From positions 1 to 58,441 of the forward strand of contig JAJUFH010000020.1 in NCBI GenBank assembly GCA_029266035.1: a stretch of 58,441 bases of DNA, read 5' to 3'. Position numbers and translations under genes: made by a program. The notes under the pieces are model-generated. The model was not told the origin of the DNA. It did no database searches and was given only the letters and a program-made list of their open reading frames with translations. Shown here piece by piece: positions 1 to 58,441 of this stretch (positions are counted from its first letter, which is position 1; every line of letters begins with the position of its first letter). The stretch is from Sinomicrobium sp. (lineage in GTDB: Bacteria > Bacteroidota > Bacteroidia > Flavobacteriales > Flavobacteriaceae).

Positions 1-2
1 CA

Positions 3-107
3 CAACGACCACATGGTTCACTAAAAAATATGAAACCAGAAGAATTTGAAACTTTTCTTTTGGGGCGCGCCCCAAAAGAAAGACCAACAGTAATCATTAA
101 TTATTAA
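3..107 (+). CDS. IS3-family transposase (OrfB), C-terminal end only
   Basis: An open frame runs in from the window edge and ends at TAA 105-107. Its first readable residues are QRPHGSLKNMKPEEFE, which is the conserved tail of the DDE integrase core of IS3-type OrfB transposases (usual form YNxxRPHGSLxxxTPxEF). The tail then continues LLGRAPKERPTVIINY. The catalytic DDE residues lie outside the window, so it cannot be said whether the element is intact. The frame has no start here; the ATG at 30 is internal to the family motif. It lies upstream of the patatin gene and on the opposite strand, pointing towards that gene's 3' end. Confidence 0.8.
   Translation, partial: QRPHGSLKNMKPEEFETFLLGRAPKERPTVIINY
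54..81. repeat. Perfect 28-bp palindrome inside the transposase tail
   Basis: Arms 54-67 and 68-81 are exact reverse complements with no spacer, centred on GGGGCGCGCCCC. The palindrome is inside the reading frame, where it encodes FLLGRAPKE. In RNA it would form a very stable hairpin just before the transposase stop codon. It may serve as a terminator or as a block to read-through for the IS, but the sequence shows only the symmetry. Confidence 0.75.
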
Positions 108-143
108 CCTGAAAAAAGGCAAGCTTATTCAGGCAAGGTCACA
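108..143. mobile_element. Probable right end of the IS3-family element
   Basis: Directly after the transposase stop the sequence holds CCTGAA (108-113) and TTCAGG (128-133) as an inverted pair and then AAGGTCACA, ending in CA. IS3-family elements begin with TG and end with CA, so the right terminal inverted repeat probably ends near 141-143. The left end lies outside the window, so neither the inverted repeat nor a target duplication can be verified. Confidence 0.4.
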
Positions 144-179
144 CTACCAACTACGAACTAAGATCCACGAACTAACCAA

Positions 180-2420
180 CTAAAACCAAAACCCGAGGTT
201 GAAGAACCAGAGGCCTTTACCTCGCTCTGGCGACCAGGAGTATTTCAACTCTATGGGGCCTAAAAAAGTTTCGAGTCCATATCCCACGGCATAACCTGTA
301 TAGGCAGGTTTTTCAAACCAGTGTCCTCTAGAAAATATATCTTCCCCTACATTGGCCATATTGACGGTAAAATTCAAGTGGTTTTTCTTGATAAACTCAA
401 GATCTAGGGTTGCTGCGGCCTTGATATAGCTATTCCCTCCGAAACTCATAAAATGATAACCGAGAAAGGGAGTGAAATTATTAATCAGACTATTTCCGTA
501 ACCCCCTAGAATAAAACTCAATCCGTCGGCGTAAGTCTCCCCAAAAACAGTTCCGGCACCCACTGTGGTATTTAAACTTAAATAACGCCCGATTAGCGGA
601 GTTGCCCAACCGGCATTTGCCTTTCCAATAGAAAACTCACTGAAGTTGCCCTGGTAATCAGAAGAAGCAAAATAAAAGTGAAAATCGCCGTCAAAATACA
701 GTCCTTTTTTAGGGAAATAGCGATTGTCGTAGGTATCCAACTTAGCAAAGCCATAAAGACTGAAATAATCGCTATTGTCGAAAGTAGTTTTTCTTCCGTT
801 ACTGGCATCTGAAACCGTCTTTGACTCCATCTTCAGGTGTTTGTACTCCAGTCCAGCCCCTACCGAAAACTCTTCTCTAAACACCGTTTGCAGATAGACC
901 TGATTGGTCATATCGGAGAAATTAGCTCCGATCTGATTGATTCCTGCCCATTGTTCACTTTCCCCTTCAGGTAGGTTTTCTAGAGCCACATCGGCATCAA
1001 ACCGATGATAGGTAGAACGTATCCCTACACTCCAGTACAAGCCTTTGTCGATAAAATAATCGAGATTATACCTAAAATTATCCCCCAGAACCACATCGAG
1101 AGACAACACATCATCGTCAAAAAGGAACTGTTTTTTGGTCAAGTTTACCAAGGCTCCACTTTTATAAAGCGCATCGTAGTGCAATCCGAAACGGAGCAAC
1201 ATTTTATTTTTACTCTCCTTCAAGGTCATATACATAGTGCGTTTCTCATCGTCTCCCTCTTTGAGAAACCTATATCGTATACTTTCAAAGTTTTTAGTAG
1301 CTGATAGATTGGCCAAGCCTTGGTCAAATTTCTCAAAAGACACCTTTCCGGAGGTGGTGAATCTCAGTTTCCCCTTGATATATGCTCTGGAATACCGGTC
1401 GTTCCCTTGAAGTACCAATCCGGCTATATCAATACTGTCTCTAACCGGAACGTGAAAGGGGGTATACTGTTTTTTCTGCATCCGAGCCAAAGCTTCCAGT
1501 TCTGCCATTTGCTCACGCCCTGCCTTCTCTCCATTGGCAATAATCACCTGCCCCTTGTCAAACGACACCACCGAAAATCCTTCGATATCGGGTTTGATAT
1601 ACACATCGGTTTCTTCTTTTTTAAACTTCATATCGTTTACCGTACGATAGTTATTAATCTGAAAAAGAATATCCATTGCAGAGTTCAACTGATCGCGATC
1701 TGCCAGAGGATCCTGGACATCCACACCTATTATTTTATCAGCCCCGAGTGCTTTCAATTCTTCGATAGGATAGTTGTTTACCACTCCTCCGTCTATGAGT
1801 ACTTTCCCTTCTATATCGACCGGATTAAAGAGAGAGGGAAAAGCCCCGCTAGCTAAGATCGCCTCTGGGAGATACCCTTTATCGAGCTTTACAGCCTCGC
1901 CTGTTTCTACATTGGTGGCAATACAGAAAAACGGAATGGGAAGCTTGTCGAAATCCTCCACATCATTGACGTGATACAGCAGTTTTACTAAGAGGTTGTA
2001 TATGTTTTGTCCTTTGGATAGGGCTCTAGGGAAAGACACCTTAAACTTATCAAAGGGGAGAGTCAGTGCATAGCGTTCATAATTTTTCTTCTCATAAAAG
2101 GTTCTTGCCGATCTCGGAAGGTTATCTTGAATCAGTTCGCTAAAATCGACCACTCTAAAAATAGAATCGAGCTGTTCTGCACTGTATCCCGAGGCATAGA
2201 GCGCACCTACAATCCCCCCCATACTGGTACCTCCTATATAATCGATTCGCACACCGGCTTCTTCGATGGCTTTCAGCACTCCTATATGTGCTAGCCCCTT
2301 GGCTCCTCCACCGCTGAGTACAAGACCTACCTTGATATCCTCCTCCGAATCCTGTTGAGCATAGGTCTGCATCACAAGTGTACAGCAACACCACAAAAAC
2401 AGGTATATGTGTTTTTTCAT
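180..2420 (-). CDS. Patatin-like phospholipase with Omp85-type outer-membrane barrel
   Basis: Two-part protein. An N-terminal signal peptide (MKKHIYLFLW...) ends near residue 22. It is followed by a patatin domain with the oxyanion motif GGGAKG (37-42), the nucleophile elbow GGTSMGG (Ser66) and the catalytic DGG (Asp210). After a POTRA-like stretch around residues 300-380 the last 350 residues alternate polar and aromatic residues and end in a C-terminal Phe (GFWF), as in outer-membrane beta barrels of the Omp85 superfamily. This arrangement matches PlpD-like type Vd proteins and the Bacteroidota 'patatin-like phospholipase' family. A lipid hydrolase held at or exported across the outer membrane is inferred. 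An in-frame ATG at 2480 would add 20 residues, but the signal peptide begins at 2420. Confidence 0.88.
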   Translation of the reverse strand: MKKHIYLFLWCCCTLVMQTYAQQDSEEDIKVGLVLSGGGAKGLAHIGVLKAIEEAGVRIDYIGGTSMGGIVGALYASGYSAEQLDSIFRVVDFSELIQDNLPRSARTFYEKKNYERYALTLPFDKFKVSFPRALSKGQNIYNLLVKLLYHVNDVEDFDKLPIPFFCIATNVETGEAVKLDKGYLPEAILASGAFPSLFNPVDIEGKVLIDGGVVNNYPIEELKALGADKIIGVDVQDPLADRDQLNSAMDILFQINNYRTVNDMKFKKEETDVYIKPDIEGFSVVSFDKGQVIIANGEKAGREQMAELEALARMQKKQYTPFHVPVRDSIDIAGLVLQGNDRYSRAYIKGKLRFTTSGKVSFEKFDQGLANLSATKNFESIRYRFLKEGDDEKRTMYMTLKESKNKMLLRFGLHYDALYKSGALVNLTKKQFLFDDDVLSLDVVLGDNFRYNLDYFIDKGLYWSVGIRSTYHRFDADVALENLPEGESEQWAGINQIGANFSDMTNQVYLQTVFREEFSVGAGLEYKHLKMESKTVSDASNGRKTTFDNSDYFSLYGFAKLDTYDNRYFPKKGLYFDGDFHFYFASSDYQGNFSEFSIGKANAGWATPLIGRYLSLNTTVGAGTVFGETYADGLSFILGGYGNSLINNFTPFLGYHFMSFGGNSYIKAAATLDLEFIKKNHLNFTVNMANVGEDIFSRGHWFEKPAYTGYAVGYGLETFLGPIELKYSWSPERGKGLWFFNLGFWF

Positions 2421-2503
2421 CACAGCAGATATTAGGTAAACAGATGTGTTGAAATTACCAAATAACATTCGTTCGGGCAAGGAGTCTACAGAAAACTTTC
2501 ACT

Positions 2504-4321
2504 TTATTTTTCATAAGGCCCATCAGCTACATTCGAGTGAAAATAACGGTAAACCTTTTGAGCTTTAGACAAGCCCACCACCTCGGCAATAGCCTCTACT
2601 CCAGCATCTTTTACTCTTCGCACCGATCGGAATACTTTTAGCAGCTCTTCTGCGGTCTTTTGCCCTATTCCCTCAATATTGGTCAGTTCGCTATCTATAG
2701 CAGCCTTGCTGCGTTTGTTTCGGTGAAAGGTGATTCCGAAGCGATGCGCTTCGTTCCTGAGATGCTGAATAATCTTAAGAGTTTCCGACTTTTTGTCGAG
2801 GTAGAGGGGGACGGAATCCCCGGGATAATAGATCTCTTCCAATCTCTTGGCAATCCCTACAATAGCGACCTTGCCCCTCAATCCGAGTACTTCTATACTC
2901 TTTAGCGCAGAAGATAACTGCCCCTTACCACCATCGATTACAATGAGTTGTGGCAGGGGTTCTCCTTCTGTTATCAACCTTTTATATCTTCGGAAAACCA
3001 CTTCTTCCATAGAAGCAAAGTCGTCCGGACCTTCTACGGTCTTGATATTGAAGTGGCGATAGTCTTTCTTACTCGGTTTGCCATCTTTAAACACCACGCA
3101 GGCTGCCACGGGATTGGTTCCCTGTATATTCGAGTTGTCAAAACATTCTATATGTCTAGGTTCTACACTCAACCGCAGATCTTTTTTCATCTGCTCCATA
3201 ATGCGTTTTACATGGCGGTCGGGATCGGTAATCTTCACCTGTTTGAAGCGTTCCTGTCTGTAGAATTTCGCATTGCGTTCCGAGAGTTCCAAAAGGCGCT
3301 TTTTATCTCCTAGTTTCGGGATAGTCACTTTTATCCCTTCCGGGACTTCTACCTCAAAGGGCAGGTATATCTCACGGGAAAGCGAATGAAACCGCTGTCG
3401 GAGTTCGGTGATAGCCAGTTCGAGTAATTGCGCATCCGATTCGTCCAGCTTTTTTTTCATCTCTACGGTATGAGCGCGGATAATAGATCCGTAAGACAGT
3501 TGTAAAAAATTGACGTAGGCATAACTGTCGTCCGACACCACAGTAAACACATCCACATTGCTAATTTTCGGATTAACTATGGTAGACCTCGCCTGATAAT
3601 TTTCGAGTACCTCTATCCGTTCTTTCATCTTCTGAGCATCTTCAAACCGCATTTCTTCCGCATAAGCCTTCATCTGCTTTCTGAATTCCTGCAGCGAATC
3701 TTTGAAGTTTCCCTTGATAATCTCGCGAATAGCCTTCACCTGAGCGTTGTATTCCTCTTCCGACTGGTAGCCCTCACAGGGTCCCTTGCAGTTTCCTAGG
3801 TGATACTCCAGGCACACTTTGTATTTGCCAGCATCGACCTTGGATTTGGATAGGTCGTAATTACAGGTACGCAACGGGTATAGTCCTTTTATGAGGTCGA
3901 GCAGAGTGCGGATCGTCTTCATATTGGTATAGGGGCCGAAGTATTCCGAACCGTCGCGCACCACTCTACGTGTAGAGAATATACGTGGAAAACGCTCTTT
4001 TTTAATACAAATCCAAGGATAGGACTTGTCGTCCTTAAGCAATACATTATACCTAGGTTGGTATTTTTTGATGAGATTGTTTTCCAGCAATAAGGCGTCG
4101 GTCTCTGTAGGCACCACAATATGCTTTATATCGGCAATTTTTTTTACCAGCACCCTGGTCTTTCCGTAATCGTGGTGTTTATGAAAATAGGAAGACACCC
4201 TTTTCTTGAGATTTTTGGCCTTCCCCACATACAATATTTTCCCGTCTTTATCGTAAAACTGATACACCCCGGGATTGTCGGGAAGTGTTTGGAGCAATAT
4301 GTCTATCGCGGTATCGGCCAT
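2504..4321 (-). CDS. uvrC: Excinuclease ABC subunit C
   Basis: UvrC makes both incisions around a bulky DNA lesion after UvrA/UvrB recognition. The 605-residue protein has the N-terminal GIY-YIG nuclease (GVYQFYDKDG near 18, YVGKAKNLKKR near 31), a cysteine-bearing linker, a UVR motif around 200-235 that contacts UvrB, the RNase H-like 3' nuclease domain (ECFDNSNIQG, VIDGGKGQL) and a C-terminal helix-hairpin-helix (LTNIEGIGQKTAEELL). Length and domain order are normal. The patatin gene starts 83 bases downstream on the same strand and may be co-transcribed. The gene is divergent from the small lipoprotein gene at 4501. Confidence 0.97.
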   Translation of the reverse strand: MADTAIDILLQTLPDNPGVYQFYDKDGKILYVGKAKNLKKRVSSYFHKHHDYGKTRVLVKKIADIKHIVVPTETDALLLENNLIKKYQPRYNVLLKDDKSYPWICIKKERFPRIFSTRRVVRDGSEYFGPYTNMKTIRTLLDLIKGLYPLRTCNYDLSKSKVDAGKYKVCLEYHLGNCKGPCEGYQSEEEYNAQVKAIREIIKGNFKDSLQEFRKQMKAYAEEMRFEDAQKMKERIEVLENYQARSTIVNPKISNVDVFTVVSDDSYAYVNFLQLSYGSIIRAHTVEMKKKLDESDAQLLELAITELRQRFHSLSREIYLPFEVEVPEGIKVTIPKLGDKKRLLELSERNAKFYRQERFKQVKITDPDRHVKRIMEQMKKDLRLSVEPRHIECFDNSNIQGTNPVAACVVFKDGKPSKKDYRHFNIKTVEGPDDFASMEEVVFRRYKRLITEGEPLPQLIVIDGGKGQLSSALKSIEVLGLRGKVAIVGIAKRLEEIYYPGDSVPLYLDKKSETLKIIQHLRNEAHRFGITFHRNKRSKAAIDSELTNIEGIGQKTAEELLKVFRSVRRVKDAGVEAIAEVVGLSKAQKVYRYFHSNVADGPYEK

Positions 4322-4431
4322 AGGGCGAAATTACAGATTTTTTGGTTTACCACCCATCTTTTCCCGCTCTCTACCCGGAAACTAGCTGTGGTTTTGTGTG
4401 ACCGTTAAAAAGTATGGCACGGTTTTTACAG

Positions 4432-4439
4432 TATATTTG
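4432..4439 (+). promoter_or_regulatory. -7 box of the small lipoprotein gene
   Basis: TATATTTG fits the Bacteroidota -7 consensus TAnnTTTG exactly and lies 62 bases before the ATG at 4501. A clear TTG -33 box at the expected distance is not seen, so the promoter call is tentative. Confidence 0.45.
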
Positions 4440-4448
4440 TGTACACTC

Positions 4449-4484
4449 TGTGTTGTTGTTTTTCGTTATAAAAACTACAACACA
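4449..4484 (+). other. Stem-loop in the 5' untranslated region
   Basis: TGTGTTGT (4449-4456) pairs with ACAACACA (4477-4484), and after a two-base mismatch TTTTT (4459-4463) pairs with AAAAA (4470-4474), leaving a six-base loop. It would start about ten bases after the -7 box, at the very 5' end of the transcript, 16 bases ahead of the start codon of the small lipoprotein. It may protect the mRNA. Confidence 0.45.
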
Positions 4485-4500
4485 CATAAATACTTTGATT

Positions 4501-4701
4501 ATGAAAAGTTTGAAATTTATTCTCCTGATGTTATTACTCGCCGCATTTGTCACCTCCTGCGGAGTGATACACAGAGGAAACGGCCACAGGATTCACACCA
4601 ATGGCAAAGGAGAGATTCCCCCTGGACAGATGAAAAAAATGACCGGTGACAAAAGTGCAAAACACTATGCTCCGGGACAGCGTAAAAAACGCGGATATTA
4701 A
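4501..4701 (+). CDS. Small lipoprotein, 66 residues
   Basis: The start at 4501 gives a lipoprotein signal: two Lys-containing residues, a hydrophobic run (FILLMLLLAAF) and the lipobox VTSC, with the lipidated Cys near residue 20. The mature part is short, basic and rich in Gly/His, with a PPGQMKK ... YAPGQRKK pair of related motifs. Similar small PPGQ/APGQ proteins are common in flavobacteria but have no known function to my knowledge. An upstream in-frame ATG at 4414 would destroy the signal peptide and precedes the promoter. The 5-FTHF cyclo-ligase gene follows after 6 bases, so the two probably share a transcript. Confidence 0.75.
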   Translation: MKSLKFILLMLLLAAFVTSCGVIHRGNGHRIHTNGKGEIPPGQMKKMTGDKSAKHYAPGQRKKRGY

Positions 4702-4707
4702 TATTAG

Positions 4708-5274
4708 ATGAACAAAAGAGACCTGCGTAAAAAATACAGACAGCTTCGGGAACAACTGACTCCTGAAGCTGTAGACAACCTCAGTATCGATATTGCCAAC
4801 AGAGCGCTATCGCTGGATATCTGGAATCGTACTTATTATCATATTTTTCTCCCCATTGAAAAACAGCGAGAAACAGACACCTCTTTTCTATTGAGCATAC
4901 TTCAGGGAAAAGACAAGGAAATAGTGTTGTCAAGAAGTGACTTCAAGACTGGTCTTATGACGCATCATCTACTCACCGACAATACAGTGATTCGCGTCAA
5001 CCAATGGGGTATCCCCGAACCTGAAAACGGACTGAGAGTACCTCCTTCAGAAATCGATGTGGTATTTGTTCCTCTATTGGCTTTTGACGAATCTGGAAAC
5101 CGAGTGGGTTATGGCAAGGGGTTTTACGATCGCTTTCTCGCAGAATGCCGAACAGACACGCTTAAGATAGGGCTGTCTTTTTACGAAGCAGAACCGGCTA
5201 TAGGCGATACAGACCCCAACGATATCGCTTTGGATTACTGTATTACCCCCGAAAAAGTCTATTCTTTTTCCTGA
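4708..5274 (+). CDS. 5-formyltetrahydrofolate cyclo-ligase
   Basis: This enzyme converts 5-formyl-THF to 5,10-methenyl-THF with ATP, returning a storage folate to one-carbon metabolism. The 188-residue protein starts MNKRDLRKKYRQLREQL, the basic N-terminal helix of the family, and carries the phosphate-binding signature GYGKGFYDRF near residue 133-142 and VFVPLLAFD before it. Length is typical. It is convergent with lspA and the two coding regions overlap by 16 bases at their 3' ends (5259-5274). Confidence 0.93.
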   Translation: MNKRDLRKKYRQLREQLTPEAVDNLSIDIANRALSLDIWNRTYYHIFLPIEKQRETDTSFLLSILQGKDKEIVLSRSDFKTGLMTHHLLTDNTVIRVNQWGIPEPENGLRVPPSEIDVVFVPLLAFDESGNRVGYGKGFYDRFLAECRTDTLKIGLSFYEAEPAIGDTDPNDIALDYCITPEKVYSFS

Positions 5275-5897
5275 GCTTCCTCTGGTTTTGGGAAGGCCTT
5301 CTTGTGGAACACCAACAGTATTCCCACACCTACACTAATGGCGGAATCGGCCAGGTTGAACACCGGCTCGAAGAAACGAAAACTATTACCTCCCACACCG
5401 GGAATCCATTCCGGCCATGTGGTGTCTATCATCGGAAAATACAGCATATCGACTACTTTCCCGTGGAAAAGGCTTCCATAAGGCTCGTCGGCAAACACCG
5501 TAGCAACCTGGTGATAACTATGGTCGAAAATCACACCGTAAAAAACAGAGTCTATAATATTGCCAAAAGCTCCGGCAAAGATAAGTGCGATAGAAATAAT
5601 CAGTATTTTGGAGCCGTTTTTCATCACGGCGTCTCGAAGCCAGTAGCCTATTCCACATATAGCCAACAACCTAAAAATGGTAAGTGCCATTTTTCCTGTT
5701 TCGTCTGAAATAAAGGGGATAATATCACTCAGTTTTGTACCCCAAGCCGCACCCTCATTTTCTATAAAGAGAATTTTAAACCAGCTAAAAACGGTTACAG
5801 ACTCGCCCAATGTAAAGTGAGTCTTGATATAAATCTTGCTGATCTGATCTACAAGAACGACTAGAAATATAATAAATACGGCTTTTTTCAGTGACAT
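5259..5897 (-). CDS. lspA: Lipoprotein signal peptidase (signal peptidase II)
   Basis: Inner-membrane aspartic protease that removes the signal peptide of lipidated prolipoproteins. Four hydrophobic segments are seen. The catalytic pair is in GNIIDSVFYG (Asp116) and FNLADSAISVG (Asp184). Between them is a loop of about 55 residues, longer than in proteobacterial LspA; such an insert is usual in Bacteroidota members. The start at 5897 (MSLKKAV) places the first helix at the N-terminus; the longer frame from 5972 would add a charged leader unlike the family. Many lipoproteins in this window are expected substrates. Confidence 0.93.
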   Translation of the reverse strand: MSLKKAVFIIFLVVLVDQISKIYIKTHFTLGESVTVFSWFKILFIENEGAAWGTKLSDIIPFISDETGKMALTIFRLLAICGIGYWLRDAVMKNGSKILIISIALIFAGAFGNIIDSVFYGVIFDHSYHQVATVFADEPYGSLFHGKVVDMLYFPMIDTTWPEWIPGVGGNSFRFFEPVFNLADSAISVGVGILLVFHKKAFPKPEEAQEKE

Positions 5898-6009
5898 ATT
5901 TTCGCTTTCAAAATACAGTCGCCTGAGCGACCTGATGTCTTTTGGCTTTCCGCTTATTTCGGAAAGTTCCAAAAATACAAATATTATCTGTTTTCCAACA
6001 CCTTAAAAG

Positions 6010-6044
6010 AAAACCTGTCACCACCGAAAACAGCGACAGGTTTT
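6010..6044 (-). terminator. Intrinsic terminator after the DksA-like gene
   Basis: AAAACCTGTC (6010-6019) and GACAGGTTTT (6035-6044) form a 10-bp stem. On the minus strand the hairpin is followed by CTTTTAAGG. It lies about 48 bases past the stop of the gene at 6092. Confidence 0.75.
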
Positions 6045-6091
6045 ATATAGTTTCGTTCAGAAATAGAAACCATTCTCTAATGCGAAAACCA

Positions 6092-6478
6092 TCAACTCTT
6101 CTGCATATTTTTGGCCTCAATACTCAATGTAGCGTGAGGAACCAGCTTAAGGCGTTCTTTATTGATGAGCTTTCCGGTAACGCGGCATATCCCATAAGTC
6201 TTGTTTTCAATACGCACCAAAGCATTCTTCAGGTCCCGAATAAACTTTTCCTGTCTGATAGCCAATTGAGTATTAGCTTCCTTACTCATAGTCTCCGATC
6301 CCTCTTCAAAAGCCTTGAATGTGGGAGAGGTATCGTCTGTACCGTTATTCCCGTCATTCATATACGCACTTCTTATAAGATCTAAGTCGTTCTGAGCCTT
6401 TTCAATCTTGGCCTCTATCAATTCTCTAAACTCTTCCAGTTCCTTGTCTGAATATCTTACTTTAACATCTGAATTCAT
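6092..6478 (-). CDS. TraR/DksA-family regulator with a degenerate zinc finger
   Basis: The 128-residue protein has the DksA layout: an N-terminal coiled coil (LEEFRELIEAKIEKAQND...) with acidic residues at the tip region, and the C-terminal segment YGICRVTGKLINKERL...PHATLSIEAK. DksA proteins bind RNA polymerase through the secondary channel and alter transcription during starvation. Here only one of the four zinc-binding cysteines remains (Cys98, in GICRVTGK), so the fold must be kept without zinc. I recall this form as common in Bacteroidota. The gene lies 4 bases downstream of ileS on the same strand, and the pair probably forms an operon ending at the terminator near 6010. Confidence 0.88.
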   Translation of the reverse strand: MNSDVKVRYSDKELEEFRELIEAKIEKAQNDLDLIRSAYMNDGNNGTDDTSPTFKAFEEGSETMSKEANTQLAIRQEKFIRDLKNALVRIENKTYGICRVTGKLINKERLKLVPHATLSIEAKNMQKS

Positions 6479-6482
6479 AGCA

Positions 6483-9400
6483 TTAATGTTTTTTAATGTA
6501 CAATTTGGTATTCACATCGTCGAAAGAAACTTCGGTTCCACTTTCCAGATGATCTTCAAAATCGAGTTTTGCTGCCAGGGTTTCTGTCTTGATGTAATCT
6601 ATATTACTCGTCACAGCTTGTTCTACAAAACCATCTCTTTGAAGTTGAACATCTATCTTGTCGGTCACGTCAAAGCCGGAATCTTTTCGGAAGTTCTGGA
6701 TTCTGTTTACCAATTCTCTCGCCACACCTTCATTGCGCAATTCCTCAGTTATTGTAACGTCCAGTGCCACCGTTAGTCCGTTCGATGTCGCTACTAGCCA
6801 TCCTTCTATATCTTGTGAAGATATCTCTACTTCATCGCTAACTAAAGTAACGCTTTTTCCGTTAATTTCCACTTCTATACTGCCGTTTTGCTCTATTTTT
6901 TTGATGTCTTCTTGAGAAAACTGCTGTACAGCATTGGAAACCAATTTCATATCCTTACCAAATCGAGGTCCCAGCTTTTTGAAGTTGGGTTTTATCTGTT
7001 TTACCAACACTCCGGAAGCATCGTCTAACAACTCTACCTCTTTTACGTTCACTTCTGATTTTATCAGGTCGGCCACCGCGACTATTTCTTCTTTAGACTG
7101 CACGTCCAATACCGGAATCATAATCTTCTGCAGGGGCTGTCTCACCCGTATATTTTCTCTTTTGCGAAGGGATAGCACCAACGACGATACAAGCTGTGCT
7201 TTCTCCATTTTACGCTCCAGAGATTTATTTATAACAGCCGAGTCAAATTCCGGAAAATCTGCCAGGTGCACACTTTCTGCATTTCCCTTACCTGTTACAC
7301 TCACCAAATCGCGGTACAAACTATCCATATAGAACGGGGCAATGGGAGCACCCAGTCTGGCAATTACTTCCAGACAAGTGTATAACGTCTGATATGCCGA
7401 AATCTTGTCTTGTCCGTATTCTCCTTTCCAAAAACGCCTTCTGCTCAGTCTTACAAACCAGTTGCTCAGGTATTCTTGAGTAAAATCGGAAATAGCTCTG
7501 GCTGCTCTCGTGGGCTCGTAATCGGCGTAGAAATCGTCCACTTTCTTTATCAACGTATGGAGTTCAGATAGTATCCAACGGTCTATCTCCGGTCGTTCTT
7601 CCAGCGGTGTCTCTGGTTCAGCATAGGTAAAGCCGTCTATATTGGCATACAGGCTAAAAAAAGAATAGGTGTTGTAAAGCGTGCCGAAAAATTTTCTCCT
7701 CACCTCGGTAATTCCCTCACTGTCAAACTTCAGATTATCCCAAGGATTGGCATTGCTTATCATATACCAACGCGTAGCGTCGGGTCCGTGCTCCTTCAGA
7801 GTAGTAAAAGGATCTACGGCATTCCCAAGTCTTTTAGACATCTTTTGCCCGTTCTTGTCGAGCACCAGTCCGTTTGACACCACATTGCGATAGGCCACCG
7901 AATCGAATACCATAGTGCCGATGGCGTGGAGGGTGTAAAACCACCCCCTGGTTTGGTCGACTCCCTCGGCGATATAATCGGCAGGAAATGCGGCTCCGCT
8001 GTCTATCATATCGCGGTTTTCAAAGGGGTAATGCCATTGTGCATAAGGCATAGACCCACTGTCGAACCACACATCTATCAGGTCTGATTCGCGCTGCATA
8101 GGTTTGCCTGACGGAGAGACTAGCACAATGCGATCTACCACATTTTTGTGCAGATCTACCTTGTCGTAGTTCTCTTCACTCATATCTCCGGGAACAAAAT
8201 CGGCAAAAATATCCTGTTCCATGACACCTGCCGCTACAGCTTTTGCCATTTCTGCCTTGAGCTCTTCTACAGAGCCTATGATTTTTTCTTCACGACCGTC
8301 TTCCGTACGCCATATAGGCAGTGGTATCCCCCAAAATCTGGAACGGGAAAGGTTCCAGTCGTTGGCATTCTGCAGCCAGTTTCCGAAACGCCCTTCACCG
8401 GTAGCTTTAGGCTTCCAATTGATGGTAGTATTCAAATCGAACATGCGGTCTTTAATCTCCGTTACCTTTATAAACCAAGAATCGAGCGGATAGTACAATA
8501 CTGGCTTATCCGTTCTCCAACAATGCGGATAGCTGTGCACGTATTTCTCTACCTTAAAGGCCTTGTTCTCTTCTTTGAGTTTTATAGCAATCTCGACATC
8601 AACCGATCTCTTCGGTGCCTCGCTGTCGTTGTAGTATTCGTTTTTAACGTACTTCCCTCCTATTTCCGGTAGCTCTTCTCTAAAACGCCCTTGTAAATCT
8701 ACCAGAGGAACAGGGGTATCGTTTTCATCGAGAACCAGCATGGGGGGGATCTCAGGAGAGGCTTCCCGAGCTACCTTGGCATCGTCGGCACCGAAGGTGG
8801 GCGCCGTATGCACTATACCGGTACCGTCTTCGGTAGTTACAAAATCTCCCTGAATCACTCTAAAAGCATTCTCGGGATGCTGATAAGGCTGGGCATACTG
8901 CAGCAGTTGTTCGTATTTAATTCCCACCAAATCAGAACCCTTGCTCTCAACGAGTATGCTATAAGGTATTTTTTTCTGTTCTGAGCTGTAGTTCTCAAAG
9001 TCTTCATCACTTTCCGCAGCGTAGTATTTACCGGAAAAGACACTGTTTACCAGGTTTTTGGCCAACACTACATTTACGGGTTCAAAAGTGTATTGATTAA
9101 AGGTTTTTACCAGCACATAATCTATTGCAGCTCCTACGGTAAGTGCCGTATTGGAAGGCAAAGTCCAAGGTGTAGTGGTCCATGCCAGCAGGTGGACATT
9201 ACCATAGCCTTTCAGAAAATCGGGCAGGCTTTCCTCTCGCGCTTTGAATTGCGCTACCACTGTTGTATCGGTTACGTCTCTGTAACTGCCCGGCTGATTT
9301 ATTTCGTGCGAACTAAGACCAGTTCCGGCCTTGGGAGAATAGGGCTGAATGGTATACCCTTTGTAGATGAGGCCTTTGTCGTAGATCTGTTTTAACAACC

Positions 9401-9881
9401 ACCATACACTTTCCATGTACTTGGACTTATAGGTGATATACGGATGTTCCATATCTACCCAATACCCCATTTTTTTGGTGAGATCATTCCATATATCGGT
9501 ATAGCGCATCACGGCCTCCTTACAGGCTTTGTTGTAGTCTTCTACCGATATTTTTTTACCGATATCTTCCTTGGTGATTCCGAGTTCTTTTTCCACTCCA
9601 AGCTCTACCGGAAGACCATGGGTATCCCATCCCGCTTTGCGTTTTACCTGGTAGCCTTTTTGGGTTTTATAACGACAAAAAATATCCTTGATTGCACGCG
9701 CCATAACGTGGTGTATACCAGGCAATCCGTTGGCAGAAGGCGGCCCTTCGTAGAACACAAAAGGTTTTTGTCCCTCACGTGAACTTATACTTTTTTCAAA
9801 AATATGATTTGCTTCCCAATATTCCAGGGTTTCTTCTGCCAAGCGGGGCAGTTCAAGTCCTTTGTACTCGGTAAATTTCAT
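6483..9881 (-). CDS. ileS: Isoleucyl-tRNA synthetase
   Basis: Class I synthetase that charges tRNA-Ile and edits valine. The 1132-residue protein has the HIGH-type motif in NGLPGIHHVMARAIKD near residue 52, the editing domain (TTPWTLPSNTAL) around 235, WFDSGSMPYAQW, and the KMSKS loop as KMSKRLGN near 682. The long form without C-terminal zinc cysteines is the eukaryote-like class (IleS2), whose members are often insensitive to mupirocin; that trait is inferred from family membership only. It is followed at 4 bases by the DksA-like gene. Confidence 0.97.
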   Translation of the reverse strand: MKFTEYKGLELPRLAEETLEYWEANHIFEKSISSREGQKPFVFYEGPPSANGLPGIHHVMARAIKDIFCRYKTQKGYQVKRKAGWDTHGLPVELGVEKELGITKEDIGKKISVEDYNKACKEAVMRYTDIWNDLTKKMGYWVDMEHPYITYKSKYMESVWWLLKQIYDKGLIYKGYTIQPYSPKAGTGLSSHEINQPGSYRDVTDTTVVAQFKAREESLPDFLKGYGNVHLLAWTTTPWTLPSNTALTVGAAIDYVLVKTFNQYTFEPVNVVLAKNLVNSVFSGKYYAAESDEDFENYSSEQKKIPYSILVESKGSDLVGIKYEQLLQYAQPYQHPENAFRVIQGDFVTTEDGTGIVHTAPTFGADDAKVAREASPEIPPMLVLDENDTPVPLVDLQGRFREELPEIGGKYVKNEYYNDSEAPKRSVDVEIAIKLKEENKAFKVEKYVHSYPHCWRTDKPVLYYPLDSWFIKVTEIKDRMFDLNTTINWKPKATGEGRFGNWLQNANDWNLSRSRFWGIPLPIWRTEDGREEKIIGSVEELKAEMAKAVAAGVMEQDIFADFVPGDMSEENYDKVDLHKNVVDRIVLVSPSGKPMQRESDLIDVWFDSGSMPYAQWHYPFENRDMIDSGAAFPADYIAEGVDQTRGWFYTLHAIGTMVFDSVAYRNVVSNGLVLDKNGQKMSKRLGNAVDPFTTLKEHGPDATRWYMISNANPWDNLKFDSEGITEVRRKFFGTLYNTYSFFSLYANIDGFTYAEPETPLEERPEIDRWILSELHTLIKKVDDFYADYEPTRAARAISDFTQEYLSNWFVRLSRRRFWKGEYGQDKISAYQTLYTCLEVIARLGAPIAPFYMDSLYRDLVSVTGKGNAESVHLADFPEFDSAVINKSLERKMEKAQLVSSLVLSLRKRENIRVRQPLQKIMIPVLDVQSKEEIVAVADLIKSEVNVKEVELLDDASGVLVKQIKPNFKKLGPRFGKDMKLVSNAVQQFSQEDIKKIEQNGSIEVEINGKSVTLVSDEVEISSQDIEGWLVATSNGLTVALDVTITEELRNEGVARELVNRIQNFRKDSGFDVTDKIDVQLQRDGFVEQAVTSNIDYIKTETLAAKLDFEDHLESGTEVSFDDVNTKLYIKKH

Positions 9882-9998
9882 AGGTCAATCTCCTTGTCGC
9901 TTTTTAAGATTGCGAAATTAATCATTTTCAACGAATTGTAAAGGGCTACATATGGTAAATATTGGGGGTTTTCCCGTTTGTAGAAGCAAAAAACACTC

Positions 9999-10721
9999 TT
10001 ATCTCCCAAACACTTCATAGAGCACTTCCAACGATTTAGGCTTGCGAAAGCCGGTAAGGTGTAATTCAAAATAGGTCACAATGGTATCCAACTGCTCTCT
10101 TCGCTGCTGCTTGCTCATCTTGATCTGGTCGAGTTCATCAAAATCTGCGTCTACCAGCTTGCGAAAACAGTCGAGCGTTTCTCCGTAAACTGAGGGACCG
10201 TATCCCGTATGAGAAGAAAAGCCTCCTTCCAACAAGTCAAAATAAGGTAAATGAGCCGCAGTAGTGTCGGGATAAAACCCGAGAAAGCGAGTGAGCCCCA
10301 GCAAAAAAAGCAAGTGAAAATTGGGGTTTCCTGTTGTACTGTCTAGCCACTGCAAACCTTCTTCGATATAGCGATACATTGGAGCGTTCTTTTCTTCCTC
10401 CTGAACACTCTGACTCAGCACCTCAGCTAAAAACAACACCATAGTATTTTTGATCACATCGGTATGCACAGTGGCATAAGGGGAATAAATACGTGCCTCA
10501 CGAATGTATTCCAACGAGCCTTTACCTCTGTGAGCTGCTGTAATCTCCAGCTGTGTAAGCGGTAAAAAATGAGCTTTTTTAAGCTTGCCTTTGCGCGAAG
10601 ACAATACTCCCCTAAGCAGGTACGATTGTAGCCCGTAATGTTCTGTAAAACACCTTGCTATCAAGCTGCTATCACCGTATTTTACAGTCGATAATACTAG
10701 GGCCTTGGTAGTGACAAGCAT
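9999..10721 (-). CDS. recO: DNA repair protein RecO
   Basis: RecO works with RecR and RecF to load RecA on gapped DNA. The 240-residue protein has the N-terminal OB fold with the family start MLVTTKALVLSTVKYGDSSL and a helical C-terminal part (LLGLTRFLGFYPD). Length is normal. It lies between ileS (gap 117 bases) and the C39 exporter gene (gap 60 bases), all on the minus strand, so read-through from the exporter is possible. Confidence 0.9.
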   Translation of the reverse strand: MLVTTKALVLSTVKYGDSSLIARCFTEHYGLQSYLLRGVLSSRKGKLKKAHFLPLTQLEITAAHRGKGSLEYIREARIYSPYATVHTDVIKNTMVLFLAEVLSQSVQEEEKNAPMYRYIEEGLQWLDSTTGNPNFHLLFLLGLTRFLGFYPDTTAAHLPYFDLLEGGFSSHTGYGPSVYGETLDCFRKLVDADFDELDQIKMSKQQRREQLDTIVTYFELHLTGFRKPKSLEVLYEVFGR

Positions 10722-10781
10722 AAAGACGATTTTAAGGAGAATTTCGATACAAACCTAAGGATTTTAACCCATTCTAAGAGC

Positions 10782-12947
10782 CTACACCTTAAAATCGGGC
10801 ATCTGTTGCTGCCACAGTTTGTAGTAATGCCCCTTGCTGTCGTACAACTGTCGGTGATTACCTTCCTCAATAACCTCACCCTTGTCTAGCACGACGATTT
10901 TATCGGCATTGACCACTGTACTCAAGCGATGTGCGATGACAACTATAGTCTTTTCTCGCTCTCGAAGTCCGGCTATCGTCTTTTGCACAAAACTTTCAGA
11001 GGTACTGTCTAGAGAAGAGGTAGCCTCGTCCAACACCAGTATTTCCGGCTCTTTGTACAAGGCTCTTGCGATAGCTATACGCTGTTTTTGTCCGCCCGAA
11101 AGTGCCGCTCCATTTTCTCCGAGATAGGTGGCAAAACCATTGGGCAGGTTTTCGATAAATGACAGTATCCCAATGCTTTTACAGATCTCCATAATCTTTT
11201 CCATATCCGGCTGAAATTCTCCTACGGCTATATTTTCGACCACATTACCTCCGAAAAGATCTATTTTTTGAGGCACTACCCCTACAATGTCTCTAAGGCT
11301 GGTATTTTCGATGTATTTCAAATCGTACTCGCCTATTGTAATCTTGCCTTTTTGTATGGGATATATGTTTTGCAACAGCGAAATAAGCGTAGATTTTCCC
11401 GAACCGCTCTCCCCTATTACTGCGGTAATTTTTCCTTTGGGAATATCGAGTGAAAAATCCTTGAATACCTCCACTCTTGTTCCATACCTAAAAAACACAT
11501 TTTTAAAAACTATATCGCCCGTTTTTTCTGCGTTGAGTTTTATTTTATCATCCTGTTCTTCTCTTTCCAAATCCATAATCTCAAACAGACGATCGGCTGC
11601 AATCCAGGCATTCTGTATCTGCTTGTTGGCGTCTACAAGTTGAGCCACCGGTCCTGTAAAATACCCGATAATTGCATAAAAAGAAAGTAATTCTCCAGGA
11701 GTGATTTCTCTGTCTATAACAAAATACGATCCACTCCACAGCAAAATAATAGTGAAGAGTTGGGATACAAAGGAGGAAGAAGTAGTCGAAAAAACTGTAT
11801 TGAGAGCCGATTTATAACCTACGTTTAGAAGGTTTATAAAGCGAGCTTCTGTTTTGATATTGGCAAAGGACTCCAATCCAAACCGCTTGATGGTACCTAC
11901 AGCGTTGAGCGATTCCACCAGCTGGCTTTCCAAGTCTGCAGCACGCTCCATCACTTTTCTTTCCGCCTTTTTATTCAGTCTGTTGGTCATCCAATATATA
12001 CCGATATACAAGGGAATAATAGCCAACATGATTAGAGCCAATTTCCAATAATAAAAAAACATCAACCCGAAAGAGAAAAGGAGGATAAGCACATTTACCG
12101 TGAGGCTAAGAGCAACCCCGTTGATAAAGGTTCGTATTTTTACAGCATCGTTTATTCTAGAGATGATTTCTCCTACTCTCATAGTATCGAAAAACTGCTG
12201 TGGCAATTTCAGTAAATGCTTGTAGTATCCGAGAATAAGGCGGGCGTCGATCTGCTGCCCGGTCTTGATGAGAAAAGTGTCTTTAAACACGCCTACCAAT
12301 ATTTGCAACAGCAATAGTATAAGCATAACCACACTGAGCAAATTGAGCAAGCGGGTATTTCCTCCGGTAAGCACGTAATCGGTAATCTTACCGAGGTAAA
12401 TAGATGTCGAAAAACCGAGTAAAGTAACTACAAGTGCTCCAAAAAATGCCTGGAGCAATACGAATCTGTGGGGACGAAGCAGAAACCAAAACCTCCTCAT
12501 CGAAGAGACTTTTTCATTGCCTTCGGAAAAACTGTCGTCGGGCATAAGCAACACCAATACCCCGGTCCATTCTTCCTTAAACTCCTCGTGGGTTTTCTTG
12601 TACATTTTTCCATCGCCCGGATCCATGATTAGGATGTGTTTTTTGGTCACCTCATAGATCACAACATAGTGATGAAGCACTTTTCTGACCACCACATGGG
12701 CAATAGCTGGTTTCGGTATTTTAAACAAGCTATCGATATCACCTCGCACTCCTTTGGCCTCAAAACCCAGTTTTTGAGCGGCTTCTACCAATCCGAGTAC
12801 ATTGGTTCCCTTCTTGTCGGTACTGGCGTATTGACGAATGCGAGCAATGGGAAGTTGAAGATTGTAATGCGCCGACACCGATGCCAAGCAGGCCGCTCCA
12901 CAATCTGTAATATCGTGTTGTTTTATTATCGTATTTTTCTTTGCCAT
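10782..12947 (-). CDS. ABC exporter with N-terminal C39 peptidase (double-glycine peptide transporter)
   Basis: The protein cleaves leader peptides after a Gly-Gly motif and exports the rest across the inner membrane. Residues 1-130 are a C39 cysteine protease: catalytic Cys16 in ITDCGAACL, His93 in LHHYVVIYE and Asp109 in MDPGDG. Residues 160-440 hold the six-helix ABC membrane domain. The C-terminal ATPase has Walker A GESGSGKST (near 515), the signature LSGGQKQRIAIARAL (near 615) and Walker B ILVLDEATSSLD (near 635). All catalytic residues are present. It is the obvious processing and export partner for the three GG-leader peptides upstream. A palindrome at 12987-13005 overlaps its presumed promoter, giving a 5' untranslated region of only about 16 bases. 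Confidence 0.95.
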   Translation of the reverse strand: MAKKNTIIKQHDITDCGAACLASVSAHYNLQLPIARIRQYASTDKKGTNVLGLVEAAQKLGFEAKGVRGDIDSLFKIPKPAIAHVVVRKVLHHYVVIYEVTKKHILIMDPGDGKMYKKTHEEFKEEWTGVLVLLMPDDSFSEGNEKVSSMRRFWFLLRPHRFVLLQAFFGALVVTLLGFSTSIYLGKITDYVLTGGNTRLLNLLSVVMLILLLLQILVGVFKDTFLIKTGQQIDARLILGYYKHLLKLPQQFFDTMRVGEIISRINDAVKIRTFINGVALSLTVNVLILLFSFGLMFFYYWKLALIMLAIIPLYIGIYWMTNRLNKKAERKVMERAADLESQLVESLNAVGTIKRFGLESFANIKTEARFINLLNVGYKSALNTVFSTTSSSFVSQLFTIILLWSGSYFVIDREITPGELLSFYAIIGYFTGPVAQLVDANKQIQNAWIAADRLFEIMDLEREEQDDKIKLNAEKTGDIVFKNVFFRYGTRVEVFKDFSLDIPKGKITAVIGESGSGKSTLISLLQNIYPIQKGKITIGEYDLKYIENTSLRDIVGVVPQKIDLFGGNVVENIAVGEFQPDMEKIMEICKSIGILSFIENLPNGFATYLGENGAALSGGQKQRIAIARALYKEPEILVLDEATSSLDSTSESFVQKTIAGLREREKTIVVIAHRLSTVVNADKIVVLDKGEVIEEGNHRQLYDSKGHYYKLWQQQMPDFKV

Positions 12948-12969
12948 TTGTATTCCCTCAATTTAGGGC

Positions 12970-13005
12970 GCAAAGTAATGGTCTACACTGCAAAAAACTT
13001 GCAGT
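12970..13005 (-). promoter_or_regulatory. Palindromic operator and promoter of the C39 exporter gene
   Basis: ACTGCA-N7-TGCAGT occupies 12987-13005. Nine bases further, in the direction of transcription, is TACTTTGC (12970-12977 on the minus strand), a near match to the -7 box. The same palindrome with the same nine-base spacing to a TAnnTT element occurs before peptide genes 2 and 3. Confidence 0.7.
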
Positions 13006-13144
13006 AAACGATACTATCACTCTGGTGTAGTTATTCCTTTACAAGGAGGTTTTTACAAAAATCCCCTCACTACAACAATAGAACAGTTCTTTTTATGACG
13101 ATAAAGATTTAAAAGTCATTTGTTTATATGATTTAAGGTATTAA

Positions 13145-13177
13145 AAAAGCTGTTTCCCCGATAGAGAAACAGCTTTT
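13145..13177 (-). terminator. Intrinsic terminator after peptide gene 1
   Basis: AAAAGCTGTTTC (13145-13156) pairs with GAAACAGCTTTT (13166-13177), a 12-bp perfect stem with a nine-base loop. On the minus strand the stem ends in TTTTTT. It lies 23 bases after the stop of peptide gene 1 and separates it from the exporter gene. Confidence 0.85.
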
Positions 13178-13199
13178 ATACACTTGATGGTTATGTTTC

Positions 13200-13409
13200 T
13201 TATTCTGCAGAAGCAGATATGGAAATACTATTCAACAAGTCGGAAACCAGTGAAACGGCTACAGTAACGGTACCGAGTACAAGCCCGAGTGCTCCCGCAA
13301 GAAAATCGCTAACACCTCCGATTCCGATTCCGATAGACAATCCGCCATTGGTGGTCTCCATTTCTGAAGCTTTCATTTCTTTAACTCCGTAGTTTTCCAG
13401 ATTTTTCAT
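13200..13409 (-). CDS. Double-glycine leader peptide 1 (candidate bacteriocin-like precursor)
   Basis: 69 residues. The leader MKNLENYGVKEMKASEME-TTNGG ends in Gly-Gly at about residue 24, the recognition form for C39 exporters. The mature part begins LSIGIGIGGVSDFLAG, continues with hydrophobic stretches and ends in a serine-rich tail (SISISASAE). Its core differs from peptides 2 and 3. The start at 13409 is chosen because the same MKNLxNYG start appears in all three paralogues; the in-frame ATG at 13451 is not conserved. No operator palindrome was found in front of this gene. Processing and activity are inferred, not shown. Confidence 0.8.
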   Translation of the reverse strand: MKNLENYGVKEMKASEMETTNGGLSIGIGIGGVSDFLAGALGLVLGTVTVAVSLVSDLLNSISISASAE

Positions 13410-13428
13410 AGTATAATTCATTAATTGG

Positions 13429-13518
13429 TTAATAAAAAACAGCTTGTTCACTTTTGCCTACAACACTGACAATGAGCAATAGCCAAAAAATCAGGATTGC
13501 GGCCGCTGCGACCGACAT
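13429..13518 (-). CDS. Possible 29-residue membrane peptide upstream of peptide gene 1
   Basis: A short frame opens at ATG 13518 and ends at TAA 13429-13431, 19 bases before the start of peptide gene 1. It encodes MSVAAAAILIFWLLLIVSV followed by VGKSEQAVFY: one strong transmembrane helix and a short charged tail. The frame is open further upstream to a TAG near 13600, but with no ATG. Small membrane proteins next to secreted toxin peptides are often immunity proteins, so it is listed as a candidate. No ribosome-binding signal was recognised, and it may be only an untranslated leader. Confidence 0.25.
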   Translation of the reverse strand: MSVAAAAILIFWLLLIVSVVGKSEQAVFY

Positions 13519-13564
13519 TCCTGCTTCCGTATTGCGCAATTTGTGGTAGTGCTTGGAATTGTAC

Positions 13565-13596
13565 AAAAAAGGGCGTTGTTTCCAACACCCTTTTTT
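13565..13596 (-). terminator. Intrinsic terminator after peptide gene 2
   Basis: AAAAAAGGGCGTTG (13565-13578) pairs with CAACACCCTTTTTT (13583-13596) with one G-T type mismatch. On the minus strand the GC-rich stem is followed by TTTTTTG. It begins 8 bases after the stop of peptide gene 2 and would uncouple peptide gene 1 from it. Confidence 0.8.
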
Positions 13597-13603
13597 GTGC
13601 TAT

Positions 13604-13798
13604 TTACAGGTCTCCGAGGAGTCCACCAAGTAGTCCGCCAACAAGGCCTACAACTACTCCAACGATTCCGGTTACGGTACCTACAATACCTGTTACCAAA
13701 TCGAGTACCCCGTCCAGACCTCCGAGAAGTCCGCCATTGGTTTCGTTCATTTCTTTTGCATTCAATTCCTGAACACCATAGTTTTTCAGATTTTTCAT
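13604..13798 (-). CDS. Double-glycine leader peptide 2 (glycine-zipper core)
   Basis: 64 residues. The leader MKNLKNYGVQELNAKEMN-ETNGG is almost identical to that of peptide 3 and ends in Gly-Gly at residue 23. The mature core starts LLGGLDGVLDLVTG and then places Gly at alternating intervals of 3 and 4 residues between Val/Ile/Leu pairs (TGIVGTVTGIVGVVVG...), ending GGLLGDL. This spacing puts all glycines on one face of a helix, as in glycine-zipper membrane peptides. It has its own operator (13950-13968) and terminator. Start at 13798 follows the paralogues; the ATG at 13822 is not conserved. Function as bacteriocin or signal is inferred. Confidence 0.85.
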   Translation of the reverse strand: MKNLKNYGVQELNAKEMNETNGGLLGGLDGVLDLVTGIVGTVTGIVGVVVGLVGGLLGGLLGDL

Positions 13799-13847
13799 GA
13801 TAAATAAAATTAGGTTAAACAATATTCATTTTTGGTCAATCTGATCG

Positions 13848-13869
13848 CCGGAATTTTGTAATCTTCCGG
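13848..13869 (-). other. Small hairpin in the leader RNA of peptide gene 2
   Basis: CCGGAA (13848-13853) pairs with TTCCGG (13864-13869). It lies between the presumed transcription start (near 13926) and the start codon at 13798, in an untranslated leader of about 130 bases that holds no other obvious element. Confidence 0.35.
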
Positions 13870-13932
13870 GATAGGGGGTGGAAAGGTGTTTGGAAAGGTC
13901 TGCATCAACACGATATCCGTATTAAGCGAGCA

Positions 13933-13968
13933 CTAATTTAGCAGTATTCACTGCACAAACCTTGCAGT
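13933..13968 (-). promoter_or_regulatory. Palindromic operator and promoter of peptide gene 2
   Basis: ACTGCA-N7-TGCAGT at 13950-13968, then nine bases, then TAAATTAG (13933-13940, minus strand), one base off the -7 consensus TAnnTTTG. An additional half-site GCAGT lies at 13941-13945 on the plus strand, so this copy has three half-sites. No TTG is present at the -33 distance; the palindrome occupies that place. Confidence 0.75.
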
Positions 13969-13986
13969 TTGGTGTGTTTTTTGACA

Positions 13987-14023
13987 AAAAAAACCGGCCT
14001 CTTTATACAACAGGCCGGTTTTT
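13987..14023 (-). terminator. Intrinsic terminator after peptide gene 3
   Basis: AAAACCGGCCT and AGGCCGGTTTT form a GC-rich 11- to 12-bp stem with an 11-base loop; on the minus strand it ends in a run of eight T. It begins 15 bases past the stop of peptide gene 3 and lies just upstream of the operator of peptide gene 2. Confidence 0.88.
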
Positions 14024-14037
14024 GTACCAATATCGGC

Positions 14038-14232
14038 TTATAATCCTCCGAGAAGGCTTCCGAGAAGTCCGGTAACAACGTTTACTACGCTACCTACAAC
14101 ACCTACAACGGTGTTTACTACTCCGGTTACCAAGTCGAGAACTCCGTCCAAACCTCCGAGAAGTCCGCCGTTAGTTTCGTTCATTTCTTGTGCGTTCAAT
14201 TCCTGAACTCCGTAGTTTTCTAGATTTTTCAT
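14038..14232 (-). CDS. Double-glycine leader peptide 3 (glycine-zipper core)
   Basis: 64 residues, the closest relative of peptide 2. The leader MKNLENYGVQELNAQEMN-ETNGG ends in Gly-Gly at residue 23. The core starts LLGGLDGVLDLVTG, identical to peptide 2, and then runs VVNTVVGVVGSVVNVVTG, ending LLGSLLGGL. Compared with peptide 2 some glycines are replaced by Asn, Thr or Ser, but the 3-4 spacing of small residues is kept, which suggests selection on helix packing. Start is ATG 14232, the only Met in frame before the leader. Own operator (14370-14388) and terminator. Confidence 0.87.
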   Translation of the reverse strand: MKNLENYGVQELNAQEMNETNGGLLGGLDGVLDLVTGVVNTVVGVVGSVVNVVTGLLGSLLGGL

Positions 14233-14317
14233 GATTGTGATTTAATTAAGTTATACAAAAGTTTAGATTTTTAGAAAACAGTTATGCAAGCGGCTTAAAC
14301 AGCGAACTCACAACGCT

Positions 14318-14347
14318 CAAAACACAGAAAACTTCTATTGTGTTTTG
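14318..14347 (-). other. Hairpin at the 5' end of the peptide gene 3 transcript
   Basis: CAAAACACA (14318-14326) pairs with TGTGTTTTG (14339-14347) around a 12-base loop. The presumed transcription start is close to 14346, so this stem would form the very 5' end of the mRNA, about 115 bases ahead of the start codon. Confidence 0.4.
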
Positions 14348-14352
14348 TTTTG

Positions 14353-14388
14353 CTAAGGTAACCGCGCTCACTGCACAAACCTTGCAGT
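14353..14388 (-). promoter_or_regulatory. Palindromic operator and promoter of peptide gene 3
   Basis: ACTGCA-N7-TGCAGT at 14370-14388 with the same spacer (CAAACCT on the plus strand) as the copy at 13950. Nine bases on is TACCTTAG (14353-14360, minus strand), a -7 box variant. The only sequence kept between this region and the peptide 2 promoter is the palindrome and the box, which argues that both are functional. Confidence 0.78.
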
Positions 14389-14442
14389 CTCTAACTTTTG
14401 TCACTGTTAATCCGATTTTCACGCTTGAAATCCAAAATGGAA

Positions 14443-14475
14443 AACCACATTACCACCAGCTGAGGGGAATGTGGT
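14443..14475 (-). terminator. Probable terminator after the small HTH gene
   Basis: AACCACATT (14443-14451) pairs with AATGTGGT (14468-14475) around a 16-base loop; on the minus strand the stem runs into TTTTCCATTTT. It starts 14 bases after the stop of the HTH gene. Confidence 0.6.
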
Positions 14476-14488
14476 AGTTCAGCAGTTT

Positions 14489-14812
14489 TTAAACAAGTTC
14501 AAACAAATTGAATTTTGGAGGGTCGCAAGGCAGAAAATAGCTTCCTCCAAAAATTTCGGTAAGCTCATTATCTCTGAGTACTCTTACCGAAACGGTGACC
14601 TTGAGATCAAAATCGTCTTCGTAAAAATAGGTTTTGTGAACTCGGCTATAGGAAACGGGAGCCTCTATATCCTTCAGTTGTTCTATCAACTGGTACACTT
14701 TTCGCTCACTGACTTGCATTAAGCGCGCAAGTTGTGTCGGCGATCCTGTAGCTTCTCTCGCTATCAATTGATGCAATTGTTGCAAGCGCTCGAGATTTTT
14801 TAAATTCTTCAT
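14489..14812 (-). CDS. Small HTH-domain protein of the peptide locus
   Basis: 107 residues. Residues 1-60 form a winged-helix type HTH of the HTH_11/DeoR-like kind (LERLQQLHQLIAREATGSPTQ, then LARLMQVSERKVYQLIEQLK as the recognition region). The rest (YSRVHKTYFYEDDF, DNELTEIFGG) looks like a small C-terminal domain. I recall similar proteins next to GG-leader peptides in other flavobacteria, so a role in controlling the peptides is likely but inferred. It begins 43 bases after the HlyD stop and is probably co-transcribed with it. No partner two-component system is present. Confidence 0.78.
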   Translation of the reverse strand: MKNLKNLERLQQLHQLIAREATGSPTQLARLMQVSERKVYQLIEQLKDIEAPVSYSRVHKTYFYEDDFDLKVTVSVRVLRDNELTEIFGGSYFLPCDPPKFNLFELV

Positions 14813-14855
14813 TATCCAAAGGGGTTAAGACGTTAAAATACAAACGGGGTGTCGT

Positions 14856-16016
14856 TCAGTTGTTTGTCAAAGCCCTGGATGGATTTAGCCAATCATCCAC
14901 TTTATCGTATAGCAGATCGAAAAGCGATCTTTCCGTAAGTTTAAAATTTGCGGTCAGGGTCATTCCTTTACCCAGATTTCCCCTGAAACCGTTTTTTAGT
15001 TGAAGGTATTGTTCATTAATGCTGCATCTGACCTTAAAGGCCGCTGTTTCTTCATCTATATTTTCTATATCGTTCCCTATACTTACAATCTGTCCGGTAG
15101 CAAAGCCCCACTGATTGTAATTGAAGGCATCTATCTGATAGGTGACAGTTTGCGATTCTCTCACCAATCCTATGTCGGAGGGTGCTATATAACACTCTAT
15201 CAGCAAACCTGTATCCGGTGAAATCTCTCCGATATTTACCCCGGAGTTTATGTAGCCTCCTTCTTCTACTCCCGCCACGCGCAACAGCGTGCCCGACACA
15301 GGAGCGGTGAGCACATAATTCTTGTCGTTGGAAGCGTACTGATTGTAATCAGAACCCAACTCTTTAAGGGTATTTACAAGAGAGGTGTGCTCCGATTGCC
15401 ACTGGTAACGCTGCTGTGTTTTATAGCCTTGAAGATCACTCTTCGCCATATCGTATTCCAGTTTCTTGGTCTCAAACTCGGCATTGGAAATCACCTTTCG
15501 GTCGTGTAACCTCTTGTGCCGTTCAAAATCCCTTCGGGTAGTTTCGAGTCGCGTTTCCAGCTCATTTATCTTTTGCCTGTACTCCATATAACTGGCCTTG
15601 TACTTTGCAGAGCTAAGTCTGGATACCGCGATATTCCCTCCTCCAGACAGCAGTGAAAGATCGTGTACAAAATTGCGATTGTCTCTGATTTGCTGACGGT
15701 ACAACGACATTTTATCATCTATCTGCTCACTGTTGAGAACGAGCAAGGTGTCGCCCTTTTCCACTCGCTGGTTGTTCGCCATATTTTTGAAAGTGACCTT
15801 TCCCGAATTGATGAGAGTAAGCTGAGTTCGCTCTATTTCCGGTTTGATAATTCCTCTCGAAGTAGTGTACACATCCACATATATAAATGGAAGTGACAAC
15901 AGAAATCCCAAAATACTCAACAGTATCAAGCCATAAATCAATTTGCTGCGGTTTTGCAGTCTAAAATGATGGGCTTCTACAGTGCTGTCGATTATTTCCT
16001 TTGGAAAGATCTGCAT
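14856..16016 (-). CDS. HlyD-family membrane fusion protein
   Basis: Periplasmic adaptor that links an inner-membrane exporter to an outer-membrane channel. One transmembrane helix lies near residues 28-50 (LIYGLILLSILGFLLSLPFIY). It is followed by a split lipoyl/barrel-sandwich domain (RVEKGDTLLVLNSEQIDD at about 85 and NYVLTAPVSGTLLRVAG at about 235), a long coiled coil between them (MEYRQKINELETRLETTRRD) and a beta-barrel part. Start at 16016 (MQIFPKEIID) is favoured because the upstream extension to 16121 is Cys- and Lys-rich and unlike the family. It should pair with the C39 exporter; no TolC-type gene is in the window. Confidence 0.9.
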   Translation of the reverse strand: MQIFPKEIIDSTVEAHHFRLQNRSKLIYGLILLSILGFLLSLPFIYVDVYTTSRGIIKPEIERTQLTLINSGKVTFKNMANNQRVEKGDTLLVLNSEQIDDKMSLYRQQIRDNRNFVHDLSLLSGGGNIAVSRLSSAKYKASYMEYRQKINELETRLETTRRDFERHKRLHDRKVISNAEFETKKLEYDMAKSDLQGYKTQQRYQWQSEHTSLVNTLKELGSDYNQYASNDKNYVLTAPVSGTLLRVAGVEEGGYINSGVNIGEISPDTGLLIECYIAPSDIGLVRESQTVTYQIDAFNYNQWGFATGQIVSIGNDIENIDEETAAFKVRCSINEQYLQLKNGFRGNLGKGMTLTANFKLTERSLFDLLYDKVDDWLNPSRALTNN

Positions 16017-16213
16017 AAAATTAACTCTCTTTTGAGTGCATAAAAATAGATAATTTATAGATAAAACAACCTTTTTTTGCGATAAAATACACCAAAAACA
16101 TCTCTTTTTGCGAATAATCACTTAAAACAATCACAAAAAAATCACTGTGTGGAGATATTTTATTGTATTTGTAACACAAGGCTTAAAAAGACAGTGGGCA
16201 ATATATAGAAATT

Positions 16214-16248
16214 AAAAGAGGCTACCCAAAACAAGAGCAGCCTCTTTT
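16214..16248 (-). terminator. Intrinsic terminator after gdhA
   Basis: AAAAGAGGCT (16214-16223) pairs with AGCCTCTTTT (16239-16248) around a 15-base loop; T-run on the minus strand after the stem. It lies 18 bases past the gdhA stop. Confidence 0.8.
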
Positions 16249-16266
16249 GTATTGCATCGATCTCGC

Positions 16267-17922
<1,656 letters not shown>

Positions 17923-18702
17923 ATGAAACCCAAAAATCTATCTGTATCGTTCAAGTTATTCCTCTTGCTCACTCTTTTACTAATCGCGGGATGTGACAAT
18001 ACGGAAACCCTTTCTTATAGCACACATAATATTACTACCGACACCGGAGATTGCGAACAAGATCGATGTGCTAAGGTCAAAATCAGCTTCCCGGTGGCCG
18101 CGTCTTCGACAGATGCCGCTCAAAAAATCAATACCGTCATAGAAGACAAAATAATAAGTACCTTTATCATAGACCCCGACAGCAAAAAGGAAAAGAGCAT
18201 AGAAGACGCCGTAGACAATTTTAAAAGCGAATACTTGAAAGACCGCGAGATGCAACCCGATTTTGCCTTTGGTTATGAAGCAGAAATCAGGGGAGAAGTG
18301 CTTTACAAGGGGAAAAAACTACACAGTCTCGCCTTCTCTTCCTTTATGTATACCGGAGGTGCTCACGGCTACAGCAGCCTTACATACATCAATATAGACC
18401 CCGTGAGCGGTAAGACCTACTCCAACGACGAGCTGTTTACCGATAAGAATGGCTTTCTGAAAATTGCAGAGCAAAAGTTCAGAGAGCTGGAAAAAATCCC
18501 AGAAGACAGCAATATCAACAGTACGGGATTTTGGTTTGAAAACGACACCTACCACCTTCCAGAAAATATCGGTTTTACCAAAAACAATATCATACTTCAC
18601 TACAACGCATACGACATCAGCTCTTATGCCGAAGGGGGCAAAACTGTCGAAATCCCAATCGGTGATATAGTGCAGTATTTGTCCGTCTTACCCTCGGCTT
18701 AA
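17923..18702 (+). CDS. Lipoprotein with DUF4163 and DUF3298 domains (RsiV/PdaC-like)
   Basis: Start at 17923 gives a lipoprotein signal with lipobox LIAGC (Cys near 24). The N-terminal half (KVKISFPVAASSTDAAQKIN) fits DUF4163 and the C-terminal half with YTGGAHGYSSLTYINID fits DUF3298, the pair found in lysozyme-binding RsiV and in PdaC. The conserved GGAHG loop is present. No peptidoglycan deacetylase or sigma factor is adjacent, so the ligand is unknown. An earlier in-frame ATG at 17854 would spoil the signal peptide. It is followed at 34 bases by the ArsC-like gene. Confidence 0.82.
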   Translation: MKPKNLSVSFKLFLLLTLLLIAGCDNTETLSYSTHNITTDTGDCEQDRCAKVKISFPVAASSTDAAQKINTVIEDKIISTFIIDPDSKKEKSIEDAVDNFKSEYLKDREMQPDFAFGYEAEIRGEVLYKGKKLHSLAFSSFMYTGGAHGYSSLTYINIDPVSGKTYSNDELFTDKNGFLKIAEQKFRELEKIPEDSNINSTGFWFENDTYHLPENIGFTKNNIILHYNAYDISSYAEGGKTVEIPIGDIVQYLSVLPSA

Positions 18703-18736
18703 ACGATATCCCACTCCTGAAAACCAGCTCAACACT

Positions 18737-19093
18737 ATGAACAAGATATATCACCTCAACACCTGCGATACCTGCAGACGCATTATAAAGCAACTCCAAC
18801 TCCCCTCTTCATTTGTACTACAGGACATAAAGTCTGAACCGATTACGGTAAAACAACTCGAGGAGATGAAATCGCTTTCCGGTTCTTACGAAAGTCTGTT
18901 TAGCAGAAGAGCCAAACTGTATAAAGAAAGGGGCCTCGCGACAGAAAATCTAAGCGAAGATGATTACAAAAGTCTTATCCTAGAACATTATACCTTTCTC
19001 AAAAGACCGGTGATTATCGCCGGTGACAAAATCTTTGTAGGAAACAGCAAAAAAACAGTAGAAGCCGCAGTGCAAGCGGTTTCTGAACTGTAA
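18737..19093 (+). CDS. ArsC/Spx-family thioredoxin-fold protein
   Basis: 118 residues with the thioredoxin fold of the arsenate reductase-like family: N-terminal CDTC (Cys10 and Cys13), a long helical insert (LEEMKSLSGSYESLFSRRAK) and the KRPVIIAGDKIFVGN strand-turn near the C-terminus. True ArsC enzymes have one essential Cys and a basic triad; the CxxC here points instead to Spx/YffB-like members whose substrate is unknown. No arsenic genes are near. It is convergent with the MATE gene, 8 bases apart. Confidence 0.82.
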   Translation: MNKIYHLNTCDTCRRIIKQLQLPSSFVLQDIKSEPITVKQLEEMKSLSGSYESLFSRRAKLYKERGLATENLSEDDYKSLILEHYTFLKRPVIIAGDKIFVGNSKKTVEAAVQAVSEL

Positions 19094-19101
19094 CCCCTTC
19101 C

Positions 19102-20460
19102 CTACTTCACCGTGGGGGTTTGCGGTCTCAAACGCAATCTGATCTCTCTGAAAAGGTAGAAGCCTGTTACCAGAGTAGAAAGTACATCGGCAATCGGGAA
19201 TGACATCCACAGTCCTTGTTCCCCGTAATATTTGGGCAATATGAGGATGAGAGGAATAAAGAAAAAGCCCTGCCGGGTAAGGGTGAGTAACAAAGCCGGA
19301 ACAGCTTTGCCCACTGCCTGAAAATACGCAGCTCCTATGAGTTGTAACGCTATGATGGGCGTAGCTGCAAAAACCCATCTCATGGCCTTAGGGGCACGTT
19401 CTAGTATTTCAGCATCGGTGGTAAACACCTTTACGATAACATCGGGAAAACTCATGATAAAAGCAAAGACGATTAAAGCCAGTAAGGCGGCGTATTTCAC
19501 TGCTATAAAAATACTCTCTATCACTCTGCGATACATCCTTGCCCCGTAATTAAAGCCAGCAATGGGCAAAAAACCTTGAGTAACCCCGAGTACAGGAAAT
19601 AGAGCAAACATCAACATTCTACCGATAATGGCGTATACCGTAACCGAAATTTCCCCACCGAGGCGGAAGAGAATATTGTTTACAAATAGATAGGTTACAC
19701 TAACCGCTGCCTGACGAGCCAGTGTGACAAAACCAAGCGCCGCGATCTCTCTGACAATACCGGCTTTAAGCACGAGGTGTTCAAGCCCAATTTTCAATTC
19801 AGATTTTCCTCGAAAATACCACAGCATATAGGCAAAACACAAAAAGTACGATGCTGTTGTCGCCCATGCCGCACCCTGCATACCATAACCCATCAGGTTG
19901 ATAAACACATAGTCGAGAACAAGGTTGCCCACCGAAGGAATCATCATGGCTACCATGGCAAATTTTGGCTTGCCTTCGGCTCTGATAACATTGTTTCCCA
20001 TCATACACAAGGCATGAAAGGGAACTCCGTACATCACAATGGTGTAGTACGTCTTTGCCAGATCGAATATGTCTCCCTTACCTCCAAAACTCGGCACCAG
20101 CACATCTACAAAGCTCAAACCCATCACAGCGAGAGTAAGCGTGATCATCAAGGTCAACACAAACTGATTTCCGAATGTTTGAAATGCCTTCCCTGGGTTT
20201 CCGGCTCCCAAGGCCCGTGAGATTACAGATGCCCCTCCTATACCTATACCCATTCCGAGAGCGGCGATAAAAAACGAAACCGGCAATACTACATTTATAG
20301 CAGCTATGGCAATAGGCCCTATCCAGTTACCAACAAAAATAGTGTCGATCAATACGTTGAGCGACATTACCAATATACCTATCGAAGCCGGTAATGCTTG
20401 TTTTACCAACAGTTTCCCCACGGGATCTTTCCCGAGGGTTTCTGACGAAATCCCAGCCAT
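19102..20460 (-). CDS. MATE-family efflux transporter
   Basis: 452 residues with twelve hydrophobic segments in two similar halves. The first half begins KLLVKQALPASIGILVMSLN and carries GNWIGPIAIAAINVVLPVSF and IGGASVISRALGAG, all typical of MATE exporters that use sodium or proton gradients to expel cationic compounds. The start codon lies 4 bases downstream of the hemH stop, so it is translated from the hemH mRNA. Substrate unknown; export of a porphyrin-type compound would suit the context but is speculative. Confidence 0.9.
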   Translation of the reverse strand: MAGISSETLGKDPVGKLLVKQALPASIGILVMSLNVLIDTIFVGNWIGPIAIAAINVVLPVSFFIAALGMGIGIGGASVISRALGAGNPGKAFQTFGNQFVLTLMITLTLAVMGLSFVDVLVPSFGGKGDIFDLAKTYYTIVMYGVPFHALCMMGNNVIRAEGKPKFAMVAMMIPSVGNLVLDYVFINLMGYGMQGAAWATTASYFLCFAYMLWYFRGKSELKIGLEHLVLKAGIVREIAALGFVTLARQAAVSVTYLFVNNILFRLGGEISVTVYAIIGRMLMFALFPVLGVTQGFLPIAGFNYGARMYRRVIESIFIAVKYAALLALIVFAFIMSFPDVIVKVFTTDAEILERAPKAMRWVFAATPIIALQLIGAAYFQAVGKAVPALLLTLTRQGFFFIPLILILPKYYGEQGLWMSFPIADVLSTLVTGFYLFREIRLRLRPQTPTVK

Positions 20461-20464
20461 ACTG

Positions 20465-21496
20465 TTAATTTTTTACAACTGGGGCATCTGCCCATTCGTC
20501 CATCCACCTCGCCAGTACCTTTACCCAATCTTCTCTGTCGTTGATACAGGGAATAACGTGAAACTCCTCGCCTCCTTTTTCTAGAAAATCTTCGCGAGCC
20601 TCCATTCCAATCTCTTCGAGGGTTTCCAGACAGTCGGATACAAATGCTGGTGTTACTACAGCCAGCTTCTTGACTCCCTTGGTCGCAAAACCGGCTACCG
20701 TATTATCGGTAAAGGGCTGTAACCAAGGATCCTTTCCCAGTCGGGATTGAAAAGAAGTAGAGTAGGTTCCTTCCTTGAGCCCGAGGTATTCCACTACCTG
20801 TCGCGTAGTTTCATAACACTGATGTCGGTAACAAAACTGATGCGCCTTAGAGGGTGTTTTACAGCACTGCCCGTCTATTTTACAATGCGATTTGGTAATG
20901 TCTGATTTTCGGATGTGCCGTTCCGGAACTCCGTGATAGGAAAACAACAGATGCTCCCACTCCTTTCCCTTCAAACTATCTTCTATCGATGTAGAAAGCA
21001 CTCTGATATAGTCGGGATGATTGTAAAACGGAGGCACAGTGGTAAAGTTCATATCGGGAAAGTGTTGTTTTCGAAGCTTTTCGGCCAGCACTAGTATAGT
21101 TTCGGTAGTTGCCATCGCAAACTGAGGGTAAAGCGGGATAAGCAACACTTCCTTAACCCCTTTTTCATACAATTCTCTCAGACCTTGTTCGAGAGAGGGC
21201 TTGCCATACCTCATCGCCAGCGCTACGGGAACAGATACTATTTCCTGTGTTTTATCCTGTAATCTACGGGAGAGTACGATAAGCGGAGACCCCTCGTCCC
21301 ACCAAATCTTCTTATACGCCTCTGCCGAGCTCTTGGGACGAGTTCTGAGTATCATCCCCTTTACAATAAAAGCCCGCAATAACCAGGGGACATCTATCAC
21401 CCTTTTATCCATCAGAAACTCGTCGAGATATTTCTTTACGTCTGCTTCATCCGTACTGTCTGGCGAACCCAGATTGACCAATAACACACCCTTCAT
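20465..21496 (-). CDS. hemH: Ferrochelatase
   Basis: Inserts ferrous iron into protoporphyrin IX, the last step of heme synthesis. 343 residues with the family start KGVLLVNLGSPDSTDEADVK, the active-site His in LLFSYHGVPERHI (near 195) and YSTSFQSRLGKDPWLQP. The Glu-bearing C-terminal motif VVTPAFVSDCLETLEEIG is present. The insert with Cys residues (CKIDGQCCKTPSKAHQFC) is usual in bacterial members. It sits on the minus strand, separated from the other heme genes by ThuA and the AraC regulator, and shares an mRNA with MATE. Confidence 0.96.
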   Translation of the reverse strand: MKGVLLVNLGSPDSTDEADVKKYLDEFLMDKRVIDVPWLLRAFIVKGMILRTRPKSSAEAYKKIWWDEGSPLIVLSRRLQDKTQEIVSVPVALAMRYGKPSLEQGLRELYEKGVKEVLLIPLYPQFAMATTETILVLAEKLRKQHFPDMNFTTVPPFYNHPDYIRVLSTSIEDSLKGKEWEHLLFSYHGVPERHIRKSDITKSHCKIDGQCCKTPSKAHQFCYRHQCYETTRQVVEYLGLKEGTYSTSFQSRLGKDPWLQPFTDNTVAGFATKGVKKLAVVTPAFVSDCLETLEEIGMEAREDFLEKGGEEFHVIPCINDREDWVKVLARWMDEWADAPVVKN

Positions 21497-21634
21497 TATC
21501 TTACTCTTATTTTTTAAACAAAATTAGGCATTCTTTAAAGTTTGACCGGAAGTAATCTCCTTTTTTTACCGAGACAAAACAAGAGTGAATATTCCGGGTT
21601 TTTATCAGACTGAACCGCAATTTACGCTAGACTC

Positions 21635-22348
21635 CTATCGGAACAAACAGTATTTAATACCTTCGAGCAAGTGCTGCACAAAAGCTTCTTCTTCGTACGA
21701 TTCTTCCGTATGTCCTCCTCCGGTGTAAAACGAGCGCCCACCGGCAAACTCCTGATACCAGGCTATGGGGTGAGAAGGTCCGTTAGTCCCTCCCTCGTAG
21801 GTAGACTCATCCAGGTTTAGCAACACCTTGATATTCGGACTGATTTGCTTAAAATTGTACCACTCATCAGTACGCATCCAGGTATCTCCTAGGTGGGAGC
21901 AGGTAGTGTGAGTTGGCATTTTTACCTGTATAGTGGCCTCTTGTACCCCAGAATGCCCCTCGAAATAAGCCCCTACCAACATACCGTACCAAGGCCAGTC
22001 AAACTCGGTATTCGCTGCGGCGTGAACACCTACAAAACCGCCCCCTTTCTCCATGAAGATCTCAAAGGCTTTCTGCTGCTCTTCATCTAGTATATCTCCA
22101 GTAGTATTGAGAAAAACCACAGCGTCGAAATGGGAGAGCGAATCTCTCGAAAAAACTACGGTGTCTTCCGTATGTGTCACATCAAAACGGTTTTCCCTTC
22201 CAAGCCTTTCTATCAAGCTCACCCCTGCTTCTATAGACTTGTGTCGGTAAGCGTCTGTTTTGGTAAAGACGAGTACACTTTGCTGCTCCTGTGTGTATCC
22301 TGCCGACACAATGAGGGCAAACAGCAATAAAACCAGGCTTGATTTCAT
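21635..22348 (-). CDS. Secreted ThuA-domain protein
   Basis: 237 residues. A signal peptide (MKSSLVLLLFALIVSAGYT) precedes a ThuA domain: LVFTKTDAYRHKSIEAG, the glutamine amidotransferase-like FLNTTGDILDEEQQKAFE, GGGFVGVHAA near residue 105, and HPIAWYQEFAGGRSFYTGGG near the end. ThuA proteins occur with sugar metabolism (trehaloses, other glycosides) and in PVC/Bacteroidota secreted hydrolase clusters; the reaction is not well defined. It lies between hemH (139 bases) and the AraC regulator (104 bases) on the same strand. The link to heme is probably only positional. Confidence 0.88.
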   Translation of the reverse strand: MKSSLVLLLFALIVSAGYTQEQQSVLVFTKTDAYRHKSIEAGVSLIERLGRENRFDVTHTEDTVVFSRDSLSHFDAVVFLNTTGDILDEEQQKAFEIFMEKGGGFVGVHAAANTEFDWPWYGMLVGAYFEGHSGVQEATIQVKMPTHTTCSHLGDTWMRTDEWYNFKQISPNIKVLLNLDESTYEGGTNGPSHPIAWYQEFAGGRSFYTGGGHTEESYEEEAFVQHLLEGIKYCLFR

Positions 22349-22452
22349 CCTGTATATTGTGATTTAAAGGTTAGTTGTTTCCGGCACCAAAAGTCGGATT
22401 CCCAAATGTAGTAATAAGAGCTTGTTTAAACTAATTTCGACAGAAAAAACAC

Positions 22453-23346
22453 TCAGGCGTTTAGAGACATCAGGTATTTTTTGGGGGTGGTCCCGTATTT
22501 CTTTTTAAAAGCCGAAATAAAGTGACTCGCTGCACTATACCCTATCTTAAATCCTACTTCGTTGACATTGTACTCCCCGCCTTCGAGCATCTTTCGGGCG
22601 TATTCCATTTTGTAATCGAACAAAAAACTGTACACAGAATCTCCGTAGATTTGTTTAAAACCCGTTTTCAGTTTTTTTAGGTTAAGACCTACCTCATTGG
22701 CCAGATTGTCGAGCGTAGGAGGTTCAGACATATTGGCGATTACTATGTCTTTGGCTCTCTTTATTTTTGCCACATTCTCCTCGTCTATGAGAAACGGACA
22801 CTGATCGACATCGGCATTGTCTGGCCTGTTAAAATACAGTCCTAAAAGCTCGTAGACCTTGCCTTTTAGATACAGGCGCTTCACAGAATCGTGAAGGTTG
22901 TGGTGTACCATTTGATTGAGTATCACCATAACGGCTGGAGAAACATCGACATTGTCGTAGTATTTCTTGTCTCTGTTCTCTTCACTCAAAAAATGGATGT
23001 AACCCGCTTCATGTGAAAAGAGAGAATGAAATTTCCGTATGGATATCAATACAGAAAGCAGTTGTGCTTTAGGACCTATTTCAACGTCTATAGGTAAATC
23101 GCGTTGCGGATTGTACAGCAATAGTGACTGCTCTTCCCCCACCTGAAGGTGATAGCGACCCCCGTTAAAATTAAATTTCGAATCTCCCCTCAAACCAAAG
23201 TGGAACTGTATATAACTGCAGTCGATCTCTCTAGTCAAATGCTGATTGACACTTCCCTCATTTTGCATTCTCAACAGAGAAAATCCCTCTTCAAACTGCA
23301 CTTCTTCCACAGCACTTACAGCGATATTTTTTCCTTCCATTACCAT
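22453..23346 (-). CDS. AraC-family transcriptional regulator next to hemA
   Basis: 297 residues. The C-terminal 100 residues carry the two HTH motifs of AraC regulators: LDNLANEVGLNLKKLKTGFK and VNEVGFKIGYSAASHFISAF, followed by the KKYGTTPKKYL tail. The N-terminal 190 residues have a cupin-like part (SYIQFHFGLRGDSKFNFNG). It is divergent from hemA with 201 bases between start codons, which suggests control of heme synthesis; as I recall, this pairing is also seen in other flavobacteria. The ligand is not evident. A second Met is at 23340. Two palindromes in the gap may be its sites or those of a metal regulator. Confidence 0.88.
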   Translation of the reverse strand: MVMEGKNIAVSAVEEVQFEEGFSLLRMQNEGSVNQHLTREIDCSYIQFHFGLRGDSKFNFNGGRYHLQVGEEQSLLLYNPQRDLPIDVEIGPKAQLLSVLISIRKFHSLFSHEAGYIHFLSEENRDKKYYDNVDVSPAVMVILNQMVHHNLHDSVKRLYLKGKVYELLGLYFNRPDNADVDQCPFLIDEENVAKIKRAKDIVIANMSEPPTLDNLANEVGLNLKKLKTGFKQIYGDSVYSFLFDYKMEYARKMLEGGEYNVNEVGFKIGYSAASHFISAFKKKYGTTPKKYLMSLNA

Positions 23347-23364
23347 GCCCTTATCTGATGTTTT

Positions 23365-23385
23365 TATTTAGAATAATTCTAAATA
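23365..23385. promoter_or_regulatory. 21-bp palindrome upstream of the AraC gene
   Basis: TATTTAGAAT (23365-23374), one central A, ATTCTAAATA (23376-23385): arms of 10 bp with no mismatch. It lies 18 bases before the AraC start codon and downstream of its presumed -7 box (CAAAAATA at 23414-23421 on the plus strand), in a place suited to repression. The shape resembles operators of metal-dependent repressors (Fur/DtxR type), an inference from symmetry and context only. Confidence 0.6.
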
Positions 23386-23492
23386 TTGTTTTTTGAAACC
23401 GTTGATATCACTACAAAAATACGGTTTTATACTCATTTGAACACTCAAAGCACCTAAAATATCCTAAAGCGTTATAAAAAGTCCTTACAGCG

Positions 23493-23524
23493 TTGTTTTT
23501 TTATACAAGGGTATTATACTTTTG
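23493..23524 (+). promoter_or_regulatory. hemA promoter
   Basis: TTG (23493-23495), 21 bases, then TACTTTTG (23517-23524): a full match to the Bacteroidota promoter. The start of transcription is expected near 23531, giving a leader of only about 17 bases before ATG 23548. Confidence 0.75.
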
Positions 23525-23531
23525 TCACAAT

Positions 23532-23549
23532 TTTAGATTTAGCCTAAAT
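23532..23549. promoter_or_regulatory. Palindrome at the hemA transcription and translation start
   Basis: ATTTAG (23537-23542), C, CTAAAT (23544-23549) is a perfect 13-bp palindrome whose right arm includes the first two bases of the hemA ATG; a further TTTAG half lies at 23532-23536. ATTTAG/CTAAAT halves are shared with the palindrome at 23365. A protein bound here would block both transcription start and promoter clearance. Confidence 0.5.
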
Positions 23550-24840
23550 GGAAGATTACAACCTCAATCGAGGAAAATATTTTTATGCCGTAGGACTGAG
23601 CTACAGAAAAGCAGATGAAGAGATAAGGGGAAAGTTCAGCCTGAACGAAGTACAAAAAACAGCGCTATTGCGACAGGCCAAAGCAGAGGGAATTGATGAG
23701 ATACTGGTTATTTCCACCTGTAATCGCACTGAAATATACGGATTTGCCCAACATCCTTTTCAGCTTATAAAACTGCTTTGCGATCACTCAAACGGCAATA
23801 TAGACGAGTTTAAAGACGTCGCTTATGTTTACAAGAACAACGACGCCATAGGGCATATTTTTCGCGTAGGAACAGGGCTCGACAGTCAGATACTGGGAGA
23901 TTTTGAAATCATCGCACAAATCAAAAAGGGCTTTGCACTATCCCGAAAACACCATACGGCAAATGCCTTTTTAGAGCGTCTGTGCAACTCTGTGATACAG
24001 GCTAGCAAACGAATCAAAAACGAAACCGAACTTTCCACAGGAGCTACTTCAGTTTCTTTTGCCTCTGTGCAATACATCCTGAACCACGTAGAGCGTATCT
24101 CCCAAAAGAACATATTGCTGTTCGGCACCGGTAAAATAGGGAGAAACACCTGCGAAAACCTGATAAAACACACCGGAAACGACCATATCACTCTTATCAA
24201 TCGCACCAAGGGAAAGGCAGAGAAAATAGCTGGAAAATTCGATCTGACCGTAAAGGATTTTACCGATCTTCGCGAAGAGATTCTCAAATGTGATATTCTG
24301 ATTGTAGCTACAGGTGCCCCGGACCCGACGGTTACCAAAGATCTCATTCCAAAAGACAAGGAAATTCTTATTCTCGACCTTTCCGTCCCCCGCAATACAG
24401 ACAGCGAAATAGCCAAGCTACCCGGACTTACGCTCATTTCACTTGACCATCTTTCACAGATGACCGACGAAACCCTAGAGAGGCGAAAAACTTTCATCCC
24501 TCAAGCTGAATCCATTATCGAAGAGGTACAAGACGAATTTACCAAATGGTTGGGAACGCGTAAATTTGCCCCCACCATCAAGGCTCTGAAGAAAAAACTG
24601 AACACCCTTAAAGATGCTGAGGTAGATTTTCAACGCAAAAAGATCGAAGATTTTAACGATGAGCAGGCAGAAATTATAGGCAGTAGAATCATACAGAAAA
24701 TCACTACTCATTTTGCCAGCCACCTCAAAGAAAACCACGAATCTGCCGACGAAAGCCTAGAACTAATAAAAAAGGTTTTTCAACTGGATGATATCACCCC
24801 TCTTGTCAAGGAACAGAAACCCGTCAAAACGGCGCCCTGA
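23548..24840 (+). CDS. hemA: Glutamyl-tRNA reductase
   Basis: First committed step of heme synthesis in bacteria using the C5 route: reduces glutamyl-tRNA to glutamate-1-semialdehyde with NADPH. 430 residues. Catalytic Cys58 is in VISTCNRTEIYG; the NADPH motif LLFGTGKIGRNTC is near 188; RIKNETELSTGATSVSF and the C-terminal dimer helices follow. First gene of the rightward heme cluster, with a canonical promoter at 23493-23524. The next enzyme, hemL, is not in the window. Confidence 0.97.
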   Translation: MEDYNLNRGKYFYAVGLSYRKADEEIRGKFSLNEVQKTALLRQAKAEGIDEILVISTCNRTEIYGFAQHPFQLIKLLCDHSNGNIDEFKDVAYVYKNNDAIGHIFRVGTGLDSQILGDFEIIAQIKKGFALSRKHHTANAFLERLCNSVIQASKRIKNETELSTGATSVSFASVQYILNHVERISQKNILLFGTGKIGRNTCENLIKHTGNDHITLINRTKGKAEKIAGKFDLTVKDFTDLREEILKCDILIVATGAPDPTVTKDLIPKDKEILILDLSVPRNTDSEIAKLPGLTLISLDHLSQMTDETLERRKTFIPQAESIIEEVQDEFTKWLGTRKFAPTIKALKKKLNTLKDAEVDFQRKKIEDFNDEQAEIIGSRIIQKITTHFASHLKENHESADESLELIKKVFQLDDITPLVKEQKPVKTAP

Positions 24841-24955
24841 TACAAGCGTGAAAGTATTTGGGAAGTAGACAGAAAACTTCCAAAAAGGCTTTTATCTGGA
24901 ATACTCGGATATCGCCAAACATTTTCTAAACTACAACGAGACAGGCGTAAAAGCT

Positions 24956-25930
24956 ATGAGCAAAACCGAAAGCATGAAGAAAACCCTTAAAATAGGAACT
25001 CGAGACAGCAAACTCGCCTTGTGGCAGGCCAACCGCGTAAAAGACGAGCTAGAATTACTGGAATACCAGGTTGAGATTGTTCCCGTAAAATCGCATGGAG
25101 ACCTCGTTTTGGACAAACCTCTGTACGAAATGGGAATTACAGGGATTTTCACCAAGGCTTTGGATATCGCCATGATACAAGGCGATATCGATATTGCAGT
25201 ACACAGTATGAAAGATGTGCCTACTGCCCTACCTCGTGGTATTGTTCAGGCAGCCGTACTAAAAAGAGCCGATTCTTCAGATCTACTCGTACACAAAGGC
25301 GATCTGGATTTTTTGGAAGGAGAAGGCTGTATTGCCACTGGTAGCCTTCGACGCAAGGCTCAATGGCTAAACCGCTACCCAAAACACACCGTAGAAAACC
25401 TGAGAGGTAATATAAACACCCGTATGAGAAAACTCCAGGACAGCACTTGGAACGGCGCTGTATTTGCCGCGGCCGGACTGGAACGCATCTCGCCCTTTGA
25501 AGGCACAAATATCGATCCGAAAAACTGCATCTCTCTCGATTGGATGGTTCCCGCCCCCGCCCAAGGAGCCATGCTCGCTGTCGCTATGGAACAAGACGAC
25601 TACAGCAGACAGGCTTTGGATAAACTGAACGACAAGGATACCGAAATATGCACCTATGTTGAACGACAGTTTCTCCGCGTTCTCGAAGGAGGCTGCTCGG
25701 CACCTATAGGAGCAAAGGCAAATATAGAAAATGACGAAATCGCATTTAGCGGCATACTGCTCTCTCCCGACGGACAGAAAAAGCACAGTGTACAACAACG
25801 TGCTCCCCTAGAACAATACACCACTCTCGGAAAACAATACGCTGAGGAAATACTGAACCATGGAGGAAGAGAAACCTTGGAACACATCAAATTGTTTCAA
25901 CAAAGACAGTCGGGAACAGCATCTTTCTGA
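24956..25930 (+). CDS. hemC: Hydroxymethylbilane synthase (porphobilinogen deaminase)
   Basis: Joins four porphobilinogen units into hydroxymethylbilane. 324 residues with LKIGTRDSKLALWQANRV, the catalytic Asp region SHGDLVLDKPL and the dipyrromethane cofactor Cys247 in VLEGGCSAPIGA. An in-frame Met at 24974 (MKKTLKIGTRDSK) is an equally plausible start and would shorten it by six residues. It lies 115 bases after hemA and 157 bases before trkH, with no strong terminator on either side. Confidence 0.96.
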   Translation: MSKTESMKKTLKIGTRDSKLALWQANRVKDELELLEYQVEIVPVKSHGDLVLDKPLYEMGITGIFTKALDIAMIQGDIDIAVHSMKDVPTALPRGIVQAAVLKRADSSDLLVHKGDLDFLEGEGCIATGSLRRKAQWLNRYPKHTVENLRGNINTRMRKLQDSTWNGAVFAAAGLERISPFEGTNIDPKNCISLDWMVPAPAQGAMLAVAMEQDDYSRQALDKLNDKDTEICTYVERQFLRVLEGGCSAPIGAKANIENDEIAFSGILLSPDGQKKHSVQQRAPLEQYTTLGKQYAEEILNHGGRETLEHIKLFQQRQSGTASF

Positions 25931-26087
25931 CACAAAACAGTACCGAGAATGTCGAAATAACACCTATCGTATTAAAAAAGCATTTGTTTTTTAGTATCTT
26001 ACATTTTATTAAGACCTTTGCACTTCGTGAAGTTGGTGTTTTAACCCGGTCCTATTCCGGAAAAGTAGAATGTTTTTTGGATGAAAA

Positions 26088-27842
26088 ATGCCTAAGAAAA
26101 ATTTAAAGAGCTATAGAAATCCTCTCTCTAGGATTTATGGTTTTACCGATGTTATACTGATAGTATTCTTGGTTATCGATTTCGGATATAAGGCAGATTA
26201 CCATCTTTTCAATAACAAATCGTTTACCTTGCTCGGGATAACCACGGCGCTGATTGTACTCAATTTTATCCGGCTTCGAATTTCCAGAAATTCTCCGTTA
26301 AACAATATGTACAAGGCCAATTTGGTCGTACTTATCTCTACTGTTGTTCTTACTTCTACTATATTTCTGATTGGCGACTACGACAGTATCCACAAGGCAA
26401 AAAACATCTCCTACATATTAGATAGCGGTCTTATCGTGTACTTCTTGCTCAGGCTAACCCACCTAATCAGAAAGTTGTACACCGTGTATCACAACCCTAT
26501 CATACTCTTTATAGGCAGCTTTGCAGTAATAGCCCTCATAGGTTCTTTTCTTTTGATGCTCCCCAATGCCACTACTGGAGGTATAAGGTATTTAGATGCC
26601 CTCTTTACCGCTACCAGCGCTGTATGTGTAACGGGTTTGGTCGTTATGAACACAGCTACAGAATTCACCTCTCTCGGGCAAACTATAATACTGATTATCA
26701 TACAACTAGGAGGTATTGGAATGCTGACCTTCACCTCGTTTTTTGCCTTTTTCTTCAAAGGAGGCACTTCTTTTCAGGAAGGGCTGAACATCAAGGATGT
26801 TATGGGAACCGAACATCTGAACGACGTGCTAAAGGTTGCCGTACAGGTCGTGATTTTCACCATCGTCCTCGAACTAGTCGGTGCCGTTCTTATTTTTTAC
26901 TCTATCAGTGATGTAGACCATATAGACCACAAAGTATTCTTTTCGCTCTTCCACTCCGTAGCAGCCTTTTGCAATGCCGGATTCTCTACGCTTCCCGACG
27001 GATTAGGCACTATAGGAATTAACAACGCCTACTCCTTTCAGTGGATTATTATGTTCCTCATCATATTTGGGGGACTCGGATACAACATCATATTCAACGC
27101 CTTTAAATATCTCAAAAAACTGGTAATCAATCTGATTACCTTTGGCGAATTTCGCGAACCTGTACGAGTACTCACACTCAATACCAAAATTGTTTTGACC
27201 ACCACTTTTATACTGCTGTTTGGAGGTACGGCAATAATATATCTGATGGAAAGTGGAAATATCCTCCAGGAACATCCTGGTTTTTGGGGCAAACTCACCA
27301 CGGCGAGTTTTATGTCGGTAACCTCTAGGTCGGGCGGGTATAACACCTTCGATATGGCCAACCTCACGCTTCCTGGAATACTGTTTATCACTCTACTGAT
27401 GTGGATAGGAGCCTCTCCTGCATCTACCGGTGGGGGAATAAAAACCAGTACTTTTGCTTTAGCCGTACTGAATATCATCGCAGTGGCCAGGGGCAAGGAC
27501 AACATAGAGATCGGAACGCGGCAGATAAACAACCAGTCCGTAAAACGAGCCTTCGCTATTATATGTATTTCACTCTTTGCGATAGGTATTGGCATTCTAT
27601 TGCTGTTGATATTCGAACCTCAGTTTACATTGATACAGATCGCCTTCGAAGTTTTTTCGGCATACAGCACCGTAGGACTGTCACTTGGCATCACCTCTGA
27701 GCTCAGTGATCTCGGAAAACTGACACTTATTTTTACAATGTTTTTTGGAAGGATAGGACTGCTCAACCTACTGATAGGTATGTTGCGCAGCATACAACAC
27801 AATTTTCACCGCTATCCGGAGGAAAATATTTTAATTAACTGA
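26088..27842 (+). CDS. Potassium uptake channel subunit, TrkH/KtrB type
   Basis: 584 residues. After about 150 residues with four extra hydrophobic segments comes the four-fold repeated pore domain of TrkH/KtrB proteins. Selectivity-filter segments are seen at ATSAVCVTGLVVMNTATEF, HSVAAFCNAGFSTLPDG, TSRSGGYNTFDMANLT and FSAYSTVGLSLGITSE, each with the conserved Gly. Imports potassium when gated by the cytosolic TrkA partner that follows. It stands between hemC and hemD, an unusual place for a transporter. The 22-codon frame at 27845 follows after two bases. Confidence 0.93.
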   Translation: MPKKNLKSYRNPLSRIYGFTDVILIVFLVIDFGYKADYHLFNNKSFTLLGITTALIVLNFIRLRISRNSPLNNMYKANLVVLISTVVLTSTIFLIGDYDSIHKAKNISYILDSGLIVYFLLRLTHLIRKLYTVYHNPIILFIGSFAVIALIGSFLLMLPNATTGGIRYLDALFTATSAVCVTGLVVMNTATEFTSLGQTIILIIIQLGGIGMLTFTSFFAFFFKGGTSFQEGLNIKDVMGTEHLNDVLKVAVQVVIFTIVLELVGAVLIFYSISDVDHIDHKVFFSLFHSVAAFCNAGFSTLPDGLGTIGINNAYSFQWIIMFLIIFGGLGYNIIFNAFKYLKKLVINLITFGEFREPVRVLTLNTKIVLTTTFILLFGGTAIIYLMESGNILQEHPGFWGKLTTASFMSVTSRSGGYNTFDMANLTLPGILFITLLMWIGASPASTGGGIKTSTFALAVLNIIAVARGKDNIEIGTRQINNQSVKRAFAIICISLFAIGIGILLLLIFEPQFTLIQIAFEVFSAYSTVGLSLGITSELSDLGKLTLIFTMFFGRIGLLNLLIGMLRSIQHNFHRYPEENILIN

Positions 27843-27844
27843 TT

Positions 27845-27913
27845 ATGGACGGACGAAAGAGCTTTAAAAAAATCGACAAAGAAGACACTCGTCACAAACC
27901 AAAAGAATCATGA
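27845..27913 (+). CDS. Possible 22-residue peptide between trkH and trkA
   Basis: ATG 27845 begins two bases after the trkH stop and its TGA overlaps the trkA ATG (ATGA at 27910-27913). The product MDGRKSFKKIDKEDTRHKPK-ES is strongly charged. The perfect fit between the flanking genes suggests translational coupling rather than a chance frame, but the peptide is too short to judge by composition. Confidence 0.3.
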   Translation: MDGRKSFKKIDKEDTRHKPKES

Positions 27914-28596
27914 AAATTATCATCATCGGATTGGGAAGCTTCGGATCCTCGTTGGCATTAAACCTCACCGAAACAGGAAACGAAGTTATAGGCATAGATT
28001 CCAAAATGGAAAAGGTAGACCGTTTGAAGGATGCCATAACGCACACCATCTGTATGGATGCCACCAACGAGATGGCTTACGAGGCTGTTCCGCTCAAAAA
28101 CACAGATCTCGTAGTTATTGCCATAGGTGAAAATGAGGGAGCTACCATTATTACTACAGCCATAATCAAAAAGCTTTCAAATACCAAAATCATCAGCCGA
28201 TCGCTATCCCCAATTCACGACACTGTATTGCAGGCTATGGGCATAGAAACCATAGTGCGCCCGGAACAGGAATTCGCCGAGGCTCTCGCCAAAAAGATCA
28301 ACCTGAAGAGTATGATAAACAACTTCGAGCTCGACCCTCATCACTCTATTTCTGAAGTAAAAGCATTACCGGAATACGAGGGCAAAACGCTTCAGGAAAT
28401 CGATTTCAGAAATGAACACAATCTGAATATCATAACCATTATCCGAAAAGAGACAAAAACGACCTTCTTCGGATCCCGACAATCCCTTGGAAAAGTTCTC
28501 GGTGCGGTTAACAAAGACACCGTAGTACAAGCCAATGACATATTGGTAGTGTTTGGTGCCAATAAAGATATTACTAATTTCTGTTCCCTTGAATAA
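27910..28596 (+). CDS. Potassium uptake regulatory subunit, TrkA/KtrA type
   Basis: 228 residues: an RCK (TrkA-N) domain with the nucleotide motif IIGLGSFGSSLALNLTETG and the acidic residue in IGIDSK, and a TrkA-C domain from about residue 140. A single RCK unit is the KtrA form; E. coli TrkA has two. It forms a cytosolic ring that binds ATP/ADP or NAD and opens the TrkH/KtrB pore. The stop TAA shares a base with the hemD ATG (TAATG at 28594-28598), so the potassium genes and hemD are in one transcript. Confidence 0.93.
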   Translation: MKIIIIGLGSFGSSLALNLTETGNEVIGIDSKMEKVDRLKDAITHTICMDATNEMAYEAVPLKNTDLVVIAIGENEGATIITTAIIKKLSNTKIISRSLSPIHDTVLQAMGIETIVRPEQEFAEALAKKINLKSMINNFELDPHHSISEVKALPEYEGKTLQEIDFRNEHNLNIITIIRKETKTTFFGSRQSLGKVLGAVNKDTVVQANDILVVFGANKDITNFCSLE

Positions 28597-29297
28597 TGGG
28601 GCTCAACACATACATATTATCTACAAAAAGGCTATCCTCCGATCAGCAGCTGCTTTTCGCTAGTGCAGGTCTGAGACTGGAAGAAGCCGATTTTATCGCT
28701 ACAACGCCTTTGCCTGTCGATATCACAACGGTAAAAGAACAGCTTATTTTTACCAGTAGCAATGCTGTTCGCAGTGTTTTACAACACCCCGATAGCAATT
28801 CGCTAAAGAATCGCCCCTGCTTTTGCGTAGGATCAAAAACGGCCTCTCTGCTCGAACAAAACGGATTTAAAGTACAGGTTCAAAAAGATTATGCTGCCCA
28901 ATTAGCCCCCGAAATCACAAATAATTACGCCGATAGAAGTTTCACTTTTTTCTGCGGAAATCTACGACGTGACACCCTGCCCGACGCCATGTCTGAAGCA
29001 AATATTTCATTCGATGAACTCACAGTCTACACCACCCGTCTCACCCCGGTCGTTATAGATACAAATGTACAAGGCATCCTTTTTTTCAGCCCTTCCGGCA
29101 TTAAAAGTTACCTGAAAAACAACGTTGTAGGAGACAAAGTATGCTTCTGTATCGGCACTACTACAGCAAAAAAACTAGATGGTATTACAGAACGCATTGT
29201 TGTAGCCCAACAACCTACCACAGAGAGTGTTATTGCAAGTACCATCACATATTTTAACAAAAAAGACCGACGAGGAATCACCTCAAACGGCAACTAA
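28596..29297 (+). CDS. hemD: Uroporphyrinogen-III synthase
   Basis: Closes hydroxymethylbilane to uroporphyrinogen III with inversion of ring D. 233 residues. The family is poorly conserved, but [44 protein letters not shown] and [13 protein letters not shown] are the usual landmarks of the two-domain fold. Assignment is supported by position between hemC and hemE. ATG overlaps the trkA stop by one base; hemE begins 11 bases after its stop. Confidence 0.9.
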
Positions 29298-29308
29298 AAA
29301 TAATAAAC

Positions 29309-30340
29309 ATGATTAAAAACGACTTGTTTCTAAGAGCTCTTGACGGAGAAAGTGTTTCGCGCCCTCCAGTGTGGATGATGCGTCAGGCCGGCAGATATCT
29401 GCCCGAGTTTCGTGCACTTCGGGACAAATACGACTTTTTTACGCGTTGTCGCACCCCTGAGCTCGCAGCCGAAATTACCGTACAACCCATACGCATCGTA
29501 AAACCAGATGCCGCCATATTGTTTTCCGATATACTGGTCGTTCCCCAAGCAATGGGTATAGAAGTACAGATGAAAGAAAGTGTAGGTCCTTGGCTGCCCA
29601 ATCCCATCCGCTCAGTCCAAGATGTGGAAAAGGTAGTCGTTCCCAATATCGAAGAAAGTCTAGGCTACGTGATGGATGCCATACGCCTTACTAAAGAGGA
29701 ACTGAACGGAGAGGTGCCACTTATCGGATTTGCAGGCTCTCCATGGACTATCTTCTGCTATGCCGTAGAAGGAAAAGGATCTAAAAGTTTCGACACTGCC
29801 AAGGGTTTCTGTTTTTCCCAACCCAAAGCTGCACACCAACTGCTTCAGAAAATTACCGATACAACCATCGCCTATTTGAAAGAAAAGGTACGCACAGGGT
29901 GCGATGCTATACAGATCTTCGACAGCTGGGGCGGAATGCTTTCTCCGGAAGATTATCAGGAGTTTTCCTGGAAGTACATCAGTCAAATTGTCGAAGCTCT
30001 CGCCCCACATACCCGAGTGATTGTATTTGGCAAAGGCTGCTGGTTTGCACTTCGCGAAATGGCGTCGAGTAGTGCCAGTGCATTAGGAGTAGACTGGACC
30101 TGTTCTCCAGAAAATGCCCGATACCTCAGTGGAGGTGATATCACCCTACAGGGAAACTTTGACCCCTCCAGGTTATTGTCCCCTCCAGCTATCATTAAGA
30201 AAATGGTACACGAAATGATAGATCGATTCGGAAAAGACCGCTATATCGTCAATCTCGGACACGGTATTTTGCCAAACATTCCGGTAGATCATGCCAAGGC
30301 ATTTATAGATGCCGTAAAAGAATACGAAAAGAAGATGTAA
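29309..30340 (+). CDS. hemE: Uroporphyrinogen decarboxylase
   Basis: Removes the four acetate carboxyls of uroporphyrinogen III. 343 residues with the N-terminal signature [16 protein letters not shown], the substrate Asp region [27 protein letters not shown] and the closing [10 protein letters not shown]. The stop TAA shares its last base with the start of the DUF6973 gene (TAATG). Confidence 0.97.
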
Positions 30341-30864
30341 TGTCGGTATGGCGCCTCATAAGGTCTTTGAACTGGAAACAAATTGCAAGCCTTGTCCAGA
30401 TTTTTATAAAACAGCCCCTTATGTTGCTCCCTTCGATAAAGGCTACGGCAAAATGTATGTCCATCTGCCAGCAGCTCTACCCGGGAAAACACCAAGGTGA
30501 TGGTCCGGAGAACGCTTTCAGACACTCGCTGTGGAACATACTCCTCGCCAATGAAGCCCTAAAGTGGAACAGAAACGACAAAGACAAGGCCTTGCAATGG
30601 GCTCTGACCCTCACCACTTGGCACGAAGATTTTGCGCCAAACACCCCATTGCGAAGGGCTATGGATATGCACAACAACAAGGTGGGTAGAACATTATTTG
30701 CAACTTGGCAGGATAAAATACCTGAGCTCAAAAGGTCTGAAATCGTCGATCGACTGAAGGCCCTCATCCCGGAAAGCAGGCCTATTCAAACTGCAGAAGA
30801 TGTTGAAAAAGGAGAAAATTACTTGGTTCACATAGAACCATCTAACGATAAACAGCAGATATGA
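30340..30864 (+). CDS. DUF6973-like conserved protein in the heme operon
   Basis: 174 residues, unknown function. Seen: an N-terminal hydrophobic patch, NAFRHSLWNILLANEAL near 60-76, LTLTTWHEDFAPN and MDMHNNKVGR near 108-117. The spaced His, Glu, Asp and Asn residues look like a metal- or catalytic centre. This pattern fits my recollection of DUF6973. The gene overlaps hemE by one base at its start and hemF by four at its end (ATGA 30861-30864), so it is translationally coupled to both. A role connected with heme synthesis is inferred from position only. Confidence 0.75.
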   Translation: MSVWRLIRSLNWKQIASLVQIFIKQPLMLLPSIKATAKCMSICQQLYPGKHQGDGPENAFRHSLWNILLANEALKWNRNDKDKALQWALTLTTWHEDFAPNTPLRRAMDMHNNKVGRTLFATWQDKIPELKRSEIVDRLKALIPESRPIQTAEDVEKGENYLVHIEPSNDKQQI

Positions 30865-31766
30865 AAGAGAAATTCTATCACTATATTCAAGAGCTTCAAG
30901 ACAGTATTACTGCGCAATTAGAAGCCGAAGACGGCAAGGCTGTATTCCGGGAGGACCTCTGGAAACGTCCGGGCGGTGGTGGTGGACGTTCCCGTGTTAT
31001 TGAGAACGGAAAGGTGTTTGAAAAAGGAGGTGTGAATATTTCTAAAGTTTTCGGCAAACTTCCCCAAACCATGCAAAAGCACTTCGGAGTACAAGATGCC
31101 GATTTTTTTGCATGCGGATTAAGTTTAGTTTTACATCCTGAAAATCCCTTTGTCCCCACCGTACACGCCAACTGGAGGTATTTTGAAATGTACGACGCAC
31201 AGGGCAATGTGGCCGACCGGTGGTTTGGAGGTGGACTCGACCTCACACCCTATTATTTGTTTGAAGAAGATGCAGTTCACTTTCACCAGGTGTGTAAAGC
31301 GGCTTGTGATCAATTTCATCCCGATTTTTACACCAACTTTAAAGAAAAATGCGACCGCTACTTTTACAATGCGCACCGCGATGAATCGCGGGGAGTAGGC
31401 GGACTCTTTTTCGACTACTGCAGACCAACAGACGATATGCCGCTCGATCGATGGTATGATTTTGTGACGGCAGTAGGAAACGATTTTACAAAGGCTTATC
31501 TTCCCATAGTACAGCGCCGAAAAGGCATGGATTACACCGAAAGTCAACGAAACTGGCAGGAAATACGACGAGGCAGATATGTAGAATTCAACCTCGTTCA
31601 CGACAAGGGAACCCTGTTTGGGCTCAAAACTAACGGGCGTATAGAGAGTATACTGATGAGCCTGCCTCCTCGAGTGCAATGGGTGTACGACTATCATCCG
31701 GCCAGTGGCAGCGAAGAAGAAAAATTGCTCCAAGTATTAAAAGAACCCGTATCCTGGGTCAAATGA
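30861..31766 (+). CDS. hemF: Oxygen-dependent coproporphyrinogen III oxidase
   Basis: Converts coproporphyrinogen III to protoporphyrinogen IX with molecular oxygen. 301 residues with the glycine-rich WKRPGGGGGRSRVIENGKVF, HANWRYFEM, WFGGGLDLTPYYLFEEDAVHFH and EFNLVHDKGTLFGL, all hallmarks of HemF. Presence of HemF rather than HemN means the cluster suits aerobic growth. The next gene hemB starts 25 bases on. Confidence 0.97.
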   Translation: MKEKFYHYIQELQDSITAQLEAEDGKAVFREDLWKRPGGGGGRSRVIENGKVFEKGGVNISKVFGKLPQTMQKHFGVQDADFFACGLSLVLHPENPFVPTVHANWRYFEMYDAQGNVADRWFGGGLDLTPYYLFEEDAVHFHQVCKAACDQFHPDFYTNFKEKCDRYFYNAHRDESRGVGGLFFDYCRPTDDMPLDRWYDFVTAVGNDFTKAYLPIVQRRKGMDYTESQRNWQEIRRGRYVEFNLVHDKGTLFGLKTNGRIESILMSLPPRVQWVYDYHPASGSEEEKLLQVLKEPVSWVK

Positions 31767-31791
31767 TTTACTATTATCAAAAAAAACAACT

Positions 31792-32784
31792 ATGTATCCA
31801 TTGAAAAGAAACCGAAGACTGAGACAAAACAGCGCTATTCGAAACCTTGTAAGGGAAACAACGCTTTCCCCCGACGATTTTTTGGTACCGCTCTTTGTCA
31901 CTGAGGGCAGTGGTAAAAAAGAAGAAATCGCTTCCATGCCCGGCTATTACCGTTACAGCCTCGACCTGTTGGAAAAAGAAGTCAAAGCGCTTTGGGCCTT
32001 GGGCTTGAAGTCGGTTTTGCTTTTTGTCAAGGTTCCAGACAATCTCAAAGACAACAAAGGCACAGAAGCTATAAACCCCGACGGACTTATGCAACGCGCT
32101 GTAAAAACCGTAAAAAACGCTGTCCCGGAAATGCTGGTTATGACCGATGTGGCTATGGATCCCTACTCCTCTTACGGGCACGATGGTATAGTAGAAAACG
32201 GCAAGATACTCAACGATGCCTCTGTAGACGTATTGGTAGAGATGAGTCTCTCTCACGCCCAGGCTGGCGCCGACTTCGTAGCTCCCAGCGATATGATGGA
32301 CGGTCGTATTCTGGCCATCCGCGAGGCTTTTGAAGACGACAACTTTACCGATACCGGCATCATGAGCTATAGCGCCAAATACGCCTCGGCATTCTACGGT
32401 CCATTCCGCGAGGCCTTAGACTCCGCTCCTGTAGACCTTAAAGGAGTGCCAAAAGACAAAAAGAGCTACCAAATGGACTACGGAAACCGCATAGAAGCGC
32501 TGCGCGAAACCGAAATAGACATAGACGAAGGAGCTGATATCGTAATGGTAAAACCCGGACTGTGCTACCTCGATATCGTTCGCGATATCAAAAACGAATT
32601 CGATATTCCTCTTGCAGTTTATCAAGTAAGTGGAGAATACGCCATGATCAAAGCCGCTGCGGAAAAAGGCTGGCTGGACCACGACGCGGTCGTACTGGAA
32701 CAACTCACAGCTATCAAACGCGCAGGTGCCGATATCATCGCTTCCTATTTTGCCGCAGATGCGGTAAAGCTACTGAATAGATAA
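31792..32784 (+). CDS. hemB: Delta-aminolevulinic acid dehydratase (porphobilinogen synthase), Mg-type
   Basis: Condenses two aminolevulinate molecules to porphobilinogen. 330 residues. The Schiff-base lysines lie in AFYGPF...KKSYQMDYGN and in VMVKPGL. In place of the zinc site with three cysteines (DxCxCxxYTSHGHC) the protein has TDVAMDPYSSYGHDG near residue 117-131: Ala, Asp and Asp replace the cysteines. This is the form that needs magnesium instead of zinc. It is the last gene of the heme cluster, followed by a terminator. Confidence 0.97.
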   Translation: MYPLKRNRRLRQNSAIRNLVRETTLSPDDFLVPLFVTEGSGKKEEIASMPGYYRYSLDLLEKEVKALWALGLKSVLLFVKVPDNLKDNKGTEAINPDGLMQRAVKTVKNAVPEMLVMTDVAMDPYSSYGHDGIVENGKILNDASVDVLVEMSLSHAQAGADFVAPSDMMDGRILAIREAFEDDNFTDTGIMSYSAKYASAFYGPFREALDSAPVDLKGVPKDKKSYQMDYGNRIEALRETEIDIDEGADIVMVKPGLCYLDIVRDIKNEFDIPLAVYQVSGEYAMIKAAAEKGWLDHDAVVLEQLTAIKRAGADIIASYFAADAVKLLNR

Positions 32785-32842
32785 TCTGTGTTTTATCCGA
32801 TAGACAATGAGAAAATTAAACAGACTAAGCCGGATTGACTTC

Positions 32843-32879
32843 AGCTTCAGAAAGTTTTGAGTTCTGAATGCTTTTTTTT
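32843..32879 (+). terminator. Intrinsic terminator after hemB
   Basis: AGCTTCAGAA (32843-32852) pairs with TTCTGAATGCT (32862-32872) with one bulged T, and is followed by eight T. It ends the heme cluster 59 bases after the hemB stop. Confidence 0.8.
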
Positions 32880-32911
32880 AAAATTCTCGTATTTAACCGT
32901 ATTTTTGTATT

Positions 32912-33283
32912 GTGGAAAAGCAGCGCTTTAAAATATGGGTTTCCCTTTTCTTTGCATTTGTGTGGACGGTGTCCTTTCTCGGTTCTTCACATCACGGTGT
33001 AAAGACATTCGGTATTGCTCATCACTCATCCGACGACACCACGCGCCTGAGTATGGCACAGGCTACTGTTTTTCCCGGTATTATGTGGGAAGAAGAGTCT
33101 TCTCAGAGTTTTTTTTCCGGAAAAATAAAAATTCTCGCATACGGCCTGCCTGTACTCCTTACTGTCTATATCAATGTACCTGAGCTTCTCACAAGTCGTG
33201 AGTTACAAGAATCCTCAAAAAAAACAACTGATTTAAAACTTCTTATAGAACAGCTGATTTTTCCCTTTCACTTCTTTTACTAA
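32912..33283 (+). CDS. Unknown small exported or membrane protein
   Basis: 123 residues, not recognised. GTG start. A basic start (MEKQRFKIW) and hydrophobic run (VSLFFAFVWTVSFLGSS) form a signal peptide or anchor. A second hydrophobic stretch (ILAYGLPVLLTVYINVPELL) lies near residue 75-95 and the C-terminus LIEQLIFPFHFFY is aromatic. The middle has His and Asp residues (GIAHHSSDDTT). TATTTTTG immediately upstream (32900-32907) could be a -7 box, leaving almost no leader. There is no ATG nearby, so the exact start is uncertain. Confidence 0.5.
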   Translation: MEKQRFKIWVSLFFAFVWTVSFLGSSHHGVKTFGIAHHSSDDTTRLSMAQATVFPGIMWEEESSQSFFSGKIKILAYGLPVLLTVYINVPELLTSRELQESSKKTTDLKLLIEQLIFPFHFFY

Positions 33284-33451
33284 GCAAATTTCTATATCCT
33301 TTACTATCATTTTAACAACAATCCTTATCTGCAATCACATAAGGACTGTATACCCGTTGGCAACATCGGGTTAACACAATTTATTCTCAATTGGGAGTTC
33401 TACACACAAAGATGAAGAACTACTCATAAAACACAATAACAACTTACAACA

Positions 33452-33928
33452 ATGGATATTGTATCTCTTGAAATGGGACTGCTCTTCCTTGCAGTCTTTA
33501 TGGCTCCTGTAGCGTATTTTCTCTACAAGCAGCGCTCTAAAAAGAAAGAAACAGACAAATTTGTAAATACTATCTGCAGCGAAAACGGTGTAAAAAAAGA
33601 ACAAACCGACACCATAGGAAATTATGTTTTTATCACCGACAAATCGAATAAAAAACTGCTGGTTTATCACCAAAAAAACAATGATTTCAAGATTGCACAA
33701 CTCGGGGAATACTCTGGATGTTACGTCTCTAAATCCTGGGACAAAGAGGGTTCTAAACGAGATATTCTAGGCACTATTACACTGATATTTAAGACTATTG
33801 CTCAGAGCGATAAACCCTTTCGTATACCCTTATTTGACGAGACCTATGAAAACCCACTGGAAGCAGAAGTCATTCTGTACGAAGCCGAAAAACTGTCTCG
33901 TCGGATAAACACTGAAATATTCGTGTAA
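33452..33928 (+). CDS. Unknown protein with N-terminal membrane anchor
   Basis: 158 residues, not recognised. One transmembrane helix near residues 8-24 (MGLLFLAVFMAPVAYFLY) is followed by a Lys-rich stop-transfer (KQRSKKKE), leaving about 130 residues in the cytoplasm that alternate strands and charged turns (FITDKSNKKLLVYHQ, IAQLGEYSGCYVSKSW). It is a single-gene unit followed by a terminator at 33949. The 168 bases before it hold two small inverted repeats (CCTTAT/ATAAGG and ACCCG/CGGGT). Confidence 0.65.
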   Translation: MDIVSLEMGLLFLAVFMAPVAYFLYKQRSKKKETDKFVNTICSENGVKKEQTDTIGNYVFITDKSNKKLLVYHQKNNDFKIAQLGEYSGCYVSKSWDKEGSKRDILGTITLIFKTIAQSDKPFRIPLFDETYENPLEAEVILYEAEKLSRRINTEIFV

Positions 33929-33948
33929 GTCCGGAAGGCTTATTTTGC

Positions 33949-33985
33949 ACAAGTTGAGGTCGTCTTTTTGGGCGACCTCTCTTGT
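33949..33985 (+). terminator. Intrinsic terminator after the anchored unknown protein
   Basis: GAGGTCG (33956-33962) pairs with CGACCTC (33973-33979), extended by ACAAG/CTTGT (33949-33953 and 33981-33985), then TTTTG. Confidence 0.75.
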
Positions 33986-33991
33986 TTTGAA

Positions 33992-34022
33992 TTGAAATAA
34001 CAGTCTTTTTTAATTACCTTAG
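33992..34022 (+). promoter_or_regulatory. Probable promoter of ogt
   Basis: TTG (33992-33994), 20 bases, TACCTTAG (34015-34022), a one-mismatch -7 box identical to that of peptide gene 3. The GTG start of ogt follows 45 bases downstream. Confidence 0.5.
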
Positions 34023-34066
34023 CTTCTCTATCAACACCCATCGATAACAACAAATACCGACGAATT

Positions 34067-34546
34067 GTGAAAACTGCAATTGTAAAAACACCGCTAGGTA
34101 CCACTCAAATATCCGGAGACCACAACGGAGTTTCAAAAGTGAGTATACTTAAAGAAAACCAGATCCCGACAAGCTCTGTCGATATCCCTGAAGAGTTGTT
34201 GCCTTGCACACGGCAATTAAAGGAGTATTTTGAAGGTCAAAGAAAGGACTTCCAACTCAAACTCAACCCTCAGGGCACCAACTTTCAGAAGAGGGTGTGG
34301 GATGAGTTGCTCAACATTCCCTATGGCAAAACTATCTCCTACCTCGATCTGGCCAAAAAACTTGGCGATACCAAAAGCATCAGAGCAGCTGCTTCTGCCA
34401 ACGGCAAGAATCCCCTGTGGATAGTCGTTCCCTGTCATCGCGTGATTGGCAGTGATGGAAGTCTGGTAGGTTATGCCGGCGGACTCTGGCGCAAAAAATG
34501 GCTTTTGGAGCACGAATCTCCTTTTCGGCAGGAATCGCTATTCTGA
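34067..34546 (+). CDS. ogt: Methylated-DNA-protein-cysteine methyltransferase
   Basis: Suicide enzyme that takes the methyl group of O6-methylguanine on its own cysteine. 159 residues with the acceptor Cys123 in IVVPCHRVIGSDGS, the helix-turn-helix FQKRVWDELLNIPYGKTISY and the Asn hinge AAASANGKNP. GTG start; no in-frame ATG precedes the family's N-terminal strand. The gene for a DEDD exonuclease follows after 58 bases. Confidence 0.93.
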   Translation: MKTAIVKTPLGTTQISGDHNGVSKVSILKENQIPTSSVDIPEELLPCTRQLKEYFEGQRKDFQLKLNPQGTNFQKRVWDELLNIPYGKTISYLDLAKKLGDTKSIRAAASANGKNPLWIVVPCHRVIGSDGSLVGYAGGLWRKKWLLEHESPFRQESLF

Positions 34547-34604
34547 CACTTCTTTCTGGAAACTGCAATATTGCATATCTTTATCGTTCGCAAACGATCG
34601 CAAT

Positions 34605-35318
34605 ATGCCTACTGGAATACCATTAGACTACATTCTGTTTCTCGATATAGAAACCGTCCCAGAAACCCGGGATTTTTCGCAATTATCTCCTGAAAAGCAA
34701 GAATTGTGGGCAAAAAAAACGGAATACCAACGCAGGGAAGAAATCACCCCAGAAGATTTCTACGAGCGGGCCGGCATCTGGGCAGAATTTGGAAAAATAG
34801 TCTGTATTTCTGTGGGTTATTTTGTGTTTCGCGGCAGTGGAAGACAATTTCGAACCACCTCTTTTTTCGGAGAAGAAAAGCAACTACTCATCGATTTCAA
34901 AAACCTGCTCGAAAATCATTTCAGTCAGCCTCGTCATTTGCTCTGTGCCCATAATGGCAAGGAATTTGACTTTCCCTATATTGCCAGACGCATGCTTATT
35001 CTCGGTATTTCCATACCCAAAAAGCTCAACCTCTTCGGCAAAAAACCTTGGGAAGTGCCTCACCTAGACACTATGGAATTGTGGAAATTTGGCGATTACA
35101 AACACTATACCTCTCTAAAATTGCTCACCAATATCCTGAATATCCCCTCGCCAAAAGACGATATAGACGGCAGCCAGGTAAGACAGGTGTATTACGAAGA
35201 GCAGAACATCGACAGAATCGTCGTCTATTGTGAAAAAGACGTAGTAGCCACAGCCCAGGTATTATTGCGATTTCGGACTGAGGATCTACTTATGGACGAA
35301 GAAGTGCTACACGTTTAG
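34605..35318 (+). CDS. DEDDy 3'-5' exonuclease (PolB exonuclease-like)
   Basis: 237 residues with the three exonuclease motifs: LFLDIETVPE near residue 11 (Exo I, Asp and Glu), CAHNGKEFDFPYIARR near 112 (Exo II) and YCEKDVVATAQV near 208 (Exo III, Tyr four before Asp, the DEDDy form). Such stand-alone PolB-type exonucleases are common in Bacteroidota; a role in DNA repair is inferred. The start is 34605 (MPTGIPLDYILF); the frame from 34473 overlaps ogt and adds nothing family-like. Convergent with the EEP gene, 12-base overlap. Confidence 0.88.
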   Translation: MPTGIPLDYILFLDIETVPETRDFSQLSPEKQELWAKKTEYQRREEITPEDFYERAGIWAEFGKIVCISVGYFVFRGSGRQFRTTSFFGEEKQLLIDFKNLLENHFSQPRHLLCAHNGKEFDFPYIARRMLILGISIPKKLNLFGKKPWEVPHLDTMELWKFGDYKHYTSLKLLTNILNIPSPKDDIDGSQVRQVYYEEQNIDRIVVYCEKDVVATAQVLLRFRTEDLLMDEEVLHV

Positions 35319-36272
35319 TTCCAACTGTATATACACCGGAAAATGATCGCTGTATCCTCCCAGATACCTCCGTCCTGCATAAGTGCGAAAAGGATTGCCT
35401 TTAAAGCGTCCGGACCATTCCGTGAGAAAGCGATCGTTGACAATATCTGCCTCCACATAACTGTGTTTTCCAGGCTCCGCTACCATAAAGTCTCTAGAAA
35501 ACAATATCTGGTCGAAAAGATCCCACTTAAAATTGTAATTCGCACTCCCTTTATCCTGTGATAGCAATAGCTCCATCGGATTGAAAAGATCTGGGGAAAG
35601 CAGGTGCTCTTTAATACTCTTAGAAAAAGGATTGTCGTTAAAATCTCCCATAATAATAAAGCGGGCTGCGGTTTCCTTTTCTCTTACTCCATCCATTATA
35701 CGATGCACCTCAGCGGCAGCGGCCACCCGTTTGTAGGCCGTGTCTTCTGCTCCCTGTCTTCGGGAAGGCCAATGATTGACTATTACATGGATGCGCTCAT
35801 TGTTGAGCAGGCCTGTAACGTGAAGAATATCGCGGGTATAATCGCGCATACCATCTGTATTGTCTACTATCAATGGAACTGCTTCACTATCTATAACCTC
35901 AAAGTATTTGCGGCGATAAATAAGAGCGGTGTCTATACCTCTCTCATCCGGAGATTCAAAATGCACTATATCGTATCCCTTGCCAGACAGGTGTTTGGTC
36001 TGTATCAATTCTTGGAGTACGCTGCGATTTTCCACTTCGGCCAATCCCATGATTACTGGCAAACGTCGACTTGTTTTTTTTCCAGTATGCGCTATGGTTC
36101 TTCCGAGTTTGTACAGCTTATTCCGATAGCGTTTCTCATTCCAGTGCAATGCTCCCTTAGGAGTGAAATCGTCGTCTAAGGTATCCGGATCATTTTGGGT
36201 ATCAAAAAGATTTTCGAGATTGTAAAACCCAATCGTAAATCGTCGGGTAGGCGGTTTTCTCTTAAAAAACAT
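35307..36272 (-). CDS. Endonuclease/exonuclease/phosphatase-family protein
   Basis: 321 residues with the EEP fold: GFYNLENLFDTQNDPDT at the start (Asn and Glu of the metal site), GLAEVENRSVL, VIVNHWPSRR near 160, IIMGDFNDNPFSKS near 200 and GGYSDHFPVYIQL at the end (catalytic Asp-His). Such proteins cut phosphodiesters of nucleic acids or related substrates; the target is unknown. There is no convincing signal peptide: the basic N-terminus MFFKRKPPTRRF suggests a cytoplasmic protein. Confidence 0.88.
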   Translation of the reverse strand: MFFKRKPPTRRFTIGFYNLENLFDTQNDPDTLDDDFTPKGALHWNEKRYRNKLYKLGRTIAHTGKKTSRRLPVIMGLAEVENRSVLQELIQTKHLSGKGYDIVHFESPDERGIDTALIYRRKYFEVIDSEAVPLIVDNTDGMRDYTRDILHVTGLLNNERIHVIVNHWPSRRQGAEDTAYKRVAAAAEVHRIMDGVREKETAARFIIMGDFNDNPFSKSIKEHLLSPDLFNPMELLLSQDKGSANYNFKWDLFDQILFSRDFMVAEPGKHSYVEADIVNDRFLTEWSGRFKGNPFRTYAGRRYLGGYSDHFPVYIQLELNV

Positions 36273-36393
36273 AGATGTAATTCGTCAAACTTTAGTCAGT
36301 TAAAAGTAGTAATTATCACCCTGTCGAAAAAATACTATAGCCACAAATAAATTTTAAACAGATAATCCGGTCTACAAACGACACAGAATTATG

Positions 36394-36401
36394 TACCTTT
36401 G
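36394..36401 (+). promoter_or_regulatory. -7 box upstream of hflX
   Basis: TACCTTTG matches TAnnTTTG and lies 104 bases before the hflX ATG. A matching -33 box is not obvious. Confidence 0.4.
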
Positions 36402-36505
36402 TCCCCAGTCAAGCCTCACAAATACATTCCGTTACTCCAAAAAATTATCCACCTACGGTTGGAGAAGACATCGGAATAATAGTGTTACTGATTATTTTTG
36501 AATAT

Positions 36506-37714
36506 ATGCTGGAAAAAAAGACCCTGGATTATGAAAAAGTAGTGCTTATCGGTATCGTAAACCGCGAGCAGGATGAAGAAAAGTCGGACGAATACCTCGA
36601 TGAACTCGAGTTCCTCAGCTATACTGCAGGGGGTGAAGTAGTAAAGCGCTTTACACAAAAAATAGATACTCCCAATCCGAAAACTTTTATCGGGAGCGGA
36701 AAGATGGAAGAGGTGTCTCGCTTTGTTCAGGAAGAAGAAGTCGGTACGGTGATTTTTGACGACGAACTCAGTCCGGCTCAACAGAAGAATATCGAAAAGA
36801 TATTGAAGTGCAAAATACTGGACCGCACCAGCCTTATCCTCGACATCTTTGCCCAAAGAGCACAGACCTCCTACGCCCGAACACAGGTAGAACTAGCTCA
36901 ATACGAATACCTACTGCCCCGACTGGCCGGGTTGTGGACCCACCTCGAACGTCAGCGTGGGGGTATAGGAATGCGCGGTCCGGGAGAGACCGAGATAGAG
37001 ACCGACAGGCGTATTGTAAGAGACCGCATAGCACTGCTCAAGAAAAAACTGGAAACCATAGACCGCCAAATGGCCACTCAACGCGGTAACCGCGGAGCTC
37101 TTGTACGCGTTGCTCTCGTCGGGTATACCAATGTGGGTAAATCGACTCTGATGAACGTAATTAGCAAAAGCGATGTGTTTGCCGAGAACAAGCTTTTTGC
37201 TACACTCGACACCACGGTGCGCAAGGTGGTAATCGGCAATCTGCCCTTTTTATTGAGCGATACCGTAGGGTTTATCAGAAAGCTACCCACTCAATTGGTA
37301 GAGTCGTTTAAAAGTACATTAGACGAGGTAAGAGAGGCCGATTTGCTGCTGCATATTGTAGATATTTCTCATCCTAATTTCGAAGAGCACATCGCTTCGG
37401 TAAACAAAATCCTCGCAGAAATAAACAGTGCCGACAAGCCTGCCATCATGGTTTTTAACAAAATAGATCAGTACGAAGCAGAGCGTATTGACGACGATGA
37501 TCTCATCACCGAAAAGACCGGAAAACACTTTAGCTTGGAGGAGTGGAAGCTCACCTGGATGAATCGCGCAAACGGACAGGCGCTGTTTATCTCAGCCATC
37601 AACAAGGAGAATATGGACGAATTCCGAAAAAAGGTGTATGAGGAAGTCAGAAATATACATATTACCCGCTTTCCGTACAACAATTTTCTGTATCCAGAAC
37701 ACATTGAAGAATAG
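36506..37714 (+). CDS. hflX: Ribosome-associated GTPase HflX
   Basis: Binds the 50S subunit and splits stalled ribosomes under stress. 402 residues from ATG 36506 (MLEKKTLDYEKVVLIGIVN). N-terminal HflX domain with GGEVVKRFTQK, a linker with RGGIGMRGPGETEIETDRR, then the G domain: G1 GYTNVGKSTLMN near 205, G3 DTVGFIRKLPTQLVESFKST near 251, G4 FNKIDQYE. It stands alone and ends at a bidirectional terminator shared with odhB. Confidence 0.96.
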   Translation: MLEKKTLDYEKVVLIGIVNREQDEEKSDEYLDELEFLSYTAGGEVVKRFTQKIDTPNPKTFIGSGKMEEVSRFVQEEEVGTVIFDDELSPAQQKNIEKILKCKILDRTSLILDIFAQRAQTSYARTQVELAQYEYLLPRLAGLWTHLERQRGGIGMRGPGETEIETDRRIVRDRIALLKKKLETIDRQMATQRGNRGALVRVALVGYTNVGKSTLMNVISKSDVFAENKLFATLDTTVRKVVIGNLPFLLSDTVGFIRKLPTQLVESFKSTLDEVREADLLLHIVDISHPNFEEHIASVNKILAEINSADKPAIMVFNKIDQYEAERIDDDDLITEKTGKHFSLEEWKLTWMNRANGQALFISAINKENMDEFRKKVYEEVRNIHITRFPYNNFLYPEHIEE

Positions 37715-37834
37715 CAGTAACCGGCGACAGAAGGAAAATCACCATTGCAACCCTCTCACATCTTGGCCGATGAGTAAAGACTCTTCTCTTCAAGGTGTAA
37801 TTTGGTGAGCTATAGCTATACTCACTAACAGACA

Positions 37835-37869
37835 AAAAAAACCGGATTCAAAAAGAAATCCGGTTTTTT
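37835..37869. terminator. Bidirectional terminator between hflX and odhB
   Basis: AAAAACCGGATT and AATCCGGTTTTTT form a 12-bp stem with an 8-base loop, with T-runs on both strands. Convergent genes on both sides. Confidence 0.88.
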
Positions 37870-37890
37870 ATCAAAAAGTCTTAAGCTCAA

Positions 37891-39111
37891 TTACAATTCC
37901 AATGCTTTCCTGATATTGCCATCCATCAGCAATTCTTCGGGGTTTTCTAGAGCTTCCTTAATAGCTACCAAGAAACCTACTGACTCTCTTCCGTCTATGA
38001 TTCTGTGATCGTAAGACAGCGCCAAGTACATCATTGGGTGTATTTCTACTTTTCCGTCTACGGCAATCGGGCGTTCTATGATATTGTGCATTCCGAGAAT
38101 ACCAGACTGTGGCGGATTGATGATTGGTGTTGACAACATACTTCCAAACACCCCACCATTTGATATTGTAAAGGTTCCACCTGTCATTTCATCTACGGTA
38201 ATCTGTCCGTCACGTGCGCGGATAGCCAAACGCTTAATCTCGGCCTCTATTCCTCTAAAACTCAAATTTTCTGCATTTCTAACCACCGGTACCATAAGTC
38301 CCTTCGGACCAGATACGGCTACGGAGATATCGCAGAAGTCGTAAGTGATCTTGTAGTCACCGTCTATCATAGAGTTGACATCCGGATACAGTTGCAATGC
38401 TCGAACTACGGCTTTGGTAAAGAAACTCATAAAACCAAGTCCTACGCCGTGTTTTGCTTTGAATTCATCCTTAAACTGATTTCTAAGTTTAAAGATAGGT
38501 GTCATATTGGCCTCGTTAAAGGTAGTGAGCATTGCGGTTTCATTCTTGGCAGACACCAAACGCTCAGCTACTTTTCTACGCAGCATAGAGAGTTTTTTAC
38601 GCTCTTGTCCTCTGCTTCCCGGACCGGGAGTTCCCATAGAAGGCACTGCTTTTACCGCATCCTCTTTGGTTACGCGTCCGTCCTTTCCTGTTCCTTGCAC
38701 CTCATTGGCTGCAATTCCCTTTTCATCCAGTATTTTTCTGGCGGCAGGAGAAGCCGTTCCCGAAGCATAGGTTTCTTTCTTTTCAACTTCTGCTACCTTT
38801 TCTTTGGGAGCTTCTGTTTTTTCCTCAGCTTTAGGTTCTTCTTTTTTATCTGCCGATCCTCCATCAGGTTTGGAGGCTCCCGTATCGATAAGGCATACTA
38901 CCTGGCCTACGGCTACTGCATCGCCTTCTTCTGCTTTTAGCGTAATGGTTCCACTGGCTTCAGCAGGGAGTTCTAAGGTGGCTTTGTCGGAGTCCACTTC
39001 CGCAATGGCCTGGTCTTTTTCTACATAATCTCCATCTGCCACCAGCCATTCGGCTATTTCTACTTCTGTAATAGATTCCCCCGGTGAAGGAACTTTCATT
39101 TCTAAAATCAT
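37891..39111 (-). CDS. odhB: 2-oxoglutarate dehydrogenase E2 (dihydrolipoyl succinyltransferase)
   Basis: Core of the 2-oxoglutarate dehydrogenase complex of the citric acid cycle. 406 residues: one lipoyl domain with Lys43 in [13 protein letters not shown], a Glu/Lys/Pro-rich linker (residues 80-110), a peripheral-subunit-binding domain ([15 protein letters not shown]) and the acyltransferase domain ending with the catalytic [13 protein letters not shown]. It follows odhA by 53 bases on the same strand. The E3 gene is not in the window. Confidence 0.96.
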
Positions 39112-39164
39112 TGTGCTACAATTTTATTGGTCGTATTCTTTTTGGTTATGATTTTCGGAACATC

Positions 39165-42005
39165 TCAATGGCCGTGTCCGTAACTGTTCTTGGCCCTGTA
39201 ATCTCTGATATTGTTATCCTTCTCCTTATCAAAAACATATTCTATAATTTCCTTATGGCGTTTCTGTGATCTCACAGCACTACCAGCGGCAGGGGAAGAA
39301 TAGAATCTTCTGGAACAAACTCTGAAATTTCTCGCTTCTTCAAAGTGCATCAGCAAATGACTCCAGGCTCCCATATTACGGGGTTCTTCCTGTGCCCAGA
39401 CCACGTCGTCGGCCTTGCTGTACTTTTTGAGTACCGCATTGATCTCATCTGCTGGTAGCGGGAAAAGTTGCTCCAACCTTACCAAAGCTACATCTTTTTC
39501 TCTTCCCTTTTCTTCTCTCGCCTGAAGAAGATCGTAATAGAACTTTCCGGTACAGAACACCAGAGTTTTGACTTCTTCCGGTTTTACATCCTTATCGTCT
39601 ATCAGCGGTTGAAAGCTTCCTTCTACCAATTCGCTGACACTGGAAACAGCCTTGGGATGTCTCAAAAGGCTCTTAGGTGTAAATACGATCAAGGGTTTTC
39701 TGAAATTCACCTTCATCTGTCTCCTGAGCAGGTGGAAGAAGTTTGCCGGGGTGGTACAATCGGCCACATACATATTGTCTTTAGCACACAACTGTAAGTA
39801 GCGCTCCATACGTGCAGAAGAGTGCTCCGCTCCCTGACCTTCGTATCCGTGGGGCAACAGCATTACAATACCGTTTTGTACTTTCCACTTGTCTTCGGCA
39901 GCAGAAATGTACTGATCTATCATAATCTGTGCACCGTTGCTAAAATCTCCAAATTGTGCTTCCCAAATCGTCAGGGTATTCGGACTCGCCATAGAATACC
40001 CGTAATCAAATCCAAGCACACCGTATTCTGACAGCAGGGAATTATACACGTAAAAATGTCCTTGTTTGTCGTTCATATTATTGAGCAACACCACTTCTTC
40101 TTCACTGTCTTCTACTTTCAGTACAGCGTGGCGGTGCGAAAAGGTTCCGCGCTCCACATCCTGTCCGCTCATCCTTACGTCAAAACCTTCATCAAGCAAT
40201 GCCCCATATGCCAAAAGTTCTCCCATGGCCCAATCGAGCTTGTCGGTTTCGAAGAACATCTTGTTTCTCTCCTTGATAAGTCGTTCAATCTTTCTGAGAA
40301 ACTTCTTCTCTTCCGGAAGTTTGGTGATGGTCTCGGCAATTTTGGTAAGCTTTTCCTTCGGATAGCTCGTATCGACCGCTTTTAACATTTGGTCTTCTCG
40401 AACCAGATCAAATCCTTTCCATTCGTCTTGCATGAAGGGAGTAACCTTGGTGGCTACTTCTTTTCGCGAATCTTCCAATTCCTCTTCGAGTATCGCCTTG
40501 TAATCAGATTCCAACTTACTCACATATGCCTGATCTATCACTCCTTCTCCTATTAGCTTCTCTGCATAAATATCTCTGGCATTACTGTGTTTGGCTATGG
40601 CCTTATACAGTTTGGGCTGCGTAAATTTAGGCTCATCACCTTCATTGTGCCCGTATTTCCGGTATCCCAAGAGATCTATAAACACATCCCTTTTAAAGGT
40701 CATCCTGAAATCGAGTGCAAAAAGAGCAGCGTGTACTACCGCTTCTGCATCGTCGGCATTGACATGGAGTACCGGAGAAAGTGTCACTTTTCCTACATCG
40801 GTACAATATATAGAAGAACGTGCGTCTAAGTAGTTGGTGGTAAACCCTATCTGGTTATTGACCACCATATGTATAGTCCCACCAGTGGTATAGCCCTCCA
40901 ACTTGGCCATCTGTACAACTTCATACGCAATGCCCTGCCCTGCGATAGCGGCATCTCCGTGCACTACTATAGGCAGTACTTGCGAAAAGTCGTCATTGTA
41001 GTAGTTGTCTTGTTTTGCCCGGGTAATTCCCTCCACTACTGCACCTACAGTTTCGAGGTGAGAAGGATTGGGAGCAATATTCATTTTTATTTCCTTCCCG
41101 GAGCGATTCTTTCGCTCGGAAGTCCACCCAAGGTGATATTTCACATCTCCGTCGAAAGCGGGAATTTCGTAGTCTTTACCGTCAAATTCGTTAAAGATAT
41201 CCTTAGCCGATTTACCGAAGATATTCGTCAGCACATTCAGTCGCCCGCGGTGTGCCATTCCCATTACAAATTGTTTCACCCCGAGTTCAGCCGCCTTATC
41301 TACTATAGCGTCCAAAGCAGGAATGAGCGATTCCCCTCCTTCTAGAGAAAACCTTTTCTGTCCCACGTACTTGGTGTGCAAAAAGCTCTCAAAAGATATC
41401 GCTTCGTTGAGTTTTTTGAGGATGTGCTTCTTTTCATCCGCAGAGAACGACGGGTGATTGCTGTTGATATTGAGTCGTTGTTGTATCCATTCCACCTCTT
41501 CCGGTTGCCGGATATACATATACTCTATCCCTATAGAGTCGCAGTAGATACTGGTGAGATGTTCTATTATCTCTCTAAGGGTTTTGTTCCCAATACCAAT
41601 TATATTTCCCGCCTTAAAGGTGGTATCGAGATCGGAATCTGACAATCCGAAATTCTCCTTGTCTAAAGTAGGGTGGTATTTACGACGCTCACGCACGGGG
41701 TTTGTCTTTGTAAACAAATGCCCTCGAGTTCTGTAGGCATCGATGAGTTTTACCACCTGAAATTCCTTAACTACTCCTTCCGGCACTTCTGCAGCACCGG
41801 AATCTTTGGCTGTGGCAACAGCCATTTGACTTCCGTTTTGGGAGCTTACCTCTCCATTGCCTTCTGAATGCTCCGCTCCGAAATCAAACCCTTGAAAAAA
41901 AGCCCTCCAACTGGGCTCTACACTATCTGGGTTCTGCAAATACTGATCGTACAGTTCAGCAAAAAATGCCGTATGCGCAGCATTCAAAAACGAATACTTA
42001 TCCAT
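39165..42005 (-). CDS. odhA: 2-oxoglutarate dehydrogenase E1
   Basis: Thiamine-diphosphate enzyme that decarboxylates 2-oxoglutarate and passes succinyl to E2. 946 residues. Seen: the N-terminal docking segment FFAELYDQYLQNPDSVEPSW, the active-site His in GMAHRGRLNVL, the ThDP motif (GDAAIAGQGIAYE ... NNQIGFTT) and LLPHGYEGQGAEHSSARMER in the transketolase-like domain. Length is normal. A minus-strand -7 box lies at 42065-42072. Confidence 0.97.
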   Translation of the reverse strand: MDKYSFLNAAHTAFFAELYDQYLQNPDSVEPSWRAFFQGFDFGAEHSEGNGEVSSQNGSQMAVATAKDSGAAEVPEGVVKEFQVVKLIDAYRTRGHLFTKTNPVRERRKYHPTLDKENFGLSDSDLDTTFKAGNIIGIGNKTLREIIEHLTSIYCDSIGIEYMYIRQPEEVEWIQQRLNINSNHPSFSADEKKHILKKLNEAISFESFLHTKYVGQKRFSLEGGESLIPALDAIVDKAAELGVKQFVMGMAHRGRLNVLTNIFGKSAKDIFNEFDGKDYEIPAFDGDVKYHLGWTSERKNRSGKEIKMNIAPNPSHLETVGAVVEGITRAKQDNYYNDDFSQVLPIVVHGDAAIAGQGIAYEVVQMAKLEGYTTGGTIHMVVNNQIGFTTNYLDARSSIYCTDVGKVTLSPVLHVNADDAEAVVHAALFALDFRMTFKRDVFIDLLGYRKYGHNEGDEPKFTQPKLYKAIAKHSNARDIYAEKLIGEGVIDQAYVSKLESDYKAILEEELEDSRKEVATKVTPFMQDEWKGFDLVREDQMLKAVDTSYPKEKLTKIAETITKLPEEKKFLRKIERLIKERNKMFFETDKLDWAMGELLAYGALLDEGFDVRMSGQDVERGTFSHRHAVLKVEDSEEEVVLLNNMNDKQGHFYVYNSLLSEYGVLGFDYGYSMASPNTLTIWEAQFGDFSNGAQIMIDQYISAAEDKWKVQNGIVMLLPHGYEGQGAEHSSARMERYLQLCAKDNMYVADCTTPANFFHLLRRQMKVNFRKPLIVFTPKSLLRHPKAVSSVSELVEGSFQPLIDDKDVKPEEVKTLVFCTGKFYYDLLQAREEKGREKDVALVRLEQLFPLPADEINAVLKKYSKADDVVWAQEEPRNMGAWSHLLMHFEEARNFRVCSRRFYSSPAAGSAVRSQKRHKEIIEYVFDKEKDNNIRDYRAKNSYGHGH

Positions 42006-42064
42006 ATTATTTTTTTCTTGTCTCCTTGAGAACTCCTCTGAGCTATCTCAAGACAAATTTTTGT

Positions 42065-42072
42065 CAAAAGTA
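42065..42072 (-). promoter_or_regulatory. -7 box of odhA
   Basis: On the minus strand the sequence reads TACTTTTG, an exact -7 match, 60 bases before the odhA ATG. No clear TTG at -33. Confidence 0.5.
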
Positions 42073-42193
42073 CAATATTTCAAATACATGATGTTAAAGT
42101 TTTACCATATTTATATTTGGTATTTACAAGATTTTAACACCTATTAAAAAAAGGGGGTTGCACTAACGCTATATTGCGTTTTTGTTATATTTC

Positions 42194-43225
42194 TCAGATG
42201 TTCCTTATTTTCTTTTCCCACTTCCAGGCCGAAGCAACTGCTTCGTCGAGTGTAGACTGAGCTTCCCATCCCAATTCGTTATTGGCCTTGGTGGTGTCGG
42301 CATAGGCTGCAGTAACATCTCCGGGTCTGCGATCTACAATGCGATAATCGAGCTTCTGTCCCGACACCCGTTCAAAACTGCCAATCACTTCGAGTACGGA
42401 ACTTCCCGTTCCGGTACCTACATTAAACACCTCATAATTGGAGGTGTTCTTATCGTTGAGCAAGCGTTTCAATGCCACCACATGCGCCTTTGCCAGGTCG
42501 ACCACGTGAATATAATCTCGTATTCCTGTTCCATCGGCGGTAGGGTAATCGCCACCAAACACCGAGAGCCGTTCGCGCAATCCGGCTGCTGTTTGTGTGA
42601 TAAACGGCACCAAATTTTGAGGTACTCCGAGGGGTAACTCTCCTATTTCTGCCGTTGGATGGGCTCCAATCGGATTAAAATAACGCAGAGAAATGGCTTT
42701 GAACTCGGGATATACCGAGCAGGTATCTGCAATAATCTCTTCTCCTATCTGTTTTGTGTTTCCGTATGGCGATTCTGCCTTCTTTACCGGAGCACTTTCG
42801 GTGATAGGCAATTCATCGGCCTGCCCGTATACTGTACAGGAAGAACTAAAAATAAAACAAGACTCTTCCTTCTTGCTCAACTCTTGCAAAAGATAAATCA
42901 GGGTGTTGATATTGTTCTCGTAATACAACAGTGGTTTTTCTACGCTTTCACCCACTGCCTTAGAAGCTGCGAAATGGATAACCCCAACAATATCGTCATG
43001 TCTCGCAAAGAAATCTTCTACCTTTTCTTTCTCTCTGAGATCCATTTTTTCGAAAAGTGGAGTTTTTCCGGTAATCCTGGTAATTCCGTCGAGTACTTCT
43101 TCTGTGGCGTTGGATAGATTGTCGATAATAACTACCTCAAACCCTTCGTTCTGCAATTCCACTACGGTATGCGAACCTATAAATCCCAATCCTCCGGTAA
43201 CTAATATCTTTTTTTGATCTGTCAT
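42194..43225 (-). CDS. galE: UDP-glucose 4-epimerase
   Basis: Interconverts UDP-glucose and UDP-galactose (or the N-acetyl forms) with bound NAD. 343 residues of the extended SDR family: TGGLGFIGSHTVVEL near 10, FSSSCTVYG, catalytic Tyr154-x3-Lys158 in SPYGNTKQ, and the sugar motif VFNVGTGTGSS. It follows the aminotransferase gene by 37 bases on the same strand, suggesting a small nucleotide-sugar unit for surface polysaccharide. Confidence 0.95.
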   Translation of the reverse strand: MTDQKKILVTGGLGFIGSHTVVELQNEGFEVVIIDNLSNATEEVLDGITRITGKTPLFEKMDLREKEKVEDFFARHDDIVGVIHFAASKAVGESVEKPLLYYENNINTLIYLLQELSKKEESCFIFSSSCTVYGQADELPITESAPVKKAESPYGNTKQIGEEIIADTCSVYPEFKAISLRYFNPIGAHPTAEIGELPLGVPQNLVPFITQTAAGLRERLSVFGGDYPTADGTGIRDYIHVVDLAKAHVVALKRLLNDKNTSNYEVFNVGTGTGSSVLEVIGSFERVSGQKLDYRIVDRRPGDVTAAYADTTKANNELGWEAQSTLDEAVASAWKWEKKIRNI

Positions 43226-43262
43226 ATATCTTCCTCCAGTTTGTTTTTCTATTGATGTGATA

Positions 43263-44402
43263 TTAAGATTTCCCGTTTACATATGCCTTTACTGTATCGG
43301 CAATATAGGCTATTTGCTCGTCGTCCAGTTCGGTGTGCATGGGCAAGGAGATCACCTCTTTTACCAGATTATTGGTCACCTCAAAGTCTTCTTCTCGGTA
43401 ACGCTCGTCCAAATAGGCTTTCTGTCGGTGAAGCGGTATGGGGTAATACACTCCACAGGGAATTCCGTTTTCGTTCAGGTATTTCACCAGTCCGTCCCTG
43501 TCAACTCCTTTGATTTTTAAGGTGTACTGGTGATATACATGGGTATCTTCTCCTCCTGTTTGTACGGGTGTTTCTATGTGTTGTTCTCCCTCAAAAGCTC
43601 GATTGTACTTTTGTGCAGCTTCCTTTCTCCTTTTATTATAAGTATCCAGCAGAGGTAGCTTTGCCCTCAACACTGCAGCCTGAATAGAATCCAATCGCGA
43701 GTTTACCCCCACAACATCGTGGTGATAACGCACATACATCCCGTGGTTTACTATACCCCTGATGGTATGTGCAAGTTCGTCATTGTCGGTAAATATCGCT
43801 CCTCCATCTCCGTAACATCCGAGGTTTTTAGAAGGAAAGAACGAGGTGGAAGCCACATCTCCTATGGCTCCGGTTTTCAGCTTTCGACCATCTTTAAAGG
43901 TGTGCACTGCTCCTATCCCTTGCGCGTTGTCTTCTATGACGTACAGCTTGTGTTCTCTCGCTATATCCATTATGGCATCCATATCGGCACATTGTCCGAA
44001 AAGATGAACCGGTACTATGGCTTTGGTTTTGGGCGTTATTGCCTTTCGGATAGCCTCCGGATCTATATTAAAGGTGTCCGGATCTACATCGACCAATACC
44101 GGAGTGAGTCCCAACAATGCAATCACCTCTACTGTGGCGGCAAAGGTAAAATCGGCTGTAATCACTTCGTCACCGGGCTTTAATCCCAAACCCATCATGG
44201 CGATTTGCAAGGCATCTGTCCCGTTGGCACAGGGTATCACGTGTTTTACCCCGAGATATTCCTCCAGTTCCTTTTGAAATGACTGTACCTGCGGACCGTT
44301 GACAAATGCCGTACTGTCTATGACTTCTGCGATAGAACGGTCTACAGTATCTTTGATAAATTCGTATTGACCCTTGAGGTCTACCATCTGTATTTTCTTC
44401 AC
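43263..44402 (-). CDS. DegT/DnrJ/EryC1-family sugar aminotransferase
   Basis: PLP enzyme that aminates keto-sugar nucleotides for lipopolysaccharide or capsule sugars. 379 residues: PCANGTDALQIAMMGLGL, DFTFAATVEVI, VIEDNAQGIGA (PLP Asp) and the Schiff-base Lys192 in TSFFPSKNLGCYGDGGA. The acceptor sugar cannot be read from sequence. First gene of a unit with galE; the region upstream is the long palindrome-rich gap. Confidence 0.92.
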   Translation of the reverse strand: MKKIQMVDLKGQYEFIKDTVDRSIAEVIDSTAFVNGPQVQSFQKELEEYLGVKHVIPCANGTDALQIAMMGLGLKPGDEVITADFTFAATVEVIALLGLTPVLVDVDPDTFNIDPEAIRKAITPKTKAIVPVHLFGQCADMDAIMDIAREHKLYVIEDNAQGIGAVHTFKDGRKLKTGAIGDVASTSFFPSKNLGCYGDGGAIFTDNDELAHTIRGIVNHGMYVRYHHDVVGVNSRLDSIQAAVLRAKLPLLDTYNKRRKEAAQKYNRAFEGEQHIETPVQTGGEDTHVYHQYTLKIKGVDRDGLVKYLNENGIPCGVYYPIPLHRQKAYLDERYREEDFEVTNNLVKEVISLPMHTELDDEQIAYIADTVKAYVNGKS

Positions 44403-44639
44403 TGATGCTGATATTTAGATTGTGTATTTTCCGGTTTTGCCCCGTCTTGCCGAGGCGCTTTTCTCTCGCCAGAAAAACCCAACAATAATACAAAAACTTG
44501 AAACGCCAACCAATGAAACAGGCCGATTTTATTGTCTGATTTGCGAAGCGCAAAGGGAAGAGATGGGGAGATGAGGAGACTAAAATCACTACGAACTACC
44601 AGCTAAAAAACTAATCAACTAATACGTTTTCCCGCTTCA

Positions 44640-44677
44640 ATAATTTATTCGATACAAATTTGTATTGAATAAATTAT
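44640..44677. repeat. 38-bp near-perfect AT-rich inverted repeat
   Basis: ATAATTTATTC (44640-44650) and GAATAAATTAT (44667-44677) flank the smaller palindrome ATACAAATTTGTAT, with only one mismatched pair. It could be an operator, the end of a small transposable element or a cruciform site. Confidence 0.7.
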
Positions 44678-44732
44678 GATAAAACATCCAATTTAAAATT
44701 GTCAATCGTACAACATCAATTCGTAAATGGGG

Positions 44733-44754
44733 GGGACGCAAAATTTTGCGTCCC
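44733..44754. repeat. 22-bp perfect palindrome, probable dispersed repeat
   Basis: GGGACGCAAAA (44733-44743) and TTTTGCGTCCC (44744-44754) are exact complements. As I recall, GGGACGCAAAATTTTGCGTC-type palindromes are scattered through many Bacteroidota and cyanobacterial genomes as REP-like units, which fits its intergenic location. Confidence 0.7.
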
Positions 44755-44989
44755 TACAGTACGCATATAAATGGTGATTGCTCCTAATGGCTACAAAAAC
44801 CAAAACCCGCGATTTCTACTATTACTGGAATGACATAAAAAAGGCGTCCCAAAGGGACAACTCCTTTCAACCCGGAAAAATCGCTCCTCATCTCCCTTTC
44901 TCCATGTCTGCTCGTCTGTTTTTGACAAAAGAAATGTATTTTAGCAATCAGATATGCGCTGCATTTCGCGTTGTAAATTGCCTTTTATC

Positions 44990-46237
44990 ATGTTGTCATA
45001 CACATATAACGTACTCACTGTCCTCACAGGGCTTATTCTCAAGGTTATCGCTCCTTTCCATCACAAAATCGGACTTTTTGTACGCGGGCGCAAAACGGTT
45101 TTCAGTACGCTAAAGCAACATATTGCCAAAGGAGATCGGGTGATTTGGTTTCACACTGCATCTTTGGGCGAATTTGAACAAGGGCTACCGGTTATAGAGA
45201 AGATTAAAGCTAGCTATCCTCACCACAAAATTTTGATTACTTTCTTTTCACCTTCGGGCTACGAGGTCAGAAAAGACAGTCGCGCGGGACATATTATTAC
45301 TTATCTCCCACTCGACACCAGGAAAAACGTGAGTACCTTTCTATCTCTCGCACATCCGGAACTAGCTGTATTCGTAAAATACGAGTTTTGGCCTAACTAT
45401 CTGAAAGGGCTTGGCAAAAGAGACATACCCACTGTACTCATCTCAGGAATATTCCGGAAGAACCAGTTGTTTTTCAAGTCTTATGGCGCCTTTATGCGGC
45501 AATCGCTGCACGCATTCAAGCATTTCTTTGTACAGGATAAAGACTCTGCCCAGCTGCTAAACAGCATAGGTATAAACCGAGTTACGGTAAGCGGAGACAC
45601 AAGGATGGATCGGGTGGAGAAAATTCTTCAACGCGACAACACCCTTAATTTTATGGAAAACTTTAAAGGTGAACACCTCTGTTTTGTCGCCGGCAGCACA
45701 TGGCCTGAAGATGAAGACCTGCTGATCACACTTATAAACAAGGCTCCGGAAACTGTAAAATTTGTAATCGCACCTCACAATATCAAGGCTGTCCACAATA
45801 CCGCACTGCAAAAGAGTATTTCAAAAAAAACCGTACTTTACTCTTCTATGACACTCGGAGAGCTCGACGAGGCTCAGATTCTCATTGTAGACACCATAGG
45901 TCTACTCACCAAGATATATCACTATGCAGATATAGCATATGTGGGTGGTGCCGTGGGAAGCACAGGCTTACACAATATTCTGGAGCCCGCCGTTTTCGGT
46001 ATTCCCGTTGTAATCGGTTCTAATTTTGACAAGTTTAAAGAAGCCCGAGATCTGGTAAAACTCGGAGGGGTGTATACAATTTCGGACATAGGACAACTCA
46101 AGGCGATATTTTTACAACTTATTGAAAACAAAGAAGTAAGACTTAAAAAAGGAGAGATAAACCGCAATTATATCAAAAAAAATGCTGGTGCTGTGATCCG
46201 AATACTGGAGTACCTTCGTATATATATTAAAGTATAA
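44990..46237 (+). CDS. kdtA: 3-deoxy-D-manno-octulosonic acid (Kdo) transferase
   Basis: Adds Kdo to lipid A at the inner membrane. 415 residues from ATG 44990 (MLSYTYNVLTVLTGLILKV, membrane anchor). GT-B fold of family 30: VIWFHTASLGEFEQGLPVIE with the catalytic Glu, YEFWPNYLKGL, and the CMP-Kdo site FVAGSTWPEDEDLLI and YVGGAVGSTGLHNILEPAVFG. The ATG at 44954 would put a Cys-rich stretch ahead of the anchor and is less likely. It is the only lipid A gene in the window. Confidence 0.94.
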   Translation: MLSYTYNVLTVLTGLILKVIAPFHHKIGLFVRGRKTVFSTLKQHIAKGDRVIWFHTASLGEFEQGLPVIEKIKASYPHHKILITFFSPSGYEVRKDSRAGHIITYLPLDTRKNVSTFLSLAHPELAVFVKYEFWPNYLKGLGKRDIPTVLISGIFRKNQLFFKSYGAFMRQSLHAFKHFFVQDKDSAQLLNSIGINRVTVSGDTRMDRVEKILQRDNTLNFMENFKGEHLCFVAGSTWPEDEDLLITLINKAPETVKFVIAPHNIKAVHNTALQKSISKKTVLYSSMTLGELDEAQILIVDTIGLLTKIYHYADIAYVGGAVGSTGLHNILEPAVFGIPVVIGSNFDKFKEARDLVKLGGVYTISDIGQLKAIFLQLIENKEVRLKKGEINRNYIKKNAGAVIRILEYLRIYIKV

Positions 46238-46306
46238 AGTTTAAGGAAGACGGCAAAAGTTGTTTTTGCCTCTTCTCGATTTACTAATGATTTAAAAACT
46301 CAGATT

Positions 46307-46621
46307 ATGAAAAAAGTATCATTAAGTTTGGTTTTGTTGGCTCTTTTTGCCATTTCTCTTACCTCTTGCCGAGACACTAAAAAGAAATCCGAAGATGCTG
46401 GAGACAAAATAGAAAGCAGCATTGATCAGGCTGGAGAAAAAGCCGAAGATGCTATGGAAGACACCAAAGAAGCTACTGAAGAAGCTTGGGGTGAAACCAA
46501 AGAAGCTGTTGAAAACACCGCCGAAGACGTAAAAGAAGCCGGTGAAGAAGCTGCTGAAAAAGTTAAAGAAAAGGCTAAAGAAGTAGAAGAAAAGGCTAAA
46601 GAAACTGTAGACCAACAATAG
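46307..46621 (+). CDS. Small coiled-coil lipoprotein
   Basis: 104 residues. Signal MKKVSLSLVLLALFAISLTSC with lipobox LTSC. The mature part consists of Glu/Ala/Lys/Asp in 11-residue-like repeats (EDTKEATEEAWGETKEAVENT, each run short) that should form one long amphipathic helix, similar in style to YtxH/LEA-like and apolipoprotein-like proteins. Function unknown; envelope or stress protection is a guess. Followed by a terminator. GGCAAAA/TTTTGCC (about 46254-46270) lies between kdtA and this gene. Confidence 0.78.
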   Translation: MKKVSLSLVLLALFAISLTSCRDTKKKSEDAGDKIESSIDQAGEKAEDAMEDTKEATEEAWGETKEAVENTAEDVKEAGEEAAEKVKEKAKEVEEKAKETVDQQ

Positions 46622-46649
46622 TCGATAGTATTTAGTTTTAAAATGCACG

Positions 46650-46680
46650 AAACCCTGTCAGAACCGACGGGGTTTTGTTT
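46650..46680 (+). terminator. Intrinsic terminator after the coiled-coil lipoprotein
   Basis: AAACCCTGTC and GACGGGGTTT pair (one G-T) around a 6-base loop, followed by TGTTTT. Confidence 0.75.
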
Positions 46681-46690
46681 TGCAAAAGTA

Positions 46691-47518
46691 TTACATTATT
46701 CTGAGGTTTATCACCTCCTGTGCGGTGAGGTGTCTCCAGTGCCCACGAGGGAGATCTTTTTTGGTAAGCCCTGCAAAAATGACGCGATCGAGCTTTACTA
46801 CCTTATAGCCTAGGTGTTCAAAAATACGGCGTACAATGCGGTTCCTACCACTGTGAATCTGTATCCCCACTTCCTTTTTCGGGGCATTGTCTATATAACT
46901 CACCTCGTCTACGGTAATCAGGCCATCTTCCAATACCAACCCTTTTCTTATCTCTAGCAAATCTTCGTGCTTGAGATTTCTATCGAGCTCAACGTGGTAT
47001 ATTTTGCGAACCCCGTGTTTTGGATGAGTGAGTTTTTTGGCCAGCTCACCGTCGTTGGTAAACAACAATAATCCGGTAGTATTGCGATCTAGGCGCCCCA
47101 CAGGAAGAAGCCTGTTACGCGAGGCAGTAGCCACCAGGTCCATCACCGTACGCCTGCCTTTTTCGTCTCTTGTAGTGGTAATAAATCCTTTGGGCTTATT
47201 GAGCAGTACATATTCCTTTTTCTCAGGACGTATGAGCTTTCCGTCAAAACGAACCTCATCGGTGAATTTTACCTTATAGCCCAATTCGGTTACCGGTGTT
47301 CCATTTACCGTAATATTTCCGGCAGCGATATAAATATCAGCATCCCTACGCGAACACACCCCTGAATTGGCAATATATCGGTTAAGACGCATCTCTCCCG
47401 CTTCCTTCAACAACGGCTTTTTACTTATAGGAGCGTTACCCCGAGTATAGCTCACATTGCGTTTTCCTCCCTGTCTACCCGATATTTTCCCTTTCCGATT
47501 CTTGTCTGTCCTGCTCAT
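46691..47518 (-). CDS. Ribosomal RNA pseudouridine synthase, RluB/RsuA family
   Basis: Converts specific rRNA uridines to pseudouridine. 275 residues: a basic Gly/Lys/Arg tail of about 40 residues, an S4 domain (RLNRYIANSGVCSRRDADIYI), then the catalytic GRLDRNTTGLLLFTNDGELA with the essential Asp near 147. RluB, RluE and RsuA cannot be told apart safely by eye; RluB type is the best guess for this form with an N-terminal tail. Last gene of the leftward mevalonate/prenyl unit (67 bases after the UbiA gene). Confidence 0.88.
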   Translation of the reverse strand: MSRTDKNRKGKISGRQGGKRNVSYTRGNAPISKKPLLKEAGEMRLNRYIANSGVCSRRDADIYIAAGNITVNGTPVTELGYKVKFTDEVRFDGKLIRPEKKEYVLLNKPKGFITTTRDEKGRRTVMDLVATASRNRLLPVGRLDRNTTGLLLFTNDGELAKKLTHPKHGVRKIYHVELDRNLKHEDLLEIRKGLVLEDGLITVDEVSYIDNAPKKEVGIQIHSGRNRIVRRIFEHLGYKVVKLDRVIFAGLTKKDLPRGHWRHLTAQEVINLRIM

Positions 47519-47584
47519 AGCTGTATTTTTGGCAAAGATAGGTGATTTTAATTGAGATTTGAGATATTAGAAGGATTAGGTAAA

Positions 47585-48505
47585 CTATGGGCTGCGGTTT
47601 ATCAGTCTGTTTATCACAAGCCCTATATCTATCAGCAGTATACTAAAAACCCCGGCCACAATAATCAACTTCAGGATATTGTGCAGTATCAGGTAATCTT
47701 TTTTTGACGATGCCCTCCACATCAGGAAAAGAAAAAGTAGTTGTAAAACAAAACAGCCGTAAAAAAATAAATCCATATGTCCGATCTCGAAGGAAGTGAT
47801 CAACAGATAGGTGGGACCCCAGGTCAAAAATGCCAAGAGTGTTATAATATATTTGGAAATTTTCTCTCCGTATACTACAGGTACAGTGTGGTATGCTTGT
47901 GCCATATCTCCCCGGATATTTTCTAGATCTTTGACCATATCTCTGATAAGTATGATGAGGAAGAGAAAGACAGCGTGTACAAAAATCACTGTCGCAAAAT
48001 TCCCATAGTACACAAACACGGCAAAAAACGGCGTTATCGCCAATACAGAAGACACTATATTTCCCAATAGTGGAATGCGCTTTAACTTGTGGGAGTAGAA
48101 CCACAGTCCGAATATATAAACCGAAAAGAAAACCACCGCTCTAAACGACACATAGCTAGCAAAGACTACCGAAGCAAAGTTGAGGATAAAGTAGGCCGTG
48201 AGTTTGGTGCGCTGACTGATCAATCGGTCGAGCATGCTTTTTCGGGGGCGGTTGATCAGATCTTTTTCTGAGTCGTAAAAATTGTTGATAATATAGCCCG
48301 AAGCAATAGCCAAGGCAGAAGCAGCCACTATAGCAAACAGATTGCCATCGGTCAACACTTTTATCACCGGCTTTTCCGGAGCCAGTATATATACGGAAGT
48401 GAGGTATTGTGCCAGCACAATGATCAGTATATTATACCCGCGAACAACGGAAAATATACTCAATAGCTTTAGCAACAGCAACCTATTCTTCCTCAACAGT
48501 CGCAT
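47585..48505 (-). CDS. UbiA-superfamily prenyltransferase (geranylgeranylglycerol-phosphate type)
   Basis: 306 residues with about eight hydrophobic helices. The first aspartate-rich motif is NNFYDSEKDLINRP (N-x3-D-x3-D), the second RDMVKDLENIRGD. This is the UbiA fold that moves a prenyl group from a diphosphate to an acceptor in the membrane. Its position with mevalonate kinase and mevalonate diphosphate decarboxylase, which supply the prenyl chain, and the general form fit the flavobacterial 'geranylgeranylglycerol-phosphate geranylgeranyltransferase' annotation; the acceptor is not proven. Confidence 0.85.
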   Translation of the reverse strand: MRLLRKNRLLLLKLLSIFSVVRGYNILIIVLAQYLTSVYILAPEKPVIKVLTDGNLFAIVAASALAIASGYIINNFYDSEKDLINRPRKSMLDRLISQRTKLTAYFILNFASVVFASYVSFRAVVFFSVYIFGLWFYSHKLKRIPLLGNIVSSVLAITPFFAVFVYYGNFATVIFVHAVFLFLIILIRDMVKDLENIRGDMAQAYHTVPVVYGEKISKYIITLLAFLTWGPTYLLITSFEIGHMDLFFYGCFVLQLLFLFLMWRASSKKDYLILHNILKLIIVAGVFSILLIDIGLVINRLINRSP

Positions 48506-48583
48506 ACATGATATTTTCGGTCTGATAAAATTACCGGTACAGTACGTCCGAACACAGCCATCAATCCGGAACTATGCGGTCGA

Positions 48584-49522
48584 TTAAAAGTTGTAGACCA
48601 CCTCCAGGTTGTAGCCTTTAAGCGCTTTTTTGGCCTTTTCTATATCCTGTGTAAAACCGAGGATATATCCCCCTCCTCCGGAACCACAGAGTTTCAGGTA
48701 ATAGTCATTGCTTTCTATACCGTGTTTCCAAAGTTTGTGAAACTGTGCCGGTATCATGGGTTTAAAGTTGTCGAGCACTACGTGAGACAATTGTTTGATA
48801 TTTCCGAAAAGCGACTTGACATCTCCCTTTAAAAAATCTTCCACGCAGGCATCGGTGTGTTTTATAAACTGCTCTTTCAGCATCTTCCTGAATCCTTCCT
48901 GCTTCATATTTTCCATGAAGATCTGTATCATAGGAGCCGTTTCACCTACCATCCCACTATCGAGTAGAAAGACAGCGCCTTTTCCATCGGCTTTCTGCGA
49001 CGGAATACCCGCTGGTTCTATATTGTCTTTAGAATTGATCAGTATCGGAATGCTCAAGTAACTGTTGAGAGGATCCAATCCGGAAGACTTCCCGTGAAAA
49101 AAAGACTCCATTGCACCGAAAATCTCTTTCAGTTTTAACAATTTGTCTCGCGTCAGATTTTCGAGAACAGTAATCTTGTCGTCAGCATATTTGTCGTAAA
49201 TGGCCGCTACGAGCGCTCCACTGCTGCCCACGCCGTATCCCTGTGGAATACTACTGTCAAAATACATACCTTCTTCCACATCCGCCTTCAACCTGGCAAT
49301 GTCGAATGTCACCAAGCCGGAACGGTCGTTCTGTAAGTTCTCGAGATAGCTTGCAAAACGTTTCAGACTCAAATTTGACGCTTGGTTTTCTTCAGAGAGT
49401 TCCCTCCCTTTCTTCAGCGCCCCGTTGTAAAAGTTATACGGAATAGACAATCCCTTAGAATCTCTGATAATCCCGTATTCTCCGAAGAGCAGTATTTTCG
49501 AATAAAATAATGGTCCTTTCAT
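48584..49522 (-). CDS. Mevalonate kinase-like GHMP kinase
   Basis: Phosphorylates mevalonate in the isoprenoid pathway. 312 residues: start MKGPLFYSKILLFGEYGIIR (GHMP N-terminal strand), the ATP loop IPQGYGVGSSGALVAAIYD near 94, SGLDPLNSYLSIP and the C-terminal glycine loop LCGSGGGGYILGF near 275. Position beside mevalonate diphosphate decarboxylase supports mevalonate over phosphomevalonate or other sugars, though either kinase of the pathway is possible. Confidence 0.88.
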   Translation of the reverse strand: MKGPLFYSKILLFGEYGIIRDSKGLSIPYNFYNGALKKGRELSEENQASNLSLKRFASYLENLQNDRSGLVTFDIARLKADVEEGMYFDSSIPQGYGVGSSGALVAAIYDKYADDKITVLENLTRDKLLKLKEIFGAMESFFHGKSSGLDPLNSYLSIPILINSKDNIEPAGIPSQKADGKGAVFLLDSGMVGETAPMIQIFMENMKQEGFRKMLKEQFIKHTDACVEDFLKGDVKSLFGNIKQLSHVVLDNFKPMIPAQFHKLWKHGIESNDYYLKLCGSGGGGYILGFTQDIEKAKKALKGYNLEVVYNF

Positions 49523-49526
49523 CCTC

Positions 49527-49557
49527 CAATTAAAAATTGATAATGAAAAATGAAAAA
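49527..49557. repeat. AT-rich flank of the four-helix-bundle cassette (right boundary in transcription)
   Basis: AATTAAAAATTGATAATG followed by two AAAAATGA-type units. Its reverse complement resembles the TTTTTCATT/TTAATTATTCATT units at 49975-50055 on the other side of the gene, so the cassette has imperfect inverted flanks. Confidence 0.5.
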
Positions 49558-49905
49558 TTATTGTTTTGAGGTTTTTACTATGCTCACCAATAATCTTATC
49601 ATTTCCTCAACTTTGGGTTTAAACCCTATAAATGTTTTCCTATTTATATACTCTGTCGTGTACAACAGTTCTAACCAGTAACTTGTTTCGTTAGCTTCCT
49701 TTAAGCCAATGCTCATTTTATTTATAAAGTCCGGTTTTGACTGAGCAAATTCAGCTTCTCTCACATTAGCCCCTATCGATGTCCCTGATTTAAGTAACTG
49801 TTTAGACATCACATATTCCTTTTCTTTAGTCACCAAGTATTTATAAAGATACACAATATCTACTGCAAAATCAAAACTCTTCTTTTTTATTACATTTTCC
49901 TTCAC
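49558..49905 (-). CDS. Four-helix-bundle protein (23S rRNA intervening-sequence type)
   Basis: 115 residues, GTG start at 49905 (family form KENVIKKKSFDFAVDIVYLYK). Four amphipathic helices, with LLKSGTSIGANVREAEFAQS and EANETSYWLELLYTTEYI as the conserved landmarks of the TIGR02436/S23 family. These genes sit in many Bacteroidota genomes and in rRNA intervening sequences; they may bind RNA or DNA, but no function is proven. It interrupts the mevalonate gene row and is flanked by AT-rich repeats, which marks it as an inserted cassette. Confidence 0.85.
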   Translation of the reverse strand: MKENVIKKKSFDFAVDIVYLYKYLVTKEKEYVMSKQLLKSGTSIGANVREAEFAQSKPDFINKMSIGLKEANETSYWLELLYTTEYINRKTFIGFKPKVEEMIRLLVSIVKTSKQ

Positions 49906-49924
49906 AACAGATAACAATCTTCTT

Positions 49925-50056
49925 CCCCTTTCATTATCCCCTCCATAACTAATTATTCCCAGTCATTATTCATTATTCATTCTTCATTTTTAATTATTCA
50001 TTCTTCATTAACTCCCTCCCTCCATTTTTCATTCTTAATTTTTAATTATTCATTAA
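49925..50056. repeat. Degenerate ATTATTCATT/CTTCATT repeats flanking the cassette
   Basis: About 130 bases of short tandem-like units: CATTATTCATTATTCATTC, TTCATTTTTAATTATTCATT, repeated two to three times, with the last unit running up to the stop of the decarboxylase gene. No unique spacers are present. These sequences are usual around four-helix-bundle genes in flavobacteria as I recall. Confidence 0.65.
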
Positions 50057-51131
50057 AAACCGCTCCTTCTCCTACGCGGTCGCAAATATACTGTTCGTTT
50101 TCGCAATACACAACAAGCTCACTATTAATAAATTCCGCCACTCTTTTCTCCTCTTCTTCCGGGTATAGCAAATGCACATTTGCGCCTGCATCAAGTGTAA
50201 AACAGACTGAACTGCCGCTCTCTTTTCTAAATTTCCATATTTTCTTTATCACCTGCAAGGTAGCGGGTTGCATCAGCATATAGTACGGATTCCCAGTCAT
50301 CATCATGGCGTGAAGCGAAAGCGCCTCGCTCTCCACTATGCGTGTAAACTCATCGGTATTCCCTTCTCGGAGTACGGGTATAAGTTTCGATATATTTGAC
50401 GAGGCCTGTGCAAAGCGCTGTTCTGCAAAGGGATGTCCGTTCATCAATCCGTGACCCGAAGAGCTACTCACCTGTTTTTCCCCACGATCTACCAGCAATA
50501 CTGTATCTCTATATTTTTTAAACACAGGGTGAACTTCACCTGGATAGGTCAGTCCGTACAGATCACTGCTCCCCACAATCTCCTCGTGTGCTCCCCAAAC
50601 AATTAGTCCGCCCTCAACACTCCTACAGGCACTTCCCGATCCTAGTCGGGCGAGGAAGGAAGCTTTTCGGTAGAAAAACGCTTCAGACATACTTCCAGAC
50701 AGCTCCCGTTCCAAACTCATAAAACACAGGGCCAATGCACTTATACCACTTGCGGAGGAAGCAATACCACTACTGTGAGGAAAAGAATTGGAAGTGTGTA
50801 TACTGAACTGATAATCGCGTAAAAAAGGCAGGTATACCACAACCTTTTCCATAAAACTGAGGATTTTCGGACGGAAAGCATCGTTGCGCTCTCCCTCAAA
50901 AAAAACCTCTATTTCGAAGGTTTCGGAAAATTTCTCCTGTTTTTTAAAACGAAGCGTAGTAGTTGTAGCACAATGGTCGAGTGTAAAACTCACCGACGGA
51001 TTGGCCGGCAATTGATTTCCGTGCTTTCCCCAGTACTTAACCAGGGCAATATTGCTGGGAGCCTTCCAGGTAAAAGCCCCAGAAGTCGTGTCGTTCACAT
51101 AACTCCCGGGCATAAAGTCCGATTCGGTCAT
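50046..51131 (-). CDS. mvaD: Diphosphomevalonate decarboxylase
   Basis: ATP-dependent decarboxylation of mevalonate diphosphate to isopentenyl diphosphate. 361 residues from ATG 51131 (MTESDFMPGSYVND). GHMP fold with WKAPSNIALVKYWGKHG near 20-35, the catalytic region SFPHSSGIASSASGISALAL near 125 and SACRSVEGGLIVW; the C-terminal Asp is in FTLDAGANVHLLYP. The longer frame to 51188 is not family-like. It starts the leftward unit decarboxylase - four-helix bundle - kinase - UbiA - RluB. Confidence 0.92.
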   Translation of the reverse strand: MTESDFMPGSYVNDTTSGAFTWKAPSNIALVKYWGKHGNQLPANPSVSFTLDHCATTTTLRFKKQEKFSETFEIEVFFEGERNDAFRPKILSFMEKVVVYLPFLRDYQFSIHTSNSFPHSSGIASSASGISALALCFMSLERELSGSMSEAFFYRKASFLARLGSGSACRSVEGGLIVWGAHEEIVGSSDLYGLTYPGEVHPVFKKYRDTVLLVDRGEKQVSSSSGHGLMNGHPFAEQRFAQASSNISKLIPVLREGNTDEFTRIVESEALSLHAMMMTGNPYYMLMQPATLQVIKKIWKFRKESGSSVCFTLDAGANVHLLYPEEEEKRVAEFINSELVVYCENEQYICDRVGEGAVFNE

Positions 51132-51318
51132 AAGTGCAATCCGTTTTGCGCAAAGATAGTGTTTTTCGGGATTTTGGATAGCCGGCATAAATAGAACGAA
51201 TATTCTCCTCTACACATATCAGATACCGTTAAGTTCATGTTAAACCTACTATATTTTTGGCGTTCCCTATAGATTATTGTAGCTTCGACCTCATTGTATA
51301 TATCAAAAATCTTACATT

Positions 51319-51813
51319 ATGAAGTTGACAGGAAAACTAAAAGCGCTGTTGGTTTGCTTTCTCGCTACAGGAGCTATGGCCCTAGCACAAACAGCCCCTC
51401 AGCCACAACAGCCACAACAGCCACAACAGCAAAAAGTAGAAGTTTCAGACGATGAGCTGGGCAAGATTGCCAACGCTTTCGAAGGGATAGTAGACATCAA
51501 CAACAAGGCTCAGCAGGAAATGGTAAAAGTGGTTGAGGAAAGTGGTTTTGAAATAGATCGCTTCAACGAATTGTTCGAAGCATCACAAGATCGAGCAAAA
51601 GAAGCGGATGCCAGTGAAGAAGAAAAAGAAAAGTTCGGAGTGGCTATGAACAAGATGCAGGAAATGCAATCCGGTTTTCAAAAGGAAATGGAAGAAATCA
51701 TCAAAAAAGAGGGTATTACGCTCGACCGCTATCAGCAAGTCGCTATGGCTCTTCAAACCGACACTGCCCTACAACAACGCCTACAGTCGATATTGGAAAA
51801 GAAACAACAGTAG
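51319..51813 (+). CDS. Secreted DUF4168-domain protein
   Basis: 164 residues. Signal peptide MKLTGKLKALLVCFLATGAMALA, then a Pro/Gln-rich linker of PQQ repeats (QPQQPQQPQQQ) and a helical DUF4168 domain: DDELGKIANAFEGIVDINN and EGITLDRYQQVAMALQTD with the usual spaced Phe/Ile/Met. Function unknown. Isolated unit with a TATTTTTG -7 box at 51252-51259. The hairpin of repeat copy 1 (51909-51938) lies about 95 bases past the stop and has the T-run of a terminator. Confidence 0.85.
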   Translation: MKLTGKLKALLVCFLATGAMALAQTAPQPQQPQQPQQQKVEVSDDELGKIANAFEGIVDINNKAQQEMVKVVEESGFEIDRFNELFEASQDRAKEADASEEEKEKFGVAMNKMQEMQSGFQKEMEEIIKKEGITLDRYQQVAMALQTDTALQQRLQSILEKKQQ

Positions 51814-51908
51814 TAATTCTGTAGCGCAGAAAAAAATGTATTGAGGTGAATTACTTAACATACCCATGTCTGGGTGTGCTTGTGAGGAGATTACCCTCTT
51901 TCTCAACC

Positions 51909-51938
51909 AACTCCTCCCTTCAGACAAAGGGAGGAGTT
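51909..51938. repeat. Dispersed repeat, copy 1 (single hairpin)
   Basis: AACTCCTCCCTT (51909-51920) and AAGGGAGGAGTT (51927-51938) form a perfect 12-bp stem with a 6-base loop, followed by TTTT. The stem and its flanks (CAACCAACTCC before, TTCTGC..CT.CAAA after) recur at 53310-53500. It may also end the DUF4168 transcript. Confidence 0.75.
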
Positions 51939-52006
51939 TTTCTTCTGCACCTACAAATAGAACGATATTTTGATACAATGAAACCTAAATAGCCCTTCCT
52001 ACAGAG

Positions 52007-53230
52007 CTAAAACTCTTCTGCAATGGCTCGAGCCGCCATATACCCTCCAGTCCATGCATTCTGAAAATTAAAGCCTCCGGTAACCGCATCGATATTCAGC
52101 ACTTCACCTGCGAGAAACAAGCCTGGCTGTACTTTGCTTTCAAAGCGTTTAAAATCGATCTCTTTCAAGTCCACTCCTCCTGCGGTTACAAACTCGTCTT
52201 TAAAAGTACTCTTTCCGCTTACCTTAAAGACTCCTTTGGTCAGTTGGAGCGCAATATTGCGAAGAGTCACATTGCTGGTTTCGGCCCATTTGGTTCCTTC
52301 AACAGCCCCTGCGGCTACTACTAGTCGTTCCCACAACCTTCGCGGCAAATCGAATGACGATACCTTCCTCACTTCCTTTCTGCCGTATTGCTGTTTCCAG
52401 TCTGCGAGCCTCTCCTGTACTTCCTCAAAAGACAGCTGTGGCAGCCAGTTGACCTCTATTTCAAAGCTGTACTCACAGCGGTGAAAGTACCGAGCCCCCC
52501 AAGCAGAGCACTTCAATACCGCAGGACCGCTTATCCCCCAATGGGTAATGAGCAAAGGCCCCTCAAAAACCATGTTTTTGTCCATTGCCCTACAACTGAG
52601 GCTCACCGATGCCGAAAGTCCCATGAGTCCGGAAATGCGATTATCGTCTATATGAAAAGTAAAAAGAGAAGGTGCCGGCGGCACAATGCGATGACCAAGA
52701 CGCTCCAGTATTCGCCATACTGCGGGACTGCTTCCTGTGGCTATCAAAAGTTTCTTGCAGGAAAAACTCCTCTCTTTCGTCTCTATCGAGAAGCCGTCGT
52801 CTACCTTTACAATATCCCGAATAGCACAGCCGGTCAATACCTTTACCCCATATCTCGACACTTCGTTCTCAAGGCAATCTACCACAGTTTGAGAGCTGTC
52901 GGTTGTCGGAAACATCCGACCGTCTTCTTCTATTTTCAGGGGCACTCCCTTCTCTTCAAAAAAGGCTACTGTATCTCCGCTGCAAAATGAGTGAAAAGGT
53001 CCTAAGAGTTCTTTAGCTCCTCTCGGATAATAAGCCGTCAGTTCTCGAGGTGTAAATTCGGCATGGGTTACATTGCATCTGCCTCCACCAGAAATACGGA
53101 CTTTTGAAAGCACTTCTGTACTGCGTTCCAGTATGGCGATGCGCTTTCCTTCTAACCTAGCTCCCAAATGAGCCGCAGCAAAGAAGCCAGCGGCACCCCC
53201 ACCGGCAATAATAACATCCCAGGCTTTCAA
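52007..53230 (-). CDS. Flavoprotein of the HI0933/BaiN family
   Basis: 407 residues. FAD Rossmann motif VIIAGGGAAGFFAAAHLGARL at the N-terminus, KVRISGGGRCNVTHAEF near 47 and a C-terminal GWNFQNAWTGGYMAARAIAEEF-like segment (seen as INAVTGGFNFQNAWTGGY). Family members reduce unsaturated steroid or aromatic rings in some gut bacteria; the substrate here is unknown. The start codon is TTG at 53228-53230: an in-frame TAA lies five codons upstream and the Rossmann strand leaves no room for a later start. Confidence 0.88.
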   Translation of the reverse strand: MKAWDVIIAGGGAAGFFAAAHLGARLEGKRIAILERSTEVLSKVRISGGGRCNVTHAEFTPRELTAYYPRGAKELLGPFHSFCSGDTVAFFEEKGVPLKIEEDGRMFPTTDSSQTVVDCLENEVSRYGVKVLTGCAIRDIVKVDDGFSIETKERSFSCKKLLIATGSSPAVWRILERLGHRIVPPAPSLFTFHIDDNRISGLMGLSASVSLSCRAMDKNMVFEGPLLITHWGISGPAVLKCSAWGARYFHRCEYSFEIEVNWLPQLSFEEVQERLADWKQQYGRKEVRKVSSFDLPRRLWERLVVAAGAVEGTKWAETSNVTLRNIALQLTKGVFKVSGKSTFKDEFVTAGGVDLKEIDFKRFESKVQPGLFLAGEVLNIDAVTGGFNFQNAWTGGYMAARAIAEEF

Positions 53231-53571
53231 TGGATTTTTAGTTTTTTAATTCTTAGTTTTTTAGTTCTTAGAGTCGTCCTGAGCTTGTCGAAGGATCTCC
53301 TTCCTTTACAACCAACTCCTCCCTTTAGACAAAGGGAGGTGGCATACCGCAGGTATGACGGAGGGTTTGAAAACCCAAAGCATCCCGATATCCCAAACCC
53401 TTAGTGCTACTCCAGAAATTCGGGCTATCAAAACCCTCCCCATCGCTGCGCTTGGGTACCTCCCTTCGTCTGAAGGGAGGAGCATTTGTTCTGCTCCTGC
53501 AAACATAGGATGACACCGAAAAATATCATTCAGAATGCGATTCTGAAAACTCTTCCCCCTACTTTCAAGCA
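53231..53571. other. 341-base intergenic region filled by a repeat element
   Basis: No gene. Left part: AT-rich TTTTTTAATTCTTAGTTTTTTAG-type direct repeats and CCTGAGCTTGTCGAAGG, a short sequence common in Bacteroidota repeats. Centre: repeat copy 2 (53310-53500). Right part: a remnant of the flank shared with copy 1 (TTCTGCTCCTGCAAACA). Confidence 0.65.
53310..53500. repeat. Dispersed repeat, copy 2 (double hairpin, large inverted repeat)
   Basis: Two 9-bp stems, CCTCCCTTT/AAAGGGAGG (53318-53339) and CCTCCCTTC/GAAGGGAGG (53459-53480), bound a core whose halves are themselves imperfect inverted copies (GGAGGT...GGAGGGTTT against AAACCCTCC...ACCTCC). The whole could fold into one long cruciform. 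Outer flanks match copy 1 at 51900-51960, so copy 1 looks like the same element without the core. Confidence 0.7.
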
Positions 53572-56500
53572 TCAATTGAGCTTATATGCGATGTCCTGCC
53601 GTTTTAGTTCGTCTAGCAATTCGTTGGAAATGCGGACTTTCTTCTTTCGACTAGGCATGTGGAGTTTTAGTTTTTCGTCCACTTTATACACGGTAAAACT
53701 AAGGGGGTGATCTCCTTTATGGTCGTTGACCAGGTCGCTTAACACCCTGATTTTGTCGTCCTCAATATCGTTCAGATTCAGTTGTATGGTCAGTTTTTTG
53801 GCGTATTTTTCCATCACATCGTGCAGCAACTGTATATTGTTGAACTGCAGCCTTGGTTCGCCTCGTTGTCCTGTTTCTTTGTTTATCCAGCCCTCACGTA
53901 TAAACACCTTCATATGGACAAACGAATCGATCAGCAATAAATGTCGGTATTTGAGATACTCTTCTCCAAAGATTCTAAACTCGTATGAGTCGTTGTAATC
54001 TTCAACCACAAAAGTTCCCCAGCCTTTACCGTTTTTAGAGGTGCGATGCTGTACATCGGCAATAACTCCTCCAATAGAGAGTTCTTTGTTGGTATAGCTG
54101 GCGATATTATGTAGTAGTCCAACACTCCCATTACAGAAATACTTCATTTCCGCTCTGAAATCGTCGAGGGGATGTCCTGAAATATAAATTCCGACTACTT
54201 CTTTCTCTCTTTTTAGTTTTCCCATAGTACCCCATTCTTCACAGGGCGGCACTATCGGCTCGGGAATCTGCACTTCGCTGGCTTCTCCAAAAAGGCTTAC
54301 CTGTGCCGAATTCTTGCTCTCTTGAAACTTAGAGGCATAGCGCATCACCTTTTCCAAGAAGGTCACCCCGTCTCCTTCATCGTGAAAATACTGTGCGCGA
54401 TGGGTTTCGGTAAAGGAATCGAAACCTCCTGCCAGAGCCAGGTTTTCAAAGGCTTTTTTATTGGCAGCCCTGAGGTCTATTCGCTTTGCCAAATCGAACA
54501 CCGAACGGTATGGTCCCGATTCGCGGTTTTCTACAATAGTCTCTACCGCACTGCGCCCCACTCCTTTTACAGCACCCATTCCAAATCGGATGGCGTTGTC
54601 TTTGTTTACCGTAAACTTGTAAAAGGATTCGTTCACATCAGGTCCCAGTACTTCCAGTCCCATTCGCTTGCACTCTTCTAGGAAAAACGACACCGATTTG
54701 ATATCGTTCATATTGTTGGAGAGTACCGCCGCCATATATTCTGCCGGATAATTGGCCTTGAGATAGGCCGTTTGATATCCGATCCAAGCATAGCAGGTAG
54801 AGTGGCTTTTATTGAAGGCATAACTGGCAAAAGCCTCCCAGTCCTTCCACACCTTTTCCAGGATAGCTCTGTCGTGGCCGTTGTTTTCTCCCCCGTCCAG
54901 AAATTTTGGTTTCAGCTGTTCCAGCAGGGCAAAAATCTTTTTCCCCATAGCTTTCCGCAACACATCGGCCTCACCTTTGGTAAAGCCTGCCAGCTTTTGC
55001 GAAAGCAACATCACCTGCTCTTGGTAAACGGTAATGCCATAGGTTTCCTTCAGGTATTCTTCCATAGCCGGAAGGTCGTATGTAATCTCTTCCTTGCCGT
55101 GTTTTCTGTTGATAAAACTAGGAATGTATTCCAGCGGTCCCGGACGATAGAGCGCGTTCATAGCGATAAGGTCGGCAAAAACCGTGGGCTTCAGCTCTTT
55201 CATATACTTCTGCATCCCCACGGATTCGTATTGGAATATTCCTACCGTTTCTCCCCGTTGGAACAGTTCGTAAGTCTTCTGATCGTCTAACGGAAATTCG
55301 TCGGGATTTAGATCTATACCGTGTTTGTACTTTACCAGTTTAACAGTATCCTTGATAAGGGTAAGTGTTTTGAGCCCGAGGAAGTCCATTTTGAGCAGTC
55401 CGGCACTCTCCACCACCGAGTTGTCGAATTGGGTGACGTACAAGTCGGAATCTTTGGCGATAGATACCGGAACAAAGTTGGTGATATCGTCGGGAGTGAT
55501 TATAACCCCACAGGCGTGAATCCCCGTATTCCGCACCGAGCCCTCCAGTATTCGAGCCTGATTGATGGTTTGGGCTTCTAAGTCTTCCCCTTCGGCGAGA
55601 TTTTTCAACTCGTTCACCTTCAGTAGTTCTTCCGACCTCAAACTGGATTTGAGTTGATTGTCGTCGAAAGAAAATATCTTTCCCAATTTCATATTGGGAA
55701 TCAGCTTGGCAATCCGGTCGGCATCACTCAACGGCAGGTCGAGTACCCTCGCTGTATCGCGAATAGACGACTTGGCCGCCATGGTACCATAGGTGATAAT
55801 CTGAGCCACCTGATTGGCGCCATATTTATCGATTACATAGTCCATTACCCTACTGCGCCCCTCATCGTCAAAATCGATATCGATATCGGGCATGGACACC
55901 CGATCGGGATTGAGAAAGCGCTCAAACAGCAAATCGTAGGCTATAGGATCGAGATTGGTAATTCCGAGACAGTAGGCCACCGCAGAGCCGGCCGCAGAAC
56001 CCCTACCGGGACCTACAGAAACTCCCATCTCACGAGCTGCCGCTATAAAATCCTGAACAATGAGAAAGTAACCCGGATATCCGGTGCGCTCAATAACGCT
56101 GAGTTCAAAATCCAGTCGCTCCCTGATCTCTTCGGTAATTTCCGGATAACGCCTTTTCGCTCCTTCGTAGGTAAGATGCCTCAGATAGGCATTCTCCCCT
56201 CTTTTTCCTCCATCATTTTTATCTTCTCGGTGTTGAAACTCTTCCGGAATATCAAATTTGGGAAGCAATACATCGCGGGCTAGCTCAAAGGGTTCAATCT
56301 TGTCTACTACTTCCCCTATATTGGCTATGGCCTCCGGCAGATCGGCAAAGAGCGCTTTCATGGCTTTGGCCGATTTAAAGTAGTATTCCTGATTGGGCAG
56401 CCCGTAGCGGTACCCTCTTCCCCTTCCTATGGGGGTAGCCTGTTTTTCTCCGTCTTTTACACAGAGTAAAATATCGTGGGCGTTAGCATCTTCTTTAGTG

Positions 56501-57954
56501 ATATAAAAGGTGTTATTTGTAGCCACCATTTTTACCTGGTGCTTCCTGGCAAACTGTACCAATACATTATTCACCCGGTCTTCATCTTCCTGTCCGTGCC
56601 TCATCAGCTCTATGTACAGGTCGTCTCCAAATTGCTCTTTCCACCACAACAGTGCTTCCTCTGCTTGGTTTTCACCTAGGTTCAATATTTTTCCGGGCAC
56701 CTCCCCGTAAAGGTTACCGGTGAGTACTATAATATCTTCCTTATATTTTTGGACGACCTCTCTATCTATTCTCGGCACGTAGTAAAAGCCTTCGGTATAG
56801 GCTATAGACGACATTTTGGCGAGATTGTGATATCCGTTCTTGTTCTTCGCCAACATGACAATATGGTAGCCGTTGTCTTTTCTACTTTTGTCGAGGTGGT
56901 TTTCGCATACGTAAAACTCACAGCCCACTATAGGCTTAATCTCTACCTCTGTTGGCTCTTCCCCCTTTTCCTCGGCCTCCTTATTTCTGGCTCTAGCTGC
57001 CTTGTTGTAATTGCCTACCTCCTTTACAAAATGGAAGGCTCCCATCATATTGCCGTGATCTGTAATCGCCACGGCAGGCATTTTTTCACGAGCGGCTGCC
57101 GCTACCAAATCGGGCAAGCTGGAGGTAGCCTGAAGTACCGAAAACTGGGTGTGATTGTGCAGGTGCACAAAGTCCATCTCCTCCAGTTCGGCCTTGTTTT
57201 CTTCAAGTTCCTGTTTGGAGATATCCCCTCCCTGTGCTTTGCGTATCCTTTCCCTTATGGCCTCCGAAGCCGCCTTGAGGTTGATGTGCTCCAGTCCGAT
57301 AAGCTCAATCTCCTTAGGATTGTGCTCCTTAAACCGCTCAAAATAACCCGGGAGTACATCGAGTTCTTCTTCGGTAAAGCCTTCTTCGATCCTGATCAGC
57401 TCAAAAAAACAGCGCGTAGTCGCTTCCACATCGGCCGTAGCGTTATGCGCTTCGGCAAAAGCCACTCCAAACAACTTTTCGTGTAGCTCGGTAAGTGTGG
57501 GCAGTTTGAATTTTCCTCCCCTTCCACCGGGGATTTGACAGAAAGCTGCGGTCACTTCCGTACAGGTGTCAAGCACAGGCATAGACGACAGTGGTGATTC
57601 TATACCTTCACGGTAAAACTCACATCCCATAATATTGATGTCGAAGCCCACATTCTGTCCTACAATAAACTTCGCCTTCCCCAGAGCGGCGTTGAACTTT
57701 TGGAGTGTCTCCCTGAGCGTTATTCCCTCCTCTTCTGCCAGCTCGGTAGAAATACCGTGTATCCGTTCAGCGTCGAAAGGGATGTTAAAGCCTTCCGGTT
57801 TTACGAGGTGGTCGCCGTGCTCCAACAGATTCCCCATCTCGTCGTGAAGCTGCCATGCGATCTGTATACAACGAGGCCAGTTGTCGGTATCGGTAATCGG
57901 AGCATCCCATCGCTTGGGCAATCCGGTAGTCTCGGTGTCAAAAATAAGATACAT
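53572..57954 (-). CDS. dnaE: DNA polymerase III alpha subunit fused to an N-terminal exonuclease
   Basis: Replicative polymerase. 1460 residues, longer than E. coli DnaE (1160). Residues 1-215 are a DnaQ-type proofreading exonuclease with ExoI YLIFDTETTG (Asp6, Glu8), ExoII GQNVGFDINIM and ExoIII HNATADVEAT. A linker leads to the PHP domain (FVHLHNHTQFSVLQATSSL, near 262), the polymerase core with the catalytic PDIDIDFDDEGR near 685-692, GRGSAAGSAVAYCLG, a helix-hairpin-helix (GMGAVKGVGRSAVE) and a C-terminal OB fold. The fusion is usual in Bacteroidota, so it is not an assembly artefact. A separate epsilon subunit may not be needed. Confidence 0.97.
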   Translation of the reverse strand: MYLIFDTETTGLPKRWDAPITDTDNWPRCIQIAWQLHDEMGNLLEHGDHLVKPEGFNIPFDAERIHGISTELAEEEGITLRETLQKFNAALGKAKFIVGQNVGFDINIMGCEFYREGIESPLSSMPVLDTCTEVTAAFCQIPGGRGGKFKLPTLTELHEKLFGVAFAEAHNATADVEATTRCFFELIRIEEGFTEEELDVLPGYFERFKEHNPKEIELIGLEHINLKAASEAIRERIRKAQGGDISKQELEENKAELEEMDFVHLHNHTQFSVLQATSSLPDLVAAAAREKMPAVAITDHGNMMGAFHFVKEVGNYNKAARARNKEAEEKGEEPTEVEIKPIVGCEFYVCENHLDKSRKDNGYHIVMLAKNKNGYHNLAKMSSIAYTEGFYYVPRIDREVVQKYKEDIIVLTGNLYGEVPGKILNLGENQAEEALLWWKEQFGDDLYIELMRHGQEDEDRVNNVLVQFARKHQVKMVATNNTFYITKEDANAHDILLCVKDGEKQATPIGRGRGYRYGLPNQEYYFKSAKAMKALFADLPEAIANIGEVVDKIEPFELARDVLLPKFDIPEEFQHREDKNDGGKRGENAYLRHLTYEGAKRRYPEITEEIRERLDFELSVIERTGYPGYFLIVQDFIAAAREMGVSVGPGRGSAAGSAVAYCLGITNLDPIAYDLLFERFLNPDRVSMPDIDIDFDDEGRSRVMDYVIDKYGANQVAQIITYGTMAAKSSIRDTARVLDLPLSDADRIAKLIPNMKLGKIFSFDDNQLKSSLRSEELLKVNELKNLAEGEDLEAQTINQARILEGSVRNTGIHACGVIITPDDITNFVPVSIAKDSDLYVTQFDNSVVESAGLLKMDFLGLKTLTLIKDTVKLVKYKHGIDLNPDEFPLDDQKTYELFQRGETVGIFQYESVGMQKYMKELKPTVFADLIAMNALYRPGPLEYIPSFINRKHGKEEITYDLPAMEEYLKETYGITVYQEQVMLLSQKLAGFTKGEADVLRKAMGKKIFALLEQLKPKFLDGGENNGHDRAILEKVWKDWEAFASYAFNKSHSTCYAWIGYQTAYLKANYPAEYMAAVLSNNMNDIKSVSFFLEECKRMGLEVLGPDVNESFYKFTVNKDNAIRFGMGAVKGVGRSAVETIVENRESGPYRSVFDLAKRIDLRAANKKAFENLALAGGFDSFTETHRAQYFHDEGDGVTFLEKVMRYASKFQESKNSAQVSLFGEASEVQIPEPIVPPCEEWGTMGKLKREKEVVGIYISGHPLDDFRAEMKYFCNGSVGLLHNIASYTNKELSIGGVIADVQHRTSKNGKGWGTFVVEDYNDSYEFRIFGEEYLKYRHLLLIDSFVHMKVFIREGWINKETGQRGEPRLQFNNIQLLHDVMEKYAKKLTIQLNLNDIEDDKIRVLSDLVNDHKGDHPLSFTVYKVDEKLKLHMPSRKKKVRISNELLDELKRQDIAYKLN

Positions 57955-58287
57955 GAGAATCTGGGTTTAAGGTTCGTTCCTACAGTGCAGGGTGATTTAT
58001 CCGGTTTCCGGACTAGACCGGAAAGTGGGATAAAATTACGGATAATCCAGCATAGGGAAAAGCCCCCGGAAAAGTAATTATCAACGAAAAAGTCACAGGA
58101 TATGGCAGGAGCTGCCGGCCAGACAGGCGGAGGAGGAGTTTTTATCTGGTCAAAGTAGAATATTATATCTCTACACCATCTCCTGCCCCGGGCTAAAATC
58201 AACCGGGCTTTCAGCCCGGAAAAACCATCATCACGAGGAGCAGACCAAAGGAGATGACGTGCTGATCTCCCCACAAGTACACCCAGA
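57955..58287. other. 333-base intergenic region with GC-rich inverted repeats
   Basis: No gene supported; a 168-codon frame on the minus strand overlaps dnaE and this gap and is judged a shadow. Two hairpins are seen: TTTCCGG-ACTAGA-CCGGAAA (58005-58024) and CCGGGCT-TTC-AGCCCGG (58203-58219), the latter preceded by another CCGGGCT (about 58188-58194). The second looks like a REP-type unit. Confidence 0.6.
58203..58219. repeat. REP-like CCGGGCT hairpin
   Basis: 7-bp stem with a 3-base loop. A direct copy of the left arm lies 8 bases before it. It is between dnaE and the partial gene at the edge. Confidence 0.55.
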
Positions 58288-58440
58288 TCATGGCTCCTCC
58301 TCCCCAAGCATTCTCCAACTTTTGACGAGGTAATTACTGCGAGCCTGATCCTTTACCCCGCCATAGATCAATGTTTTGGAAATGGGTTGTGGTGCTACAA
58401 ATTTTTCAAACTTATCCAATCCCTTGAAATGCTCACTCTT
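58288..58440 (-). CDS. C-terminal 50 residues of a truncated gene, possibly a DUF4143-type ATPase
   Basis: A minus-strand frame enters from the window edge and ends at TGA 58288-58290. Residues readable: SEHFKGLDKFEKFVAPQPIS, KTLIYGGVKDQARSNYLVKS, WRMLGEEEP. The pattern '(hydrophobic)IYGG ... R ... V(I/K)SW' is typical of the extreme C-terminus of AAA-type ATPases with a DUF4143 domain, but other families end in a similar way. The start lies outside the window. Confidence 0.45.
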   Translation of the reverse strand, partial: KSEHFKGLDKFEKFVAPQPISKTLIYGGVKDQARSNYLVKSWRMLGEEEP

Positions 58441-58441
58441 A

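What the first reader, a model, noticed from the sequence alone, without database searches (positions are those of the whole stretch)
12970..14388. Three copies of a perfect palindrome ACTGCA-N7-TGCAGT at fixed distance from a -7 box
The palindrome is at 12987-13005 (exporter), 13950-13968 (peptide 2) and 14370-14388 (peptide 3). In all three exactly nine bases separate it from a TAnnTT element in the direction of transcription (TACTTTGC, TAAATTAG, TACCTTAG). It takes the place of the missing -33 TTG, which suggests an activator site or a site for an alternative sigma factor. Surrounding sequence is not conserved, so the match is not from recent duplication alone. It would co-regulate exporter and two peptides.
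Basis: seen in the sequence. Interest (0 to 1): 0.85.

Follow-up and report, generated by a model that had tools for sequence, protein, structure and literature searches.

The report
Shared switch for peptide-export genes
Three identical DNA docking sites in front of a peptide exporter and two secreted-peptide genes are very probably where a small neighbouring regulator protein binds to control them together, and the same regulator-and-site pair recurs, with matched changes in both partners, in related bacteria.

Summary
It is a real regulatory element. In six genomes of the genus (Sinomicrobium, own included), TGCA-N7-TGCA-N11-TAnnTT has 38 matches: 25 in this cluster, 5 before orphan double-glycine peptide genes, 8 elsewhere. 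In 58 loci with homologues of the HTH protein at 14489-14812, that spacer is 11 in 22 loci and never 2-10 or 12-20; 36 loci have no exact site. An arm-blind scan of 78 HTH loci gives 28 at that spacing and at most 3 at any other. Where a palindrome is found, its arms follow the HTH recognition helix: Arg37 with TGCA (22 of 23), Ser37 with TCCA or TCTA (6 of 6). So the palindrome is very probably the operator of that winged-helix-like protein. Rigid spacing and off-consensus -7 boxes favour an activator near -31; activation is inferred. A sigma factor reading the palindrome is unlikely. Boldest reading: the regulator's tail (LRDNELTEIFGG) imitates an export leader.

The parts
12987..13005 (-). 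palindrome ACTGCA-N7-TGCAGT of the exporter promoter
   Evidence: a site stands before the exporter in all 6 genomes of the genus
12970..12977 (-). -7 box TACTTTGC of the exporter (TAnnTTGY form), nine bases from the palindrome
13950..13968 (-). palindrome of peptide 2
13933..13940 (-). -7 box TAAATTAG of peptide 2
14370..14388 (-). palindrome of peptide 3
14353..14360 (-). -7 box TACCTTAG of peptide 3
14489..14812 (-). 107-aa HTH protein, predicted winged helix, proposed reader of the palindrome (recognition-helix residues S35 E36 R37 K38)
   Evidence: one match in the genome at E up to 0.01; co-occurrence and co-variation with the site; model pLDDT 83
14543..14578 (-). HTH residues 79-90 LRDNELTEIFGG, leader-like C-terminal motif
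   Evidence: sequence; (consensus LSxxELxxIxGG recalled)
10782..12947 (-). C39-peptidase ABC exporter (PCAT, TIGR01193)
   Evidence: of 4 matches in this genome at E up to 1e-50 the other 3 begin at query residue 149 or later, beyond the C39 domain
14038..14232 (-). double-glycine peptide 3 (64 aa)
13604..13798 (-). double-glycine peptide 2 (64 aa)
13200..13412 (-). double-glycine peptide 1 (70 aa), without its own site here
14856..16016 (-). HlyD-type adaptor, upstream of the HTH gene, no site of its own
14318..14347 (-). possible stem-loop at the 5' end of the peptide 3 transcript (CAAAACACA..TGTGTTTTG)
   Evidence: not significant by itself (p 0.165 by stem length, z -0.7)

Best explanation
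The palindromes are operator sites of the small winged-helix-like protein encoded next to them (14489-14812). A dimer binds two TGCA half-sites whose centre lies about 31 bp before the transcription start, just upstream of a sub-optimal -7 box, and recruits RNA polymerase, so that the exporter and the double-glycine peptides are switched on together. Shown by comparative sequence analysis: the sites, their rigid geometry, their concentration at peptide and exporter genes in this genus, and their co-occurrence and co-variation with the HTH protein. Inferred: physical binding, dimer, activation rather than repression, and the inducing signal (unknown).
For: Sites: 3 of 3 exact palindromes of the genome are here. 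In 6 genomes of the genus 38 matches with the -7 box, reversed control 1: 25 in the cluster and 5 before orphan GG-peptide genes. Geometry: in 58 distinct HTH loci the spacer to TAnnTT is 11 in 22 loci, 0 at 2-10 and 12-20, upstream control 0 at 11, and the gap between arms is 7; with one arm mismatch 31 of 58 at 11. Arm-blind scan of 78 loci: 28 at spacer 11 against at most 3 at any other spacer from 4 to 19. Reader: among 199 family genomes, 7 of the 15 with a site have the HTH against 22 of the 184 without; in 6 of those 7 a site lies beside the HTH gene. Of the 22 HTH loci with an exact site 18 have a GG peptide by my detector, of the 36 without only 8. Co-variation, among loci with a palindrome: Arg37 helices with TGCA in 22 of 23, Ser37 helices with TCCA or TCTA in 6 of 6, Fisher p 1.5e-5; TCCA is scattered over the HTH tree (4 changes in the best tree, at least 3 forced). 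Activator: none of the 25 cluster sites of the genus has the TTTG ending (TTAG 18, TTGC 6, TTCG 1), whereas TAnnTTTG is enriched before other genes of the window (12 against 2.7 expected); in the TGCA scan no site has spacer 10 or 12.
Against: No binding or expression data. 36 of 58 HTH loci show no exact site and 27 none with one mismatch. The three forced changes on the tree could be one gain and two losses, and one TCCA row (L194) has a very long branch. One Arg37 locus (L094) gave another arm, probably by chance; at least five proteins with Ser at that place (L152, L179, L185, L191, L192, by eye) had no palindrome in the arm-blind scan. The best fold matches include BirA and NiaR, which are repressors (recalled). 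A few distant loci have one base more in the spacer (L179, L190). Of the 8 matches of the genus outside cluster and orphan peptides I saw the surroundings of one only (L047, no GG peptide).
Confidence: 0.72

Rival explanations
1. Same operator and same reader, but the HTH protein is a repressor that covers the upstream promoter half and keeps the cluster off until a signal releases it.
For: The site would lie at about -40 to -22, where a repressor would block polymerase; the best fold matches include BirA and NiaR, which are repressors (recalled).
Against: Spacing identical to the base pair in the main set across genera is more than a repressor needs; -7 boxes are off-consensus; no site before hlyD-HTH in the window, so no sign of autoregulation through this site.
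Confidence: 0.19
2. Another dimeric regulator reads the palindrome and the HTH gene is only a neighbour.
For: A dyad of this size would suit many dimeric regulators (recalled).
Against: Arm classes follow HTH residue 37 in 28 of 29 classifiable loci, and the classes are scattered over the HTH tree; HTH enriched in genomes with sites.
Confidence: 0.05
3. The palindrome is the upstream element of an alternative sigma factor.
For: -7 boxes deviate from TAnnTTTG in the genus (0 of 25); the exporter box fits the TAnnTTGY motif SM5 of F. psychrophilum, whose authors think SM4-6 most likely under alternative sigma factors (passages of PMC9723704).
Against: The element is two-fold symmetric and its arms change symmetrically with the helix of a neighbouring HTH protein; in other genera the same geometry ends in TTTG (16 of 54 sites in all).
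Confidence: 0.03
4. The copies are left over from duplication of peptide genes, with no function.
For: Peptides 2 and 3 are 81% identical.
Against: The exporter has a site in all 6 genomes of the genus; the same geometry recurs in other genera and families, also with other arms.
Confidence: 0.01

Closest known systems
Bacteriocin regulons of lactic acid bacteria (PlnC/PlnD)
   Same: Regulators bind shared DNA sites to control bacteriocin production (start of the abstract of PMC2714321, seen in the listing).
   Different: There the readers are response regulators on DNA repeats in a quorum-sensing pathway; here a small HTH protein and a gap-7 palindrome. I noticed no kinase or receptor in the cluster, but did not search for one.
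Bacteroidetocin loci
   Same: Bacteroidetes GG-leader peptide with an ABC exporter that carries a double-glycine peptidase (passages of PMC6671954).
   Different: Bacteroidetocins carry cysteines and have a thiol oxidoreductase gene beside them; the window peptides have no cysteine. None of the 12 passages shown (of 19) describes a regulator.
Winged-helix regulators such as BirA and NiaR
   Same: Predicted helix-turn-helix and wing.
   Different: Only 107 aa, no separate ligand domain in the model; Pfam and NCBIfam matches below cut-off; no PDB sequence match; best Foldseek E 0.019.
Flavobacterial promoters with TAnnTTTG
   Same: TAnnTT core.
   Different: T-6, nearly invariant in F. johnsoniae, is A or G in 24 of the 25 cluster sites; the -33 place is taken by the palindrome.

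Membership tests
Peptide cleavage/export ABC transporters (TIGR01193, PCAT) | score above curated cut-off; C39, membrane and ATPase domains | tested here: met
   552.6 bits against 523.85; PF03412, PF00664, PF00005 above cut-off
Double-glycine (GG) leader peptides | short ORF with a leader ending in GG near a PCAT | tested here: met
   three ORFs with NGG leaders, by eye; no Pfam or NCBIfam family reaches its cut-off
Bacteroidetocins | at least two cysteines in the peptide | tested here: not met
   no Cys in the three peptides; feature taken from PMC6671954 passages
Bacteroidetocins | thiol oxidoreductase gene alongside | not tested
   not searched for
Pfam HTH_11 / HTH_29 | score above gathering cut-off | tested here: not met
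   18.4 against 25; 19.8 against 28.1
Winged-helix fold | structural match | tested here: inconclusive
   model pLDDT 83 with three helices and beta strands; best Foldseek E 0.019, none at or below 0.001
Primary-sigma (TTTG/TAnnTTTG) promoter | TAnnTTTG -7 box | tested here: not met
   0 of 25 cluster sites in the genus; TAnnTT itself was part of the search pattern
Primary-sigma (TTTG/TAnnTTTG) promoter | TTTG near -33 | tested here: not met
   nearest TTG ends 15, 15 and 13 nt before TA at the three sites (read)
Transcription factor-operator pair | physical binding | not testable with these tools
   only co-occurrence and co-variation

The most novel reading that the evidence does not exclude
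The regulator carries, after its winged helix, an imitation of the export leader of its own targets. In the window it is LRDNELTEIFGG|SYF, against the recalled consensus LSxxELxxIxGG of C39 substrates. The idle exporter could bind or cut the regulator through this tail and let it go when real peptides fill the peptidase, coupling transcription to export capacity. The pattern [ILVM]x3[EDQK]x3[ILV]x[GA]G is in 27 of 35 HTH proteins with a GG peptide nearby and in 4 of 30 without; a bare GG is less telling, 25 of 35 against 10 of 30.
Probability: 0.27. Interest if true: 0.87.

Novelty: new variant of a known kind. Interest (0 to 1): 0.66.

Why it matters
It names a likely reader, a binding site and a first specificity rule (HTH residue 37, perhaps also 36, against half-site bases 2-3) for the control of exported peptides in a phylum where I found no description of such control in the papers that I could search (listings). 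The motif can be used to find orphan GG peptides far from any exporter: 5 turned up that way here. If the leader-like tail is functional, it would be a simple route from export capacity to transcription.

Tried and rejected
Alternative sigma factor as reader of the palindrome: rejected on symmetry and co-variation. Pure duplication remnant: rejected. A looser pattern without the -7 box matches 93 times in the six genomes against 27 for its reversed control; of 9 distal matches fetched from it, 5 have the -7 box and stand before GG peptides, L047 has the -7 pattern but no GG peptide, and L042, L046 and L048 have neither. A class-wide search with a strict TGCA pattern hits 10 of 395 genomes, 8 of them outside the family; I did not look at the surroundings of those 8. 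The HTH profile itself reaches 42 of 395. Rfam: no family in seven loci (five congener clusters, L155, L158; the window was not searched), and in five loci of the G164 repeats one sub-threshold match. PDB sequence search: 0 matches. A scan of viral contigs gave 23 stretches, not examined. The MAFFT alignment of 5' stem-loops was too poor to count pairs. Stem length was notable (p at or below 0.02) in 6 of 54 sites; 11 of 54 had folding z below -2.

Dropped before counts: 8 of 66 HTH loci as near-duplicates; second HTH copies in some genomes, one decayed copy (L107) and re-fetched copies of the window and of the congeners were not entered. L151 and L152 were added. In one search the tree leaves out L102 (no helix in its open frame) and L094 (arm AATG, kept in the Fisher table as the one exception). 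L104 (arm TCTC, box CATCTTTA) came from a relaxed scan: it is in the tree, not in the table. The two Fisher tables were typed by hand; the table by genera counts unnamed assemblies as separate genera. In one search the wider region (to 2000) gives 30 loci at spacer 11 and up to 6 elsewhere, and the gap scan there has 30 at gap 7 and up to 10 elsewhere (gap 12). The tail patterns were written after seeing the sequences and are not corrected for relatedness; proteins under 85 aa were left out, so 65 of 78 were used; the GG-peptide detector is a regular expression with misses and false hits.

Full report
What is there. On the minus strand of the window lie, in order of transcription, a HlyD-type adaptor (16016-14856), a 107-aa HTH protein (14812-14489), three double-glycine peptides (14232-14038, 13798-13604, 13412-13200) and a C39-peptidase ABC exporter (12947-10782). 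The palindrome ACTGCA-N7-TGCAGT stands before peptide 3, peptide 2 and the exporter, nine bases from a TAnnTT box each time. It occurs at no other place in the 3.05 Mb genome, and the reversed pattern does not occur. The exporter is the only one of four matching ABC proteins in this genome (E up to 1e-50) whose match reaches the C39 part, and the HTH protein has one match, itself.

Footprint in the genus. Five congeneric genomes carry the same cluster with the exporter 90-94% identical. The six genomes have 3 to 6 sites each in the cluster, one of them always before the exporter. Over all six, TGCA-N7-TGCA-N11-TAnnTT has 38 matches, reversed control 1: 25 in the clusters, 5 elsewhere before genes for orphan peptides with GG leaders (loci L040, L041, L043, L044, L045), and 8 others. 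Of those 8 I saw the surroundings of one (L047), which has no GG peptide; the other 7 were not fetched.

Footprint in the family and its reader. In 199 family genomes a pattern with a partly fixed centre hits 15 and the HTH profile hits 29. Seven of the 15 have the HTH against 22 of the other 184. In six of the seven a site lies beside the HTH gene with GG peptides after it; in the seventh (G124) it does not. After the single sites of the eight genomes without HTH I saw no GG peptide; these are probably chance.

Geometry. I collected HTH loci from this family sample and from named genomes, 58 after removing near-duplicates. Downstream of the HTH start the spacer between TGCA-N7-TGCA and TAnnTT is 11 in 22 loci and absent at 2-10 and 12-20; the upstream control has none at 11; the gap between arms is 7 in 22 loci, with single loci at 14, 16 and 21. 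Allowing one arm mismatch gives 31 of 58 at 11, two at 14 and none at the other spacers from 6 to 16. Misses are therefore 36 and 27 of 58. By my detector 18 of the 22 loci with an exact site have a GG peptide, and 8 of the 36 without. A scan that does not fix the arm sequence, over 78 loci with distant homologues from the class included, finds a palindrome with gap 7 and spacer 11 in 28 loci within 900 bases, against 0 to 3 at each other spacer from 4 to 19.

Arms change with the helix. In the 30 loci of the wider arm-blind scan the protein has Arg at position 37 in 23 and Ser in 6; one (L102) cannot be classified. With Arg37 the arm is TGCA in 22 of 23. With Ser37 it is never TGCA: TCCA in four (helices SRSQ, SRSQ, SKSQ, SRSC) and TCTA in two paralogues of one genome (CESH, CESQ). 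Fisher p is 1.5e-5 by loci and 8e-4 by genera. On the HTH tree the label TCCA needs 4 changes, at least 3 forced by well-supported branches, no fewer than in shuffles; so it is scattered and not one inherited block, though three changes could be one gain and two losses, and L194 sits on a very long branch. A further locus (L104, helix SQAT) has ACTCTC-N7-GAGAGT with the box CATCTTTA, found by a relaxed scan. Several proteins with Ser at that place had no palindrome in the scan. The matched change is the strongest evidence that the HTH protein reads the palindrome.

Activator or repressor. With the published numbering of the -7 box (T-12 to G-5; PMC6847099 passages) the palindrome covers -40 to -22, centre -31. 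The nearest TTG ends 15, 15 and 13 nt before TA at the three sites (read). I do not lean on the missing -33 box: motifs at -18 and -28 are more pronounced than any near -33 in F. johnsoniae, and a native F. columnare promoter lacks it (PMC2483708 passages). Two facts favour activation: the spacing does not vary by one base in the main set, and the -7 boxes are off-consensus. In the 25 cluster sites of the genus none ends in TTTG (18 TTAG, 6 TTGC, 1 TTCG), while TAnnTTTG is 12 against 2.7 expected in 33 upstream regions of the window and TAnnTTAG is 2 against 1.8. Exceptions to the spacing exist among distant homologues (L179, L190). The exporter boxes (TACTTTGC, TATTTTGC) fit the TAnnTTGY motif SM5 of F. 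psychrophilum (PMC9723704 passages), so exporter and peptides may differ in basal sigma use.

The leader-like tail. The HTH protein ends in a predicted beta hairpin (strands 74-80 and 83-90) whose last strand reads ELTEIFGG. The segment L79-G90 fits the double-glycine leader consensus that I recall from the PCAT literature. A loose form of the pattern is in 27 of 35 HTH proteins with a GG peptide nearby and in 4 of 30 without; a bare GG is in 25 of 35 and 10 of 30; a strict form is in 16 of 35 and 1 of 30. Without the five congeners the loose counts are 22 of 30 and 4 of 30. Against it: the patterns were chosen after seeing the data, relatedness is not corrected for, and a strand is not the helix expected of a bound leader (recalled). 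I keep it as the boldest reading.

Novelty. Eight literature searches listed no paper whose title or abstract start describes this regulator or motif; I saw passages of four papers and no whole paper. The library lacks most subscription journals, so a description elsewhere is possible.

Noticed in passing
G164 (unnamed Flavobacteriaceae genome), e.g. L203:414-1300, L196, L073, L201: About 33 dispersed units (33 pattern matches; 30 units folded) mostly join the regulator palindrome and TAnnTT box to an immediate G/C-rich hairpin (GGGGTTaagAACCCC and variants that look compensatory by eye), partly in an array with spacings near 80 nt. Of the dispersed units checked none lies before a GG peptide. 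They could be tiny RNA units, decoys for the regulator or a REP-like repeat.
   Followed up: partly
window 14318-14347; L036, L037, L081, L113, L114, L120, L122: Many peptide transcripts, but not the exporter's, would begin with a stem-loop (TATCAAAACA..TGTTTTGATA or CAAAACA..TGTTTTG) whose loop often holds GTGCAC or GTGCGC. No Rfam match in the congener clusters and two further ones. Stem statistics are weak.
   Followed up: partly
L040, L041, L043, L044, L045: Orphan double-glycine peptide genes away from the exporter cluster, each with its own regulator site.
   Followed up: partly
L036:3552, L037, L038, L081, L093, L113: In several genomes the first site lies inside or across the 3' end of the HTH reading frame, so that the operator also encodes the protein's last residues.
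   Followed up: no
L085, L087, L098, L131, L140: HTH genes beside another short peptide type (..RYEMGWLKGGEVGASANSDGNIKVEAKVKF in L085); exact sites in L085, L087 and L131, a one-mismatch site in L098, none in L140.
   Followed up: no
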